This document shows positions 1 through 64,000 of a DNA stretch of 64,000 nucleotides, piece after piece (position 1 is the first letter of the stretch; each line of letters begins with the position of its first letter). Location of the stretch: assembly GCA_022709695.1 (NCBI GenBank), contig JAKLII010000006.1, positions 124,001-188,000 on the forward strand, in the 5' to 3' direction. The translations under genes were made by a program, and so were the position numbers. The notes below the pieces were generated by a model. It was not told the origin of the DNA. It was given only the letters and a program-made list of their open reading frames with translations, and did not search any database. The DNA is from Bacteroidota bacterium (GTDB taxonomy: Bacteria > Bacteroidota > Bacteroidia > Bacteroidales > SKPS01).

Positions 1-1
1 G

Positions 2-3000
2 GTATTCGGATTTTCGCAGGTAAATTCCGAGCACTGCAGGCATAAGATCTTCAACGGCACTTTTGTGATCGACGGAGAGGAGAAACCATGGTCTTTGTTT
101 GATCATATAAAACGCACCACACGGGAGAACCGCAACAGGGTGGTTTCAGCCTACAAAGACAATGTGGCCTTTATTGCCGGACCTTCCATCCGCGAATTTG
201 CTCCTGAGCGTCAGGATGTACCTGCATTTTTCCGGCTGTCCGACCGTGAATCGGTGATTTCCCTCAAGGCAGAAACGCACAATTTCCCGACTACGGTGGA
301 ACCTTTTAACGGAGCCGCCACAGGAACGGGAGGAGAGATCCGCGACCGCCTCGCCGGCGGCAAAGGGAGCCTTCCTATCGCCGGAACAGCGGTGTATATG
401 ACCTCCTATCCCCGTTCCGAAGAGGGACGGAACTGGGAGTCAGACAAACTCACTGCCAGGCCCTGGCTCTATCAGACCCCGCAGGAGATCCTTATCAAGG
501 CCTCCAACGGTGCCAGTGATTTTGGCAATAAATTCGGTCAACCCCTGATTTGTGGCAGTCTGCTGACCTTTGAATACCAGGATGATACGGAATTATACGG
601 ATACGACAAGGTGATCATGCTGGCCGGCGGTGTCGGCTACGGATACCTGAAAGATGCCGAAAAGGATGTTCCTGTTCCCGGGGACCTGATTGTGGTGCTC
701 GGAGGCGATAACTACCGGATCGGGATGGGGGGCGGAGCGGTATCCTCGGTGGCTACCGGAGAGTTCAGCAACAGCATTGAACTGAATGCCGTACAGAGGA
801 GCAACCCCGAGATGCAGAAACGGGTGGCCAACGCCATCCGTGCCATGGTGGAGGCCGGAGTGAATCCTGTGGTGGCCATCCACGACCACGGCGCCGGAGG
901 GCACCTCAACTCCCTTTCGGAGCTGGTGGAAGCCACCGGCGGCGAAATTGACATCACGAAACTGCCGGTGGGCGACCCTACCCTCTCCGCCCGGGAGATC
1001 ATCGGAAACGAATCGCAGGAGCGGATGGGACTGATCATACACCCCGGTGACCTCCGGCTGCTGCAGCAGGTGGCAGAAAGGGAAAGGGCACCCATGTACG
1101 TGGTTGGACGCGTTACGGGGAACCATCGTCTCCTTTTCTCCGGCCCCGGCACAGAAACTACCCCTATTGACCTGGAGCTGGCCGACCTGTTCGGAAAACC
1201 TCCCCGCACCGTGCTTGAAGACACTACCCTGCCCCGTGACAGAGAGTCTGTGCCGGTAATGCCTGAGTTACAGCAGGCACTTGAGGCAGTGCTGCAGCTT
1301 GAGTCGGTGGCCTGCAAGGACTGGCTTACCAACAAGGTCGACCGTTCGGTAACCGGGCGTGTTGCCCTGCAACAATGTACCGGGGAACTGCAGCTCCCAC
1401 TGAACAACCTGGCGGTGGTGGCGCTGGATTACACGGGAAAGGCAGGAATTGCCACCTCTATCGGGCATGCACCGGCTGCGGCCCTGATTGACCCGGCAGC
1501 CGGATCGCGGCTGGCTGTGGCGGAGGCCCTCACCAACCTGGTATGGGCACCCCTGACCCACGGATTGGCCGGTGTTTCGCTGAGCGCCAACTGGATGTGG
1601 CCATGCCGCAACCCAGGTGAAGATGCACGGTTGTACGAGGCCGTGGAAGCCGTCAGCGATTTCTGCGTGGCCCTGGGTATCAATATTCCTACGGGCAAAG
1701 ACTCCCTTTCGATGACCCAGAAATACCCCGATGGCAGCAAGGTAATCGGACCCGGAACGGTGATCATAAGCAGCGTAGCGGAAGTGGACGATATCACACA
1801 TTGTATTACCCCCGACCTGAAACCTGTACCGGAGAGCCTTCTGATCCATATCGATTTCTCGGTGAATAACCTGGCACTGGGTGGCAGCGCTTACAGCCAG
1901 GTGATGCAGGAACTGGGTTCTGACACTCCGGATGTGACACCGGAAACACTGAAAAAAGGGTTCGGTCTTGTGCAGGCCATGATCCGGGAGGGACTCATCC
2001 TGGCCGGCCACGACATTTCGGCAGGAGGTCTCATCACCACCCTGCTGGAGATGGCCTTCCCGACCTGTAAGACAGGATTTTGTGCAGATTTAACAGTGCC
2101 TGAAGGCTTGATGCCCAACCATGTACTTTTTTCGGAACAACCCGGTGTGGTGATACAGGTCCGTGACACTGACAGAGCTGAATCCCTGCTGCTGGCTTCC
2201 GGACTCCGGTACCACGTACTTGGAAAAGTGACCACTGACGGTATTGCTGCCCTCAGATATGAAGGCGGCGAGCTGTCCCTTTCCGTAGAGAGGATGCGGA
2301 ACCTCTGGTTCAAAAGTTCATGGCTGCTCGACAAGAAGCAAAGTGGTGAACAGTGGGCAGATGAGCGTTACAGAAACTTCGCATCCCAGCCTCTCCAGTA
2401 TCGGTTTCCGAAGCATTTCAAAGGCTCCTTCGCCTCCTTCGGCATCGATCCGTTGCGGGAAACCCCCACCGGAATCCGGGCCGGAATCATCCGTGAAAAA
2501 GGGGTAAACGGGGACCGTGAAATGGCATGGTCAATGTACCTGGCCGGATTTGATGTGCGGGACATCCACATGACCGACCTGATGTCGGGGCGGGAGACCC
2601 TTGAAGATCTGCAGTTTATTGTTTTTGTGGGAGGGTTTTCGAACTCTGATGTGCTGGGTTCTGCCAGGGGATGGACAGGGGCTTTCCTCTTCAATCCCGC
2701 GGCAAAGGAGGCACTCGACAGATTTTATACCCGGCCCGACACCCTGAGCCTGGGGGTGTGCAACGGCTGCCAGCTGATGGTGGCCCTGGGGCTGCTTTAC
2801 CCCGATCATCCCAGGCCACCTGTGATGCACCATAACCGTTCTGGGAAATTCGAATCGGCGTTCCTCACCATCGATATAGAACAAAATCATAGTGTCATGC
2901 TGGGATCACTGGCAGGAAGCCGATTGGGCATCTGGGTGGCACACGGAGAAGGGCGGTTTGAACTGCCGTTGCCTGAAAATGAATACCATATCCCGGCCCG

Positions 3001-3226
3001 GTATACCTACCATGCCTACCCGGGCAATCCCAACGGCTCCGACTACGACGCTGCGGCCATCTGCAGCGCCGACGGCAGGCATCTGGCCATGATGCCTCAC
3101 CTGGAACGATCTGTTCACCCCTGGAACTGGGCATGGTACAACGGTAACGCTGCCGACGAGGTATCACCCTGGATCGAAGCCTTCGTAAATGCACGCCTCT
3201 GGATCGAAAAACACCATAAGAAATGA
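2..3226 (+). CDS. purL: Phosphoribosylformylglycinamidine synthase, large single-chain form (5' end outside window)
   Basis: Makes FGAM from FGAR, glutamine and ATP in purine biosynthesis; cytosolic. The frame is open from the first bases, and the hallmark NSEHCRHKIF is read from base 23, before the first ATG (base 65). The gene therefore enters from the left, and by comparison with the roughly 1,230-1,300 residue family about 200 N-terminal residues are missing. Seen: HDHGAGGHLNSL and its pseudo-repeat HDISAGGLITTL, marking the two halves of the synthase core, then a C-terminal glutamine amidotransferase domain with the nucleophile in GVCNGCQLM and the catalytic His/Glu region MPHLERSVHPWNW. 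It is the fused form, not the split PurL/PurQ/PurS type. The stop overlaps the next start as ATGA, so the two genes are probably translationally coupled. Confidence 0.97.
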   Translation, partial: VFGFSQVNSEHCRHKIFNGTFVIDGEEKPWSLFDHIKRTTRENRNRVVSAYKDNVAFIAGPSIREFAPERQDVPAFFRLSDRESVISLKAETHNFPTTVEPFNGAATGTGGEIRDRLAGGKGSLPIAGTAVYMTSYPRSEEGRNWESDKLTARPWLYQTPQEILIKASNGASDFGNKFGQPLICGSLLTFEYQDDTELYGYDKVIMLAGGVGYGYLKDAEKDVPVPGDLIVVLGGDNYRIGMGGGAVSSVATGEFSNSIELNAVQRSNPEMQKRVANAIRAMVEAGVNPVVAIHDHGAGGHLNSLSELVEATGGEIDITKLPVGDPTLSAREIIGNESQERMGLIIHPGDLRLLQQVAERERAPMYVVGRVTGNHRLLFSGPGTETTPIDLELADLFGKPPRTVLEDTTLPRDRESVPVMPELQQALEAVLQLESVACKDWLTNKVDRSVTGRVALQQCTGELQLPLNNLAVVALDYTGKAGIATSIGHAPAAALIDPAAGSRLAVAEALTNLVWAPLTHGLAGVSLSANWMWPCRNPGEDARLYEAVEAVSDFCVALGINIPTGKDSLSMTQKYPDGSKVIGPGTVIISSVAEVDDITHCITPDLKPVPESLLIHIDFSVNNLALGGSAYSQVMQELGSDTPDVTPETLKKGFGLVQAMIREGLILAGHDISAGGLITTLLEMAFPTCKTGFCADLTVPEGLMPNHVLFSEQPGVVIQVRDTDRAESLLLASGLRYHVLGKVTTDGIAALRYEGGELSLSVERMRNLWFKSSWLLDKKQSGEQWADERYRNFASQPLQYRFPKHFKGSFASFGIDPLRETPTGIRAGIIREKGVNGDREMAWSMYLAGFDVRDIHMTDLMSGRETLEDLQFIVFVGGFSNSDVLGSARGWTGAFLFNPAAKEALDRFYTRPDTLSLGVCNGCQLMVALGLLYPDHPRPPVMHHNRSGKFESAFLTIDIEQNHSVMLGSLAGSRLGIWVAHGEGRFELPLPENEYHIPARYTYHAYPGNPNGSDYDAAAICSADGRHLAMMPHLERSVHPWNWAWYNGNAADEVSPWIEAFVNARLWIEKHHKK

Positions 3227-3993
3227 ATGTCCCCCACTCCCCCATTGCCATCATCACAGGCGCCACCGCAGGCATCGGAGAAGCCATTGCCCGCAGGTTT
3301 GCTTCCGGCGGATACCGGCTGGTGGTTTGCGGACGGCGCGGCGACAGGCTCGCTGCCCTGGTGCCGGAACTGATCGCTGCCGGCAGCCCCTCCGTGAGGC
3401 CGCTGTCCTTTGACATTACCGACCGCCAAGCCACCGAAGCGGCATTGAAAAGCCTCCCCACGGATTGGAAACAACCCGGCCTGCTGGTGAACAACGCAGG
3501 GCTGGCCCTGGGACTCGACAGGATCCAGGAAGGGAGTATTTCCGACTGGGACACGATGATCGATACGAACATCAAAGGGCTCCTGTACATCACGGCGATC
3601 GTTTCACGGTGGATGGTTCAGGCGGGCACCGGGCACATCATCAACATCGGGTCCATCGCCGGCAGGGAGGTGTACCCGGCAGGCAATGTGTACTGCGCTA
3701 CCAAATTTGCGGTGGATGCCCTGAGCAAAGCCATGCGTATAGACCTGATGGATGCAGGGATCCGCGTGAGCCAGATTGCACCGGGTGCCGCCGAAACCGA
3801 GTTTTCACAGGTGCGTTTCAAAGGGGACTCAGCGCGTGCAGAGGGCGTTTATCAGGGATTTACGCCGCTCACCGGAAACGATATTGCGGAAATCGCATGG
3901 TGGGTGGCCCGGGCCCCCGCACATGTAAACATCGCAGACGTGCTGGTGCTGCCCACGGCACAGGCTTCGGCAGGGTTGATCAGGAGAAGCTGA
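3223..3993 (+). CDS. Short-chain dehydrogenase/reductase, YdfG-like
   Basis: Cytosolic NAD(P)-dependent oxidoreductase of the classical SDR family, 256 residues. Seen: the nucleotide-binding motif TGATAGIGEA near residue 13, GRR in the position typical of NADP preference, NNAG, the catalytic Ser in NIGSIAG and the Tyr/Lys of YCATK. Overall sequence resembles the YdfG group (3-hydroxy acid/serine dehydrogenases); the substrate is inferred and not certain. It overlaps the purL stop by 4 nt (ATGA) and is probably co-transcribed with it, although no purine role is known for this family. Confidence 0.9.
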   Translation: MNVPHSPIAIITGATAGIGEAIARRFASGGYRLVVCGRRGDRLAALVPELIAAGSPSVRPLSFDITDRQATEAALKSLPTDWKQPGLLVNNAGLALGLDRIQEGSISDWDTMIDTNIKGLLYITAIVSRWMVQAGTGHIINIGSIAGREVYPAGNVYCATKFAVDALSKAMRIDLMDAGIRVSQIAPGAAETEFSQVRFKGDSARAEGVYQGFTPLTGNDIAEIAWWVARAPAHVNIADVLVLPTAQASAGLIRRS

Positions 3994-4084
3994 CGGGCAG
4001 AGTTTTCACTTTCCGGTGTATCCGTTAATGGGAAACTTTTATCTTTATCCCCTTTTTTAGCATAAAACCAAATACCGGAATTCA

Positions 4085-5860
4085 ATGGCAGATTACCAGG
4101 TGGCGAGGCTGTTTGACATTGTTGACAGGTCAAAAGCCCTCTTTTCATTCAAAAACGATGTACTGGCAGGTAAAGAAGACGGGCAGTGGAAGCGATACTC
4201 CGCTGAAGCCTATTTCGATATCGTAGAACAGATCAGTTACGGCCTGATCGCACTGGGGGTGCAACCGGGCGACCGGATCGCTACCATTCTGAACAGCCGT
4301 CCCGAATGGAATTTCCTCGATATGGCCATCATGCGTGTGGGTGCCATCCACATACCCGTGTACCCCACCATCAGCCAGGATGACTATCGCTATATCCTCA
4401 ACCACGCGGAAGTGGTGTATGTTTTTCTGGCAGGCAAGGAGCTCTACCATAAAATCGAGGGGATCGAAGGGGATATCCCCAGCCTGAAGGAGATCTTTAC
4501 CATCAAAGACTGGAAGGAATTCCGCCACCTGGGCGAAGTGATTGAGCTGGGAAAGCAGAACCCTGTGCCCGAAGAGCTGGAACAAAGGATGGCGAAGGTG
4601 CTGCCGGATGACCTGGCTACCATCATCTACACATCAGGCACCACCGGCCAACCCAAAGGGGTGATGCTGTCGCACCGGAACATCATCACCAATTTCCTCG
4701 ATTGCGAAGATATACCGCCAATTAAAGAACAGGGCTGTGCTGTGAGTTACCTTCCCTTGTGCCACATCTATGAACGGATGATCAACTATCTGTTTCAGTA
4801 CGTTGGCCTGTCGATCTACTATGCTGAAAGCATTGCCACAATCGCTGACAACATCAAAGAGATCCGGCCCCACATCTTTACCACGGTCCCCAGGCTGATA
4901 GAGAAGGTGTACGACAAGATCATCGCCAAAGGGCGCGATCTGAAGGGGATCAAAAAGCAGCTGTTTTTCCGGGCCGTAAAACTGGCACTGAAGTTTGAAC
5001 CAGGGGTGAAATATTCTGTAGGGTACAGGTTGCAGCTCAAACTGGCCCGAAAGCTCATATTCTCGAAATGGCAGGCAGCCCTTGGAGGAAGAATCATGGT
5101 GATCATTTCGGGGGGCGCAGCATTACAGCCCAGGCTGGCACGCACTTTCTGGGCAGCCGGAATGCCAATCCTGGAAGGCTATGGGCTCACCGAATCATCG
5201 CCTGTAATTGCGGTGAACCTGCTCGAACCCGGTGCCTGCCGGGTGGGGACGGTAGGGCCAGCTCTTGCGCATGTGGAAGTGAAAATAGCTGAGGATCAGG
5301 AGATCCTGGCCAGAGGGCCCAGCATCATGCAGGGATATTACAAGGATCCAGGGCTCACTGCAGCCACCATCGATGAAGAGGGATGGCTGCATACCGGCGA
5401 TATGGGGAGGATGGTGGATGGACGGTTCCTGCAGATTACCGGCAGGAAGAAAGAACTGTTCAAAACCTCCTTCGGCAAATACATCGCACCCGGATTGATA
5501 GAGGACAAACTGAAAGAATCGCCCTTTATCGACAACGCCATAGTGGTAGGGGAAAACCAGAAATTTGCCGCAGCCCTGCTGGTGCCCGACTTCCTGCACC
5601 TGAAAGCGTGGTGCCATGTGAAGGAGATTCCCTTTACCTCACCGGAGGAGATGGTGCAGAATCCTTCTGTACGGCAGCGTTTCAGGAAGGAGATCGACCG
5701 CATCAACCAGAACCTGGGAAATACGGAACAAATCAAAAAATTTGAGCTTCTTCCGGATGAGTGGTCACAACCCACCGGTGAGCTCACCCCGAAAATGAGC
5801 GTGAAGCGCGATGTGATACACCAGCGTTACCAGGAGCTTATCGGGGCGATGTTCGCCTGA
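4085..5860 (+). CDS. Long-chain fatty acid-CoA ligase (AMP-forming)
   Basis: Activates long-chain fatty acids to acyl-CoA through an acyl-adenylate; probably cytosolic or membrane-associated. The 591-residue protein has the family motifs in order: the P-loop-like YTSGTTGQPKGVMLSHRN at about 180-198, GYGLTESSPV at about 366, WLHTGDMG at about 434 and GRKKELFKTSFGKYIAP at about 453, the last carrying the hinge and catalytic lysine region. Length and start (MADYQVARLF) fit the FadD15-like bacterial group common in Bacteroidota. It follows a 91-nt gap after the SDR gene and appears to be its own unit. Exact chain-length preference cannot be read from the sequence. Confidence 0.95.
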   Translation: MADYQVARLFDIVDRSKALFSFKNDVLAGKEDGQWKRYSAEAYFDIVEQISYGLIALGVQPGDRIATILNSRPEWNFLDMAIMRVGAIHIPVYPTISQDDYRYILNHAEVVYVFLAGKELYHKIEGIEGDIPSLKEIFTIKDWKEFRHLGEVIELGKQNPVPEELEQRMAKVLPDDLATIIYTSGTTGQPKGVMLSHRNIITNFLDCEDIPPIKEQGCAVSYLPLCHIYERMINYLFQYVGLSIYYAESIATIADNIKEIRPHIFTTVPRLIEKVYDKIIAKGRDLKGIKKQLFFRAVKLALKFEPGVKYSVGYRLQLKLARKLIFSKWQAALGGRIMVIISGGAALQPRLARTFWAAGMPILEGYGLTESSPVIAVNLLEPGACRVGTVGPALAHVEVKIAEDQEILARGPSIMQGYYKDPGLTAATIDEEGWLHTGDMGRMVDGRFLQITGRKKELFKTSFGKYIAPGLIEDKLKESPFIDNAIVVGENQKFAAALLVPDFLHLKAWCHVKEIPFTSPEEMVQNPSVRQRFRKEIDRINQNLGNTEQIKKFELLPDEWSQPTGELTPKMSVKRDVIHQRYQELIGAMFA

Positions 5861-5894
5861 AGCCCATAAAAGCACCCAACTATTGGCCACCCCC

Positions 5895-5977
5895 CTGCCC
5901 CGCAACAGGTTCATGGTGCGGTGGGTGGAGGCAGTTGTGAGCAAGGGCAACAGCAAGCGTGTGGGGAGCGGGATATG
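5895..5977 (-). repeat. Degenerate repeat, copy A (relic of small signal-peptide ORF)
   Basis: This stretch matches copy B (6856..6962) in the same orientation. The best-conserved part begins with the identical 19-mer ctgccccgcaacaggttca and continues through ggtgggtggaggc; both copies end near ggatatg. On the minus strand it reads ...ASTHRTMNLLRG..., against ASTHHSLNLLRG in copy B, but it has no start codon. It looks like a decayed copy of the same short coding element. The two copies flank the PIN toxin/antitoxin pair as direct repeats. The family is not recognised. Confidence 0.6.
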
Positions 5978-6044
5978 AAGGGGCTGGGTGGGTGGGGCTA
6001 ATGAAAGTGATTTTCCTGTTGTTCGGTTATGGTTCCGGAGCTTG

Positions 6045-6209
6045 CTACTGTCCCACAAGCTTTGCTTTGTTTTTAGTCAGATTTTCTTTAATGTATGCCT
6101 TTAATTGCTCAAAGGTCATGTTTTGAGTTTCCTGACTAATTCTGTCCCGGATCTCACGCATCATTTTTACTGCGTCTAATGTCTTTTCCTTTTTTTTATT
6201 CGTCTTCAT
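6045..6209 (-). CDS. Small putative antitoxin partner of the PIN protein
   Basis: A 54-residue, Lys/Glu-rich protein (MKTNKKKEKTLDAV..., then EQLKAYIKENLTK). The frame is open further upstream to 6242, but the ATG at 6209 gives the more likely start because the N-terminus is then a charged region overlapping the PIN stop by 14 nt. Size, charge and overlap with a PIN gene indicate an antitoxin; this rests on context, not on a recognised DNA-binding fold. The gene lies after the toxin, the reverse of the usual vapBC order. The region is visibly AT-rich compared with fadD. Confidence 0.75.
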   Translation of the reverse strand: MKTNKKKEKTLDAVKMMREIRDRISQETQNMTFEQLKAYIKENLTKNKAKLVGQ

Positions 6210-6660
6210 AATTGACCAGGTCTTTAGGGCTTCTAATTTCAATCATTGAGTAACCAAGTCTAAGGTTTACAGAATTGTAACCTTTTATCTTGTCCAGATT
6301 TACTATATGCTTGAAGTTCCAACTTGCTAAAACATCCACTTTGTGGATTGTCGCCAATGCAATATGACGGCAATCTACAATACTTGTTTTTCCAACTACC
6401 TTTTCATCAATATAGGTATCTGCCAATATTAGGGCTTCGGCTGTCAATTCAACTCTTTCGAAAAAGTCTGGCGGAAACTTGAAAAGCAATTCTTTAACGT
6501 ATGAAGGTGCGTTAATCAGTTCAAGGTCAAGCAAATCAGAAACAACGAATTTAACCTCCCTGTTTTCAAGCCTTTGAAACAACATGATGGTTGTTTCTTT
6601 GAATTCCTCATCAAAGTAACCACCTACTATTGAGGTATCAATATATATCCGCTGAACCAT
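6196..6660 (-). CDS. PIN-domain ribonuclease-type toxin
   Basis: A 154-residue protein spanning a single PIN domain, a fold used by VapC-type toxins that cleave RNA. Visible acidic residues: D8 in IYIDTSIVGG, D42/D45/E47 in SDLLDLEL, D96 in TSIVDCRHIALA and D109 in VDVLASWNFKHIV, giving the metal-binding set of the family with Asn after the last strand. It is first in a two-gene unit; its stop overlaps the start of the 54-residue partner by 14 nt, and a palindrome lies 19-33 nt before its start. Function as a toxin is inferred from family and partner. It is part of the AT-rich accessory island. Confidence 0.85.
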   Translation of the reverse strand: MVQRIYIDTSIVGGYFDEEFKETTIMLFQRLENREVKFVVSDLLDLELINAPSYVKELLFKFPPDFFERVELTAEALILADTYIDEKVVGKTSIVDCRHIALATIHKVDVLASWNFKHIVNLDKIKGYNSVNLRLGYSMIEIRSPKDLVNYEDE

Positions 6661-6678
6661 TTTTTAAAGTTTGTTAAA

Positions 6679-6693
6679 ATATCGATTCGATAT
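6679..6693. promoter_or_regulatory. Palindrome before the PIN toxin (candidate operator)
   Basis: A perfect 7-bp inverted repeat with a 1-nt centre (ATATCGA T TCGATAT), located 19 nt upstream of the toxin start codon. Toxin/antitoxin operons are often autoregulated at such sites. The match is read directly; operator function is inferred. Confidence 0.5.
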
Positions 6694-6803
6694 ACAAATC
6701 GTCTCATAGTTATTTGAACCTGGATAACGCATATCGGATCAATTGTTTGCACAAAGATAACGGATTTGTGGTTAAGATGGGTATGTTGCTGTTAACTTTT
6801 CCA

Positions 6804-6953
6804 TTACCCAACCCACGCATCACTTATGCCAAGCTCCGCCTCAACAGCAACTTCGCTGCCCCGCAACAGGTTCAGGCTGTGGTGGGTGGAGGCGGTGGCA
6901 GTGTTTACTGCGAATGCCAGCGCGAACAGAAAGAGGATGAGGCGTGGGGGCAT
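6804..6953 (-). CDS. Small secreted-type ORF, 49 residues, within repeat copy B
   Basis: Read directly from the sequence: ATG at 6953, TAA at 6804. The product begins with a convincing signal peptide (hydrophobic LILFLFALAFAVNTATA, cleavage after ATA) followed by a short mature part STHHSLNLLRGSEVAVEAEL and ending DAWVG. No family is recognised. It may be a real small exported peptide or the surviving 5' end of a larger lost gene, since copy A is clearly broken. It sits just downstream of the first RHS cassette partner gene, on the same strand. Confidence 0.4.
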   Translation of the reverse strand: MPPRLILFLFALAFAVNTATASTHHSLNLLRGSEVAVEAELGISDAWVG

Positions 6954-6962
6954 GGGGATATG
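6856..6962 (-). repeat. Degenerate repeat, copy B
   Basis: Direct-repeat partner of copy A (5895..5977), about 960 bp away. It starts with the same 19-mer ctgccccgcaacaggttca, then diverges with an insertion of about 20 nt before the shared end gggcatggggatatg / gggagcgggatatg. Copy B keeps an open frame with a signal peptide; copy A does not. Confidence 0.6.
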
Positions 6963-7004
6963 TGTTTAGTTCTTGCTTGGGTTTATATAAAAAAATACAG
7001 TTCA

Positions 7005-7700
7005 CTAAAGCGTGTTATAAATCTTAGAAACCTTGGATTTTCTAGTGTTAATAAAATTTGCAATATTGTAATTATTTACTAATATTTCAGAATTTTGAAG
7101 CTTTAACCTATCTTCTAAATTAAGTTTTATTTCATAAATAATTTTTCTATTTGATTTTAGGCTAATCAAAACTTCTTCTGGAAATTCATAATCCATAGGT
7201 ACTACCTCAAAGGCAATGTTTAAATTGTTCAGTTCTTGAATAGTCATTCCAACTTGTACACCAAAGGATGAAAAACAGGTTGACTCTGTAAACATATTGA
7301 ATGGCAGCTTACTTTCAGCATACCATTGCAAATAGAAAGCACAATCTGGTTTATATGAAGCAGAGCATCTGATAATATCATTGGTTGGCCATTCTTCTGA
7401 GGAATTTGGGTCAATAATTGTATCTAACTCAACATTTGAGCATATTTTCTTAAGATTCATCAATAAATAATCCACTGAAGAATCAAGGCAAAAAAGTGAA
7501 AAATATCTATTTGTTATTGCAAATGTATCTTCATTAACTTTCTCATACATTTTTATTTCATTTTCATTTGAAATAGCATTTGATTTATTTACACTATCAA
7601 GCTGATTCACATAGCTTAGTGAATGATTTGTTGAATCAGGTTTTGACACACATCCAAGAATAAATAAAGGAGTAACGATGATCCAATAAAGTCGCTTCAT
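7005..7700 (-). CDS. Lipoprotein, candidate immunity/partner of the M23-tailed RHS protein
   Basis: A 231-residue lipoprotein precursor: short signal sequence ending in the lipobox LFILGC (Cys 17), then a Ser/Asn-rich linker and a soluble domain with six cysteines. No family is recognised. Its start lies only 3 nt after the stop of the RHS-M23 gene, so the two are almost certainly co-translated. A cell-wall hydrolase paired with an envelope-anchored partner suggests an immunity protein that protects the periplasm; this is inference from position and localisation. The sequence is strongly AT-rich, unlike the RHS core upstream. The alternative is an unrelated surface lipoprotein. Confidence 0.75.
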   Translation of the reverse strand: MKRLYWIIVTPLFILGCVSKPDSTNHSLSYVNQLDSVNKSNAISNENEIKMYEKVNEDTFAITNRYFSLFCLDSSVDYLLMNLKKICSNVELDTIIDPNSSEEWPTNDIIRCSASYKPDCAFYLQWYAESKLPFNMFTESTCFSSFGVQVGMTIQELNNLNIAFEVVPMDYEFPEEVLISLKSNRKIIYEIKLNLEDRLKLQNSEILVNNYNIANFINTRKSKVSKIYNTL

Positions 7701-7703
7701 GTT

Positions 7704-9239
7704 TTATTGTTGGGTTTGATTTTTTACATATGGTATTCTGTCATGTCTCGATATCTCATCTTTTTTAAGTTGGACGCTGAGTATAGCTTGTTGCATTTCT
7801 TTTGATTCTTTAATTTTCTCTTCTTTATATTCTTTTAGTTTAAGGGCATCACCACCGAATTTTTCAAAGAATTCTTTATTGGAAGTTGTACCATAAGATC
7901 TAGTTAGTGGATCTACCAATCTACCATCTTTATCAACAGCATCAACATGAAGATGTGCCGCATAATTTCCTCCTGTTTTACCACTCTTCCCAATGATCTG
8001 ACCCTCAAGAACTTTTTCACCCTTCTTAAATTCATTAATGGAACTTAAGTGTCCAAATCTAACTTTATCTCCATTTGAATATTCTATTACAACAAACTTC
8101 CCAATTCCATCTGCTTCTCCAGAAGAGACAACCACTCCATCACCAAAAGAGTACACATTAGTTCCTTCTTTTGCTCTGAAGTCAACTCCAAGATGAGGCG
8201 AAGAGCCAACGGACCTTATCTTAAAAAAATTTGATGTTACAACAATCAACATTCCATTAGACTCAGCTTGTTTTTGCTCTGTGGTTTTGGGAGGAAGATA
8301 TTGAATGCTTTCAAAGGCATAATTGTATTCTTGTCTTTTATGCCCTAGACTTTTTATGGCTTTTTGAATAAAACTTTTAACAATTTTTTTAACAACATGT
8401 TCATAATACAAAACTGTACCAAACAAAGGAGCTTCAAGAAGGCCATTTATATCTTTGTAAGTTAATGGACTACAGAAACCAAATCTATATGGTGTCATTG
8501 ATGGAACTTTGTAAAAAAAAGGATCCACCGCCAACCATCTCCCTACCCTCGGATCATAAATCCGGGCGCCGAAATCGTAGCTGTTACCGCTGCCTTTGAG
8601 CTCATCATCTTTCTCCATGCCATTAAACCCATACCGATACCCATCCGCTTCATACACCCGGCCGGGCATCTGGAAGCCAAAGGGGTAGTAATCGGTGGAT
8701 GAGAGGATTTCGGAGGTGTACCAGGCCACATGCCCCTGGTCTGAGATGTTTTCTACCGCAATCTTCCGGTCTGAGAAGGTGGTGAGTACGTTTCCTAAAT
8801 GGTTACTGAACTCGTACACCTTGTAGCCCAGGGTTTGGGTGTGGCGCAGAGTATCGTTTGTGAGCTGAGAAAGGGCTTCCGGCTGGGTAACCATGCCAAT
8901 CCTGGATGAACCATAAATGTTGAACTCACTGGCGGCAAAGGCGGTGCTGTTTGTTGGTTTGGTGTACACCGCTAGCACGTTTCCCTGGGCATCCCTTGCG
9001 TACCAGGTGATGGTCCATTCCTCTTCGTCAACCCAGTTTTTGGGCTTCTGTATTTTGGCAATCCGGTTTCCCATGGGATCGTAGCGAAAGGCGAGGTTGT
9101 AATCCTTCTTCGCCGGACTAAATATCACTTCGCTTACTTTGCCGGTTACGATCCAGAGGCTGCTAGCAACACCCTTGCCCACATTCATGTGCTGCTGGGT
9201 AGTGTTCGGGCAGGGGTGTGTCAGGACTGCACTGATCAT
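7704..9239 (-). CDS. Orphan RHS-core protein with C-terminal M23 (lysostaphin-type) peptidase
   Basis: A 511-residue protein. Residues about 50-268 are an RHS repeat-associated core (YDPMGNRIAKI, LGNVLTTFSDRK, DYYPFGFQMPGR, ARIYDPRVGRWLAVDP, ending YKDINGL). Residues about 340-445 are an M23 metallopeptidase domain with a complete active site: H349-x3-D353 for zinc, H397 in FGHL, and H429-x-H431. Such domains cut peptidoglycan peptide cross-links. The long YD-repeat shell and any secretion signal are missing and an in-frame TAA precedes the ATG, so this is an orphan effector cassette and not a full-length RHS toxin. The core is GC-richer than the AT-rich tail. Delivery would need recombination onto a full RHS gene or an unknown route. 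Confidence 0.88.
   Translation of the reverse strand: MISAVLTHPCPNTTQQHMNVGKGVASSLWIVTGKVSEVIFSPAKKDYNLAFRYDPMGNRIAKIQKPKNWVDEEEWTITWYARDAQGNVLAVYTKPTNSTAFAASEFNIYGSSRIGMVTQPEALSQLTNDTLRHTQTLGYKVYEFSNHLGNVLTTFSDRKIAVENISDQGHVAWYTSEILSSTDYYPFGFQMPGRVYEADGYRYGFNGMEKDDELKGSGNSYDFGARIYDPRVGRWLAVDPFFYKVPSMTPYRFGFCSPLTYKDINGLLEAPLFGTVLYYEHVVKKIVKSFIQKAIKSLGHKRQEYNYAFESIQYLPPKTTEQKQAESNGMLIVVTSNFFKIRSVGSSPHLGVDFRAKEGTNVYSFGDGVVVSSGEADGIGKFVVIEYSNGDKVRFGHLSSINEFKKGEKVLEGQIIGKSGKTGGNYAAHLHVDAVDKDGRLVDPLTRSYGTTSNKEFFEKFGGDALKLKEYKEEKIKESKEMQQAILSVQLKKDEISRHDRIPYVKNQTQQ
8623..8897 (-). repeat. RHS-core direct repeat, copy 1
   Basis: 275 nt that align without gaps to 10955..11229, with about 7 mismatches counted by eye (about 97% identity). 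It encodes the shared core from about SSRIGMVTQPEAL to GYRYGFNG. Similarity falls sharply on the effector side, immediately after the YGFNG codons. Confidence 0.92.
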
Positions 9240-9424
9240 TGCGGCTGGGTTTTAGAGGCTAATGTTTGGTTTCTGTAATCTTCACATCATCATCACGCAT
9301 CCTGAAACTGGTCGTAGAGATATTCTATCTATTAATGATTTCAGTTGCCTTTTCATTCATTAAAACAATAATGTAGATCTATGCGATGGATATTTTACTA
9401 AATATTTAAAGATGAATTCTATAA

Positions 9425-10012
9425 TTAATATAACTCTCTACGAATTAGCATTCCCTTGTTCCAATATTCCTTTTTGACTAACTGGCCGTTGTAGTTAAAA
9501 TATTCCCAGATTTGATCTTTTACAGAAATCATTTCTTGAATGCAAGTTACAAAAATCCCTATCTCCTTATCAATAATTGTGTCACACCTGATAGTATTTC
9601 TTAATCGGTGCGGATGTATTGAATCAGTCCAATAAAAACCTATTGAATCAACAATTCCATTTTCATAGTATGATACACAAGGTCCATAAAGATTTCCATT
9701 GATGTAATATTGAATTGATTTAAGTTGACCATTCTTGTAATATGTTTTAAGAAAACTATTTATGGTTTCTAAATTTTTTCCAAACGTAACCTGTTCTGAT
9801 TCTGATTTAATATTGCCTCCCTCAAGATAGAGAAATTTAATGTTTTGAAAGTGAAAAAAGAAAGTTGAATCTGGAATTCTAAGGTATGTTATTTGACTGT
9901 CGATTTGTACTAATCCTTCAATTGTATCAATATACACATTAGTTTCAATGGATACTTGACTTTTGGTAATACCATAAACAAAAATAAATACTGCAATAAC
10001 TAAATATTTCAT
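9425..10012 (-). CDS. Secreted MORN-like protein, candidate immunity/partner of the OmpA-tailed RHS protein
   Basis: A 195-residue protein with an N-terminal signal peptide (YLVIAVFIFVYGITKSQ) and C-terminal repeats of the YYKNGQLKS / YYENGIVDS / FNYNGQLVKKEYW type, which resemble the MORN-like YwqK antitoxin repeats. It starts 2 nt after the stop of the RHS-OmpA gene, the same arrangement as the lipoprotein after the first cassette. A periplasmic or outer-membrane protective role is inferred from position and signal peptide. The gene is very AT-rich. The following 9240-9424 stretch contains no gene that I can see. Confidence 0.72.
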   Translation of the reverse strand: MKYLVIAVFIFVYGITKSQVSIETNVYIDTIEGLVQIDSQITYLRIPDSTFFFHFQNIKFLYLEGGNIKSESEQVTFGKNLETINSFLKTYYKNGQLKSIQYYINGNLYGPCVSYYENGIVDSIGFYWTDSIHPHRLRNTIRCDTIIDKEIGIFVTCIQEMISVKDQIWEYFNYNGQLVKKEYWNKGMLIRRELY

Positions 10013-10014
10013 AA

Positions 10015-11337
10015 CTACTGAGTTTTTTGATAAGTTACCTCAATTTCTACTCTTCTATTTTGCTCTTTACCTGCTTGAGTATCATTTGATGCAACAGGGT
10101 TTACGTCACCGCGCCCTTCACAATTCAAAATCCTGTTTGCATCAATCCCATTATCAATTAAATACTTTTTCATAAAATCAGCCCGTTCTTGTGAAAGAGT
10201 TTTATTATAATCCACGTCACCAGTATTGTTCTCACTGCTGGTATACCCAAATATATTTATTTTAAGATCAGGATTTGTAATCAGAGAGGTCTTTAAGTTC
10301 TCTATTGTCTCATTAGACACACTAATAGGAATTGATTTATCATATGGGTATTGTATCGTATATGTTGGCTCTTTTTGTGTTAATTGAACAAGACTAGCTA
10401 GTTTTCCATATAATTCCTTTGCCCAACCCTGAGCCTTAATAAGACCTTTATTAAAAGCCCTATAGCCTTCGGCCATCGTACTCCGATATTCCCCTTTAAA
10501 CGTGCCTTGTGAATAATCAATAGTACCATCATCTTGAACAACGGGGTTTCGCAAATACACCCAAAGTTTTTCATATTCTGCCGGATCACTGTAAGTAACA
10601 CTTTCAATTGCATCAATGAATGCCGCTTGTTGCGAATAATCTAATTCGATAATTTGCATATCCCCACCTCGTCTGCGATTCTCATCTCGCATATATGGAT
10701 ATGGTATTCTAATAGCACAGTGGCCAGTATATTTATCCTGATCAAAAAAGCGAACAACGATTAGTTCTTCCAATCCATCCAAATCAATGGCCGATATCGG
10801 CTTATTGCCCGCAAATTGATATGAAGTATACCAAGGATATTCCTTAAACAACGGATCCACACTTAAAAACCTGCCAATCCGTGGGTTGTAGATGCGGAAG
10901 CCATAATCGTACACATTGCCTGTGCCGTAGGTTTCGGGGTCTTGCTCTTTACCGTTAAACCCATACCGATACCCATCCGCTTCATACACCCGGCCGGGCA
11001 TCTGGAAGCCAAAGGGGTAGTAATCGGTGGATGAGAGGATTTCGGAGGTGTACCAGGCCAAATGCCCCTGGTCTGAGATGTTTTCTACCGCAATCTTCCG
11101 GTCTGAGAAAGTGGTGAGTACGTTGCCTAAATGGTTACTGAACTCGTACACCTTGTAACCCAGGGTTTGGGTGTGGCGCAGAGTATCGTTTGTTAGCTGA
11201 GTAAGGGCTTCCGGTTGGGTAACCATGCCTATCCTTGAAGAGCTGTAGTTATAGAACTCGGTGGCCGAAAAACCCCTCCCCAACCCCTCCCCTAAAATGG
11301 GAGGGGCTTTTAACGCGTTGATGGCGGCACTTGGCAT
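10015..11337 (-). CDS. Orphan RHS-core protein with C-terminal OmpA-like domain
   Basis: A 440-residue protein. Residues about 30-188 are an RHS core nearly identical to the other cassette up to GYRYGFNG, then a different distal core (FRIYNPRIGRFLSVDPLF ... DLDGL). Residues about 190-320 are an unrecognised domain. Residues about 325-436 resemble the OmpA peptidoglycan-binding domain (INIFGYTSS, YNKTLSQERADFMKKYL, EQNRRVEIEV). The Asp of the usual G-H/Y-T-D motif is Ser here, although the Arg of LSQERA is kept. There is no signal peptide and no YD-repeat shell. The N-terminus (residues 10-18) is encoded by a G/C-rich stem-loop repeat. The frame stays open upstream into the end of the neighbouring T9SS gene, so the start is uncertain. 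Confidence 0.85.
   Translation of the reverse strand: MPSAAINALKAPPILGEGLGRGFSATEFYNYSSSRIGMVTQPEALTQLTNDTLRHTQTLGYKVYEFSNHLGNVLTTFSDRKIAVENISDQGHLAWYTSEILSSTDYYPFGFQMPGRVYEADGYRYGFNGKEQDPETYGTGNVYDYGFRIYNPRIGRFLSVDPLFKEYPWYTSYQFAGNKPISAIDLDGLEELIVVRFFDQDKYTGHCAIRIPYPYMRDENRRRGGDMQIIELDYSQQAAFIDAIESVTYSDPAEYEKLWVYLRNPVVQDDGTIDYSQGTFKGEYRSTMAEGYRAFNKGLIKAQGWAKELYGKLASLVQLTQKEPTYTIQYPYDKSIPISVSNETIENLKTSLITNPDLKINIFGYTSSENNTGDVDYNKTLSQERADFMKKYLIDNGIDANRILNCEGRGDVNPVASNDTQAGKEQNRRVEIEVTYQKTQ
10955..11229 (-). repeat. RHS-core direct repeat, copy 2
   Basis: Second copy of the 275-nt segment, 2,332 nt from copy 1 and in the same orientation. The copies could recombine to delete or exchange the intervening effector and partner genes. 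Confidence 0.92.
11270..11307. repeat. G/C-rich stem-loop repeat inside the RHS-OmpA gene start
   Basis: On the + strand: an 8-bp inverted repeat CCCCTCCC, 7-nt loop, GGGAGGGG, next to accCCTCCCCAA. It has the same architecture as the intergenic element at 59921..59960 (stem, then GGTTGGGG-GGGGT in the other orientation). Here it is translated as LGEGLGRG. Confidence 0.65.
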
Positions 11338-11369
11338 CGAGGCTGGGTTGGTGGGATACTCCGGTATCC

Positions 11370-13277
11370 TCAGATCCTGATAATCTTCTCAAGGAAGAGC
11401 ACCTTCCCTTCATTTCCGGTGATCATCAGCAGGTGGGTCCCCTGGGGGAGGTGGGCGGTGGAGAATGTAAGCGATTTGCGTCCCGGGGTCAGGTCCTCCT
11501 CCAGAAAGCGGTGCAGCAACTGTCCGGTTACGCTGCGGATTTCGATGGTAATGCGCTGTGCCTGATCAAGGGTAAAGTCCATGGCAAACAGATCGGTAAC
11601 CGGGTTTGGATAAAGGGTTGCCTCCAGGGCAGTGCTTTTTATCACCACAGGCTCCTCAGGGACGCCTGTCATCACCTCTGCAATCTGCGTGCTGAGGCGC
11701 TTGGCAAGGCCCACCTTGATGCCAAACATCCCCGCCACCCACACCTTGCCCGGCTCGTTGTATTTGCGTTGGTTTCCGGTATAATCGCCCCACCGCTCAT
11801 AGGTGCCCGAGAAGATGTTGATCAGCTCCTCCCCCTGTTTGATCACCACCCTTTCAGAATAGCCCCCGTTACCATCGTATGCGATCACGGATACCCCGGG
11901 CAGGATTGAATCTCCGGTGTGGTTAAAGCCGATGATAGCCTGCTGGCTGAAGCGTGAATTGCCACTGTAGGAGATATTGGGGTACCCGAATTCCATCTGA
12001 GGTTCTGTGATCAGTTTTCCCTTCAGTTCAGGCCTGCTGTTCACATTTTTAATAATTCCGTGGTATATTACTGCACTGCCTGTGGTGGTGTCGATGGTAT
12101 TGGCCACGAACTGGATGGTGTTGTTGCGCAGAAATCCTCCCAGCACCCGCGCGTCGTTTGTGGCCAGTTTGTCGTTGGATTTGGGCTGCTTTGCATCAGG
12201 AGGAGCTCCATACCCCGGATCGGCTTTCAGGCAGGTAATCTTCAGGTCGGCATCCTGCTTTTTGAGGTTTCCGGTGATTTCGAGGAGGAATACCGAATCG
12301 GAATAGAGGGTAAAATTTCGGTTTGAAAGGAGGTAGATATTGAGTCCTTCTAATGCTTCACCACCCTGTATCGGATTGATATTACGTATATTAACATTAT
12401 CGAATGCAATATCTTTCCAAAGTTTTGTTTCAAGTGAATCGCCGGCATAGCCGTTAAACTTATTCACCTGCCACACCACCGTCTGCCGGAAGGAGGTTTG
12501 CCAGGAGGTGCCGTAATTGAGGAGGTTTCCGGTGATGAACAGTTCATCGCGGGTAAGCGCTATGGACGGGAAATCGGTCCAGCTGGTATCGTTGAGGGGA
12601 TTACCGGGCAGGGTGTACAGGTTCCAGTCGCCCAGCATGTCGCTGGTTTTGGAAAAGGCTACGATGATGTTGGTTTTTTTTGAGGCATCGGCGCTGGAGC
12701 CTGCAAGGAACACCAGGATAAACCTGTCCTGATCAGGGTCGTACAGCAATTTCGGATCGTACTGGTGGGTCGAGATCCCTGCAAGGGTTGATGCGAACTT
12801 ATTCAGGGTAACCACCTTCATCAGCGAGTCGAGGGAAAGGTCGTAAAAACAGATATTGGTATTGATGGCAGAGATCAGCTGACCTCCGTTGGACACTGCC
12901 AGGGTATTGTCGTTCGGGGCGCTTCCTGAGTAGGCATTCCCCTGGAAATTGCGGTGCACCACCGGCGACGGTGCTTTTACCTGGTTCGTTTCCTGCATCC
13001 CTTTCCCGTCCTTTCCAGTGTTCTGCCTGCGTGGGAACCGCTGTGCACTCAGGGCTTTCAGCTCACTCAGGTAATAGCGGTAATCGGGATTGCCTTCGGT
13101 GATCCCATCGGTTTGCCTGAGCGTGAAGAGCCATTCGTCGGTAATGTCTGCGACCCTTACAGAACCATCGGGCTTGATATGGTACCGCTGGGTGGACCAG
13201 GTGGTTTCCTGTGCTCCGAGAAAGGCAAAACAGCCTGTTAACATCATTACTATCAGAAGTATAGATCCGGCTTTCAT
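11370..13277 (-). CDS. Secreted T9SS cargo protein, function unknown
   Basis: A 635-residue precursor with a signal peptide (MKAGSILLIVMMLTGCFAFLGAQ). The body has no domain I can name, although motifs such as YDPKLLYDPDQDRFILVFL and FPSIALTRDELFITGN resemble repeated beta-propeller blades. The last 75 or so residues are a type A T9SS sorting domain (LYPNPVTDLFAMDFTL ... GQLLHRF ... PQGTHLLMI), so the protein is likely exported through the outer membrane and attached to the surface or released. It is transcribed divergently from the propeller gene at 13391; the RHS-OmpA frame begins about 30 nt past its stop. Confidence 0.85.
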   Translation of the reverse strand: MKAGSILLIVMMLTGCFAFLGAQETTWSTQRYHIKPDGSVRVADITDEWLFTLRQTDGITEGNPDYRYYLSELKALSAQRFPRRQNTGKDGKGMQETNQVKAPSPVVHRNFQGNAYSGSAPNDNTLAVSNGGQLISAINTNICFYDLSLDSLMKVVTLNKFASTLAGISTHQYDPKLLYDPDQDRFILVFLAGSSADASKKTNIIVAFSKTSDMLGDWNLYTLPGNPLNDTSWTDFPSIALTRDELFITGNLLNYGTSWQTSFRQTVVWQVNKFNGYAGDSLETKLWKDIAFDNVNIRNINPIQGGEALEGLNIYLLSNRNFTLYSDSVFLLEITGNLKKQDADLKITCLKADPGYGAPPDAKQPKSNDKLATNDARVLGGFLRNNTIQFVANTIDTTTGSAVIYHGIIKNVNSRPELKGKLITEPQMEFGYPNISYSGNSRFSQQAIIGFNHTGDSILPGVSVIAYDGNGGYSERVVIKQGEELINIFSGTYERWGDYTGNQRKYNEPGKVWVAGMFGIKVGLAKRLSTQIAEVMTGVPEEPVVIKSTALEATLYPNPVTDLFAMDFTLDQAQRITIEIRSVTGQLLHRFLEEDLTPGRKSLTFSTAHLPQGTHLLMITGNEGKVLFLEKIIRI

Positions 13278-13344
13278 AGAAATAACGGTATTACAGTTAT
13301 CATGGAATGGCTGTGTAAAGATAGTGCAAACCGAAACAACTTCC

Positions 13345-13374
13345 TCGATAAATCAGCTAAAAGGCATATATTTG
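13345..13374 (+). promoter_or_regulatory. Candidate promoter of the Asp-box T9SS gene
   Basis: TATATTTG (13367..13374) matches the Bacteroidota -7 consensus TAnnTTTG. The triplet 19 nt upstream is TCG instead of TTG, and the leader would be only about 10 nt, so this is a moderate candidate. Confidence 0.4.
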
Positions 13375-13390
13375 CTGCAAATTTTCAGAG

Positions 13391-15931
13391 ATGAGAGCTA
13401 TTGTCTGGATGGGATTTCTCATGCTTACCACCCTGGTATGCCAGGGGCAGGAGTGGGTGAGGATGATGGGAGATACCAGTTATGGTTTTTTTGAGATCAG
13501 GGAAGAATTTGAGAGATATCTTTCTGACAAGGACCTGAGCGGGAGGGTCGCCGGCAGGAAGCAGTTTGACCGGTATTCCTTTTTCACCGACAGCCGTGTG
13601 GATGAGCGTGGGCGATTCGGACGTCCTGAGGGCACATGGACTGAATATGCACGGCTGATGAAGGAGAAAAAAGAGGGGAAATATTCGCAGGCTGCCAACT
13701 GGTCGCCGGTAGGCCCTTTTGTGGTGCCACAGGACGGTCCCGGAATGGGGCGCATCAACTGCATCGCCTTTCACCCCGTCAATACACAGGTAATGTATGC
13801 CGGAGCAGCTTCGGGTGGCGTGTGGAAAACCACCAACGGAGGCAGTTACTGGAACCCGGTATCTGATTATATTGCCTCCCTGGGGATCTCCTCCATCGTC
13901 ATCGATCATCAGAACCCCGAGGTGCTGTATGCTGCCACCGGCGATTTTGATCATTCTGATACCTATTCGGTGGGTGTGCTCAAATCGACTGACGGCGGGA
14001 GCACCTGGAATACCACCGGACTGAGCTGGACTGTGCAGAACCAGCGGCGCATCTCCAAACTGCTCATCCATCCCACCAACCCGCAGGTTCTGTATGCTGC
14101 CACCACCATTGGGCTTTACAAAACCACCAACGGCGGATTGAACTGGGCAGTGGTAAGATCAGGGTCCATTGGTGATGTGGCCTTCAAACCGGGCAACCCT
14201 TCGGTGGTATATGCGGTGGTAAACACCAAGGTATGGTGTTCACTCGACGACGGAGCCACCTTCAGCCTCATCTCGTTCCTCTACAACCAGACGGTGGGAA
14301 GGGCAAAAATTGCAGTAACCCCGGCAGACTCCAACTACGTGTACCTGCTCACCTCCACCAGCAGTGAATCGGGGTTCGAAGGGCTGTACCGGTCAACCGA
14401 CGGCGGCACTACCTTCACCACCATGTCCACCTCCCCCAATGTTCTGGGTTATGCCACCGACGGCAACACCACCAGTGGTATCGCATGGTACTGTATGGGT
14501 CTGGCTGTGTCGCCGGTGAATAAAAACGAGGTCTTCGCAGCGTGTGTCAACATCTGGCGCACCACCAACGGAGGAAATTCGTGGGGCATCAGGGCGCATT
14601 GGTATGGTGATGAGGGACTCCCCTATGTGCATGCCGACATCCATGACATGGTGTACCACCCGGTAACGGGTGCGCTGTTCGTGTGCTCAGACGGAGGGAT
14701 TGATATAAGCACCAACAGCGGTGCCTCGTTCCAGCAACTGAACGACGGGCTGATGATCGGACAGGTGTACCGGATCGGCGTATCGAAACAGGACCACCGA
14801 AGGATCATAGGAGGATGGCAGGACAATGGGACCTTCTTGATGAACAACACCTTATGGAAACACATGCTGGGCGGTGACGGCATGGAATGCATCATCAGCC
14901 CCGTGAACTACAACTACATGTACGGCGAGATGCAGTACGGAAAGATCCACAGAACCACCAATGGCGGCAACAACTGGGAGAATATCTCCGACGATATCGG
15001 GGAGGAAGGGTACTGGGTAACCCCGGTGGTGATGCATCCCACTTCACACAATACCCTCCTGGCAGGATATGCCAATATTTACCGGACCACAAACTACGGA
15101 AACTCCTGGACGCAGATTTCTTCCTTTACCGGCACCGGATACTACGACAAATTCAGATCCATCGCATACGCCCCGTCGAACCCCCAGTACATCTATGCCG
15201 CCACATACGACCGGATCTACAGGTCAGTGAACGGAGGCACCACCTGGACGCAGATCAACAACAACCTCCCCTCGGGCCCTATCAGCTACATTGCCGTGCA
15301 TCCAAACCAGCCCCTGCAGGTTGCCGTTACCTACGGAGGGTTTCTCTCCAACAGCAAAGTATTCTACAGCAACAACGGCGGCAATAGCTGGGTGAACTAT
15401 TCGGCCACCCTGGCAAATCTTCCGGTCAACTGCGTGATCTTCGACAAAAACACCCCCGGAGCCCTGTATATCGGAATGGACGTGGGGGTATTCTACCGCG
15501 ACAGCACCCTATCCACATGGATCCCGTTCTTCGACGGACTCCCCAACGTAAAGATTGCCGAAATGGAAATCCACTACGACAGCCACAGGCTGATTGCTGC
15601 CACCTTCGGCAGAGGTATCTGGTGGAGCGATACCTATGACTGGCTGAACCAGATCAACGAGTTCAGCGCAGGAGACCAGGCAGCCTTTACCATCTATCCG
15701 AATCCCTGTGCTGACTTCTGCAAAGTGACCCTGAACTCACCGGAGCTGCGTATGAAACGCATCAGGATTTTCAGTTCCGACGGCCGGCTGGTGTACGATC
15801 ATTCCCTGACGGACCCTGCTGCCCATTTTACCCTTGAAGCACCCGCCCTGCTGTCTCCGGGAATCTATCTGCTGTCGCTGGAAACGCAGAACGGAAAAAT
15901 GACATCGGGAAGAATGGTGATTTCCCGCTAA
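13391..15931 (+). CDS. Secreted Asp-box/BNR beta-propeller protein with T9SS sorting domain
   Basis: An 846-residue precursor: signal peptide (MRAIVWMGFLMLTTLVCQGQ), then about eleven repeats of the K/R-S/T-T-x-G-G-x-x-W type (KTTNGGSYW, KSTDGGSTW, KTTNGGLNW, RTTNGGNSW, RTTNGGNNW, RSVNGGTTW, SNNGGNSW), as in sortilin/Vps10-like propellers. It ends in a T9SS type A domain starting FTIYPNPCADF. Such propellers are structural or binding modules; glycosidase activity should not be assumed. The stop is 2 nt before the M16 peptidase gene, so the two are probably co-transcribed. It shares architecture with the protein at 20575..23436. Confidence 0.9.
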   Translation: MRAIVWMGFLMLTTLVCQGQEWVRMMGDTSYGFFEIREEFERYLSDKDLSGRVAGRKQFDRYSFFTDSRVDERGRFGRPEGTWTEYARLMKEKKEGKYSQAANWSPVGPFVVPQDGPGMGRINCIAFHPVNTQVMYAGAASGGVWKTTNGGSYWNPVSDYIASLGISSIVIDHQNPEVLYAATGDFDHSDTYSVGVLKSTDGGSTWNTTGLSWTVQNQRRISKLLIHPTNPQVLYAATTIGLYKTTNGGLNWAVVRSGSIGDVAFKPGNPSVVYAVVNTKVWCSLDDGATFSLISFLYNQTVGRAKIAVTPADSNYVYLLTSTSSESGFEGLYRSTDGGTTFTTMSTSPNVLGYATDGNTTSGIAWYCMGLAVSPVNKNEVFAACVNIWRTTNGGNSWGIRAHWYGDEGLPYVHADIHDMVYHPVTGALFVCSDGGIDISTNSGASFQQLNDGLMIGQVYRIGVSKQDHRRIIGGWQDNGTFLMNNTLWKHMLGGDGMECIISPVNYNYMYGEMQYGKIHRTTNGGNNWENISDDIGEEGYWVTPVVMHPTSHNTLLAGYANIYRTTNYGNSWTQISSFTGTGYYDKFRSIAYAPSNPQYIYAATYDRIYRSVNGGTTWTQINNNLPSGPISYIAVHPNQPLQVAVTYGGFLSNSKVFYSNNGGNSWVNYSATLANLPVNCVIFDKNTPGALYIGMDVGVFYRDSTLSTWIPFFDGLPNVKIAEMEIHYDSHRLIAATFGRGIWWSDTYDWLNQINEFSAGDQAAFTIYPNPCADFCKVTLNSPELRMKRIRIFSSDGRLVYDHSLTDPAAHFTLEAPALLSPGIYLLSLETQNGKMTSGRMVISR

Positions 15932-15933
15932 CG

Positions 15934-17178
15934 ATGGACACCTTTCAATTCTTCGACCTCCCCAACGGCGTACGCAGCATCATGCTGCCCTTTACCTCCG
16001 AAGTAGCTCATCTGGCGGTATACATAAACACCGGCTCGCGCGACGAGCAGGAACACGAACATGGGATCGCCCACCTGATTGAGCACACCGCCTTCAAAGG
16101 GACCACCCACCGGAAAGCATACCATATTCTAAGCAGGATCGATGATGTGGGCGGCGACCTCAACGCCTTCACCACCAAGGAACATATCTGTTTCCATGCT
16201 TCATTCCTCACCCGGTACACCGACAGGGCCATGGAGTTGCTTGCCGATATATTGCTCCACTCCACCTTCCCGGAGAAAGAGATCGAAAAGGAAAAGCTGG
16301 TGATCAGGGATGAAATCAATTCCTTCATGGACAGCCCTGCGGAGTCGATCTTTGATGATTTCGAGGAGATGATCTACGACGGACATCCCATTGCGAGGAA
16401 TATTCTGGGAGATCCTTCCACCATCGGTAACCTAAGCCGGGATCACATCCTGCAGTTTGCCGGCCGGAACTTCAAGCCCCGGGGAATAACCATTGCCTTT
16501 ATCGGGAATCTTACCCCAAAACGTTTCAACGGACTGGTATCCAAATACTTCAGCGAGATGAACGGATCGGGGCCACTTCCGGAGCGGCTCCCCTTTACCG
16601 GTTACAGGCCCCGGGAACTCTGCATCGAAAAAGACACTTACCAGACCCATCTGATCACCGGTAACCTGGCCTATCCGGAAAGTCACCCGAAAAAGCTTAC
16701 CCTGCAGCTGCTCAACAACATCCTGGGAGGGCCTGCCTCCAGCAGCCGTCTCAATATGGCGCTGCGTGAACGCAATGCCAGCACCTATCATGTAGAGTCG
16801 AATTACCAGGCCTATACCGATACCGGATACCTTATTGTGTATATGGGAATCACCAACGGAGAGACCGGAAAGGCCATTGACACCCTCTGGAAAGAGCTGG
16901 ATAAGCTGCGGAATCAACCATTGGGGAGTCTACAGCTCCACAAGGCCCACCTGCAGGTGGCGGGACAGATTGCCCTGGGGCATGAATCGAAACTCAGTGA
17001 GATGTTGTGGATGGGGCGCAGGTATCTGCATGAAGAAGCGCCGGAAACGGTGGCTGAAATCATCAGGGAGGTTGAAAAAACCGATTCCTCCGCGTTGATG
17101 GAAACGGCCAACGAGATCTTTGTCAGGGACCGGTTTTCGACCCTGATTTACCCGGCAAAACCCGAAAGTGATGGATGA
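15934..17178 (+). CDS. M16-family zinc peptidase (processing peptidase-like)
   Basis: A 414-residue insulinase/pitrilysin-family protein. The inverted zinc motif HxxEH is intact as HLIEH (about residues 48-52), and the third ligand is in VIRDEINSF near residue 125. The C-terminal half carries the usual non-catalytic M16 domain, with an RE-type stretch ALRERNASTYHVES near 275-288. There is no signal peptide (MDTFQFFDLPNGVRSIML), so the protein is probably cytosolic. It overlaps the following O-methyltransferase by 11 nt, an arrangement I believe is common in Bacteroidota. Substrate unknown. Confidence 0.93.
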   Translation: MDTFQFFDLPNGVRSIMLPFTSEVAHLAVYINTGSRDEQEHEHGIAHLIEHTAFKGTTHRKAYHILSRIDDVGGDLNAFTTKEHICFHASFLTRYTDRAMELLADILLHSTFPEKEIEKEKLVIRDEINSFMDSPAESIFDDFEEMIYDGHPIARNILGDPSTIGNLSRDHILQFAGRNFKPRGITIAFIGNLTPKRFNGLVSKYFSEMNGSGPLPERLPFTGYRPRELCIEKDTYQTHLITGNLAYPESHPKKLTLQLLNNILGGPASSSRLNMALRERNASTYHVESNYQAYTDTGYLIVYMGITNGETGKAIDTLWKELDKLRNQPLGSLQLHKAHLQVAGQIALGHESKLSEMLWMGRRYLHEEAPETVAEIIREVEKTDSSALMETANEIFVRDRFSTLIYPAKPESDG

Positions 17179-17809
17179 CCTCATCCTTAGATATGCCGGG
17201 GAGCATACCTCGCCTGAGCCGGAGGTTCTCCGGCTTCTGAACCGTGAGACCCACCTGAAGACCGCCTGGCCGCAGATGCTGTCGGGGCATCTGCAAGGGC
17301 GGATTCTGGCGATGATCAGCAAATTACTGAAGCCCGAAGCCATACTGGAAATCGGCACCTTCACCGGATACAGTGCCCTGTGCCTTGCCGAAGGATTACC
17401 TGAGCATGGACATCTGCATACCATCGAAGCCAATCCCGAATTCGAAGACACCATCCGCCACTGGATCGCACGGGCAGGTTACGAAGAGAAAATTCACCTG
17501 CATGTGGGAGATGCCGTAAAGTTACTGCCCGGACTTCTGGCCCGGTACCGTTTTTCTCTTGCCTTCCTGGATGCCGACAAGCAAGGGTACCCGGAGTATT
17601 ACCGGTTGCTTCGGAAAGGGCTCCCTTCAGGGGCCTTTATCCTGGCCGACAATGTGCTCTGGGATGGGAAGGTGGTTCCGGAAACCCGCCATCAGGATCC
17701 TGAAACTTTGGGAATCAGGATATTTAACCAAATGGTATCTGACGACCCGGGGGTCGAACAGGTAATCCTGCCTGTACGTGACGGCCTTTCTCTGATCCGG
17801 ATACTCTGA
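17168..17809 (+). CDS. SAM-dependent O-methyltransferase (catechol/caffeoyl-CoA type)
   Basis: A 213-residue class I methyltransferase of the bacterial YrrM/COMT-like family. Seen: the SAM-binding loop LEIGTFTGYSALCLAEGL near residue 60, the acidic end of the next strand in HTIEANPEFE, the metal/substrate region AFLDADKQGYPEYY near 131, and ILADNVLWDGKV. The start overlaps the M16 gene by 11 nt; an internal ATG at 17171 would also be possible. Substrate cannot be inferred; some relatives modify tRNA wobble uridine. Confidence 0.9.
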   Translation: MMDDLILRYAGEHTSPEPEVLRLLNRETHLKTAWPQMLSGHLQGRILAMISKLLKPEAILEIGTFTGYSALCLAEGLPEHGHLHTIEANPEFEDTIRHWIARAGYEEKIHLHVGDAVKLLPGLLARYRFSLAFLDADKQGYPEYYRLLRKGLPSGAFILADNVLWDGKVVPETRHQDPETLGIRIFNQMVSDDPGVEQVILPVRDGLSLIRIL

Positions 17810-17815
17810 TCGGGT

Positions 17816-18535
17816 TTACATCTCAGGTATCCCTATCTCCAAACCAATCATCAGCTTGGGCAAATCCCCGCCGTTGACCTTACCCATGATCAGGTAATCA
17901 CTCATCCGGTATCTGGCACTGATCTTCAGATAATTGCTGCCAAAACCGGCGTGAAATCCCCAGGCCCAGCGGTGCAGATACGGCAAATAATTCCGCTGGG
18001 TATTCACCTTTGTATCAGTAGCTTTGTCTTCACCCAAAAAAATATGGCTGTTGAAAAGGGAATACCCTCCAAAGACCCCGGCATCCAGATATTTACCCAG
18101 ATGATTGCCCCGCTTCCCAAAATTCACCCTGCCAAACCATGCCAGGGTGATATTGATCTGTGTGACCCTCTCTTTCTCCCATTCGGGCAGCAGCTGGTAA
18201 GGCTGCAGGGTGTTCATGTTTTTCATACGGTACGAAACAAACTCCGCCCGAAAGTCGCCTCCGGTAGAAAGATAATTGTTCAGGCGATACTTATACAAAA
18301 CCCCGAAATCAACTTCGCTTGATGCAAATGGTTTAACCACCTGTTCAGAAAGCCTGGAAACAGGTATGTACCATGAGAAATAGCGGTACACGAAATGCTG
18401 GCCATTGGGGCCAAACCGGCGTGAGAATACCTCTTCACTCACCGTTTCATCCAAAACCACTTCCTGGGCCGTCAGAGGAATCAGCGGAAGAATGGCGAGC
18501 ATTCCGAGGATCGGTAAATATTTTATGGATACCAT
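17816..18535 (-). CDS. Outer-membrane beta-barrel-like protein
   Basis: A 239-residue precursor with a clear signal peptide (YLPILGMLAILPLIPLTAQ). The mature part is rich in alternating aromatic/hydrophobic and polar strands (FGVLYKYRLNNYLSTGGDFRA; TQINITLAWFGRVNFG; FHAGFGSNYLKISARYRMS) and ends in a hydrophobic strand, fitting a small porin-like barrel. No named family is recognised. It converges on the O-methyltransferase gene with a 6-nt gap. Confidence 0.75.
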   Translation of the reverse strand: MVSIKYLPILGMLAILPLIPLTAQEVVLDETVSEEVFSRRFGPNGQHFVYRYFSWYIPVSRLSEQVVKPFASSEVDFGVLYKYRLNNYLSTGGDFRAEFVSYRMKNMNTLQPYQLLPEWEKERVTQINITLAWFGRVNFGKRGNHLGKYLDAGVFGGYSLFNSHIFLGEDKATDTKVNTQRNYLPYLHRWAWGFHAGFGSNYLKISARYRMSDYLIMGKVNGGDLPKLMIGLEIGIPEM

Positions 18536-18592
18536 GGGATCTTCTGTTTATGGGTATGATTATCTTACGAAAATTGAACCTTGCATTCGGTT

Positions 18593-20503
18593 TTATTCCT
18601 CATCGTCCAGTCTCACTTCACATTCTGTAACACCTCTGAAGTGGATACAAAGGGTTTCGTACTTGTCAAGCAAGGGCAGAGGTACCATTTCCGAAATGGA
18701 GAAGGAGCATTTTTCCTCCGGAATTTCCACCACCAGATACCGGGAGAGGACGCCACGGCTGTTTTTCAGATGCAGATAGAGGTATTTGTCGGTCGGAAAG
18801 CGAACATCGCCACCCTGGCATTCTACGCTGATTTCGGCATATCCCTCATCATCAATACCTATATTGATCACAGCCCTTCTTTCGTCGTACTGCTGCTGAT
18901 CTGACGGGTATAGCTCCCCGATCTCTATTGGTTTTTCTTCATCAAATTGCATGGCAGCTACCGCGGCAAGGGAGTCCGCGTAACGTAATGAATCCATCAT
19001 GAAGTCCATCTCTTCCGCATCTTCAACCGACAGCATAACTGGCTCTGCTGCAACTGTATCTGCAACGATCTCATCCATATCAAGCCCAAATGGATGAATT
19101 GGAATATCGTCGCCATAATCATCTTCGTCATCTTCAGACCAAACAAAGGCAACCTCGGGTTGAAAGCATTCGGATGGGAGAAAAGTTGCGGGTCCGGGGA
19201 TCCCGTAGCCATGGGCATAGTCGAAATACGGGTACAGATGGCCCGATTCTTCGATACGCCGGAATAGTTCCATATTGCTCATGGCGGTATCGGTTTGCCA
19301 GGCACAGGCAGCAAAGCCGGCCATCAGGGGGGATGCAAAAGAGGTACCTGACACCGATTTATACCCGTTTTTCGCAGCGGCCATGGCGGTTCCAAAGGCC
19401 ACCACATTCGGTTTCATCCGCTGATCGAACGTAGGTCCGAATGAGCTGAAATCGATATGGCGGTATGTGGAGGGGTCGATGCCACCCACTGATAGTACGC
19501 TGTCGCCATCGGCAGGTGCCCCGATGATTTTCCAGTCACCGGTTCCTTCATTCCCGGCGGCATTCACCACCAGCATCCCCTGTGCAGCCGCCATGTTGGC
19601 AGCACGGGTTACAAAGGGGGTTTTTCCATCCATCTGATCGGTGAAATAGCGGTTATTGGTATACCCCAGGGAGCTGTTGATGATATCAGCCCCATGTTTG
19701 TGGGCCCATTCAGCGGCGGCAAGCCAGTTTTGTTCCTCTACGAAGGGTTCTGAACGTACTTCGGTAATAGCCAGCAGGAAGGAGGCACCGGTGGCAAGGC
19801 CCAATGGCCTGTTTCCGGAGATCCCGGCGATACACGACAGCACACTGGTGCCATGGGATACGCCACGGTCGACATTCTCTTTGTTCCGCGTAAAATCCCA
19901 GGTGTGTAATATCCGTTCACCCTGGCGTAAATGCTCAAATGCGGGGTGTTCCTTCCAGGAAGGGAATCCCCCGTCGAAGACGGCAATACGGATGCCGGTA
20001 CCATCCATTCCGCAGGCCTGCCAGGAAGGAAGGCCCAGAATTCCTGTCTGTGCATCAACCAGGTTATGATCCGTTTCGGTGTAACCGGTACCGCTATTTT
20101 CACTTTCGGTTTCAGCATAAATTCCCGGTTCTGTTGCCGCCGAGGCCTCCCACCCTGCCACAAAAGAGAGAGCGGCAATTTTCTGCATGGCCTCAGGAGA
20201 GGCGGTAACAGCCACCGCATTGAACCAGCGGCTGGCATAGCCAACACTGTCGGCATACCCGGCAACTGCTTCAACATAGTCTTCCCGCACCGGATAATTC
20301 ATCTCAGCCATGGGTGATATCCCCCTGAGCTCCATTTTCCGGATCGTGGCGGCATCAAACCAGGACTCCGGGTTGAATTCCACACCATTTTTATCCGTAA
20401 AATAAACCCAGTAGTGCTGTGCTGAGACCGGAAGCATCATCAACAGCAGCATGCCGGTGAACAGGCCGGCCAATACCCTTTTGATCTTTGCAAGTTTCTT
20501 CAT
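18593..20503 (-). CDS. Secreted subtilisin-like serine protease (S8) with acidic C-terminal region
   Basis: A 636-residue precursor with a signal peptide (VLAGLFTGMLLLMMLPVSAQ), then a prodomain opening with YWVYFTDKNG. The catalytic triad is visible: Asp in IAVFDGGFPSW (about 175), His in GVSHGTSVLSC (about 217) and Ser in SGTSFASPLMAG (about 387). Instead of the T9SS sorting domain usual for such Bacteroidota proteases, the last 190 or so residues contain an Asp/Glu-rich stretch (SEDDEDDYGDD ... EDAEEMDFMMDSL) followed by a predicted beta-sandwich-like end. Export past the periplasm is therefore uncertain. The neighbouring propeller gene upstream ends in a terminator at 20528-20554. Confidence 0.9.
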   Translation of the reverse strand: MKKLAKIKRVLAGLFTGMLLLMMLPVSAQHYWVYFTDKNGVEFNPESWFDAATIRKMELRGISPMAEMNYPVREDYVEAVAGYADSVGYASRWFNAVAVTASPEAMQKIAALSFVAGWEASAATEPGIYAETESENSGTGYTETDHNLVDAQTGILGLPSWQACGMDGTGIRIAVFDGGFPSWKEHPAFEHLRQGERILHTWDFTRNKENVDRGVSHGTSVLSCIAGISGNRPLGLATGASFLLAITEVRSEPFVEEQNWLAAAEWAHKHGADIINSSLGYTNNRYFTDQMDGKTPFVTRAANMAAAQGMLVVNAAGNEGTGDWKIIGAPADGDSVLSVGGIDPSTYRHIDFSSFGPTFDQRMKPNVVAFGTAMAAAKNGYKSVSGTSFASPLMAGFAACAWQTDTAMSNMELFRRIEESGHLYPYFDYAHGYGIPGPATFLPSECFQPEVAFVWSEDDEDDYGDDIPIHPFGLDMDEIVADTVAAEPVMLSVEDAEEMDFMMDSLRYADSLAAVAAMQFDEEKPIEIGELYPSDQQQYDERRAVINIGIDDEGYAEISVECQGGDVRFPTDKYLYLHLKNSRGVLSRYLVVEIPEEKCSFSISEMVPLPLLDKYETLCIHFRGVTECEVRLDDEE

Positions 20504-20520
20504 CGTATTCGGAAATGGAT

Positions 20521-20554
20521 GTAAGAAAAGAGGCTGACAAACTGCCAGCCTCTT
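20521..20554 (-). terminator. Rho-independent terminator after the propeller gene
   Basis: On the minus strand: a perfect 9-bp stem AAGAGGCTG / CAGCCTCTT with a 9-nt loop, running into TTTTCTTAC. It begins 21 nt after the stop of the gene at 20575..23436 and ends before the protease start (20503). Confidence 0.8.
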
Positions 20555-20574
20555 AATAATTGTATGTGTATGGT

Positions 20575-23436
20575 TTACTTACGGATCACCTTGGCGGTCT
20601 TGCTCTCACCGCCCACAACTATCTGAACAATGTAGTTGCCGGTTTTCAGTCCTCCCATTTCCAGTGCAATCTCATTACGGCCGCTCAGCAGGTTCTGGTT
20701 AAAGGAGAGCACCACTTTACCTGACAGATCATACACCTTTACGGCAGCATTGCCCCCTTTGGTCAGGTTGACGATGGCAGTGGCATTGGAAACCACAGGG
20801 TTGGGATATACAAGGAGGTTTGCCCTGAAGACAGAAGGAGTTTCGGTAACCGGCTTTTCGATACCCACAAAACTGAGGTTTCTGAAGGCACCACGGCCAT
20901 GGGTTCCGGCATAGATGCCTCCGTAATTGATGGTCTGCGGATACTCGAGCAGCAGGGTCTCTTTGCCGTCCACCAGCAGGTACCAGGTATAGGGAAGTGT
21001 GGTGGTTTGCTGGTGCAGCATCAGGGTGGGAACCCTGTCCATTCCTGTGTTGGCTTCGGTCCATACCGGCTGGTTGGCGGTAATATCTTCGCAAACAAAC
21101 GTGCCGTATTCAGTCCCCACAATCAGCATTTTGGGATTATAGAGAGGGATAACAGAGGAATAGACCGGGAAAGCAGGAAGTTTCGTAGTGGCAGCTGTGC
21201 CCTGTTTTGAGCTGAAAAGAGGGGTTGCTGCGAGGGCATCGGTTGAACGGTATACATACTGTGTGTTTCCGTAGTTACCCAGTGTTACCACTACATGGTT
21301 ATTATTGGTGGGGTCAACTGCAATGGAGGTAATGGCTCTTCCGCTCCAACCGCCGATTGCAGTGCGCGTAATCACCTGGGTACTGCTGGTTACATCGGCG
21401 CTCAGGCTGTCGTATGCCTGGCGGATATTGGAGAACCGGTAAAGGTTGCCGGTAGTGGTACCCACAAAAAGATGATCCCCGTCGGCCGACCAGGTGATCG
21501 TCTGTATCATGCCTCCGGAAATAGTACCGATCTTGAACCAGGCTGGTGTTTTGCTGAAATTCAGTGCTTCGCGGGTCATCCATACCGCCGTACGGGCAGC
21601 AATTACAAACACGCTCTGGATCGGGTTCTGGACTCTCATGGTATCCCCTTTTTGCAGGCCTGCAAGGAGGGTGTGGCTGAAGGGGTAGTTGTTGTGTGCA
21701 TGAGCTCTGACGCGAATTACTTCGCCGGCGAGATAATTGGTATCAGCGATAAAATCAATGGAATCTTTGGAATCGTATGCCTTGATGGTTTCCCAAAGGG
21801 CAAGTGGCGTTACGAAATTGGAGAAGTTCTGTCCCGGAGTGCCTTCGAGCAGCATCCTCTTGTTGAAAAATTCCTCGGTGGTGTTTGTGGTGCCCTTGTA
21901 GGCTTTCTGATAGGTTTCGAAATCGTTTGCCGTACGGGCAGCGCTACCATACTGGGAAGAGACGAAGTATGCCTCGGGGTTGATCTGGGAAATGGCTGCA
22001 TAGCCACCGTCACCTGCCCACAGTTCACGAGCAGATTTGGATGTATTTCCCCTGAAATCGATGAACTGGTAGCTGTTGTCCTGTGTACCTCCCATCACCT
22101 GCCCTGAAGCGCTGGAGGTGATCGCATAATACTGGATGGTACTGAAATTCTTGTTCATCATGGCCCAGTCCCCGCCTCTGTTCAGCGAACGGTGGATACC
22201 ACCATCGCATCCTACGAACACAATATTCGGGTCGGTGGGATGGAACTTGATTTCATGGATATCCACATGCACATAGAGGCTGCTGGTTTGGGAGAAGGCT
22301 CCCGAGGTAACCTGTGTCCAGGTACCGCCATCGTACCATTCCCAGATATTGATTCCACCCACCAGAATCCGGTTTTTGTCATCAGGGAAAACGGCAACGG
22401 CATTGTCATATTCACCCTGGTTGCTGTGGATGTTAAAGGTTGTAGTAGCTGCGGGTCCAATCTGGGTCCAGGTGGCACCCTTGTCGGTTGAGCGCCATAC
22501 ACCCTGGGTTTTTCCATCGGCGGCGGCCAGCACTGCATAGATAAAATTGGGATCACTGGGGGCGATAGCAACTTCCATTCTCGTCCCTGCACCCGGAACG
22601 GCGCCTGTGCCACCGGATACACGGGTAAAGTCGGTGCCATTGGAAGATACGTAGCAGTGCTTGTTCAATACGGCTACCACCGTACCATCAGAGGCAACTT
22701 CCACATCCTGGCCATTGGAGTTTCCGGATGGAGAAAAGGTAAGGGCGACACTCCAGGTATTTCCACCGTCACTGGAGGCTTTCAGACCGATCGAGGTGGC
22801 TGCATAGATGGTACCGTTGGGGGCAACGGCCATCTCGTTCACAAAGGTCCATGATGCCGTGGCAGGCAGAGAAACGAAATTGGTTCCATCGGTGGATTTA
22901 TAGATTCCCATGCCATTGAAACCCATGGCACCGGTACCATAGCCCTGGTAAAAACCTTCACCGGTACCCACGTAAATATCGCCGTTGGGAGCCTGGGCGA
23001 TACAACCGATGATCATATTTTCTGTCACAGAGGCTACCTTAGTCCAGCTGCTTCCTGCAGTGGTGGATTTCCAGAGGCCTCCGCTGACCGAACCGGCATA
23101 CATGATACTGGGGTTGTTCTTGTCGAAAAGGATTGCACGGGTACGACCACCGAGATTGTCGGGGCCCATTTCTTCCCACTCCCATGCCAGGGATTTGGAT
23201 TTCTTCATCCTGGCCATTTCAGCGATGGCAGCCTGCACGTCAGCTTCCGAAACCTGCCCTGTAATCTGGTTGGCACGAATGGTTTTCCAATACCCGGCAG
23301 CACCTGACATTTCCTGTGCTGCATACTCTGAACGGGGCACATAACTGCGCTCTTTTCCACCCTGAAACAGTGTTACAAAAAGGATTGCCAGCAGTGGGAG
23401 AACCGTAATACTTAATAGTAAACCTTTGTTTTTCAT
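20575..23436 (-). CDS. Secreted Asp-box/BNR propeller protein with T9SS sorting domain
   Basis: A 953-residue precursor. N-terminus MKNKGLLLSITVLPLLAILF is a signal peptide or anchor. The body carries Asp-box-like repeats (KSTTAGSSW, KSTDGTNF, SSDGGNTWSVAL, RSTDKGATWTQIG, RSLNRGGDWAMM), with repeated phrases such as GYGTGAMGFNGMGIYKSTDG and FVGCDGGIHRSLN. The C-terminal 80 residues are a T9SS type A domain (LLVYPNPVVSNATAIV ... LKTGNYIVQIVVG ... AKVIRK). Secreted or surface-anchored; binding or structural role inferred. Related in architecture, but not closely in sequence, to the protein at 13391..15931. Confidence 0.9.
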   Translation of the reverse strand: MKNKGLLLSITVLPLLAILFVTLFQGGKERSYVPRSEYAAQEMSGAAGYWKTIRANQITGQVSEADVQAAIAEMARMKKSKSLAWEWEEMGPDNLGGRTRAILFDKNNPSIMYAGSVSGGLWKSTTAGSSWTKVASVTENMIIGCIAQAPNGDIYVGTGEGFYQGYGTGAMGFNGMGIYKSTDGTNFVSLPATASWTFVNEMAVAPNGTIYAATSIGLKASSDGGNTWSVALTFSPSGNSNGQDVEVASDGTVVAVLNKHCYVSSNGTDFTRVSGGTGAVPGAGTRMEVAIAPSDPNFIYAVLAAADGKTQGVWRSTDKGATWTQIGPAATTTFNIHSNQGEYDNAVAVFPDDKNRILVGGINIWEWYDGGTWTQVTSGAFSQTSSLYVHVDIHEIKFHPTDPNIVFVGCDGGIHRSLNRGGDWAMMNKNFSTIQYYAITSSASGQVMGGTQDNSYQFIDFRGNTSKSARELWAGDGGYAAISQINPEAYFVSSQYGSAARTANDFETYQKAYKGTTNTTEEFFNKRMLLEGTPGQNFSNFVTPLALWETIKAYDSKDSIDFIADTNYLAGEVIRVRAHAHNNYPFSHTLLAGLQKGDTMRVQNPIQSVFVIAARTAVWMTREALNFSKTPAWFKIGTISGGMIQTITWSADGDHLFVGTTTGNLYRFSNIRQAYDSLSADVTSSTQVITRTAIGGWSGRAITSIAVDPTNNNHVVVTLGNYGNTQYVYRSTDALAATPLFSSKQGTAATTKLPAFPVYSSVIPLYNPKMLIVGTEYGTFVCEDITANQPVWTEANTGMDRVPTLMLHQQTTTLPYTWYLLVDGKETLLLEYPQTINYGGIYAGTHGRGAFRNLSFVGIEKPVTETPSVFRANLLVYPNPVVSNATAIVNLTKGGNAAVKVYDLSGKVVLSFNQNLLSGRNEIALEMGGLKTGNYIVQIVVGGESKTAKVIRK

Positions 23437-23648
23437 ACTTTTATCAATATGTTAATGTTATTTATTTCCTGGTTTTTTAGCGGCACAAGTTACACCTTTT
23501 TCGATTTACACCAAAAAAAACTTACCAGCCGGATGGTAGAAATCTGATACTCCAAAAACACCGGTAAATATAGCAAATCGGAAATTCCTGTATCACCCTG
23601 AAACAGTTTTCGGTTGGCAGGAATAAGGATATGGAGCATAGGTTTGCG

Positions 23649-24395
23649 TTAACTCCTCGCGCCTATCTGCAGGGCGAAGTAAAAAGTGAGGTAAATGTTG
23701 GAATTGGAGGTAAACGCCATGATCGGAATCTTCTTTGGAAAAAGATCGAGTGCTGCTCCTATTTCCAGTGCACGCAGATATTCACGTTCTTCGCCGTATT
23801 CAAACTGGAATGCCCCTTTAAAATACCCGCCCGGGTAGATTTTCGATTCACTGAGTCCGGATCCGAGTGGCCCCCTTCCGTAAATGTTATCGGCGAAATG
23901 TTTGTCAGGATCATACCTCTCCAGCACGCGGTAAAATTCGTTCTCTGTGTTGTCGTAATAAAGGATGTACAGAAACACGGGTTCAGCCAGAGAAATATTG
24001 ACTCCTGCTGAGAGGGTGTAGGCGGTCATCACACCACCCCAGTAAGGTTTTTCGGTAAGCATGCGGGAATAGCCGACACCCCCCCGGAGCATATACACCC
24101 GGTTCAGTTTACCGTAACTGTAGGTTTGGGTATTGGGGAACGCCTCATTCGTCCTGCGGTACTCCTTGGGGTGCTTCATGGTAACCAGATCGGCCTGCCA
24201 GAACAGGGTTGTTTTGATATTCTGAATTCTCCCCTGCTGGTATCCGAACCCAAATCCACGGGTGTGGGCAATCAGGCTGAAATGCCTGGTCTTTTCCTGA
24301 ATAAACTGTGGTGCATCCGTTTCCTGACAGGAGGATTCCACCGGCATCAGTACCGGCAGGATCAGCCACATCCATCTGAAAATTAAGCGATTCAT
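23649..24395 (-). CDS. Outer-membrane beta-barrel-like protein
   Basis: A 248-residue precursor. The frame is open to 24563, but the ATG at 24395 is chosen because it places a proper signal peptide at the N-terminus (RLIFRWMWLILPVLMPVESSC). The mature sequence has barrel-like strands (FSLIAHTRGFGFGYQQG; RVYMLRGGVGYSRML; GVMTAYTLSAGVNISL; IYLTFYFALQIG). No family name can be given. It follows the 48-residue lipoprotein gene by 88 nt on the same strand, possibly one unit. Confidence 0.78.
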   Translation of the reverse strand: MNRLIFRWMWLILPVLMPVESSCQETDAPQFIQEKTRHFSLIAHTRGFGFGYQQGRIQNIKTTLFWQADLVTMKHPKEYRRTNEAFPNTQTYSYGKLNRVYMLRGGVGYSRMLTEKPYWGGVMTAYTLSAGVNISLAEPVFLYILYYDNTENEFYRVLERYDPDKHFADNIYGRGPLGSGLSESKIYPGGYFKGAFQFEYGEEREYLRALEIGAALDLFPKKIPIMAFTSNSNIYLTFYFALQIGARS

Positions 24396-24483
24396 CAGGT
24401 TTTGTATCAGACTCTCTAACGCACCCCTTCCGAATTTGTTGCTCTGGCGCAACCAACGGTATTGCTTTGCACAGCCTTCGGAA

Positions 24484-24630
24484 TCAGTTGGCCGGCACCT
24501 CTTTCTGTACGGCAGAAGGTTGGTCTGCATCGGAGGAAACACCCCAGCATTCCCTGGGTGCACGGCACGATGCCAGCGCTGCCATTATAAAAACGAATAA
24601 TGCTACCTTTGCAATAATTCTTTTGTTCAT
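24484..24630 (-). CDS. Small lipoprotein, 48 residues
   Basis: Read directly: ATG at 24630, TGA at 24484. MNKRIIAKVALFVFIMAALA is a typical lipoprotein signal and is followed by the lipobox Cys (ALASC, Cys 22); the mature part is about 27 residues (CRAPRECWGVSSDADQPSAV...). The antisense and shifted frames lack such features. The candidate promoter at 24722-24751 points at it. No family recognised; small lipoproteins of this size are easily missed in annotation. Confidence 0.65.
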   Translation of the reverse strand: MNKRIIAKVALFVFIMAALASCRAPRECWGVSSDADQPSAVQKEVPAN

Positions 24631-24721
24631 GGGTTTCAACAGGTTTGTATCTAAAATTTCTTCAGGTTACAACTCAAGACATAACCCTAAAACGAAGGTG
24701 ATTGTTTTAAAGTTTGCCGTG

Positions 24722-24751
24722 CAAAATTAAAAAAAAGATATACCGTGTACA
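24722..24751 (-). promoter_or_regulatory. Candidate promoter for the small lipoprotein
   Basis: On the minus strand: TAATTTTG fits the Bacteroidota -7 consensus TAnnTTTG, with CTG (one mismatch from TTG) 19 nt upstream. The leader would be about 85 nt. Confidence 0.4.
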
Positions 24752-24784
24752 GAAGTTCCGGGTATAAGATATGAACATGATGAA

Positions 24785-25462
24785 ATGGAAATACATCCGG
24801 TAATTGAAGAGAGTTGGGCAAACGCCCTGCAGCCCCAGTTTCAGGCTCCATGGTTTGCCATGCTGAAACAATTCCTGCTGGAGGAGAAGAAGCACCACAC
24901 CGTTTATCCCCCCGGAAATGCCATTTTCGCGGCTTTCAACCACACACCGGTCGATCGGGTTAAGGTGGTGATTCTGGGGCAGGATCCCTATCACGGGCCG
25001 GGACAGGCGCATGGCTTGTGTTTTTCGGTGCCGGACGGGATTCCCATTCCTCCATCGCTGCAAAATATCTTCAGGGAACTTGAAAGTGATCTTGGGATCA
25101 AAGCACCCCGGTCGGGAAATCTCACAGCATGGGCCCGCCAGGGGGTGCTGCTGCTCAATGCCACCCTTACCGTGCGGGCCGGACAGGCAGCCTCGCACCA
25201 GGGGAAAGGGTGGGAAAACTTTACCGATGCAGCCATCCGGTATCTGTCCGATCATCGGGAACATCTGGTTTTTATCCTGTGGGGATCACCTGCAGGGGAA
25301 AAAGCGCGGCTGATTGACCATAGCAAACATTTGGTATTAAGATCAGTACACCCCTCGCCACTTTCAGCATACCGGGGTTTCTTCGGTTGCAGGCACTTTT
25401 CTGCTGCCAATGCATGGCTCGAAAAACATCATATTGAACCTGTTTCATGGGTTCTCACCTGA
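24785..25462 (+). CDS. ung: Uracil-DNA glycosylase, family 1
   Basis: Removes uracil from DNA to begin base-excision repair; 225 residues, the normal length. Seen: the water-activating motif GQDPYHGPGQAHGLCFSVP (about residue 65, catalytic Asp) and the HPSPLSAYRGFFGCRHF loop (about 189) with its catalytic His and minor-groove Leu. Start at the ATG 24785 gives MEIHPVIEESWANAL, typical for the family. The 3' end overlaps the frame of the Omp85-like gene. Confidence 0.97.
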   Translation: MEIHPVIEESWANALQPQFQAPWFAMLKQFLLEEKKHHTVYPPGNAIFAAFNHTPVDRVKVVILGQDPYHGPGQAHGLCFSVPDGIPIPPSLQNIFRELESDLGIKAPRSGNLTAWARQGVLLLNATLTVRAGQAASHQGKGWENFTDAAIRYLSDHREHLVFILWGSPAGEKARLIDHSKHLVLRSVHPSPLSAYRGFFGCRHFSAANAWLEKHHIEPVSWVLT

Positions 25463-25473
25463 CCCCGGCAAGG

Positions 25474-27243
25474 ATGCCTCAGAAAATCCCGAACCACCCC
25501 ATTTGCAACAGACTCCCGTTTCTTTGGGTGCTGGCGGTGTTGCTGCATTGCGGAACCCTGACGGGTCAGTCTCAACCCCTTACTGCCTGTATCCATTTCG
25601 TCGACTCACCCGATACAGTACTCCCCGAGGTGGGAAAAATACATCTGGCAAAATTCAACAGCCTGCAGGAGATCGGGAAATCCGTGGCAAATCTCTCACT
25701 CCGGTATCAGACCGCAGGATATCTTCTGGCCGGAGCAGATGCGTTTACGGTGTCGGGAGATACCTGTCATATCCGGTTTTTCCGGGGTGAAGTTTTCCAT
25801 CATATACAAGTGGTTTTCAGCGCAGAAGACTATGACTTCCTCTCCTCGGCAGGGTATGCCTGCCATAACCCGGTTCCGGCAGCTTCGGCCGCACAATGTC
25901 TGCAGCAGGCGGTCTTCAGGCTGAACGAGAAAGGATACCCCCTTGCGAAGATCCGGCTCACAGCATCAGCAGACAGCAGCACCACAGGGGTTTTCGAGGG
26001 AACAGTAGAGAGAGGTCTTTACTACCGGTGGGACTCTGTGGATATCAGGGGTGACTTACAAATCAGCAACCGGGTGCTTCAGCGGATGCTCCGCATGAAA
26101 AAAGGGGAGTCGTACAGCAGAAAATCCTTCGGACAGGTTTCAAAAAACCTTTCCATGCTGCCCTACCTGAAACTGACGGGTAATCCTGCAATCATCCTTA
26201 CCGACGAGGGACTGGCGAGGCTGGTCCTCCCTCTGGAACGTGTCAGGACCTCATCCTTCCGGGGCATCGCCGGTTTTGGCCCTGATCAGGCAGACCCCTC
26301 CCGAATACGGCTTTCGGGGGATGTTAACCTCAAACTGGTGAACGCTCTCCGGTACGGAGAGGAGATGGTCCTGAACTGGACCGGCATACAGGGCGATCAG
26401 CAGCTTGAGCTGGGGTATGCACAGCCTTACCTGCCTATCCTCCCTTTCGGATTGTATTTCAGAATGGATTTTCTGAAGAAAGGCGACCTTTACTACCGGC
26501 TCGATCAGCGCTACGGACTGTTGGTGCCAGCAGGTCCCGGGTTTAACTTCTCCCTGTACATCCGACAGCAGGAAAGCCGTGTGCTCGACAGATCGATCTT
26601 CACAGGGGTGCCTGTGTTACCCCCCTATACCGATATGACTTTCAGGAGTTTCGGCGCTGCCTTAACCCTGACCCGTCTCGACCATCTTCAAAATCCCGGC
26701 AGGGGTGGATATCTGAAAGCAGACCTCAGCACCGGAAAAAAAACATTGCTGTCATCCTACGATATTCCGGAGACTCTGCTTGCCGGCAAGCCTTTACAAC
26801 AGCAACAGGGCAGTGCCGATCTGCGTGGGGATCTTTATATTCCCCTGACCCCCCGGTGGATCTTCCATCCTGCCCTGATGGCGTATGCGCTTGCAGGACA
26901 GATGTTGCTTGAAAATGAACTGTTCCTGCTGGGGGGAACAGGTTCGCTCCGGGGGTTTGAAGAGCGCAGCCTGAGGGCCTCCTCTGCTTTGGCTTTTACA
27001 GCAGAAATCAGGTACCGTTTCGAAGAAGCGTCCCATTTCAGGCTATTCACTGATGCAGGATGGTATGAAAGAAATCTTCCCGCTTCTTACCACCGTGATT
27101 TTCCGGTTGGCTTTGGGGTTGGCATCGGGTTCAGTACCGCTGCCGGCATCCTGCAACTCGACTATGCCTATGGCATTCAACAGGGTAACCCTTTCGATTT
27201 CCGCACGGGAAGGCTCCATCTGGGAATCCTCACCACCTTCTGA
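25474..27243 (+). CDS. Omp85/BamA-superfamily outer-membrane protein
   Basis: About 589 residues. Two starts are possible: ATG 25447 (overlapping ung by 16 nt) or ATG 25474; the latter puts the signal sequence (FLWVLAVLLHCGTLTGQ) nearer the end. The N-terminal half resembles POTRA-like repeats (GLYYRWDSVDIRGDLQIS; VLQRMLRMKKGESYSRKSF). The C-terminal half is a surface-antigen barrel with LLGGTGSLRGFEERSLRA, FRLFTDAGWYER and LQLDYAYGI. It is shorter than true BamA (about 800), so it is probably an accessory Omp85 or TamA-like transporter, not the essential assembly factor. Function in a particular pathway is not known. Confidence 0.85.
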   Translation: MPQKIPNHPICNRLPFLWVLAVLLHCGTLTGQSQPLTACIHFVDSPDTVLPEVGKIHLAKFNSLQEIGKSVANLSLRYQTAGYLLAGADAFTVSGDTCHIRFFRGEVFHHIQVVFSAEDYDFLSSAGYACHNPVPAASAAQCLQQAVFRLNEKGYPLAKIRLTASADSSTTGVFEGTVERGLYYRWDSVDIRGDLQISNRVLQRMLRMKKGESYSRKSFGQVSKNLSMLPYLKLTGNPAIILTDEGLARLVLPLERVRTSSFRGIAGFGPDQADPSRIRLSGDVNLKLVNALRYGEEMVLNWTGIQGDQQLELGYAQPYLPILPFGLYFRMDFLKKGDLYYRLDQRYGLLVPAGPGFNFSLYIRQQESRVLDRSIFTGVPVLPPYTDMTFRSFGAALTLTRLDHLQNPGRGGYLKADLSTGKKTLLSSYDIPETLLAGKPLQQQQGSADLRGDLYIPLTPRWIFHPALMAYALAGQMLLENELFLLGGTGSLRGFEERSLRASSALAFTAEIRYRFEEASHFRLFTDAGWYERNLPASYHRDFPVGFGVGIGFSTAAGILQLDYAYGIQQGNPFDFRTGRLHLGILTTF

Positions 27244-27366
27244 GGGGTTTCTCTCACTTTTTTACAGGACATTGTACCATTTTACCGAAAAACAGTGTAT
27301 GTTTGTTACCCTCAAGCCAAACCCCTGGCCGAAGCCGGATATGTCTCTTCCTAAACAGTGAATGGT

Positions 27367-28524
27367 ATGAACAGAAAATTACCCCTTCTCCTCATTCTGA
27401 CGGTTTTTGCTGCCTGCGCCCTTGCACAGTCGCCCGGACTCAACTGGGCACAAACCTTTGGAGGCCCCAACAATGACGAAGCGTACGATATTATCAAAAC
27501 CAGGGACGGCGGATACGCCGTTTGCGGGATGACCGAATCGAAAGGGATGGGAGGAAAAGATGCCTGGGTGATCAAACTCGACCCGCAGGGAAAGCTGGAA
27601 TGGGACAAGACCTTCGGGGATAAACAGGATGAAGCGGCCAATGCCATCATACAAACCTCTGACAACGGATATGCCATCATCGGCTATACCACCTCCAAGG
27701 GGAAAGGGAAGAAAGATGTATGGTTTGTGAAAATCGACAGCATGGGAAACAAGCTTTGGGAAACCAACTACGGCGGACCAAAGGATGACATCGGCAACGA
27801 TCTGATTCAGACCATGGACGGGAATTATGCTTTCATCAGTTCCAGCAAATCGTTCGGCGCCGGCAATTTCGATTTCTGGGCCATGAAAATCGACACGAAG
27901 GGGGCCAAAATCTGGAAAAAAGCCGAAGGGGGCAAAGGTGCCGACCTGGGAGCCAGCATTGCCGAAAACCCCCACGACAGCAGCATCATCCTTTGCGGCA
28001 CTACCTTCTCCTATGCGACCGGACAAAGCGACCTCTGGCTGATCAATCTTACGAAGGAAGGGAGAAAAGACTGGCGCAAGAATTTCGGGACTGTAAACAA
28101 GGACCGTATCAATCACATGCTGATTAAAAGCACCGGTGAGTATATCATGACCGGCGGCACACAGCCCAAAGGGGAACGGTACGAAGATTACTGGGTGGTA
28201 GGTTTTACCGCCGAGAGCTGGGACGATTGGGAAACCACCGAGACCACTCCACAGGATGAGGCTGCTTCATGCGCCTCGGAAGCTACAGACGGAGGGGTGA
28301 TTGTTTGCGGTTATACCTCCTCGGTCGGTGAAGGGAGTTATGACTTTCTTCTGATCAAATACGACAAAAAAGGAAAACAGCTCTGGAAAGATACTTTTGG
28401 CGGTTTTGAGGATGACCGGGCTTCTGCCCTTGTGGCCATTGGCAAGGATGAAGCCGTAATCTGCGGCTTTACCCGCTCCGACGGGGAGGGAAAAAGAGAT
28501 ATCTGGGTGATTTCTGTAAAATAA
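27367..28524 (+). CDS. Secreted repeat beta-propeller protein
   Basis: About 385 residues; the ATG at 27367 is preferred over an in-frame GTG at 27358 because it starts a clean signal peptide (RKLPLLLILTVFAACALAQ). The mature protein is about seven repeats of roughly 50 residues of the form FGG-DDEAxxIIxTxDGGYxIxGxTxSxGxGxxDxWVxKxDxxGxxxW. There is no T9SS sorting domain. Similar repeats occur in the T9SS protein at 62352..63896. Probably periplasmic or secreted; role unknown. Confidence 0.85.
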   Translation: MNRKLPLLLILTVFAACALAQSPGLNWAQTFGGPNNDEAYDIIKTRDGGYAVCGMTESKGMGGKDAWVIKLDPQGKLEWDKTFGDKQDEAANAIIQTSDNGYAIIGYTTSKGKGKKDVWFVKIDSMGNKLWETNYGGPKDDIGNDLIQTMDGNYAFISSSKSFGAGNFDFWAMKIDTKGAKIWKKAEGGKGADLGASIAENPHDSSIILCGTTFSYATGQSDLWLINLTKEGRKDWRKNFGTVNKDRINHMLIKSTGEYIMTGGTQPKGERYEDYWVVGFTAESWDDWETTETTPQDEAASCASEATDGGVIVCGYTSSVGEGSYDFLLIKYDKKGKQLWKDTFGGFEDDRASALVAIGKDEAVICGFTRSDGEGKRDIWVISVK

Positions 28525-28537
28525 ACAGCTGATCAGG

Positions 28538-28666
28538 ATGCAGGCAGTGTATTTTCTTGCCGGTATCATCGCAGGGCTTGCCATAGGCTGGTACCTGACA
28601 AGATTACATTATGAAGGGAAAAAGGATCAGAAAGGGCAACCTGACAATCAGGACCAAATCAATTGA
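28538..28666 (+). CDS. Small single-pass membrane protein, 42 residues
   Basis: Read directly: ATG at 28538, TGA at 28664-28666. MQAVYFLAGIIAGLAIGWYL forms one transmembrane helix with a GxxxG-like spacing, followed by a charged tail rich in Lys, Gln and Asp (EGKKDQKGQPDNQDQ). It lies between the propeller gene (13 nt) and rlmB (5 nt before its ATG), so it is inside an apparent operon. No family recognised. Confidence 0.6.
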   Translation: MQAVYFLAGIIAGLAIGWYLTRLHYEGKKDQKGQPDNQDQIN

Positions 28667-28671
28667 AAGCC

Positions 28672-29427
28672 ATGACGGAAAAAGAGAAAGACCGGATGAT
28701 CTGCGGAATTCGTCCGGTAGAAGAAGCTATTGCAGGAGGTAAGGAGATCGACCGTGTGTTACTCCGGAAATCGGGGCAGGGAGAAGGTTTCCGGGAGCTG
28801 TTCAGCCTGATCCGGAAAAAAGGGATACCTTTTCAGTATGTACCTGACGCCAAACTCCACCAGCTTACCCGGCAGCAGCATCAGGGGGTGGTGGCCTTTA
28901 TCTCTGCCATTGAATACCAGAACCTCCAGGAGGTTATCATGGGGATCTTCTCCGGCGGGAAAGATCCTTTTCTGCTTATGCTCGACAGGGTAACCGATGT
29001 GAGGAACTTCGGTGCCATCGCCCGCACGGCGGAGTGCGCAGGAGTAGATGCCATTATCATTCCCGAAAAGGGGGCTGCACGTATCAATGCAGAAGCAGTA
29101 AAGGCTTCGGCGGGTGCGCTGATGAGGATACCTGTGTGCAGGGTCCCGAACCTGATTCATTGCGGCACCGAACTCATCCAGTCGGGACTCTCACTCCTTT
29201 CGGTAACCGAAAAGGGGAATGAGGATTTCTACCAGGCCTCCTATGAAGGACCTGTATGTCTGATCCTCGGATCGGAGGAGGATGGCATCAGCGCCCCGTT
29301 GCTGAAAATGAGCAGCAGGCGCCTGCAAATACCGCAGTTCGGCACCATTGGCTCACTCAATGTATCGGTTGCAGGAGGCATTATCCTGTTCGAAGCTGCA
29401 AGAAAGCGCAATCTCATCAGGCCATAA
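28672..29427 (+). CDS. rlmB: TrmH/SpoU-family 2'-O-ribose RNA methyltransferase, RlmB type
   Basis: Methylates a ribose 2'-OH in RNA, in the RlmB group at G2251 of 23S rRNA. About 251 residues from the ATG at 28672; a TTG at 28663 overlaps the previous stop and is less likely. Seen: an N-terminal substrate-binding domain (ICGIRPVEEAI) and the knotted SPOUT domain with its three motifs, NFGAIARTAE, LGSEEDGIS and SLNVSVAGGI. TrmH-type relatives act on tRNA; RlmB is favoured by the N-terminal domain and motif spelling but the target is an inference. Confidence 0.9.
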   Translation: MTEKEKDRMICGIRPVEEAIAGGKEIDRVLLRKSGQGEGFRELFSLIRKKGIPFQYVPDAKLHQLTRQQHQGVVAFISAIEYQNLQEVIMGIFSGGKDPFLLMLDRVTDVRNFGAIARTAECAGVDAIIIPEKGAARINAEAVKASAGALMRIPVCRVPNLIHCGTELIQSGLSLLSVTEKGNEDFYQASYEGPVCLILGSEEDGISAPLLKMSSRRLQIPQFGTIGSLNVSVAGGIILFEAARKRNLIRP

Positions 29428-29451
29428 TCCTGTTTACTGACTTTGAAGTAT

Positions 29452-31353
29452 ATGAATACCCCATCCGCTTCAACACCCCCCGGATCAACTTTCCGTTGGT
29501 CAGGATGGCCACTGGTGCTTTTGCTGGCGCTGAGCCTTATTCTTCGTTTGTATGGAATTGGGGAACGTTCCTACTTCAACGATGAATTAAGCGCCATTTT
29601 CAGGACTCAGACAGATACTTTTGATGAATTCGTCGAAGAAGCCGTCATCCCCGATTACCATCCGGCCGGAATCCAGTGGATCCTCTGGCAGCTGACCCGC
29701 TATCTGGGCACCGATCCTTTGGTAGTCAGATTGCCTTTTGTGCTTGCAGGCACCCTGGGGGTTTGGGTGTTGTTTCTGCTGGGCAGGATCTGGTTTGGGG
29801 AAAAAACCGCCTGGATGGCCGCCGCAGCGCTGGCATGTTTGCAGTTTCCGGTCTATTTCGGACAACTGGCACGCCCCTACAGCACAGGGACACTGTTTGT
29901 GCTGATGACAGCCTTGTTCTTCACCCTGCTTACACGATCGGCCGATCAAAGGCCCCGCACAAGGTACCTGCTGGCAGCAGCTGCAGGGATCTCCTGTGCC
30001 CTTAGCATGTACAACCACTATTTTAGTTTTTTTGTGGCAGGGATCACTGCACTGGGATTTTTCCCCATGCAGCGTAAAAAAACATTGATCCCCTACCTGT
30101 TTGCTGGGGTAACCGCCCTGGCCCTTTTCCTGCCCCACCTCGAAATCAGCCGCATCCAGCTTTCCCGCGGAGGGCTCTCCCTTTGGCTGCCCCCGCCTGA
30201 ACCAGTATGGCTGAAGGAGCACCTTCTGTATCTCTTTAATGAAAGCAAAGCGCTCACCTTCCTGTTTTCCCTTTTTCTGATTCCCCTGCTTATCAGGCTC
30301 ACCGGACGGCCCGTTCCCGGGTTGAAAAGAGGTAAGGTGTACCTGGCAGCAGGCATCTACCTGGGTTCGCTCGGCTTTGCCTGGCTCTATTCGGTGCTGG
30401 TGAATCCCATTTTACAGAATTCCATCATGCTGTTTGCCTTCCCCTTCCTGCTTCTGGCCCTCTTCTTCGGAGCCGGCGTAATACCCGACAAGTGGTTCAG
30501 AATAACCGCAATCCTGTTCCCTCTGCTGCTCACGGCACACCTGATCCTGGGTGCACGCTATTACCGGAATGATCAGTACTCGGATTTCAGAACCAATGCC
30601 TCCCTTCTGTGCGATGTACTCTCGAACCACGAAAATGCGGTATGGATTGCACAGGTGAACGATCCCTGGTACCTCCATTTCTACATGGATCCGGTATGCA
30701 AGCCCGACAGTGCCCTGACCTATCTGATCAGCAACCGGGAAGACCTGAAAAACCTCGACCTTGCCCTCGACACCCTTCAGGCCGACCATGCAGCCTTTGT
30801 GTGGCTACGACCATACGACCCGATGATCACATCGGTAATCCGCAGCCATTTCCCCTTTCTGGTAAGATACAATGCCACCCAGACCTTTGATGAGTTCTAC
30901 CATTTCTCCAGAAACATACCTCCGCCGGATGAAAACGGATATCTGTACGATACCCTCAAACTGGCTGCCTTTGACGATACCTTACATCCCGTACAGGTTT
31001 TGCCTGAAAAGGAATTCTCCGAACTTTTCAACGGGTCACTCCCCACCGAAAAGATCCCCGCAGGGCGCCCCTGCCTTCTCCATGCATCCCTCAACGGGAC
31101 AGGTGACACCAGCCTTTCGGCCCTGCAACTCGTTGTTACGCTGGAATCGAACACCGGGGTGGTAAAATCGTGGAACAGCCTGCCAGCCTCATTCCTCGAC
31201 CCCAAAGGATCGCGCTTTTTCTTTTCGGTATATCTTCCCGGTTATATCAAAAATACCGACCGGTTAAAGGTATTTTTATGGAATCCTGATCAGGAAACCT
31301 ATACCCTTGGACAATATACCGTTTCGATGATACTTCCAAAAGAACAGAAATAA
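29452..31353 (+). CDS. GT-C type membrane glycosyltransferase (GT39/ArnT-like)
   Basis: About 633 residues from the ATG at 29452 (an in-frame TTG at 29443 precedes it). Roughly ten hydrophobic helices fill residues 20-390. The first periplasmic loop carries the conserved acidic pair in YFNDELSAIF, typical of enzymes that take sugars from lipid-linked donors. After the membrane part follows a soluble domain (about 390-633), which could bind the acceptor. Such proteins glycosylate lipids or proteins in the periplasm; the acceptor is unknown. The next gene, a lipoprotein, starts 1 nt after its stop, suggesting a pair. Confidence 0.85.
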   Translation: MNTPSASTPPGSTFRWSGWPLVLLLALSLILRLYGIGERSYFNDELSAIFRTQTDTFDEFVEEAVIPDYHPAGIQWILWQLTRYLGTDPLVVRLPFVLAGTLGVWVLFLLGRIWFGEKTAWMAAAALACLQFPVYFGQLARPYSTGTLFVLMTALFFTLLTRSADQRPRTRYLLAAAAGISCALSMYNHYFSFFVAGITALGFFPMQRKKTLIPYLFAGVTALALFLPHLEISRIQLSRGGLSLWLPPPEPVWLKEHLLYLFNESKALTFLFSLFLIPLLIRLTGRPVPGLKRGKVYLAAGIYLGSLGFAWLYSVLVNPILQNSIMLFAFPFLLLALFFGAGVIPDKWFRITAILFPLLLTAHLILGARYYRNDQYSDFRTNASLLCDVLSNHENAVWIAQVNDPWYLHFYMDPVCKPDSALTYLISNREDLKNLDLALDTLQADHAAFVWLRPYDPMITSVIRSHFPFLVRYNATQTFDEFYHFSRNIPPPDENGYLYDTLKLAAFDDTLHPVQVLPEKEFSELFNGSLPTEKIPAGRPCLLHASLNGTGDTSLSALQLVVTLESNTGVVKSWNSLPASFLDPKGSRFFFSVYLPGYIKNTDRLKVFLWNPDQETYTLGQYTVSMILPKEQK

Positions 31354-31354
31354 A

Positions 31355-32023
31355 ATGAACCATACCCATCTGCTCAGGTATTTGATTTTTTCAGCGGGAA
31401 TTCTCCTGGTGGCCAGCGGATGCCAGCGCACCAGGGTTGAAAAGACCTATCATCCGAACGGTAAAACAGCTTCTGAAGTTGAATACAAAGGGTCGCTCAA
31501 ACACGGGAAAGCGGTCTGGTATTACGAAGACGGGCGTAAGGAGGTGGAGTATTCATACCGGGAAGGGGAGCTGGAGGGAACCGTAACACGCTGGTATTTC
31601 AACGGGAATATTGAATTCAGGGAAGCCTATTCCGGGAACCTGCTGCACGGAACATCAGAATACTTTTTCATCACAGGGAAGCTGTCTGAGGAAAAACACT
31701 ACCGGGAAGGTACACTTCATGGCCTTTATCTGCTGAACTGGGAAAACGGATCTGCAAAAATCCGGGGGAATTATGCGCACGGGCTTTTCGATGGCAAATG
31801 GGAATATTTCGACGAAAAGGAGTCGAAGGTGGGTGAAGCTTCCTTTCAGCAGGGTTCCGGCACCATGACCGGTTACCACAAAAATGGAAAAATCAGCAGG
31901 GTAGTCCCCTATCAGAATAACCTGAAACAAGGGAAAGAGCAGGTATATGATGAATCCGGAACCCTTACGGAAGAGTTGGTTTACGAGAAAGGGGAACTGG
32001 TTGGGAAAACCTACGCGAAATAA
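31355..32023 (+). CDS. MORN-like (YwqK-type) repeat lipoprotein
   Basis: A 222-residue precursor with a lipoprotein signal (YLIFSAGILLVASGC, Cys about 23). The rest is a ladder of about seven MORN-like units (YHPNGKTASEVEYKGSLKHG, YYEDGRKEVEYSYREGELEG, WYFNGNIEFREAYSGNLLHG, YHKNGKISRVVPYQNNLKQG). Proteins of this type are often labelled YwqK-family antitoxins, but no toxin gene is adjacent here. It is tightly linked to the membrane glycosyltransferase. A surface or periplasmic structural role is as likely. Confidence 0.85.
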   Translation: MNHTHLLRYLIFSAGILLVASGCQRTRVEKTYHPNGKTASEVEYKGSLKHGKAVWYYEDGRKEVEYSYREGELEGTVTRWYFNGNIEFREAYSGNLLHGTSEYFFITGKLSEEKHYREGTLHGLYLLNWENGSAKIRGNYAHGLFDGKWEYFDEKESKVGEASFQQGSGTMTGYHKNGKISRVVPYQNNLKQGKEQVYDESGTLTEELVYEKGELVGKTYAK

Positions 32024-32024
32024 C

Positions 32025-32055
32025 TTGCGGACAGGAAAAAAAAGTTGTATATTTG
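32025..32055 (+). promoter_or_regulatory. Promoter before the DnaB-like gene
   Basis: TTG (32025..32027), 20-nt spacer, TATATTTG (32048..32055): both elements match the Bacteroidota consensus (TTG, 19-21, TAnnTTTG). Transcription would begin about 25 nt before the ATG at 32087. Confidence 0.6.
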
Positions 32056-32086
32056 GAGCTTTAACTGTAAACCAATTCTTTCCATA

Positions 32087-32995
32087 ATGATCAAAGAACT
32101 GCCAGACATCACAGAGCGGGTGGAGGTGTTCGGGGTATCCACCGCAAGAGACCTGATAAACCGGACACTTCAACACCAGCAATTTGTAACCCCATATTCG
32201 GCGCACGAGGAGCCGAACATACCCTCGGGGTTCGAGAATCTTGATCAGATCACCAAAGGTTTCAGAAGAGGAGCACTTACCGTTGTAGCCACCAGGCCGG
32301 GCAACGGAAAAACGGCATTTTTGCTCTCTCTGATCAGCAACCTTACCCTTCAGCTCGAACGACGGGTAGCTTTGTTTACTCCTGAGCGGTCGGCACAAAA
32401 AGTAATGAACCGTTTGATCGAGAGCACGACCCGGCATTCGGTCAGCCAGATCCGGGGGGGGATGCTGAAGGATGCCGACATGGAACTGGTAAACAGCCAG
32501 ATACAGCGAATCGCCTCTGCGCACCTGTTTTTTGATGAAGCCCAGAACCTGGATGCCCGTGAGCTGATGCTGCGATGCTACCATCTGAAGGAAAAGTACC
32601 AGCCGGAGATCATTCTGGTGGACGCTCCCTACCATTACGTAAGCCACATCCAGGACACCTCGGTTCAGGCATCTGAGATGCAGGAGATGCTTGGTGTACT
32701 GCAGCATATTGCCACCGAAATGAACGTACCTGTGGTGTGTTTCCTGCAGCTCGACCGTCCGGCGCATCCGGTAAACGGAAGTATTGTTCCTGTGATGGAG
32801 GAGATGCCTCCGTGTATGGCTGCTGCCGGCGGGCAATTCATCTTCATCCACCGGCCTGAGTTCTACAATGCCCTGAACAAGAAAGTTCCCAAAGGGACAG
32901 TAGAGCTGCTGGTGTATGCCTCGAAGGATGCAAAGGTTCCGAAAAGCACCTACCTCAGGTTCATCGAAAGCATTGATACATTTGTAAATCCGTAA
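32087..32995 (+). CDS. Orphan DnaB-C-terminal-like (SF4/RecA fold) ATPase
   Basis: 302 residues from ATG 32087. The protein matches the helicase half of replicative DnaB: Walker A in VVATRPGNGKTAFLLSL (about 68-84), the catalytic Glu in ALFTPERSAQKV, Walker B in PEIILVDAPYHY, and EMNVPVVCFLQLDRP, which parallels the DnaB strand ending in Q-L-S-R. The N-terminal primase-interaction domain of about 150 residues is absent, leaving only about 35 residues before the core. The DnaB Arg finger cannot be assigned with confidence. It is probably an ATPase derived from DnaB rather than the replicative helicase; its partner is unknown. Own promoter at 32025-32055. Confidence 0.8.
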   Translation: MIKELPDITERVEVFGVSTARDLINRTLQHQQFVTPYSAHEEPNIPSGFENLDQITKGFRRGALTVVATRPGNGKTAFLLSLISNLTLQLERRVALFTPERSAQKVMNRLIESTTRHSVSQIRGGMLKDADMELVNSQIQRIASAHLFFDEAQNLDARELMLRCYHLKEKYQPEIILVDAPYHYVSHIQDTSVQASEMQEMLGVLQHIATEMNVPVVCFLQLDRPAHPVNGSIVPVMEEMPPCMAAAGGQFIFIHRPEFYNALNKKVPKGTVELLVYASKDAKVPKSTYLRFIESIDTFVNP

Positions 32996-33002
32996 ACAGG
33001 GG

Positions 33003-34916
33003 CTATTCCCTTTCTGAACCCGGATCCGTCACCAGGCCTCTTCCTGCCACGGCTCCGTAACCTGTCATGTAGGAAGCATATTTCAACGAAGGGCTTCCCG
33101 GATCAGACCCCAGCCTGTATTCCTTCCACCGCCGGTTCACTGTTTCAATTGTAGATGCATCCATGACTACCGGGTTAGGCCATTCCCGTGTAAAGCCATC
33201 ATTTTCAAGGGTTTTTCGGGTACCGTCGAAACCTGCCACCACAACCCCGGCATCAAAATCAGCCCGAAGGAAATCCCGCTCCGGGTCTATATTGCCTGCC
33301 ATAAGCCAGAGGCAATCTGACAGCGAGAATGTTGCAGCGGTGGCATCCATATAGGCAGCAAACCGGATGTGGTTTTTCAGGAGCCGGGGGGAGATGATCC
33401 GGTGCAGTTCCCTGACGGATGTACCTGTTTGTTTATCAACAAATATCAGCATGAGAGGCAGCCCTGACCGGATGGCCTGGCCAGATACAGATACCACCCC
33501 CTGAAGCTGCAGCAAAGCGTCAAGGTCTGTCTGCTCAGGGAGTGTTGCACCGGGAAGTGCCCTCGCGATGGTGGCATCCACCCCCATTTTTCCACCAAAG
33601 GCAAAGGAGCCTGAAGCATGATCCAGCACATCCAGGGGCCCTTTCTGGAAGAACAGGTCCCTTGCCGGGTCTACCGAGGAGGCGATGGTGGCAAGCACCT
33701 TCTGCGGATCATCCAGGTTCACCGGTTCAGGGAACAACACCATCACTTTGTTGAACATCATCTGTCCGGCACCCCACAGGGCAGAGGCGACCTTTTGCGG
33801 CACACCCGGAAAGGAGGCTTTTACAGATGCCAGAACCATATTGTGGAATACTCCTTCGGCGGGCATCTGCATATCCACAAGTTCAGGAGCGACCGCTTTG
33901 CGGAGCGGGAGCCTGAAGATCAGGCCTGTGGCTTTTCCGAGCCAGAGATCTTCCTGAGGAGGGATCCCTACGATGGTGGTGGGGTAGACCGCATCGCGCC
34001 GGTGGGTAATGGCAGTAACATGGAAAACCGGATAGAGGTCGGCCAGGGAATAGAATCCCGTATGATCCCCGAATGGACCCTCCATCCTAAGGGCCTCCTC
34101 CGGGTCCACATATCCTTCGATCACAATATCAGAACCTTCGGGAATCCAGATGTCGTTGGTAAGGGACCTGACCAGTTTCACTCCCTTCTTGCGGATAATC
34201 CCCGCCATGAGCATCTCATCGATGAAAGGGGGAAGCGGCGCAGTTGCAGCATAGGTGAGTATGGGGTCCCCGCCCAGAGTAACGGTCACCGGCATCCTTT
34301 TTCCCATCGCCTTGTACTTTCTGAAATGGGAAGCTCCATCCTTGTGCAGATGCCAGTGCATTCCGGCAGTTACGGCATCGTAGACCTGCATCCGGTACAT
34401 ACCGGTGTTGGGTTTACCGGTCTCAGGATCAACGGTATGGACCAGCGGAAAAGTTATAAACGGACCCCCGTCACCCGGCCAGCAGGTGAGCACCGGCAAA
34501 CGGGTAAGGTCAGGTTTCGGCATCACCACCTCCTGGCATCTGCCCCGTCCTTTGTGTTTTTTGGGCAGCCTGCGGGATAGTCTCAGCACTTCGGGGATCA
34601 GCGGGATTTTACTGATCAATCCCTGACTTCCGGCTTTCTCCAGCACCTGCATGGTATGCTCCAGATCTGTGGTAACATTTACCAGGTCTTCCACCCCAAA
34701 GGCCATAGCCATGCGGCGGTCAGATCCGAAGGCATTGATCAGCAGCGGAAAGTTGGTGCCATTCTGTTCGAAAAGCAGCGCAGGGCCGTTTTCTTTGATC
34801 ATCCGGTCAGCTATTTCGGTGATTTCCAGATGGGTGCTGACAGGTACCGAAATGCGGCGCAGTTCTCCTGCTGCCTCAAGCTGCCTGATAAATTCCGACA
34901 TAGATTCAGATCGCAT
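33003..34916 (-). CDS. UbiD-family prenylated-FMN decarboxylase
   Basis: A 637-residue UbiD-type (de)carboxylase, cytosolic. Visible: the active-site region EGPFGDHTGFYSLADLYPVF, in which Glu and Asp occupy the positions used by UbiD, then PTTIVGIPPQEDLWLGKAT and the C-terminal ADFDAGVVVAGFDGTRKT. The family uses prenyl-FMN made by a UbiX partner, which is not in this window. Bacteroidota make menaquinone, so a MqnL- or UbiD-type quinone role is possible but not shown. The start is either MRSESMSEF (34916) or the inner ATG at 34901. It is the last gene of the apparent eno-DUF4836-ABC unit, 7 nt after the permease. Confidence 0.92.
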   Translation of the reverse strand: MRSESMSEFIRQLEAAGELRRISVPVSTHLEITEIADRMIKENGPALLFEQNGTNFPLLINAFGSDRRMAMAFGVEDLVNVTTDLEHTMQVLEKAGSQGLISKIPLIPEVLRLSRRLPKKHKGRGRCQEVVMPKPDLTRLPVLTCWPGDGGPFITFPLVHTVDPETGKPNTGMYRMQVYDAVTAGMHWHLHKDGASHFRKYKAMGKRMPVTVTLGGDPILTYAATAPLPPFIDEMLMAGIIRKKGVKLVRSLTNDIWIPEGSDIVIEGYVDPEEALRMEGPFGDHTGFYSLADLYPVFHVTAITHRRDAVYPTTIVGIPPQEDLWLGKATGLIFRLPLRKAVAPELVDMQMPAEGVFHNMVLASVKASFPGVPQKVASALWGAGQMMFNKVMVLFPEPVNLDDPQKVLATIASSVDPARDLFFQKGPLDVLDHASGSFAFGGKMGVDATIARALPGATLPEQTDLDALLQLQGVVSVSGQAIRSGLPLMLIFVDKQTGTSVRELHRIISPRLLKNHIRFAAYMDATAATFSLSDCLWLMAGNIDPERDFLRADFDAGVVVAGFDGTRKTLENDGFTREWPNPVVMDASTIETVNRRWKEYRLGSDPGSPSLKYASYMTGYGAVAGRGLVTDPGSERE

Positions 34917-34923
34917 GGTGCTG

Positions 34924-36132
34924 TTATTTGATGACCCGGCGGATGTTCCTGCGGATATTCAGTTGGTTGATAAGAAGCATGCCTGCGATCAGCAGGGCAG
35001 ACAGCAGGAAGGTAAACAGGTTCGGACTGTCCATAATATTTATGCCCCGGTCAGATAACTGGTTCCCGATCCAGTGGTGTGCTACCCCGACCATGATGCT
35101 GTCAACCATATACAGAATCACCACGACCATCGTCAGCATCCCCAGCAGGTACCTCTCCACACGAAAGGGGGGGACACCGAGGTGCACCAGTGTTCTGATC
35201 TCGTAATCTGATCTCACGATGAAGAGGCTGAAACTGAGTATGAACAGGTAGAGGGCCAGGATAACGATGACAATTCCCACGATGGCAGTGACCAGCACAC
35301 TGACCTGCAAAAGCTGGTTGAGCCTTCCGCTCCTCAGCTCACTCTGGTTGGTTTCGTATCCCTGCTTACGGATGAAGGTGGTAAGGTCAGGATCAGCAGC
35401 CCTGTAGGAAACCACCACCAGCCGGGTGGGATCCGATTTCTTCTGATCGCCGTAAAGGTTGTTACTGAATTGCAGAAAGGAGTGCGGTACCAGGATCGCG
35501 TTGATCTTTTCGCTCAGGCCCACAATTTTTCCGGGATATTGCACTACCTGACCGTTTCCCTTTATGGTAATCACCAGATCCGCCAGCCGCAGGCTTTTAC
35601 CTGACAACCGGGGTAGGTTTTGACCGGGTGCAAATCCGAAATTGTAAAACCGGAGAAAATCGGCGGGCAATACCACGGGAACAAACGGGGATGCTGTGTC
35701 CCAATGCCATTCTGCATCAGAAATATCTACAAGATCATCAGGTATCGACTCAAAAAAGAACTCTGATACCATATTGGGGACCTCCAGCCCCCCCAGGTTC
35801 ACCTGCACCGAGACTTTAAACCGGCATGGCTCAAAGGGTTCGACCCTGGATACGAAAGGCTTCTCACGGATTTCCCCGATTTCGTCATCCCGGAAGGCAT
35901 TTCCCGATAAGCCCAGGGTATTTACCAGGGTTACTTTTTTACTGATGACAATGATTCCCGGCCCAAACAGGTCGTCACTGTCATTTTCCCTGAACCATCG
36001 CACATCGAACCACAACTGAACCGACATCATCAGAATAAAAAACCCCACCAGTGACCCGGCAGAAGCACCGGCAAGGCGCAGAAGGTTTTTACCACCGATG
36101 AGCCTGGAGAACCAGGGTTGTAGTCCTCTCAT
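34924..36132 (-). CDS. ABC transporter permease, FtsX/MacB-like
   Basis: A 402-residue permease with the FtsX-type layout: one N-terminal helix (LRLAGASAGSLVGFFILMM, about 20-40), a large extracytoplasmic domain (about 45-280), then three helices near 280-300 (LVTAIVGIVIVILALYLFIL), 330-350 and 370-390. The intracellular coupling region before helix 3 has FIVRSDYEIRTLVHLGVP. The partner ATPase gene is 3 nt upstream on the same strand. MacB/LolCE-type transporters are mechanotransmitters rather than pumps for small solutes; the substrate is unknown. Confidence 0.85.
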   Translation of the reverse strand: MRGLQPWFSRLIGGKNLLRLAGASAGSLVGFFILMMSVQLWFDVRWFRENDSDDLFGPGIIVISKKVTLVNTLGLSGNAFRDDEIGEIREKPFVSRVEPFEPCRFKVSVQVNLGGLEVPNMVSEFFFESIPDDLVDISDAEWHWDTASPFVPVVLPADFLRFYNFGFAPGQNLPRLSGKSLRLADLVITIKGNGQVVQYPGKIVGLSEKINAILVPHSFLQFSNNLYGDQKKSDPTRLVVVSYRAADPDLTTFIRKQGYETNQSELRSGRLNQLLQVSVLVTAIVGIVIVILALYLFILSFSLFIVRSDYEIRTLVHLGVPPFRVERYLLGMLTMVVVILYMVDSIMVGVAHHWIGNQLSDRGINIMDSPNLFTFLLSALLIAGMLLINQLNIRRNIRRVIK

Positions 36133-36135
36133 GTT

Positions 36136-36783
36136 TTACACCTCCAGTGTTTGATGAAACGGAATTCCATAGTCGGGGCCCAGGCTGGTCAGGATGAGCC
36201 CTGCCCCCTGCTCCTTTACCTTCTGCAGCATCAGATTTACTGCCAGCGCCGTATTGATCTCATCAAGGTGGCTGAAGGGTTCATCGAGCAGCAGGAAACT
36301 GAAGGGTTGCACCATCGCCCTGATGACAGCCACCCGCTGCTGCTCCCCGAATGAAAGGGTGGCTGCCTTACGGTGCATCAGTTTTTCAATACCCAGCAGG
36401 GCAAACAACTCTTCTGTCTGTGATTTGGATACACGGGAGGATATCTGCCGTTTCAGCATCACATTTTCCCATGCGGTAAGCTGCCTGAAAAGCCTCAGAT
36501 CCTGAAATACCACCGACAGGTCTTCGCGCCTGAAACGGGCAAAATCGGTATGCCGGAGCATGCGGAGACTGGTTCCGTCGTAGGCGAGATTTCCGGTGTA
36601 GTCGGTGCGCAATCCATAGATAAAGGCAAGTGCAGAGGTCTTCCCCCTGCCGCTTTGCGACCGGAACAGGTATGCGTTACCTCTGGACAACACCACATGC
36701 TGCCCCCAGATTCCGGAGACCTCACCGAACAATCCACCCGTAACGTCTGGCCTGATATGGTCAAGGGTAATAGTCTCCATCAA
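36136..36783 (-). CDS. ABC transporter ATP-binding protein with degenerate motifs
   Basis: A 215-residue ATPase, LolD/FtsE-like in size, and partner of the FtsX-like permease. Seen: a Walker A region FRSQSGRGKTSA in which the first Gly of GxxxxGK[ST] is Ser, a signature LSFGEQQR with Phe in place of Gly/Ser at the third position and E before QQ, and Walker B FLLLDEPFSHLDE. The H-loop, normally THD, reads LTSLGPDYG and has no His. ATP binding is likely but hydrolysis may be altered. Genes lie in the order DUF4836, ATPase, permease, UbiD. Confidence 0.85.
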   Translation of the reverse strand: MMETITLDHIRPDVTGGLFGEVSGIWGQHVVLSRGNAYLFRSQSGRGKTSALAFIYGLRTDYTGNLAYDGTSLRMLRHTDFARFRREDLSVVFQDLRLFRQLTAWENVMLKRQISSRVSKSQTEELFALLGIEKLMHRKAATLSFGEQQRVAVIRAMVQPFSFLLLDEPFSHLDEINTALAVNLMLQKVKEQGAGLILTSLGPDYGIPFHQTLEV

Positions 36784-36786
36784 CGG

Positions 36787-38370
36787 TTATTTATCAGTTG
36801 TAACAATCCATGGGAGCAGAAGTTGCAGGCTGTTGACATCATCCTGCACCAATGTTGCCTTCAGATGCAGTTTTCCCGGCGTGCCTCCCGCATAAACTGA
36901 CCTGCACAAAGATATGATCGCCCCCCTTCCTTCTTCAGGGGTAAACCCTTTCATCAGACCTGAAATTCTTTCTGCATTCAGAAACAGGTACAACCCTTCC
37001 GATGCATCCGGAGCCGCTATGGCACCCGGAGAGGAAGATGCCGGATTCCTGAGATCTGTTCCCAGGAGGGGTTCCTTCCGGTTCGATATCAGGATCCCGG
37101 AATCCTTAATGGTAAGGTAGAGCGGAGTAACAACACCTGAAGGGATACCGGGTATGTTTCCGGTGGCACGGTACAGTTTTCCATCGGCCACAAGCGTTCT
37201 GTTTGCCATCAGCTCAGCCACAAGGGCTTCGGCATCCTGCCTGCTCCGGGCATCGAAACTGATGCGAACCTCGGGCTTCAGCAGTGAAAACGGGTTGCCG
37301 ATGTCATCGTGGAGGTTCAGTACCAAACCAAGCATTTTCCCAATGGGTGCATCGGGATGAGAGATGCTGACCACCAGATTGCCGGCCACGTGCTGCAGTA
37401 ATGCATCGGAACTGAGCCCGGACAGCAACCCGAGGTCAAGCCATTGGGGTGCTGCCGCACGTACGGCATTAAATCCGTTCGAATCCGCAGCCAGCGCTGC
37501 CACAAGCAGGAGGTTACCGCGGTCATGGAAGGGAAACGACTCCTGCGAGATTCCCCTTCCAACAAGCCACTTCAGGTAAGGCTGGATCCCTTTGTCAGGG
37601 GTAAAACGGAAATCCAGATCCACGGCACCCTGCTCAAAAGTCACATCAGCCTGCCAGGATTCCAGCCACTCGTTCATCCCGATACCGGTCAAAGGAACCG
37701 GGCCTTCTTCAGAAAAGGCTTCCGGGATTCCAAAGATGGTGGCATCAGCCCCTTCTGTAACTTTTATGTCCTTCTCATCCATATCCTTAAAGTAGCTCCC
37801 TGCAAGGGAACCAGAAAGGAACTGCTCAAGGGTGCTACGAACTCCTGCAGTTCCCTTCGGATGACCGATCCGCAGGATCCACATCACATCGCGGCTGACG
37901 GCAACTGCCTGAAGGTCACTGATGAGGAGGCGATAATTTTTATACCTGGCAGCAGTGACAGCATTACCAGGAGAGGGTTTGAAGACACGTTCCGCATCAA
38001 CCCTGCCGGAAAGGGGGATGGCCATACCCCAAACCGATGCCTCCTTATCCCGGAAGTGGAATGCAACTCCTTGTTTCACAGGATCAATATATTTCCGGAT
38101 GTATTGAAAGCCCTCATGCGAAAGCATACCTGCCAGAGGCAAAGGCTTACCGGGCATCTCCGCACCGGCTGAAAGCGTTTTATTTTGCCATTCATCGGGG
38201 TTCCCGGCCTTTTCGAGAAGCACCGCGGGGTTGAAGATCGCTACCAGGGAAGCCCCTTCCGGAACCAATGACATATACCCGGTCTGTTTCCGGAATGCCG
38301 TAAAATACCAAAGGAGCAAAGCTGCAAGCAGCAATGCTCCTCCGGACCACCACAGAATCTTGCGGTTCAT
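36787..38370 (-). CDS. DUF4836-like envelope protein
   Basis: A 527-residue protein with one N-terminal anchor (WWSGGALLLAALLLWYF) and a long soluble part. The phrase GASLVAIFNPAVLLEKAG resembles the start of the Bacteroidota DUF4836 family, whose function is unknown. The rest is beta-rich with repeated stretches such as DLDFRFTPDKGIQPYLKWL and VDAERVFKPSPGNAV. It starts 9 nt after the eno stop and precedes the ABC pair by 3 nt, so it is part of that unit. Family assignment is by motif resemblance only. Confidence 0.65.
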   Translation of the reverse strand: MNRKILWWSGGALLLAALLLWYFTAFRKQTGYMSLVPEGASLVAIFNPAVLLEKAGNPDEWQNKTLSAGAEMPGKPLPLAGMLSHEGFQYIRKYIDPVKQGVAFHFRDKEASVWGMAIPLSGRVDAERVFKPSPGNAVTAARYKNYRLLISDLQAVAVSRDVMWILRIGHPKGTAGVRSTLEQFLSGSLAGSYFKDMDEKDIKVTEGADATIFGIPEAFSEEGPVPLTGIGMNEWLESWQADVTFEQGAVDLDFRFTPDKGIQPYLKWLVGRGISQESFPFHDRGNLLLVAALAADSNGFNAVRAAAPQWLDLGLLSGLSSDALLQHVAGNLVVSISHPDAPIGKMLGLVLNLHDDIGNPFSLLKPEVRISFDARSRQDAEALVAELMANRTLVADGKLYRATGNIPGIPSGVVTPLYLTIKDSGILISNRKEPLLGTDLRNPASSSPGAIAAPDASEGLYLFLNAERISGLMKGFTPEEGRGAIISLCRSVYAGGTPGKLHLKATLVQDDVNSLQLLLPWIVTTDK

Positions 38371-38379
38371 ATCTTTATA

Positions 38380-39681
<1,302 letters not shown>

Positions 39682-39706
39682 TTAAGTGAACGATCATTAA
39701 GATAAC

Positions 39707-39739
39707 AAAAAAGGGACGAGGCGGATTGAGCCTTGTCCC
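39707..39739 (-). terminator. Rho-independent terminator after rplQ (end of the ribosomal superoperon)
   Basis: Minus strand: stem GGGACAAGGC / GCCTCGTCCC (9 of 10 paired, one A-C mismatch), 7-nt loop, then TTTTTT. It starts 35 nt beyond the rplQ stop and ends before eno. Confidence 0.85.
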
Positions 39740-39774
39740 CTGTTTGCTTAGATTTTTTTACTCAGCACTGAGGA

Positions 39775-40398
39775 TCAGGCCTCTTTTTCTTCTCCCTCCT
39801 CTGCGGGTTCATCGGTCTCCCGGGGCAGCTCTTCAGCTGCATCTTCCATGGGAGCTTCGTCCGTCACTTCAGCGGGGGTCTCATCAGCCACAACCTCCGG
39901 TTCAGCCACTTCTGCTTCAGGTACAGCAGCTTCCTTCTTCAGACGGGCAGCGGGAGCGGCAACTACATCGGTACCTTTCTTTCCGGCACGGCGTGTACGT
40001 TTTGCGGCCTTCTTCTGGGTTGATCCTGCGTTGTAGAGTTCGTTGAAATCCACAAGTTCGATGAAGCACATCTGGGCATTATCGCCGAGGCGGTTTTCGA
40101 GTTTCAGGATTCGGGTATAACCTCCCGGCCTGTCGCCCACCTTCTGCGATACCACGCGGAAGAGTTCAGTAACGGCTTTGTTGTCCTGCAGATAGCTGAA
40201 TACTTCCCTGCGGTTATTGGTGGTATCTTCTTTCGATCGTGTGATCAGGGGTTCCACATATACGCGGAGGGCTTTGGCTTTTGCCAGAGTAGTCGTGATC
40301 CGCTTGTGGATAATCAGGGATGAGGCCATATTCGACATCATGGCTTTCCTGTGCGCACTGGTCCGTCCCAGGTGATTTACGGTCTTTCGGTGTCTCAT
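39775..40398 (-). CDS. rplQ: 50S ribosomal protein L17 with acidic C-terminal extension
   Basis: Large-subunit protein at the polypeptide exit region. The first 120 or so residues are a normal L17 ([37 protein letters not shown]). The remaining 85 residues form an Ala/Glu/Val-rich tail ([19 protein letters not shown]) that most L17 proteins lack; extensions are common in Bacteroidota. Last gene of the superoperon, 32 nt after rpoA. Confidence 0.97.
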
Positions 40399-40430
40399 TG
40401 TATTCTGTATTTCCTTGTCAAAATCTCTTT

Positions 40431-41423
40431 CTAATCCTTGTCCAGTTTATATTTCTCCACATTCATCCCGAATGTGAGGTTTTTGGATTTCACGAGCTCA
40501 TCGAGTTCAGTAAGGGATTTCTTCCCGAAGTTTCTGAACTTGAGCAGGTCGTTCCGGTTGTAGCGTACCAGTTCACCAAGGGTTTCCACTTCGGCGGCCT
40601 TCAGGCAGTTGAGTGCCCTCACGGAGAGATCCATGTCCACCAGGCGGGTCTTGAGCAGCTGCCGCATATGGAGCGAAGACTCATCAAACTCTTCAGTCTG
40701 CACCTTCTCTTCAATGTCGATGGTGATTTTCTCATCGGAAAAGAGGAGGAAGTGATGGATCAGCACCTTGGCAGCTTCCTTAAGGGCATCCTTGGGATTA
40801 ATGGAGCCATCGGTAGTGATGTCGATCAGCAGTTTTTCGTAGTCGGTTTTCTGTTCCACGCGGAAGTTTTCGACGGTGAACTTCACGTTTTTGATGGGGG
40901 TGAAGATTGCGTCGATGGCAATGGTCCCGAGGGGAGCATTCGCCGGTTTATTCTCTTCTGCAGGCACATATCCCCTCCCCTTCTCGATGGTGAACTCCAT
41001 GTTGAGGGTGGTACCGGGTTCCATGTGGCAGATCACCAGTTCAGGGTTCAGCACCTGAAAGCTGCTGAGAAACCGGTTGAAATCACCCGCTTTGAAGACT
41101 TCCTGCCCGGAGATGGAGAGGTTTACCTTTTCTGTGATGATCTCATCGATCTGTTGTTTGAAACGTACCTGTTTGAAATTCAGTACCATTTCCACAACAT
41201 CCTCCACAACACCCCTGATGGTGGAGAACTCCTGCTCCACTCCTTCGATGCGGATGGAGGTGATGGCAAAGCCTTCGAGCGACGATAACAAGATCCTGCG
41301 CAGGGCATTGCCGATGGTGATGCCATAACCGGGTTCGAGCGGACGGAATTCAAACCTTCCGAAGGTTGGGCTCTCTTCCAGCATGATCACATTGTCCGGC
41401 TTCTGAAAAGCTAATAATGGCAT
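40431..41423 (-). CDS. rpoA: RNA polymerase subunit alpha
   Basis: Dimerises to nucleate RNA polymerase. 330 residues: the N-terminal assembly domain ([19 protein letters not shown], about 30-50) and the C-terminal DNA/activator-binding domain (about 250-320: [36 protein letters not shown]). Both are intact. It is part of the alpha block, between rpsD and rplQ. Confidence 0.99.
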
Positions 41424-41476
41424 ATCTTCAGATCCTTATATTAGTTAATACTTAATAGCCTCAGTGAAATAACACA

Positions 41477-42082
41477 TTACTTGGAATAGAGCTCAACGAT
41501 GAGCTGTTCTTTGATGTTTTCAGGGATCTCTTCGCGGGTAGGCACGGAGATGATTTTTCCTGCCTTGAGGTTTTCATCCCAGTCGAACCAGTTGAATTTA
41601 TGTCCCCTGCCTGCCAGTGAATCGATGATTACCTCGAGGGATTTGGATTTCTCACGTACACCCACGATATCGTTCACCCTTAATTCCATGGAAGGAACAT
41701 TCACACATTCACCGTTCACGAGGATGTGCTTATGGGTCACCAGCTGACGGGCAGCGCGGCGTGTGGGGGCAATCCCCATACGGTATACCACATTGTCGAG
41801 CCTCAGTTCGCAAAGCTGCAGCAGCACCTCACCGGTGATACCACTCTTGCTGGAGGCTTTCTTGAAGATATTCCTGAACTGTCTTTCAAGAATTCCATAG
41901 GTATACTTTGCCTTCTGTTTTTCCTGCAGCTGAAGGCCATACTCCGACTGTTTCCGGCGACGTTTGTTGGCACCGTGCATTCCCGGAGGGTATTTTTTCT
42001 TCTCGAAGTGCCTGTCGGCACCAAAAATCGGTTCTCCGAATTTTCTGGCGATTTTGGTTTGGGGGCCTGTATATCTTGCCAT
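41477..42082 (-). CDS. rpsD: 30S ribosomal protein S4
   Basis: Primary 16S rRNA binder; 201 residues. N-terminus [17 protein letters not shown] lacks the four-cysteine zinc site, so it is the zinc-free form. The S4 RNA-binding domain follows ([37 protein letters not shown]). In many bacteria S4 represses the alpha operon; no such leader is evident here. Confidence 0.98.
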
Positions 42083-42125
42083 AATGATAATAATTTACAA
42101 AAATGAATGATTGGTTCCCTTGGGG

Positions 42126-42515
42126 TTATACCCTTCTGCGCTTAGGTGGTCTGCATCCGTTGTGCGGCAAAGGGGTGATGTCCATGATTTCCAGTACTTC
42201 GATACCGGAGGTATGGATGGTACGGATGGCCGATTCGCGGCCTGAACCCGGACCCTTCACAAAAACCTTCACCTTACGCAACCCTGCTTCGAATGCCACT
42301 TTGGAGGCATCCTGCGCTGCCATCTGGGCAGCATATGGGGTGTTTTTCTTCGAACCCCTGAATCCCATTTTTCCTGCTGAGGACCATGAGATTACCTGTC
42401 CGGAGTCGTTGGTAAGGGAGATGATGATGTTGTTGAAAGATGCCTGGATGAAGGCTTTTCCAACAGGGTCAACCTTTACTACACGTTTCTTGGTGCTTCG
42501 CGTGTTTTTAGCCAT
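42126..42515 (-). CDS. rpsK: 30S ribosomal protein S11
   Basis: Platform protein of the small subunit, lying near mRNA. 129 residues, ending with the typical basic [12 protein letters not shown]. Core motifs: [38 protein letters not shown]. Alpha-block member between rpsM and rpsD. Confidence 0.98.
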
Positions 42516-42554
42516 AACTGTATGATTATTCGCTCGGTTTGATGAATCAGATTA

Positions 42555-42935
42555 TTAACCTTTGGTTGCTTTCTTCTTGTTGGCAACCGTTTTCTTCCTT
42601 CCCTTGCGGGTACGGGCATTGTTCTTTGTGGTTTGTCCGCGCAGCGGAAGACCCAGACGGTGACGGATTCCCCTGTAGGAACCGATATCCATCAGGCGTT
42701 TGATGTTCATCTGAACCTCGGAACGGAGCGCACCTTCGATCTTGAGATTGTCGTTGATGTATGTACGCACCAGGTTCTGCTCATCATCTGTCCAGTCCTG
42801 CACTTTTTTATCGGGGTTGATGTTCACCGCCTTCAGAATGGTGGAGGCAGTGCTACGGCCGATTCCGTAGATATAGGTAAGGGATATTTCTCCCCTTTTG
42901 TTTTTTGGTATGTCTATACCAGCGATCCTTGCCAT
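42555..42935 (-). CDS. rpsM: 30S ribosomal protein S13
   Basis: Head protein of the small subunit contacting 50S and the P-site tRNA. 126 residues: [29 protein letters not shown], and the tRNA-contact tail [17 protein letters not shown]. First gene of the alpha block proper, 32 nt after rpmJ. Confidence 0.98.
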
Positions 42936-42967
42936 ATTGCGTTTATTAATTCGTTTTCAAACTGTTA

Positions 42968-43084
42968 TCAGCCCTGACGCTGTTTATACTTCGGATTTTT
43001 CTTGTTGATGATATAAATCCGCCCCTTTCTCCTGACGATTTTGTCTTCCGGGGTACGTTTCTTTACTGAAGCTCTGATCTTCAT
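42968..43084 (-). CDS. rpmJ: 50S ribosomal protein L36, zinc-free form
   Basis: Read directly: ATG at 43084, TGA at 42968, 38 residues. [20 protein letters not shown] is the L36 core, but the C/C/C/H zinc ligands of classic L36 are replaced (RTPED in place of the C-x-x-C segment), and the C-terminus is extended with [15 protein letters not shown]. It sits between infA and rpsM, the expected place. Confidence 0.93.
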
Positions 43085-43101
43085 TGCAATATCGGTTTAT
43101 G

Positions 43102-43320
43102 TTATTTATACCTGTATGTAATTCTGCCTTTGGTGAGGTCGTACGGGGACATCTCGAGTTTCACGCGGTCACCGGGAAGAATCCTGATGTAGTGAAGCCG
43201 CATTTTGCCGGAGATATGCGCAGTAATCACATGGCCGTTTTCAAGCTCAACGCGGAACATAGCGTTGCCGAGAGATTCGATCACGGTGCCATCAAGCTCA
43301 ATCGATTTCTGTTTAGCCAT
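43102..43320 (-). CDS. infA: Translation initiation factor IF-1
   Basis: Blocks the ribosomal A site during initiation; 72 residues forming one S1/OB-fold domain ([60 protein letters not shown]). Starts immediately after the map stop. Confidence 0.98.
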
Positions 43321-44115
43321 TTACTGTGCATTTTTTTTATTCCACACTTCCTCAATATCACTAAATGTTGATAAGACCTCTGCTTTTCCCTTCCGTATGG
43401 CCACAGCATGTTCGAAATGGGCCGAAGGCATCCTGTCGGCAGTACGGATGGTCCATCCGTCGCTATCCTGAACCACATGACGTGCACCGAGATTTACCAT
43501 CGGTTCGATACAGATCACCAGTCCTTCCTGCAGGCGGGCGCCGTTTCCTCTCTTGCCATAGTTCATCACTTCCGGTTTCTCGTGCAGCTTCTTTCCGATG
43601 CCATGTCCCACAAGCTCTCTCACCACACTGAATCCGTGTCCCTCCACAAAGCTCTGAATGGCATATCCGATATCACCGAGCCGGTTACCGGCCACAGCAG
43701 CGCCAATTCCGAGAAGAAGGCTCTGCCTGGTTACCTCGAGAAGCTCCGATACCCGCTGCGGCACATTTCCCACCGCGAAGGTATAGGCTGAATCTCCATA
43801 GTATCCGTTCAGGATTACACCACAGTCGATGGAGACGATGTCCCCCTCTTTAATGGTACGCTTTCCAGGAATACCATGCACCACCTGCTCGTTTACGGAG
43901 ATACACAAGGTTGCAGGAAAACGGTTATACCCTTTGAAACCTGGAATGGCTCCATGGTCACGGATAAACGTCTCAGCAATGGCATCGAGTTTTCCGGTTT
44001 CCACTCCGGGTACCAGCCACCCTGCCACCTCAGCAAGGGTCTTTCCAACAAGTAAAGAACTCTTACGGATCAGCTCAATCTGGTCGTCAGTCTTGGTCTG
44101 TATCCTTTCAAACAT
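43321..44115 (-). CDS. map: Methionine aminopeptidase, type I
   Basis: Removes the initiator methionine from nascent proteins. 264 residues with the five metal ligands of the pita-bread fold: Asp in VSIDCGVILNGYYGD (two), His in LVGHGIGKKLHE, Glu in LVICIEPMVN, and the last Glu in the C-terminal strand. No N-terminal zinc finger, so it is the bacterial type I form. It lies between secY and infA as in most bacteria. Confidence 0.97.
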   Translation of the reverse strand: MFERIQTKTDDQIELIRKSSLLVGKTLAEVAGWLVPGVETGKLDAIAETFIRDHGAIPGFKGYNRFPATLCISVNEQVVHGIPGKRTIKEGDIVSIDCGVILNGYYGDSAYTFAVGNVPQRVSELLEVTRQSLLLGIGAAVAGNRLGDIGYAIQSFVEGHGFSVVRELVGHGIGKKLHEKPEVMNYGKRGNGARLQEGLVICIEPMVNLGARHVVQDSDGWTIRTADRMPSAHFEHAVAIRKGKAEVLSTFSDIEEVWNKKNAQ

Positions 44116-44125
44116 TGTTATGCTG

Positions 44126-45487
44126 TTATCCGGTTATTCCTCCAGATCTCCCTTTGATCCTGCCCGATTTGGTAAGTCCGTCGTAATGACGCATCATCAG
44201 ATGGCTTTCTATCTGCTGCAGGGTATCAAGGATTACCCCCACCATAATCAGCAGGGAAGTACCTCCATAGAACTGGGCAAACTGGGAGTTGACCCCTGCA
44301 AGCCGTATGATTGCCGGCAGGATGGCCACGAACGCCAGAAAGACAGATCCGGGAAGGGTAATCTTGGAGAGGATTCCATCTATATATTGTGCGGTTTTCT
44401 TTCCGGGTTTTATGCCGGGAATAAATCCGCCGTTTTTCTTCATATCGTCAGCCATCTGCGTTGGGTTGATGGTGATGGCGGTATAGAAATAGGTGAAGGC
44501 GACGATCAGGATTGCAAACACCAGGTTGTACCAGAGGCCATTATAATTCACAAAGGCTCTTGCGAATGAGGAAAGGGTTTCTGAGTTGGAGAATCCCACC
44601 AGGGTGATCGGGAGGAACATGATGGCCTGGGCGAAGATGATGGGCATTACCCCTGCAGCATTCACTTTCAGGGGTACATACTGCCGAACCCCGCCATACT
44701 GTTTGTTTCCGACGATTCGTTTGGCGAACTGCACTGGTACACGGCGGGTGCCCTGCACAAGGAGGATACAGACCAGGATCACCACAATCAGCACCACCAG
44801 TTCAACCAGGAAGATCACGAGGCCACCGCCCTGGCTTTCCATGCGGCTCGCAAATTCGGCCACAAGGGCAAAGGGAAGCCTGGCAATGATACCCACCATG
44901 ATAATCAGAGAGATCCCGTTTCCGATCCCTTTATCGGTGATTTTCTCACCCAGCCACATGATAAACATGGAGCCAGCGGTAAGAATCAGCAGCGATGAAA
45001 GGCCGAAATAGGAGAAGATTCCGATATTTCCGAGCGGATCGAAAGGATAGATATTCTCGGGGCGTATCGTATTCACGAGGTTACGGATATAGGCCGGCGA
45101 CTGAAAAAGGAGAATCAGCACGGTAAGGTACCGGGTGATCTGGTTCATCTTTTTCCGACCGCTTTCCCCCTCTTTCTGCAATTTCTGGAAATAGGGTATT
45201 GCCATGCCCAGAAGCTGCACCACGATAGAGGCAGAGATATAGGGCATGATTCCCAGTGCAAAGATGGATGCATTGGAGAAGGCACCACCGGAGAACATGT
45301 TGATAAGGCCCATCAGCCCGGAGTCGGTCTGGCTCTGAAGGTTGGCAAGGCCTGACGGATTTACCCCGGGAAGGACCACATACGAACCCACACGGTAAAT
45401 GAGAATGATACCGATGGTAAAAAGAATCCTTTTCCTCAGATCTTCAATCTTGTAAATATTTCTAATGGTCTGGATAAATCGCTTCAT
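44126..45487 (-). CDS. secY: Preprotein translocase subunit SecY
   Basis: Central channel of the Sec translocon in the inner membrane; the route by which the signal-peptide proteins of this window cross. 453 residues with ten hydrophobic helices. Seen: the first helix and plug region (RVGSYVVLPGVNPSGL), GMAIPYFQKLQKEGESGRKK and the cytoplasmic loop RRVPVQFAKRIVGN, which contacts SecA/ribosome, and the C-terminal region GVILDTLQQIESHLMMRHYDG. Confidence 0.98.
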   Translation of the reverse strand: MKRFIQTIRNIYKIEDLRKRILFTIGIILIYRVGSYVVLPGVNPSGLANLQSQTDSGLMGLINMFSGGAFSNASIFALGIMPYISASIVVQLLGMAIPYFQKLQKEGESGRKKMNQITRYLTVLILLFQSPAYIRNLVNTIRPENIYPFDPLGNIGIFSYFGLSSLLILTAGSMFIMWLGEKITDKGIGNGISLIIMVGIIARLPFALVAEFASRMESQGGGLVIFLVELVVLIVVILVCILLVQGTRRVPVQFAKRIVGNKQYGGVRQYVPLKVNAAGVMPIIFAQAIMFLPITLVGFSNSETLSSFARAFVNYNGLWYNLVFAILIVAFTYFYTAITINPTQMADDMKKNGGFIPGIKPGKKTAQYIDGILSKITLPGSVFLAFVAILPAIIRLAGVNSQFAQFYGGTSLLIMVGVILDTLQQIESHLMMRHYDGLTKSGRIKGRSGGITG

Positions 45488-45495
45488 AAGGGAAA

Positions 45496-45942
45496 TTATA
45501 AGATTGTTGCTACACCACCCTGGGCTTCAATAGCCTTGATCGCCGAAGCGGAGAAGGCATGTGCGGTAACATCGAGTTTGGCGGCAAGTTCACCACGTCC
45601 AAGAATTTTCACCCTTTCATTTTTATTGGCAAGCCCGTGGTTGATAAGTACTTCCACATCGATAGAGGCAAGGTTGTACTGCTCAGCAAGTTTGCGGAGG
45701 GTATCCAGGTTAATGCCGTGGTATTCTACCCGGTTGATGTTTTTAAATCCAAACTTGGGCACACGTCTGTACAGAGGCATCTGACCCCCTTCAAAACCCA
45801 TCTTGGATTTGTAGCCCGAACGCGCTTTGGCGCCTTTGTGCCCGCGGGTGGAAGTGCCACCTTTGCCGGAACCTTGTCCGCGGCCGATGCGCTTCTCTTT
45901 CTTAACAGACCCTTCTGCCGGTTTTAAGTTACTGAGATCCAT
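45496..45942 (-). CDS. rplO: 50S ribosomal protein L15
   Basis: Late-assembly large-subunit protein; 148 residues with the Gly/Arg-rich N-terminal arm RIGRGQGSGKGGTSTRGHKG and the globular end VTAHAFSASAIKAIEAQGG. Precedes secY by 8 nt. Confidence 0.98.
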   Translation of the reverse strand: MDLSNLKPAEGSVKKEKRIGRGQGSGKGGTSTRGHKGAKARSGYKSKMGFEGGQMPLYRRVPKFGFKNINRVEYHGINLDTLRKLAEQYNLASIDVEVLINHGLANKNERVKILGRGELAAKLDVTAHAFSASAIKAIEAQGGVATIL

Positions 45943-45969
45943 ATCAATATAATATCTTGATGATTATGC

Positions 45970-46149
45970 TTAAATTTCTTCACATTTCACAAGGTGATGC
46001 ACTTTGTTTACCATCCCCAGAATCTGGGGTGTGGCATCATGTTCAACCACCTGATGCATTTTTCTCAGGCCCAGTGCCTGGAGGGTTCTTTTCTGGCGTT
46101 CGGGACGTCCGATACCGCTGCGTATCTGTTCTATTCTGATCCTTTTCAT
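45970..46149 (-). CDS. rpmD: 50S ribosomal protein L30
   Basis: 59 residues starting at the ATG 46149 (the frame is open beyond this but those residues are not L30). MKRIRIEQIRSGIGRPERQK, then LGLRKMHQVVEHDATPQILG matches the short L30 fold of bacteria. It follows rpsE by 19 nt. Confidence 0.95.
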   Translation of the reverse strand: MKRIRIEQIRSGIGRPERQKRTLQALGLRKMHQVVEHDATPQILGMVNKVHHLVKCEEI

Positions 46150-46168
46150 AGTTCGGTCAATGTTTTCC

Positions 46169-46693
46169 TTAGCCGTTAAACACTTTGTTGATATCCACCT
46201 GCCTGTTTTCAGCAACCATGCGGGCGTCACGCAAACGTGAGAGTGCGTCGATGGTAGCTTTCACCACACTGTGGGGGTTGGAGGATCCTTTGCTCTTGGC
46301 AAGCACATCTGTTACCCCTACACTCTCGAGTACAGCACGCATTGCACCGCCGGCAATTACACCGGTACCCGGGGATGCAGGTTTGATGAACACCTGAGCA
46401 CCACTGTAGTTACCGATCTGTTCGTGGGGAACCGTTCCTTTGAGCACGGGAACCTTGATCAGGTTCTTTTTGGCATCGTCAACGCCTTTGGCAATGGCTG
46501 AGGTAACCTCTTTGGCTTTGCCGAGGCCGTATCCTACCACACCATTCTCATTACCCACCACCACAATGGCAGAAAAACTGAAGGTGCGTCCCCCTTTGGT
46601 AACCTTGGTAACACGCTGAATACTTACCAGCCGGTCTTTGAAATCGATTTCGCTGGATTTTACTTTCTTTACGTTTAATTTTGCCATGTTCAT
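46169..46693 (-). CDS. rpsE: 30S ribosomal protein S5
   Basis: Small-subunit protein of the decoding/helicase region; 174 residues. Double-stranded RNA-binding N-terminal domain ([39 protein letters not shown]) and a C-terminal domain ([18 protein letters not shown] at the end). Confidence 0.98.
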
Positions 46694-46694
46694 T

Positions 46695-47063
46695 CTAGAA
46701 TTTAAGACCTGCTTCCCTTGCTCCTTCGGCGAGTGCCTTCACCCTGCCATGATACAGATAACCGTTACGGTCGAACACCACTGATTCGATACCGGCAGCG
46801 ATGGCTTTTTTAGCCAGGGCAGCTCCTACCATCTTTGCGATATCGGTTTTGGGCAGTTTTTGTTCGCTGATCTCCTTCTCCATGGAAGAAGCCGCAACGA
46901 GGGTGTTCCCTTTCAGATCGTCGATCACCTGAGCGTAGATCTGCTTGTTGCTTCTGAACACCGAGAGCCTGGGACGTTCATCAGTCCCCGAAATGCGCTT
47001 ACGGATGCGCATTTTGATTTTCTGTCTTCTGATCTCTTTTTTGTTTTTCATTTCAGTGGTCAT
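46695..47063 (-). CDS. rplR: 50S ribosomal protein L18
   Basis: Binds 5S rRNA; 122 residues (118 if started at the inner ATG 47051). Core: [38 protein letters not shown], and the C-terminal [20 protein letters not shown]. One nt before rpsE. Confidence 0.97.
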
Positions 47064-47119
47064 TTACCCGCTTTTTCAGAACTTCCGCCACCGGAGTCTT
47101 TGCTGCGGGCTGTTAGTGA

Positions 47120-47677
47120 TTATTTCTTTTCGCCAGACTTACCGGCCTTCTTGCGAAGCACTTCACCCCTGAAGCGGATCCCTTTGCCCTTGTAGGGTTC
47201 AGGTTTGCGCAGTGAGCGAACCTTGGCGGCTACCTGTCCCAGGAGCTGCTTGTCGAATGAGCGGAGAATCAGCACCGGAGGTTTACCTCTTTCGTTTAAG
47301 GATTCTGCTTTAATCTCTTCAGGAAGCTGGAACACGATATTGTGGGAATATCCGAGCGACATTTCCACAATCTGCCCTTTGGCTTCAACCTTGTAACCTA
47401 CCCCGATGAACTCCTGGGTGGTGGAGAAACCTTCGGATACGCCGGTTACCATATTCTGAATCAACGCTCTGTAAAGACCGTGTTTTGACCTTTCGGGCCC
47501 TGTGCTCCCCTCCCGGGTAAGTAAAAGATGGTTCCCTTCCTGTTCAACCCTGATGAGCGGATCCACTTGCTGTGTGAGTTCTCCCTGAGGGCCTTTTACC
47601 TTTACCACATTGTCGCCGGTAATGGTAACCTGAACGGTTGCAGGAACGATGATGGGGTTTTTTCCAATACGTGACAT
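47120..47677 (-). CDS. rplF: 50S ribosomal protein L6
   Basis: Binds 23S rRNA near the sarcin-ricin loop; 185 residues built from two similar domains. Seen: GKNPIIVPATVQVTI, TQEFIGVGYKVEAKGQIVEM, and the C-terminal VRSLRKPEPYKGKGIRFRGE, with a slightly long basic tail. Confidence 0.98.
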   Translation of the reverse strand: MSRIGKNPIIVPATVQVTITGDNVVKVKGPQGELTQQVDPLIRVEQEGNHLLLTREGSTGPERSKHGLYRALIQNMVTGVSEGFSTTQEFIGVGYKVEAKGQIVEMSLGYSHNIVFQLPEEIKAESLNERGKPPVLILRSFDKQLLGQVAAKVRSLRKPEPYKGKGIRFRGEVLRKKAGKSGEKK

Positions 47678-47695
47678 TGTTTTCCTCCAAAATAA

Positions 47696-48094
47696 TTAAC
47701 TGATGTAACAAAGAACCTCTCCGCCAATGTTGAGGTTTCTGGCCTCCTTATCGGTCATAAGCCCCTGGGAAGTGGATACAATCGCGATTCCCAGTCCGTT
47801 GAGTACCCTGGGCATATCGTCGGCTTTTACATAGTGCCTGAGGCCCGGGCGGCTCACGCGATCCATCTTCTGGATGGCAGATACCTTGTTTTTGGGATGG
47901 TATTTCAGGGCGATCTTGATGATCCCCTGTTTGTCATCTTCAACAAACTTGTAGTTGAGAATGTATCCTTTATCGAAGAGGATACGGGTGATTTCCCGTT
48001 TGATGTTGGAACCGGGAATCTCCACAATGCGGTGATTGGCATTCACAGCATTGCGAATCCGGGTTAAATAATCTGCAATAGGATCGGTAATCAT
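47696..48094 (-). CDS. rpsH: 30S ribosomal protein S8
   Basis: Primary 16S rRNA binder; 132 residues with the C-terminal consensus [20 protein letters not shown] and N-terminal [18 protein letters not shown]. In Escherichia coli S8 represses the spc operon; no matching leader element could be identified here. Confidence 0.98.
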
Positions 48095-48125
48095 ATCTTT
48101 TTCAGTATATTAACATTAAAACTTG

Positions 48126-48395
48126 TTACCAGCTCGCTTTTTTCACCCCGGGGATCAGCCCTTTCAAGGCCATCTCCCTGAAGTTGATTCTGGAAATGCC
48201 GAACTGACGCATAAAGCCTTTCGGGCGTCCGGTGAGGGAACACCTGTTGTGAAGGCGGACGGCAGAAGAGTTTTTGGGAAGTTTCTGCAGTGCTTCAAAG
48301 TCGCCTGCTTCTTTCAGGGCAGCACGCCTGGCAGCATACTTGGCCACCATACGTTCCCGTTTTCTTTCTCTTGCTTTGATTGATTCCTTAGCCAT
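48126..48395 (-). CDS. rpsN: 30S ribosomal protein S14, long zinc-free form
   Basis: 89 residues: the long form without the four zinc-binding cysteines (a single Cys in [20 protein letters not shown]). Binds the 16S head. It follows rplE by 12 nt. Confidence 0.97.
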
Positions 48396-48407
48396 TTCTG
48401 TAAGTGA

Positions 48408-48959
48408 TTAATTTTTCTTGAAAGGAATTCCGAATGCCTTGAGCAGGGCGTAAGCCTCTTTGTCGTTGGCAGCCGTGGTTACAATGGTAATATCCATACC
48501 GGTGATCTTGTTCACCTTATCGATGTTGATTTCGGGGAAGATGATCTGTTCAGAGATCCCCATCGAGAAGTTACCCCGGCCGTCGAATCCCTTGTCGGAG
48601 ATACCGCGGAAGTCGCGGATACGGGGAATCGAAACTGAGATCAGCCTGTCGAGGAATTCGTACATCCTGTGGCCACGGAGGGTTACTCTTGCACCTACGG
48701 GCATCCCTTTTCTGAGTTTAAAGTTGGAGATGTCAACCTTTGATCTGGTTGCCACAGCCTTCTGACCTGCTATCTGTGTCATTTCATCCATTGCAAAGTC
48801 AATAAGCTTTTTATCGGCAATAGCACCACCAACGCCCTGATTAAGAACAATTTTTGTCAGGCGTGGCACCTGCATTACGCTTTTAAACTTAAACTCTTCC
48901 ATCAGCGCAGGAGAAATCTCGCTGACGAATTTTTCCTTAAGTCGTGGTGTGTAACTCAT
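48408..48959 (-). CDS. rplE: 50S ribosomal protein L5
   Basis: Binds 5S rRNA and contacts P-site tRNA; 183 residues. Motifs: [60 protein letters not shown]. Its ATG shares one base with the rplX stop codon. Confidence 0.98.
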
Positions 48960-49279
48960 TATTTAATTACCTCCCCTGTTTTTTTTGAATACCTGACCAT
49001 TTTCCCGGATTTCTCATCCAGTTTCTTTCCAACCTTCGTGGCGTTTCCTTTTCCATCCACCAGCATCAGGTTGGAGACATGAATGGCAGCTTCGCGCTTG
49101 ACAATTCCTCCCTGCGGGTTCTTTGAGGTGGGTTTGGAATGCTTCGACACCAGGTTGATCCCTTCAACGATCGCCCGTTCCTTTTCAACATCGACCCGCA
49201 GAACCCTGCCCTGCTGGCCTTTGTCTTCACCGGAAATCACTTTAACGGTATCGTTTTTCTTGATTTTCAACTTCTTCAT
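48959..49279 (-). CDS. rplX: 50S ribosomal protein L24
   Basis: Early assembly initiator of the large subunit; 106 residues with an N-terminal KOW motif ([20 protein letters not shown]). Stop overlaps the rplE start by one base, implying translational coupling. Confidence 0.98.
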
Positions 49280-49290
49280 ACGATTAGATA

Positions 49291-49659
49291 TTAAAGCACT
49301 TCGGGTGCCAGTGAGACAATCTTCATAAATTTCTTATCCCTGAGTTCCCTTGCCACCGGGCCGAAGATACGTGTACCCCTGATTTCGTCTGCATTGCTGA
49401 GCAGCACAACGGCATTGTCGTCGAACCGGATGTAGGACCCGTCGGGACGGCGAACCTCCTTACGGGTGCGTACGATAACGGCCTTTGAAACGGCACCTTT
49501 TTTAATATTGCCTGACGGGACAGCATTTTTTACCGACACGATGATCTTGTCACCCACGGAAGCGTACCGGCGTTTTGTGCCGCCCAGTACCCGGATGCAG
49601 AGGACTTCCTTTGCCCCGCTGTTGTCTGCAACCTTGAGACGTGATTCTTGCTGTATCAT
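49291..49659 (-). CDS. rplN: 50S ribosomal protein L14
   Basis: Interface protein forming bridges to the small subunit; 122 residues. [20 protein letters not shown] is the family signature. It follows rpsQ with a 2-nt gap. Confidence 0.98.
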
Positions 49660-49661
49660 AA

Positions 49662-49919
49662 CTATTTGGCTCTTTCAATGATTTCAACTAGTCTCCAACA
49701 CTTGTTTTTGCTGAGCGGACGGGTTTCCATGATCCGTACGGTATCGCCGATGTTGCACTCATTCTTTTCGTCGTGGGCCACAAACCGCGACCTTCTCTTG
49801 ACGAACTTACCGTAAATCGGGTGTTTTTCACGATGGTCGATCTGTACCACGATGGATTTCTGCATTTTATTGCTTACCACCAGCCCGATACGCTCTTTCC
49901 TTAAATTTCTGGTTTCCAT
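49662..49919 (-). CDS. rpsQ: 30S ribosomal protein S17
   Basis: Early 16S binder with an OB fold; 85 residues from [19 protein letters not shown] (ATG 49919), the start matching family homologues; an upstream in-frame ATG at 49928 would add MNT. Signature: [20 protein letters not shown]. Confidence 0.97.
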
Positions 49920-49935
49920 TGTATTCACCTATGGA

Positions 49936-50142
49936 TTAAATGTTTTTCTCTTGTTCCAATTCTCTTCTGCGCATCTCGGATTTCAACCTTGCGATGGTCT
50001 TCCGGAAGGCAGAGATTTTCCGGGGGTTTTCGAGTTCAGAGACCTTGTGGTGCAGTTTCATTTTCTGCAGCTGATTCTCCTCATCCTCAAGCCTTTCTAT
50101 CAGTTCGGGAGTGGATAATTCCTTAATCACCTGTTGTTTCAT
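49936..50142 (-). CDS. rpmC: 50S ribosomal protein L29
   Basis: Small helical protein at the exit tunnel mouth, near the signal-recognition particle site; 68 residues. LEDEENQLQKMKLHHKVSEL and ARLKSEMRRRELEQEKN. Between rplP and rpsQ. Confidence 0.97.
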   Translation of the reverse strand: MKQQVIKELSTPELIERLEDEENQLQKMKLHHKVSELENPRKISAFRKTIARLKSEMRRRELEQEKNI

Positions 50143-50156
50143 CAGTATCCTGGTTT

Positions 50157-50579
50157 TTATTCTTCAACATAATCACGACGTACCACAAACTTCGTGGTAA
50201 CGGGGAGTTTCTGGGCTGCCAGGCGCATAGCTTCCTTGGCAATGGCGAGGGGAACACCTTCCGATTCGAACATAATCCGACCGGGGGTAACCCTGGCAAC
50301 ATAGTACTCAGGGGATCCTTTTCCCTTACCCATACGCACCTCGGCGGGTTTCTTGGAAACGGGTTTGTCGGGGAAAATACGGATCCAGATCTGCCCTTCA
50401 CGTTTCATATGACGGGTAACAGCCTGACGGGCGGCTTCAATCTGACGGCCGGTAATCCAGCCTTCTTCGAGGGTTTTGATACCAAAGGTACCGAAAGCCA
50501 GCTGGTTTCCCCGCTGTGAATTCCCCTTCATGCGCCCTTTCTGCTGCTTTCTGTATTTTGTTCTTCTTGGCTGTAACAT
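50157..50579 (-). CDS. rplP: 50S ribosomal protein L16
   Basis: Positions A-site tRNA in the peptidyl transferase region; 140 residues. Family signatures: [40 protein letters not shown] and [16 protein letters not shown], plus the modified-Arg region [15 protein letters not shown]. Confidence 0.98.
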
Positions 50580-50613
50580 AATGTATCTAGCGTTTACAGA
50601 TTATTGCAATTGG

Positions 50614-51345
50614 TTATTTTTTCCTGCGCGGACCGCGGTTTCCACGTGTTACATTGCCGGCCGGCCTGGCAGGTTTCTGGGTTACTGCCCCGTCAACCGT
50701 GGAGAATTCACGCTTGCCGTATACTTCACCTTTACAGATCCACACCTTGATACCGATGCGACCGTAGGTGGTATGTGCTTCACTCAGGGCATAGTCGATA
50801 TCGGCGCGGAAGGTATGCAGCGGAGTACGCCCTTCCTTGTACCCTTCGGTACGGGCCATTTCAGCGCCACCCACGCGGCCGCTGATCATCACCTTGATCC
50901 CCTCGGCACCCATACGCATGGTATTGGCAATGGCGGTCTTCAGTGCACGGCGGAATGAAACACGCCCTTCGATCTGTTTGGCGATGGTCTGGCTCACGAT
51001 GTAAGCATCCAGTTCCGGCCGCTTGATCTCGGAAATATTGATCTGTATCTCCTTGTTTGTGACCTTCTTCAACTCTTCCTTCAGCTTATCTACTTCCTGG
51101 CCACCCTTACCGATAATGATACCGGGGCGGGCGGTGAAGATGGTTACCGTTACAAGCTTGAGGGTGCGTTCAATCACAATCCTGGAGACACCGGCCTTGG
51201 AAAGCCTGGCCGACAGATACTGACGGATTTTGAAGTCTTCGTGCAGTTTATCGCTGAAGCTTCTGCCTTTGCCACCGTACCAGTTCGAATCCCATCCTCT
51301 GATGATTCCAAGACGGTTGCCAATCGGGTTAGTCTTTTGTCCCAT
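50614..51345 (-). CDS. rpsC: 30S ribosomal protein S3
   Basis: mRNA entry-channel protein with helicase function; 243 residues. KH domain with the GxxG loop in [18 protein letters not shown], and the C-terminal [20 protein letters not shown]. The basic tail ends [14 protein letters not shown]. Confidence 0.98.
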
Positions 51346-51369
51346 TATTTCTCTGCGTTATGATTCTTC

Positions 51370-51822
51370 TTAATTTTCAGTTTCTTCTTTCACCTCTTCC
51401 TGCATGGCGAGAAGGGCTTCTTCTTCTTCCTTCCGGCTGCCCAGAAACACGGTAACGTGATTCGAACGCTTCCGGACACGGTGAGCCCTGCCCTGAGGAG
51501 CTGTCTGCAAACGCTTCAGCATCCTGCCTCCATCGACCTGAATGGTTTTTACATACAAATGGCTGTCTTCCATCCGTGCACCCTGGTTTTTCTGCTGCCA
51601 GTTGGCCATCGCAGATAAAACCAGTTTGCGCACCTTATCAGAAGCATCCTTGGGGGAGGTCTTCAGCACATACAGTGCTTTTTCCACCTCCATGCCCCGG
51701 ATCATGTCTGCCACCAGGCGCATCTTGCGCGGTGATGAAGGACAATCGTTCAATTTGGCGAAATACAGGCTTTTGTTGGCCTCTTTACGCTCTTCTGCTG
51801 CTATTCTTTTTCTTGCTCCCAT
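51370..51822 (-). CDS. rplV: 50S ribosomal protein L22 with acidic tail
   Basis: Lines the nascent-peptide exit tunnel; 150 residues. Core: [20 protein letters not shown] and the tunnel loop [20 protein letters not shown]. The last 25 or so residues are an acidic extension ([20 protein letters not shown]). Confidence 0.97.
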
Positions 51823-51878
51823 TGTTCAGTTTTTTTACTTACCTCAGTACCGTAATCGTATCAGGGGTTCATCCGGAA

Positions 51879-52148
51879 TTATTTCTTCTTGTTTCCGGCA
51901 TGTCCACGGAAGGTACGGGTGGGTGAAAATTCGCCCAGCTTGTGACCCACCATATTCTCAGTTACATATACGGGGATGAACTTGTTGCCATTGTGTACAG
52001 CGATGGTCAACCCTACAAAATCCGGGGAAATCACAGAAGCCCTCGACCAGGTTTTGATCACGGATTTCTTGCGGGATTCCTGTGTTTCAAGTACCCTCTG
52101 CTCAAGTTTGTAGTGGATGTAGGGTCCTTTTTTCAGCGATCGGCTCAT
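51879..52148 (-). CDS. rpsS: 30S ribosomal protein S19
   Basis: Head protein contacting 16S and S13; 89 residues. [20 protein letters not shown], and the signature [20 protein letters not shown] followed by [18 protein letters not shown]. Confidence 0.98.
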
Positions 52149-52176
52149 ATTACAATGTTGTTATATTGATTACCAA

Positions 52177-53001
52177 TTATTTCTTTCTGCGTTCGATGAT
52201 GTAGTTGTTGGAGGGGTTCTTCTTCGAACGGGTTTTATAACCCTTGGAGGGGATACCCTTCCTGGAGCGGGGGTGTCCACCGGTTGCCCTACCTTCACCA
52301 CCACCCATGGGGTGATCAACGGGGTTCATTACTACGGCCCTGGTGCGCGGACGGGTGCCGAGCCACCTGGACCTTCCGGCTTTGCCACTCACTTCAAGGC
52401 TGTGGTCGATGTTGCTCACCATTCCAATGGTAGCTTTGCACGACTGGAGGATGAGACGGGTTTCGCCGCTGGGCATCTTCAGCACTGCATACTTGCCATC
52501 GCGCGACATGAGCTGTGCGTACGAGCCGGCACTGCGGGCCATCTTGGCTCCCTGTCCGGGACGAAGCTCGATGTTGTGAATGATGGTACCATAAGGAATC
52601 TCACTCAGATACAAGGTGTTGCCAAGGTCGGGTGATACTCCCTTGCCCGAGTTGATCTCCTGCCCCACTTTAAGTCCGTTGGGTGCAATAATGTACCGCT
52701 TCTCTCCATCGGCATAACATACCATTGCTATACGGGCCGTGCGGTTGGGATCGTATTCGATGGTCTTCACGAGGGCAGGAATTCCTTCCTTCTCACGCTT
52801 GAAATCGATCATACGGTAGGCCTGTTTATGGCCACCCCCGATATAACGCATGGTCATCTTGCCCTGGTTGTTGCGGCCGCCGCTCTTTCGGATAGGGGCC
52901 AGCAAACTCTTTTCAGGCTTTTCCGCAGTAATGTCGTCAAATGCGCTGATAATCTTGAAGCGCTGGCTCGACGTTGTGGGTTTGAATTTCTTTAAAGCCA
53001 T
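52177..53001 (-). CDS. rplB: 50S ribosomal protein L2
   Basis: Universal core protein next to the peptidyl transferase centre; 274 residues. Seen: [20 protein letters not shown], the bridge region RGVAR-like stretch [20 protein letters not shown] with its conserved His, and the basic tail [20 protein letters not shown]. Confidence 0.98.
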
Positions 53002-53009
53002 GATATTCC

Positions 53010-53300
53010 TTAGATATTACTGAAAAAATCAATCGTTTCACCTTCCGATAATGTCACAATGGCCTTTTTATAGGCATTGGTGCGCCCTGTCAGATATCCC
53101 GACTTGCTCATCCTGCTCTTGGCTTTACCATCATGATTCATCGTATTCACACTTGTAACCTTCACCCCGTAGAGTTGCTCCACGGCGTTGCGGATCTGTA
53201 CCTTGTTGGCACCCCTGTCAACGATAAAGGCGTACTGCTTCAGCTTTTCGCCGATCTCAGTCATCTTTTCGGTGATCACAGGTTTTAAAATGATATTCAT
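53010..53300 (-). CDS. rplW: 50S ribosomal protein L23
   Basis: Docking site for trigger factor and SRP at the exit tunnel; 96 residues. [20 protein letters not shown], then [20 protein letters not shown] with the exposed loop. Follows rplD by 33 nt. Confidence 0.97.
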
Positions 53301-53333
53301 TGTACTTGCTTGTTAATGGTTTAACCCTGTGCT

Positions 53334-53966
53334 TTAGTCATTCTTCAGGATCGACCCGATCTTCTCCAGTGATCCCTCTGCAATCAGCAGTTTTCCTGCG
53401 TTGAGGATTTCATAGGTATTGATGTTATCGGCTACGATTACTCTGGATTTCTGCAGGTTACGTGATGCAAGCCAGATATTCCTGTCAGATTCCGGAACCA
53501 CCAGCAGGGTTTTCTGCCCTTCGAGGTTCAGGTTCTTAAGCATCGACAGGAAGCTCCTGGTTTTGGGTTCCTCGAAAGAGAAATCTTCAAGAATCACAAT
53601 ACCTTCTGTTTTGGCTTTGTAGCTGAGTGCGGAGCGGCGTGCCAGCAGTTTGAGCTTTTTATTGAGCTTGATGCCGTATTCGCGGGGTTCAGGACCGAAC
53701 ATGGTTCCACCACCACGAAACAGGGGTGATTTGATGCTGCCGGCACGGGCTGTACCAGTACCCTTCTGACGTTTCAGCTTACGGGTACTCCCGGAAACCA
53801 GTGCTTTGTTCAGGGTAGCATGGGTTCCCTGACGCTGATTGGCAGTGTATTGCTTCACATCCAGATATATGGCGTGATCATTCGGCTCGATACCGAAAAT
53901 GGAGTCATCGAGATTCACATTCCTCCCGGCCGACTCTCCGCTGATTTTATATACTGTTAGCTCCAT
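53334..53966 (-). CDS. rplD: 50S ribosomal protein L4
   Basis: Lines the exit-tunnel constriction together with L22; 210 residues. Tunnel loop: [20 protein letters not shown], then [20 protein letters not shown]. Overlaps rplC by 10 nt. In Enterobacteria L4 represses the S10 operon; such a leader is not seen here. Confidence 0.98.
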
Positions 53967-54580
53967 CTCTCTAAAATTAAATATGAACCTTTTGGCCCGG
54001 GAACCGAACCTTTTACCACCACCAGGTTTTTCTCAGGGATCAGCTTCATAATCTGAAGGTTGATCATCTTGCGGCGGGCATTGCCGGTACGGCCAGCCAT
54101 CCGCATCCCTTTGAATACCTTGGAAGGATAGGAAGATGCACCAACTGAACCGGGAGCCCTGAGCCTGTTGTGCTGGCCGTGGGTGGAATCGCCTACCCCA
54201 CCAAAGCCATGGCGTTTAACCACGCCCTGGAAGCCCTTTCCTTTGGTAACACCTACCACATCAATGTATTCCCCTTCAACAAAAACCTCCACAGTAAGGG
54301 TCTGCCCATACTGCTTCCGCTCTTCAAACCTGGAAAACTCAGCAAGAATTTTCTTCGGACCTGTACCGGCTTTGCGGAAGTGCCCCAGCATCGGCTTGTT
54401 GGCTCTGCTCTCTTTCATCTCGTCGTATCCAAGCTGGATCGCTTCGTAACCGTCATTCTCCAGGGTCCTTACCTGCGTAACAACGCAAGGTCCTGCTTCG
54501 ATGACCGTGCAGGGAACCATTTTCCCGTCCTGGTCAAAGATGCTGGTCATCCCAATCTTTTTTCCTATTAATCCTGACAT
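53957..54580 (-). CDS. rplC: 50S ribosomal protein L3
   Basis: Early assembly protein reaching the peptidyl transferase centre; 207 residues. [40 protein letters not shown], and the loop [20 protein letters not shown], which carries the Gln methylated in some species' L3. Confidence 0.98.
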
Positions 54581-54613
54581 ATCCTATCGTTTTTTATCGC
54601 GTCAATAACCTGA

Positions 54614-54919
54614 TCAAACCTTGATTTCAACTTCAACCCCGCTGGGAAGTTCAAGCTTCATAAGGGCATCGATCGTCTTGGAGGTGGTGCTGTAAATATC
54701 CAGCAACCTCTTGTAAGTGAACAACTGGAACTGCTCGCGTGACTTCTTGTTCACGAACGTTGACCTGTTCACGGTGAAAATCTTGCGGTTGGTAGGCAAC
54801 GGAATAGGACCGTTCACCACAGCACCGGTGGTTTTCACTGTCTTGACTATCTTCTCTGCCGATTTATCGACGAGGTTGTAGTCATACGACTTCAGTTTTA
54901 TTCTGATCTTCTGGCTCAC
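54614..54919 (-). CDS. rpsJ: 30S ribosomal protein S10
   Basis: Head protein, also NusE in antitermination; 101 residues. [20 protein letters not shown], then [20 protein letters not shown]. First gene of the S10 block, 18 nt after fusA. Confidence 0.98.
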
Positions 54920-54937
54920 CTTGGCTAATTTTTTTAT

Positions 54938-57043
54938 TTATGAATAACTGTAGGTTCCTTTGAGTTTTTTGATGATCTCTTCTTCTACCTGCGGAGGTAT
55001 GGTTTCGTAGTGGGAGAATTCCATGTTGCTGGTAGCCCGCCCCGAAGTGAGGGTACGCAGGGTGGTTACATATCCAAACATATTGGCCAGCGGCACCCTG
55101 GCTTTGATCACCTGCATGCTGATTTTGCTGTCGACTCCTTCCACTACGGCACGACGGCGGTTCAGGTCGCCGGTCACATCCCCGACATATTCATCCGGAG
55201 TAAGGATCTCGAGCTTCATAATGGGCTCCAGCAGTGCCGCTTTGGCCTTGCGCGACGCTTCACGGAAGGCGATGCGGGCACAGATTTCGAATGACAATGC
55301 ATCGGAGTCGACGCTATGGTACGAGCCGTCGATAACGCGTACCTTGAGGTTTTCGACCTGATAGCCTGCGAGGGGGCCGTTGATCATGGCCGATCTGAAA
55401 CCCTTCTGGATGGCAGGCATGTACTCCCTGGGGATGTTGCCGCCACGCACTTCATCCACAAACTGCAATCCGGTCTGCCCTTCGTCCACGGGTCCGATCT
55501 CGAGGATGACATCGGCGAATTTTCCCTTGCCACCGGTTTGCTTCTTGTAAAGTTCGCGGTGCCGGACAGTGGAGAGGATGGCCTCTTTGTAGGCTACCTG
55601 CGGCTGTCCCTGGTTGATCTCCACCTTGAATTCGCGCCTCAGCCTGTCGGTGAGGATTTCGAGGTGCAGTTCTCCCATTCCGCTGATGATGGTTTGCCCG
55701 GTCTGCTCATCGGTATGCACCCTGAAGGTTGGATCCTCTTCGGCAAGTTTGATGAGCGAAAGGGTAAGCTTATCGAGGTCGGCTTTGGTCTTTGGTTCAA
55801 CAGCCACGCTGATCACGGGTTCGGGGAATGTGATAGACTCGAGCACCAGCGGGTGACGTTCGTCACACAGGGTATCACCTGTGCGGATGGTTTTGAAACC
55901 AACAGCAGCACCGATATCACCGGCGCAAATCTCCTCCAGGGGATTCTGCTTGTTGGCATGCATCTGCATGATACGGGAGATACGCTCCTTATTGCCGGTG
56001 CCGGTGTTGATCACGTAGGAACCGGATTTGAGGGTGCCTGAATAGACCCTGAAGAAGGCAATACGCCCAACAAACGGGTCGGTGGCAATTTTAAATGCAA
56101 GTGCGCAGAAATGGTCATCAGGATCCGGGTGGCGCAACTCGGTTTTTTCGGTTTTGGGATTCAGCCCTTCCACAGCGGCAATATCGAGCGGACTGGGGAG
56201 GAAAGCTGCGATGGCGTTGAGCAGCATCTGCACTCCCTTATTCTTGAAGGAGGCGCCGCACATCACCGGGGTAATGCGCATTTCGATGGTAGCTTTCCGG
56301 ATGGCAGCGATCATATCCTCCTCGGAAATGGACTTGGGGTCGATGAGGAATTTATTGAGAAGGTTTTCACTCTCCTCGGCAACTCCTTCGATAAGTGCAC
56401 TGCGATATCCGGCGGCCATTTCAACCATGTCGGAAGGGATGGGAATCTCAACGATGGTGGTACCCAGATCGGTCTCATCCCAGGTGAAGGCTTTATTCTT
56501 GATCAGGTCCACCACACCGTAGAATTCATCTTCGGCGCCGATGGGGATCTGCACGGGTACCGGGTTGGCTCCCAGGCGCGTGCGGATCTGATCCACCACT
56601 GCAAAGAAGTCGGCACCGGCACGGTCCATTTTGTTTACAAAGCTGATGCGGGGCACACGGTATTTATCGGCCTGACGCCATACCGTTTCGCTCTGGGGTT
56701 CAACGCCTCCCACGGCGCAGAAGAGCCCTACGGCCCCATCCAGGATCCTCAGGGACCGCTCCACCTCAACGGTGAAATCGACATGCCCGGGGGTGTCGAT
56801 GATATTGATTTTGTATTGTTCCGATTTGTAATCCCAGAACACCGTAGTGGCAGCCGAGGTAATCGTGATACCACGCTCCTGCTCCTGCGGCATCCAGTCC
56901 ATGGTGGCAGTGCCTTCATGCACCTCACCGATTTTATAGCTCTTGCCGGTATAAAACAGGATACGCTCGGTGGTGGTAGTTTTACCAGCATCGATATGGG
57001 CCATGATCCCAATGTTGCGCGTATGTCTGAGTTGTTCCGACAT
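54938..57043 (-). CDS. fusA: Elongation factor G
   Basis: GTPase that moves tRNAs and mRNA in translocation; 701 residues. GTP-binding motifs: [20 protein letters not shown] (P-loop), [14 protein letters not shown] (switch I), [17 protein letters not shown] (G3) and [11 protein letters not shown] (G4). Domains II-V follow, including the domain IV tip [20 protein letters not shown]. It sits in the str block between rpsG and rpsJ; tuf does not follow, as is usual for Bacteroidota. Confidence 0.98.
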
Positions 57044-57064
57044 GACTGGGTTGAATGCTCCGGG

Positions 57065-57532
57065 TTAGAATCTGAAGTGGGAGAATGCTTTGTTGGCTTC
57101 GGCCATACGGTGGGTATCCTCCTTACGCTTGTAGGCGGCTCCCTCTTCCTTGAATGCCGACATGATCTCTCCTGCGAGTTTCATGGCCATCGATTTCTCG
57201 TGGCGCTTGCGGGCATAGCCGATCAGGTTTTTCATACCGATCGACTGTTTTCTGCCGGGCTTGATCTCGGAAGGGATCTGGAAGGTGGCACCACCAATAC
57301 GGCGGCTGCGGACTTCCACCTGCGGGGTTACGTTCGAAAGGGCTTTCTTCCAAACTTCAAGTCCGTCTTCCTTGGTTTTGTCAGCAACCACCTCAATGGC
57401 ATCGTAAAAAATGCTGAATGCAGTGCTCTTCTTGCCCTGCAGCATGATGTTGTTGACAAACTTTGTTACCAGCGGGTCGTTGAACCTGGGATCCGGAAGG
57501 ATAACCCTCTTTTTTGGTCTGGCTTTCCTCAT
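57065..57532 (-). CDS. rpsG: 30S ribosomal protein S7
   Basis: Nucleates assembly of the small-subunit head and contacts E-site tRNA; 155 residues. [40 protein letters not shown] and the C-terminal [12 protein letters not shown]. Second gene of the superoperon. Confidence 0.98.
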
Positions 57533-57568
57533 ACCATTATATATTAACGTGGGGTACTAACTGCTGAA

Positions 57569-57946
57569 TTATTTCTTCTTGGGACGCTTGGTGCCATATT
57601 TCGACCTGCGCTGTTTGCGGCCGTCCACCCCTGAGGTGTCGAGTGCACCACGGATGATGTGGTAACGCACACCAGGAAGATCCTTCACCCTTCCGCCACG
57701 GATCAGCACGATGGAGTGCTCCTGAAGGTTGTGACCTTCACCGGGGATATAGGCATTCACCTCCTTCTGGTTGGTGAGCCTTACCCTGGCCACCTTACGC
57801 ATCGCTGAGTTCGGTTTCTTGGGGGTGGTTGTGTACACCCTTACGCATACACCGCGCCTCTGCGGGCACGAATCGAGCGCGGGTGACTTGCTTTTGTCAG
57901 TCAGCTTCTGACGTCCTTTTCTTACTAATTGCTGTATTGTAGGCAT
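57569..57946 (-). CDS. rpsL: 30S ribosomal protein S12
   Basis: Controls decoding accuracy at the A site; 125 residues. Start is the ATG at 57946 ([15 protein letters not shown]), not the longer open frame, which runs through the promoter. [20 protein letters not shown] and [20 protein letters not shown] carry the Lys residues (K43, K88 positions) whose change gives streptomycin resistance elsewhere; both are wild type. First gene of the ribosomal superoperon, 48 nt behind the promoter -7 box. Confidence 0.98.
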
Positions 57947-57993
57947 ACTGTTAAAATTGTTACTCGCTGTATTTGGGCTCTGAAAAAGGAGTG

Positions 57994-58023
57994 CAAAGGT
58001 ACGATCAATTTCTGAACGTGCAA
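57994..58023 (-). promoter_or_regulatory. Promoter of the ribosomal superoperon (before rpsL)
   Basis: Minus strand: TTG at 58021-58023, a 19-nt spacer, then TACCTTTG at 57994-58001, an exact match to the Bacteroidota sigma consensus TTG-N19-TAnnTTTG. The transcript would start near 57986, giving a leader of about 40 nt before the rpsL ATG. No other complete consensus was found within the operon. Confidence 0.85.
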
Positions 58024-58520
58024 CATCCGCAATCACATTTTCATAACCTGTGATTCACAAAAAGATAAAAACAGTTTTGGGGAAGAAGAAAGAGAACGCG
58101 ATTCGTCTTTCAGATACAGACAAGACCTTGTGCCTGGGGGGCTCGGGCCGGAAACCTATAACTGTCTGATTTTATCAGGTTTCTCTTTTCTGCTTACCCT
58201 ATTTCGCTATAAAACAACCTTTTAAAAAAGGATGATCGAAAGCGGCTGCAAAAATAGCAACTCTTTCCGAACTGTGCAAACATTCAGCGAAGTTTTTTCA
58301 TCAAAGCATTGTATGGTATCAGGGTCAGGGTTCAAATGTTCAGGATTCATGGATCAAAGATCAAGGTGAAGCCATGGCCGAAGGGAGAGCAACCCTTGTG
58401 GCATCCTTATCTGCCAGGTAAACGGCATCAAAATTTACAGGGAGTTTTTACATTTGCCTGGTATAAAACCGGGTGGATAAATCTCCTGCAAAAGAAATCA
58501 GAAACCGATCAGAATACTCC
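58024..58520. other. Long intergenic region between rpsL and the SDR gene
   Basis: About 500 nt without a convincing gene. Noted: a 7-bp inverted repeat GAAACCT/AGGTTTC (58151-58157, 58177-58183) followed by a T-rich run, too weak to call a terminator, and TACATTTG at 58449-58456, which fits a -7 box for the + strand but lacks TTG 19 nt upstream. The frame open from the GTG at 58473 is just a longer version of the SDR gene. Confidence 0.5.
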
Positions 58521-59237
58521 ATGAAAAAAGCCATTGTTGTCGGGGCAACCTCGGGTATTGGCAGAGGACTGGCAAAAATACTTGCACAACATGATTATTT
58601 GGTTGGGGTCACAGGCAGACGAACCGGATTGCTGGAGGAATTGAAGGGAGAGCATCCGGAAAGCTATGTGGTCAAATCGTTTGATATTTCAGATACTGCG
58701 TTGATTGCCAATATAATGGACGAGTTAACCGCTGAACTCGGTGGGCTGGACCTGCTGGTGATCTGCGCCGGCACCGGTGATCTGAACGAAAACCTCAGCT
58801 TCAGCATCGAAGAACCCACCATCCATACCAATGTTCTGGGGTTTACCGCTGTCGCCGACTGGGCATTCAACCATTTTCAGGGAAAAAAATCGGGGCATCT
58901 GGTGGCAATCACCTCCATAGGAGGGCTCCGCGGAAGCAGAGTTTCACCGGCGTACAATGCCAGCAAAGCTTATCAGATCAATTACCTGGAAGGTTTGAGA
59001 CAGAAAGCATGGCGGAAAAAACTGCCGGTTTTCATCACCGACATCAGACCAGGATTGGTAGATACCAACATGGCAAAAGGGGATGGTTTGTTCTGGGTGA
59101 TGCCGGTTGAAAAAGCAAGCCAACAAATATGGAAAGCCATACAACGCAAAAAGCGTGTAGCTTATGTAACCCGCCGCTGGCATCTTGTTGCCCTGATTCT
59201 GAAGACCCTGCCAAAATTCCTTTTCGATCGCATGTGA
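58521..59237 (+). CDS. Short-chain dehydrogenase/reductase
   Basis: 238 residues from the ATG at 58521 (an in-frame GTG at 58473 adds a non-homologous 16 residues). SDR motifs: GATSGIGRGLAKILAQ, with Gly-rich cofactor loop, GRRTG, ICAGTG in place of NNAG, the catalytic Ser in AITSIGG and YNASK. It differs from the SDR at 3223..3993 and ends with a basic hydrophobic tail (WHLVALILKTLPKFLF) that may touch the membrane. Substrate unknown. Confidence 0.88.
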   Translation: MKKAIVVGATSGIGRGLAKILAQHDYLVGVTGRRTGLLEELKGEHPESYVVKSFDISDTALIANIMDELTAELGGLDLLVICAGTGDLNENLSFSIEEPTIHTNVLGFTAVADWAFNHFQGKKSGHLVAITSIGGLRGSRVSPAYNASKAYQINYLEGLRQKAWRKKLPVFITDIRPGLVDTNMAKGDGLFWVMPVEKASQQIWKAIQRKKRVAYVTRRWHLVALILKTLPKFLFDRM

Positions 59238-59304
59238 TGCCGGTTTTGGAGGAGAACCATTCAGTGCGTATCTTTGTGCCTGATCCCTGCATCCAATAAT
59301 CTGC

Positions 59305-59778
59305 ATGACAGTCCACGAAACCTTTCTGAAAATTGCCTTTGATGAGGCATTTGAAGGAATGAGAAACCGTTCCGGAGGCCCTTTTGGTGCTGTGGTGGTG
59401 TGTAACGGAGAGGTGATCGGAAAGAGCGCGAACCGTGTGCTTGCCACCCACGATCCTACGGCACACGCCGAGATCAGCGCCATCAGGCAGGCATGTGAAG
59501 CCACAGGCCATTACCACCTGCCCGGCGCTACCCTCTACACCACCTGTGAGCCCTGCCCCATGTGCCTGGGAGCCATCTACTGGTCAGGCATCAGCGAGGT
59601 GTATTATGCACTTACCCGCGAGGATGCCGAACGGATGGGTTTCAGCGACAACCATATTTATCAGGAAGTTACACGGGATCCGGACAACCGAAACATACCC
59701 TTTATTCAGCTATCATCTCCCGCTGCAGAACAACTGATATCGGAATGGAACCGGAATCCTGACAGGGAACTCTATTGA
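59305..59778 (+). CDS. guaD: Guanine deaminase (cytidine-deaminase fold)
   Basis: Converts guanine to xanthine in purine salvage; 157 residues, the size of the Bacillus GuaD type and not the longer amidohydrolase type. Zinc ligands and catalytic Glu: H54-A-E56 in DPTAHAEISAIRQACEATG, and C84-P-M-C87 in TCEPCPMCLGAIYW. The C-terminal region ERMGFSDNHIYQEV with a late catalytic loop is typical of GuaD. A tRNA adenosine deaminase would lack this C-terminal part. It stands alone between the SDR and a repeat-rich gap. Confidence 0.9.
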   Translation: MTVHETFLKIAFDEAFEGMRNRSGGPFGAVVVCNGEVIGKSANRVLATHDPTAHAEISAIRQACEATGHYHLPGATLYTTCEPCPMCLGAIYWSGISEVYYALTREDAERMGFSDNHIYQEVTRDPDNRNIPFIQLSSPAAEQLISEWNRNPDRELY

Positions 59779-59858
59779 TTAGAAATTAAAAATTAGAAGT
59801 TAGGAGTTAGGAGTTAGGAGTTAGGAGTTGGAGGTTATGAATTATGAGTTATGAGTTA
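59777..59858 (+). repeat. Short tandem repeat tract (7-mers such as GGAGTTA / GAGTTAT)
   Basis: Directly after the guaD stop: about five units of TTAGGAG, then TTATGAG variants. Units of this kind recur in this part of the window, including inside the gene at 62352..63896. Confidence 0.75.
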
Positions 59859-59920
59859 TTGGTGGTTTTAACCCCGGAGGGGTGATATTATTATAGCTGA
59901 GGAGATTGGATAGTTTTACT

Positions 59921-59960
59921 CCCCCTCTCCTGAAGGAGAGGGGGTTGGGGGGTGAGGTGT
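59921..59960. repeat. G/C-rich stem-loop repeat of the same family as 11270-11307
   Basis: CCCCCTCTCC, a 4-nt loop tgaa, then the perfect complement GGAGAGGGGG (59921-59944), followed by ttggggggtgaggtg. No T-run follows on either strand, so it does not qualify as a Rho-independent terminator. Beyond it, 59990-60008 holds a second known-looking motif (TGAGCGAAGTCGAAG). Confidence 0.7.
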
Positions 59961-60160
59961 TTTTGCCAGAGAGGAGGTTGGGCGATGCCCTGAGCGAAGT
60001 CGAAGGGGGTGAGGTGCGGCACAAAAGGGGACAGTGCTAAGGGGACAGGGGCCAGTGTGAGGAAGGGTGTGAGTATTGAGTAGAAGGGGTTACCAAAGGG
60101 TTTATCAAAATAGATATTGTATTCTTAAATTACATAATAGGTGCTGTTTATAGCATTTCT
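59961..60160. other. Intergenic stretch between guaD and ettA
   Basis: The motif TGAGCGAAGTCGAAGG at 59991-60006 recurs in related form (GAGCGTTGTCGAAGCC) at the extreme right end of the window (63985-64000). No gene seen. Confidence 0.5.
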
Positions 60161-60192
60161 ACTTTGAACTTTGAACTTTAAACTTTAAACTT
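60161..60192 (+). repeat. Short tandem repeat (ACTTTGA/ACTTTAA) before ettA
   Basis: Four and a half 7-nt units, ending 10 nt before the ettA ATG. Its TTTGAAC units resemble promoter elements only weakly. Confidence 0.7.
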
Positions 60193-60202
60193 AATAATAC
60201 AA

Positions 60203-61876
60203 ATGGCTGAAGACCATAAAATCATTTTCTCTATGGTGGGGGTGGGCAAACTGATACCCCCCAACCGACAAATTCTTAAGAACATCTACCTCTCTTTTTT
60301 TTATGGTGCCAAGATCGGCATCATCGGGCTCAATGGATCGGGCAAATCGACCCTGCTGAAGATCATTGCAGGGAAAGACAAATCGTTTCAGGGGGAGGTA
60401 GTCTTTTCCCCGGGTTATTCGGTAGGTTTGCTGGAGCAGGAGCCGGAGCTCGACGACACGAAGACGGTAAAAGAGGTTGTGGAAGAGGGAGTCCAGGCTT
60501 TAGTGGATATCCTGAAGGAGTACGAAGAGGTGAACAACCGGTTCATGGAACCGATGGACGACGAGGAGATGAGCCGGCTGATTGAGCGGCAGGGTGAGCT
60601 TACCGAACTCATTGAGCAACATGATGGATGGGAGCTGGAGTCGAAGCTGGAGCGGGCCATGGATGCTCTGCGCTGCCCCGAACCGGATATGCCGGTGAAA
60701 CACCTCTCCGGGGGTGAAAGACGCCGGGTCGCCCTTTGCCGGCTGCTGCTCTCGGAACCCGACATCCTGTTGCTGGATGAGCCTACCAACCACCTCGATG
60801 CAGAGTCGGTGGACTGGCTGGAGCAGCATCTGCAGCAATACAAGGGCACCGTGATCGCCGTTACCCACGACCGCTATTTCCTCGACAACGTGGCGGGATG
60901 GATCCTGGAGCTTGACCGCGGGGAGGGGATCCCCTGGAAGGGCAACTACAGCTCGTGGCTGGAGCAGAAGTCGGTACGGCTGGCCCAGGAGGAAAAGAGC
61001 GAAAGCCGCCGCCGGAAGACCCTGGAAAGGGAGCTTGAGTGGGTACGCATGGCTCCCAAGGCGCGGCACGCCAAATCGAAAGCCAGGCTCTCGGCCTACG
61101 AGAAACTGATGGGAGAAGATGTGAAGGAGAAGGAAGAACGGCTGGAGATCTATATCCCCAATGGACCAAGGCTTGGCAACAAAGTAATAGAATCGGAAGG
61201 TGTATCTAAGGCTTATGGTGACAAGCTGCTGTTTGAAAATCTGAACCTTTCGATTCCTCCCGCCAGCATTGTGGGCATCATCGGGCCCAATGGCGCTGGC
61301 AAAACCACCCTTTTCCGGCTGATGATGGGGCAGGAAAAACCCGACACCGGCACTTTCGTGGTGGGCGATACCGTGAAGCTGGCCTATGTGGATCAGGCAC
61401 ACGCAGCCATTGACCCCGAAAAGGATGTATGGCAGATTATCAGCGATGAGCAGGAACAGATTCCGCTTGGAGGGAGGCTGGTGAACTCCAGAGCCTATGT
61501 CGCACGGTTCAACTTTACCGGCTCCGACCAGGCCAAGAAGGCAGGAATCCTGTCAGGGGGAGAGCGAAACCGCCTGCACCTCGCCCTCACCCTCCGCTCC
61601 GAAGCCAATGTACTGCTGCTCGACGAACCCACCAACGATATCGACATCAACACCCTGCGTGCACTGGAAGAGGCGCTGGAACACTTTGCCGGATGCGCTA
61701 TGATTATATCGCACGACCGCTGGTTCCTCGACCGCGTGGCTACCCATATCCTCGCTTTCGAAGGGGATTCGCAGGTGTACTTTTTCGAGGGAGGCTATAC
61801 CGAATATGAGGAGAACCGGCATAAGCGGCTGGGAAATGAGGCGCCGAAAAGAATCAGGTACAGGAGATTAATGTGA
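60203..61876 (+). CDS. ettA: Energy-dependent translational throttle protein EttA (ABC-F)
   Basis: Binds the ribosomal E site and gates translation by ATP state; cytosolic, no membrane domain. 557 residues with two ABC domains: Walker A1 GLNGSGKSTLLKIIAG, signature LSGGERRRVALCRLL, Walker B LLLDEPTNHLD, then Walker A2 GPNGAGKTTLFRLMMG, LSGGERNRLHLAL and LLLDEPTNDID; both H-loops have THD/SHD-like His (AVTHDRYF, IISHDRWF). The arm insertion (about 85-145) and linker PtIM region (about 250-310) match EttA rather than Uup. The last codon and stop are inside a tandem repeat (61871-61923). Confidence 0.95.
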   Translation: MAEDHKIIFSMVGVGKLIPPNRQILKNIYLSFFYGAKIGIIGLNGSGKSTLLKIIAGKDKSFQGEVVFSPGYSVGLLEQEPELDDTKTVKEVVEEGVQALVDILKEYEEVNNRFMEPMDDEEMSRLIERQGELTELIEQHDGWELESKLERAMDALRCPEPDMPVKHLSGGERRRVALCRLLLSEPDILLLDEPTNHLDAESVDWLEQHLQQYKGTVIAVTHDRYFLDNVAGWILELDRGEGIPWKGNYSSWLEQKSVRLAQEEKSESRRRKTLERELEWVRMAPKARHAKSKARLSAYEKLMGEDVKEKEERLEIYIPNGPRLGNKVIESEGVSKAYGDKLLFENLNLSIPPASIVGIIGPNGAGKTTLFRLMMGQEKPDTGTFVVGDTVKLAYVDQAHAAIDPEKDVWQIISDEQEQIPLGGRLVNSRAYVARFNFTGSDQAKKAGILSGGERNRLHLALTLRSEANVLLLDEPTNDIDINTLRALEEALEHFAGCAMIISHDRWFLDRVATHILAFEGDSQVYFFEGGYTEYEENRHKRLGNEAPKRIRYRRLM

Positions 61877-61923
61877 GAATGTGAAAATGTGTAAATGTGG
61901 AAATTTGAAAATGTGGAAATGTG
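61871..61923 (+). repeat. Tandem repeat (GAAAATGTG-type) at and after the ettA stop
   Basis: About six units of roughly 8-9 nt (gaaaatgtg, taaatgtgg, aaatttgaa). The ettA final ATG TGA is read from the first unit. Confidence 0.7.
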
Positions 61924-61948
61924 CTGATTTTCTTTTACCACAGAGGCA

Positions 61949-62164
61949 TTGAGGATCCAGAGGTACTCTAAGAAGGAATTGCAAAGCATTCATTCTGATT
62001 ATTCTGGCATATGGGAGCCAAATTTAAATGAATCCACATTAGTTTTTACTGGTTATGTTGATTCCGGGGCAAGTCGTATTATCTTTACCATTGAAAAGCC
62101 ATCCACTTATCGATCATTAAAAATGACAGACAACTATGATTCGTTTTTACAACTCTACAAGTGA
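61949..62164 (+). pseudogene. Hypothetical fragment, frame-shifted against the T9SS tail
   Basis: A 71-residue open frame without an ATG start (TTG). The sequence (GIWEPNLNESTLVFTGYVDS ... STYRSLKMTDNYDSFLQLYK) is not recognised. Its end overlaps the T9SS tail remnant in another frame, so it may be an earlier part of the same degraded gene or chance. Confidence 0.3.
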
Positions 62165-62299
62165 CCAATTCACCCTCGCCCAACCCACCGGCCAAAAAAT
62201 CATTGATCTGAAAGGGCTGGCGGATGGGTTGTATTATATAACGCTAAAGACCAAACGCAACCTGGTTGTTACCAGAAAAATCACGGTTTCAAATTAATC
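62136..62299 (+). pseudogene. Remnant of a T9SS-cargo gene, 3' end only
   Basis: From ATG 62136 to TAA 62297-62299: about 53 residues ending IDLKGLADGLYYITLKTKR ... VTRKITVSN. The GLxDGLYYI-strand-KITV pattern is the last half of a type A T9SS sorting domain. No complete N-terminal part is present upstream. The terminator at 62308 follows, as expected for a gene end. Confidence 0.6.
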
Positions 62300-62307
62300 A
62301 CCTTTAT

Positions 62308-62335
62308 GCAGGAAGCCTCAGGGCTTCCTGCTTTT
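62308..62335 (+). terminator. Rho-independent terminator
   Basis: A perfect 10-bp stem GCAGGAAGCC / GGCTTCCTGC with a 4-nt loop (tcag), followed by TTTT. It lies 8 nt after the T9SS remnant stop. Confidence 0.85.
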
Positions 62336-62351
62336 CACCCAGAAATATTCT

Positions 62352-63896
62352 ATGAAAAAAAATAATATTCATGCATTATGCACCATAGTTATGGTAATGG
62401 CTTTTCATGGATTGTTTGGCCAAACGCCCATCTACTTCAGCAAAGCCTTTTGCCCTGATGGGATTGCTGCCAGTGCAACGAATGTTCTGCTCACAGATTC
62501 AGGGTATATTATTGCTGGCGCATATAAAGACAGTATACTTCTTTGCCAACGTTTGTATTTAATGCATATTGATCATAACGGAAATATCAATAAAATTTCT
62601 ACCCATGGTAATGATTCTATGAAATATTTTCCTGGGGATCCCACTTCCATTATACGTGCAAACGACTCTGATTTCTTCTGGGCCTGCCAAAAATCTAATG
62701 TTGTAAAGTCAATGGGGGTTCTTCTAAGACTTGATCCCCAATTCAACGTTATTTGGGAAGTGGATTATCCTTATAATAACGACACAACCTATTCATTCCT
62801 TGGAACAACGAAAATCTATTCCACCAATGACAAAGGTTTTATTATATCAGGAGGAATTGAATCAAACCATTATAATACGGATTTACTTCTCCAGAAAACC
62901 GACAGCCTGGGAAATATTCAATGGCGAAAGCAGTTTGTTTATTATGGTGTAACCACCGGTTGGAGTGTCATTCAGACCCCAGACCATGGATTTCTGATGG
63001 GGGGCGGCGCCTATGTGCCGTATGTTGATCACACCTACCAGGGTTTAATCATCAAAACTGACAGCCTGGGAAATGAGCAATGGCGCAGGTACCCCGGAAG
63101 CCCCGATTACGACGACTGCTATTGCATTGTAAGAAATTCACCCGATGGCAATTACATTGTTGGGAGTCAATTGGGTGTCACACCGCTGAAACCTTCACAC
63201 TATGATTTTACAGAAACCCGCCTGATGAAGTATGACAACAATGGGAGTGTTATTTGGGACAAAGTTTATGGCCCAAAAAGCATGGGAAATACCACCACTC
63301 AAGTATATGTTCATCCAAATGGTGATGTCACTTCCTGCGGTTATTGCTACACAAATGATCCTTATGCGGTTGCGGTATTCCAAAGCTCCGGATGGATCTT
63401 AAAAACCAACAACAACGGCGACAGTCTCTGGATGCGTGAACATTACCAGTATTCAGGTACCTATAGTGATAATTACCTTCAGGACCTGAAACCCACCCTG
63501 GATGGAGGCTATATACTGGTGGGGGAAACTGATTCATCTCCTTACATACCACAAAGCGCTTGGGTGCTTAAGGTTGACAGCCTGGGGTGTGCAGTACCGG
63601 GGTGCCAGTATATAGGAATGAAGGAATTAATAATTAGTAATGAGGAATTAGAAATGTTTCCGAATCCGGCAGCAGAGGTAGTTACCCTGAAGATGCCCGA
63701 TTTTATGAAACAGGAGGTGCTGGAGGTACGTATCTATAACCAGTTGGGGCAGGAGGTGCTGCGGCAACCGGTAGCTTCATATAACCTCCTGATTACTATT
63801 CCAATCCACACCCTGCCCCCCGGAACCTACTTTGTAAGAGCCATCACCAGCGATATGTCGGTAACCACCACCCAAAAACTCATTATCAGCAGGTGA
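62352..63896 (+). CDS. Secreted propeller-like protein with T9SS sorting domain
   Basis: A 514-residue precursor: signal peptide (IHALCTIVMVMAFHGLFGQ), then about eight units of the form LLTDSGYIIAGAYKDSILLC / GFIISGGIESNHYNTDLLL / GYILVGETDSS with K-x-D-SLGNxxWRR joints, as in the delta-60-like propeller at 27367..28524. The end (FPNPAAEVVTLKMPDF ... LPPGTYFVRAITSDMSVTT ... LIISR) is a T9SS type A sorting domain. Between propeller and sorting domain, 63623-63655 is a tandem A/T repeat translated as KELIISNEELEM. Role unknown; exported to the surface or medium. Confidence 0.88.
   Translation: MKKNNIHALCTIVMVMAFHGLFGQTPIYFSKAFCPDGIAASATNVLLTDSGYIIAGAYKDSILLCQRLYLMHIDHNGNINKISTHGNDSMKYFPGDPTSIIRANDSDFFWACQKSNVVKSMGVLLRLDPQFNVIWEVDYPYNNDTTYSFLGTTKIYSTNDKGFIISGGIESNHYNTDLLLQKTDSLGNIQWRKQFVYYGVTTGWSVIQTPDHGFLMGGGAYVPYVDHTYQGLIIKTDSLGNEQWRRYPGSPDYDDCYCIVRNSPDGNYIVGSQLGVTPLKPSHYDFTETRLMKYDNNGSVIWDKVYGPKSMGNTTTQVYVHPNGDVTSCGYCYTNDPYAVAVFQSSGWILKTNNNGDSLWMREHYQYSGTYSDNYLQDLKPTLDGGYILVGETDSSPYIPQSAWVLKVDSLGCAVPGCQYIGMKELIISNEELEMFPNPAAEVVTLKMPDFMKQEVLEVRIYNQLGQEVLRQPVASYNLLITIPIHTLPPGTYFVRAITSDMSVTTTQKLIISR
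63623..63655 (+). repeat. A/T-rich tandem repeat inside the T9SS gene linker
   Basis: GGAATTAATAATTAGTAATG followed by aggaattagaaatg: units like those after guaD (59777-59858), here in frame and coding for the linker before the sorting domain. Confidence 0.6.
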
Positions 63897-63900
63897 AATT

Positions 63901-64000
63901 CAATTTGCCAATTTGCGAATGGGCCAATGAAGAGGAAAGGCAAAAGGCAAAAGGAAAAAGTAAAAAGGCTAAAGTGCGGTGGCTGAGCGTTGTCGAAGCC
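63901..64000 (+). repeat. Cluster of short repeats at the right edge
   Basis: Tandem CAATTTG/CCAATGA-like units (63901-63930), AAAGGCA units (63936-63967), and the terminal motif GAGCGTTGTCGAAGCC (63985-64000), related to that at 59991. No gene seen in this stretch. Confidence 0.6.

Follow-up and report, generated by a model that had tools for sequence, protein, structure and literature searches.

Few bacterial machines are as conserved as DnaB. What, then, is the function of a DnaB-type ATPase of 302 residues without an N-terminal domain, in a genome that also encodes a separate full-length DnaB (contig C17, PF03796 at 364 bits) as well as a RadA (contig C15)? The gene lies in a window of 64,000 nucleotides (G000:C18:124001-188000), by which we mean the whole stretch of DNA that was analysed, taken from a Bacteroidales genome of 3.39 Mb that is 98% complete.

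The short gene and its start

Residues 45-299 of the window protein match the DnaB_C domain of Pfam (PF03796) with 128 bits, for a cut-off of 27. We modelled the protein with AlphaFold2 (mean pLDDT 85.4), using an alignment, A2, of 47 of the 55 available loci plus the window. The model has a DnaB-like fold (4nmn, E 3.3e-19; 2q6t, Z 28.8, rmsd 3.0, 254 aligned residues), and its likeness to RadA is lower. A sequence-only reading of this DNA had already placed the protein among DnaB-type SF4 ATPases, and both the domain and the fold match agree with it. The features discussed below are collected in Table 1.

Table 1. Position in the window of the short gene, its neighbours and the segments of its product discussed in the text
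Feature	Position	Strand	Evidence
RlmB/SpoU-type rRNA methyltransferase, same gene run	28663-29427	+	Pfam; order repeated in G001 and L159
PMT_2-type glycosyltransferase-like protein, same gene run	29443-31353	+	Pfam; order repeated in G001 and L159
MORN_2-repeat protein, conserved upstream neighbour	31355-32023	+	Pfam; directly upstream of the short gene in 5/60 loci, window included
Bacteroidota-type promoter-like element TTG-N20-TAtaTTTG	32025-32055	+	Sequence; block shared with the nearest relative
Short DnaB-type (SF4) ATPase, 302 aa	32087-32995	+	PF03796, 128 bits; family of about 300 aa
Conserved T9-E10 in low-confidence N-terminal tail	32111-32116	+	T 54/58, E 54/58; pLDDT <50 for residues 1-13
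DnaB-type linker helix region, residues 17-28	32135-32170	+	Profile alignment to BstDnaB; modelled helix 20-28; L28 58/58
Walker A loop R70-T76, RPGNGKT	32294-32314	+	GKT columns 58/58
Catalytic Glu E100, then family-specific Arg R101	32384-32389	+	FSxER-type motif 58/58 short proteins, 0/35 DnaBs
Walker B region DAPY, D179-Y182; DnaB glutamine missing	32621-32632	+	Asp 58/58
Site of missing ssDNA-contact loop; two-residue deletion before P241	32801-32812	+	Motif comparison
Place of lost arginine finger, residues 277-283, YASKDAK	32915-32935	+	Motif comparison
UbiD-type decarboxylase, convergent, downstream flank of the slot	33003-34916	-	TIGR03701 above cut-off; same flank in L037 and L159

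The reading frame is open from a TTG at 32045 to 32995. The likely start is the ATG at 32087, because the in-frame TTG sits within a promoter-like element and the column of the initiator Met holds Met in 57 of 58 homologues. Position 32025, from which the gene had been counted earlier, marks where the promoter-like TTG begins and lies ahead of the coding region. As for the element itself, which had been described as a good Bacteroidota promoter belonging to the gene, it is a likely promoter in that the block GTTGTATATTTG is also present upstream of the short gene in the nearest relative. The count of matches is weak evidence and not convincing by itself, with five in the window on both strands versus 2.55 in mononucleotide shuffles. 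A matching site was found in 5 of the 13 homologous loci tested, and conservation of the promoter is therefore shown for the nearest relative only.

The sequence-only reading had counted about 35 residues before the core and concluded that the primase-binding domain was missing. There are 44 residues ahead of the DnaB_C match, and the conclusion stands. The profile aligns the leading 40 or so residues to the linker segment of DnaB (BstDnaB 146-185), such that the protein begins at the linker and only the N-terminal domain proper is missing. The linker helix of E. coli DnaB packs against the adjacent C-terminal domain. It comprises residues 182-202 (PMC6391071). In the short proteins, conservation is higher in the tail and linker than in the core (mean top frequency 0.66 vs 0.58), and the T9-E10 stretch of the tail may be a binding peptide.

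The annotated neighbours in the window are RlmB, the PMT-type protein, MORN repeats, UbiD, an ABC ATPase, enolase, RpoA, S4 and SecY, which bears out the earlier statement that no replication genes adjoin the short gene. Its distance to the UbiD gene is 7 bp. An antisense ORF of 398 codons (31655-32851, minus strand) overlaps the MORN and short genes and is probably spurious.

A Bacteroidales family derived from DnaB

The gene belongs to a family. The one other examined genome of the same taxonomic family has an orthologue with 49% identity over residues 1-302, and a profile built from 18 members (alignment A1) found a protein of about 300 residues in 20 of 393 Bacteroidales genomes, distributed over seven family codes (E 1.4e-127 to 6.9e-93). 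In a phylum-wide search of 395 genomes, the window protein was the only match of about 300 residues, and the next row (1.3e-76) was a 532-residue frame corresponding to DnaB. A scan of one genome per species in 84,980 species, using a single degenerate pattern that can miss members, yielded 58 loci, all in MAGs filed under Bacteroidales or other Bacteroidota names. The family has been found so far only in Bacteroidales. For the comparison of gene contexts, we used a set of 60 loci that excludes L143, a 79-residue fragment at a contig end; many of these loci come from close relatives and they do not represent 60 independent cases. The called ORFs of intact members comprise 293 to 327 residues, mostly 295 to 303. 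At two of the 60 loci the frame is interrupted, either by assembly error or by decay: L135 has an ORF of 175 residues and L142 has ORFs of 230 and 174 residues. Both were left out of the tree and the motif counts, which makes 58 members.

The phylogeny combines these 58 short proteins with 35 DnaBs, of which 28 come from Bacteroidota and seven from phages, plasmids or viral contigs. All short proteins fall into a single clade (100/100) nested within Bacteroidota DnaB, whose stem measures 1.31 changes per column. The exact sister of the clade is uncertain (86/72), and a stem of this length can mislead. Within the clade, the window member pairs with L086 at 100/98. The family is under purifying selection, with dN/dS values of 0.026 to 0.129 in 13 close pairs (Nei-Gojobori, own script). 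The window member is not among these pairs; what speaks for selection on it is that its frame has stayed intact at 49% identity to L086. It is likely from these sequences that a chromosomal dnaB gene was duplicated, lost the N-terminal primase- and loader-binding domain and had its C-terminal domain redesigned to give rise to the Bacteroidales family. Recent truncation of the resident dnaB is ruled out by the fully supported clade and its long stem.

The absence of the N-terminal domain and the two broken frames are what one would expect of a dnaB or phage-helicase remnant in decay. However, purifying selection in 13/13 pairs, near-constant length, a single old clade and phage and viral-contig matches that are distant only have already refuted such decay for the family, and it is barely conceivable for the window gene. 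The suggestion of a mobile-element relic made by the sequence-only reading is contradicted by the conserved chromosomal synteny, the selection in the family and the single clade. Nor is the protein a truncated phage helicase. It shares homology of the C-terminal domain with the phage DnaB-like helicases phrog_19 and phrog_243 (79-89 bits), the phage matches are about 25-31% identical (best 10 of 360 records), and two weak hits in the viral-contig scan are both DnaBs of 464 residues with N-terminal regions. Among the matches listed, the phage and plasmid searches returned distant DnaB only, which led us to reject a phage origin.

A defence role had also been envisaged. A subunit devoid of an arginine finger could conceivably poison mixed rings of phage or host DnaB-type proteins, and the patchy presence in 20/393 genomes would fit anti-phage defence. 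Nevertheless, PADLOC gave weak matches and no convincing full-length one (mad8 at 4.8e-5 over residues 49-115, PDC-S68 at 0.016), the annotated neighbours are of housekeeping type rather than defence genes, and the slot is conserved between genomes. A poison subunit is thus most improbable.

Motifs kept and lost in the ATPase core

Walker A (its GKT columns), the catalytic Glu and the Asp of Walker B are kept in 58/58 members including the window protein, in line with the sequence-only reading. The short proteins have also gained an Arg directly after the catalytic Glu, found in 58/58 of them and 0/35 DnaBs. In contrast, regular expressions detected none of five DnaB motifs in any of the 58: the RESG-type ssDNA-contact loop, present in 33/35 DnaBs, and the IEQDAD-type, KxRNG-type arginine-finger, SQLxR-type and Walker-B Gln (D.[LI]Q[LI]) motifs, each present in 35/35. 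The finger column has Arg in 1/58 short proteins and holds 12 different letters.

In BstDnaB numbering, the RESG motif corresponds to residues 381-384 and the arginine finger to R420. R381, E382 and G384 are reported to contact ssDNA phosphates in DnaB (PMC6391071), and the R420A replacement in GkDnaC is described as abolishing unwinding and reducing ATPase activity to near background (PMC3236778). As both the ssDNA contacts and the arginine finger are lost, a DnaB-type motor cycle is very unlikely in the short proteins, judging from their sequences. In the window member, the Walker B region is further altered, with LVDAPYHY in place of DYLEL, and its binding of ATP is not certain given this change.

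The short proteins might instead be unusual, RadA-like motors acting on DNA or RNA in repair or recombination, which would contact nucleic acid in a new way and use a different trans-acting residue, such as the invariant R101 or R256. Retention of the catalytic Glu and P-loop, the position of R101 beside that Glu and a fold common to DnaB and, to a lesser extent, RadA would be compatible with this possibility. Nevertheless, no positively charged residue consistently takes the place of the RESG loop or of the finger, whose column is so variable, and the 302 residues contain neither a RadA zinc finger nor a Lon-like domain. We consider an active motor of this type unlikely; the short protein is probably a regulator.

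Neighbouring genes, putative function and known systems

In 50 of the 60 loci, the short gene is followed directly downstream on its own strand by a gene of a single cluster, whose proteins have about 180 residues (Pfam DUF2148); with L110 included by position, there are 51. The intervening gap has a median of 66 bp and is at most 120 bp in 46/50 loci. The outer neighbours vary between clades, and DUF2148 is the most constant link. In 17/20 carrier genomes DUF2148 is present, versus 93/373 non-carriers (Fisher p 7.9e-8, a value made too small by relatedness), and it is found in 5/7 carrier genera versus 58/206 genera overall. Its gene is adjacent to the short gene in 12 carriers, located elsewhere in five and absent from three, namely the genomes of the window, G001 and G362. 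A search with the family model gave no DUF2148 match in the genome of the window (in the control, 1/14 genomes gave a match). Since DUF2148 is missing there and located elsewhere in 5/20 carriers, the partnership is not obligatory. Besides DUF2148, no common theme was found among the neighbours: MerR-B12, ECF sigma, DnaK, SiaC and redoxin genes occur mostly within one clade. A divergent gene for a MerR-B12-type regulator lies upstream in 32/60 loci, mostly of one clade, and a same-strand gene for a SiaC-family (PF09345) phosphoprotein lies upstream in 17/60 loci (L094, L099, L105 and related ones), again mostly of one clade.

The slot itself is conserved between genomes. In the window the order is RlmB, PMT-type protein, MORN, short gene and convergent UbiD, and it recurs in G001, spread over two contigs (L054 and L037). 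The 3' end of contig G001:C247 (L054) and the end of G001:C290 (L037) each carry the promoter and the first part of the short gene, in copies that are nearly identical without being equal, and these paired contig ends look like a strain mixture in the bin. In G013, where no short gene was found, RlmB, the PMT-type protein and MORN are followed by DUF2148 and convergent UbiD (L159, G013:C219, about 217-6586). MORN, short and DUF2148 genes succeed one another in L116, L118 and L119, and RlmB precedes the short gene in L087 and L042. The simplest history would be an ancestral order RlmB, PMT, MORN, short gene, DUF2148 and convergent UbiD, with subsequent losses.

Pfam lists DUF2148 as uncharacterised, and no paper containing this word was found in the literature searched, most subscription journals being beyond the reach of the search. 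Its model (mean pLDDT 89.0) resembles FMN nitroreductases at a moderate level (E about 1e-6 to 1e-4, TMq 0.52-0.61), and four cysteines are invariant in 18/18 rows. These features, the constancy of this neighbour across several different outer contexts and the loss of every tested DNA-contact motif are consistent with recruitment of the DnaB fold outside DNA work. The short protein would then be an ATP-switch assembly for the maturation or redox control of the flavin- or Fe-S-type DUF2148 protein, or for another enzyme, and would make no contact with DnaB. However, the genomes of the window, G001 and G362 keep the short gene with no DUF2148 match, and 93/373 genomes have DUF2148 and no short gene. 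We regard such a redox-side function as possible, and rank it second.

Our first, still tentative, choice is that the short protein is a neofunctionalised, non-helicase DnaB paralogue that would serve as an ATP-binding regulatory subunit, probably for DnaB, as is proposed of RadB for RadA. The single clade with its long stem inside Bacteroidota DnaB, the low dN/dS values, the P-loop, catalytic Glu and Walker B Asp kept throughout, the loss of motifs with reported roles in ssDNA contact and unwinding, the conservation of tail and linker with a preserved DnaB fold and the association with DUF2148 all argue for a regulatory subunit. Counting against it are the absence of adjoining replication genes in the annotated contexts, the lack of DUF2148 in the window genome and the altered Walker B of the window member. 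The protein retains the linker helix and nucleotide pocket, whereas the motifs with which DnaB touches ssDNA and with which an adjacent subunit triggers hydrolysis are gone. It might bind ATP and hydrolyse it slowly or not at all, use the linker helix to assemble with DnaB or with further copies of itself, and act as an ATP-dependent regulatory subunit that would not translocate on DNA. For most members, a link between this output and the adjacent DUF2148 redox-type protein is probable; that partner is missing from the lineage of the window. The DnaB ring or its loading would be the most likely target, the basis for an action on DnaB being the kept linker helix and analogy only. It is tempting to speculate further on a replication brake or clutch, in which the ATP-bound paralogue, finger-less and blind to DNA, would insert into or cap DnaB rings via its linker helix, and the adjacent nitroreductase-fold, Fe-S-type DUF2148 protein would read in the redox state; in this elaborate form the idea is a long shot.

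No description of the short DnaB-type family was found in the literature searched, as far as listings and abstract openings go and with most subscription journals beyond reach. What appears to be new is a DnaB-derived family that fails the DnaB features tested, namely the N-terminal domain, the ssDNA contacts, the arginine finger and the equivalog score. The association with the short gene also provides a lead for DUF2148.

The profile searches place the family relative to known systems. Like DnaB (BstDnaB, 2r6a/4esv), the short protein has the C-terminal RecA-type domain with its P-loop, catalytic Glu and Walker B Asp and the linker helix region; unlike DnaB, it has no N-terminal domain, and the ssDNA loop, arginine finger, SQLxR and Walker-B Gln are missing in 58/58 members. 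Although DnaB_C passes its cut-off, the DnaB equivalog model of NCBIfam does not (TIGR00665, 127.2 bits vs 385.25). RadA/Sms has a RecA-type, SF4-like core as well, but its match is weak (TIGR00416, 35 bits vs 403), and outside the ATPase core the 302-residue protein gives no match. KaiC scores are also insufficient (NF006799, 23.3 bits vs 408; Pfam KaiC, 26.4 vs 26.6), and a known RadA or KaiC subgroup, another identity considered in the sequence-only reading, does not account for the protein.

The closest parallel may come from Archaea, where RadB is devoid of the N-terminal domain of RadA. RadB has been proposed to act on its relative RadA by changing the conformation of the latter (PMC5480776). 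Like the short protein, it is a paralogue of a RecA-type ATPase; it belongs to a different protein family (19.4 bits vs a cut-off of 278), and the parallel is one of analogy only. A dedicated DnaB paralogue under selection, in which the ATP pocket and linker helix persist and the tested DNA-contact and trans-acting motifs have been shed, would give bacteria their counterpart to the RAD51/RadA paralogues, and makes it testable whether replicative helicase rings are modulated by a non-helicase relative.
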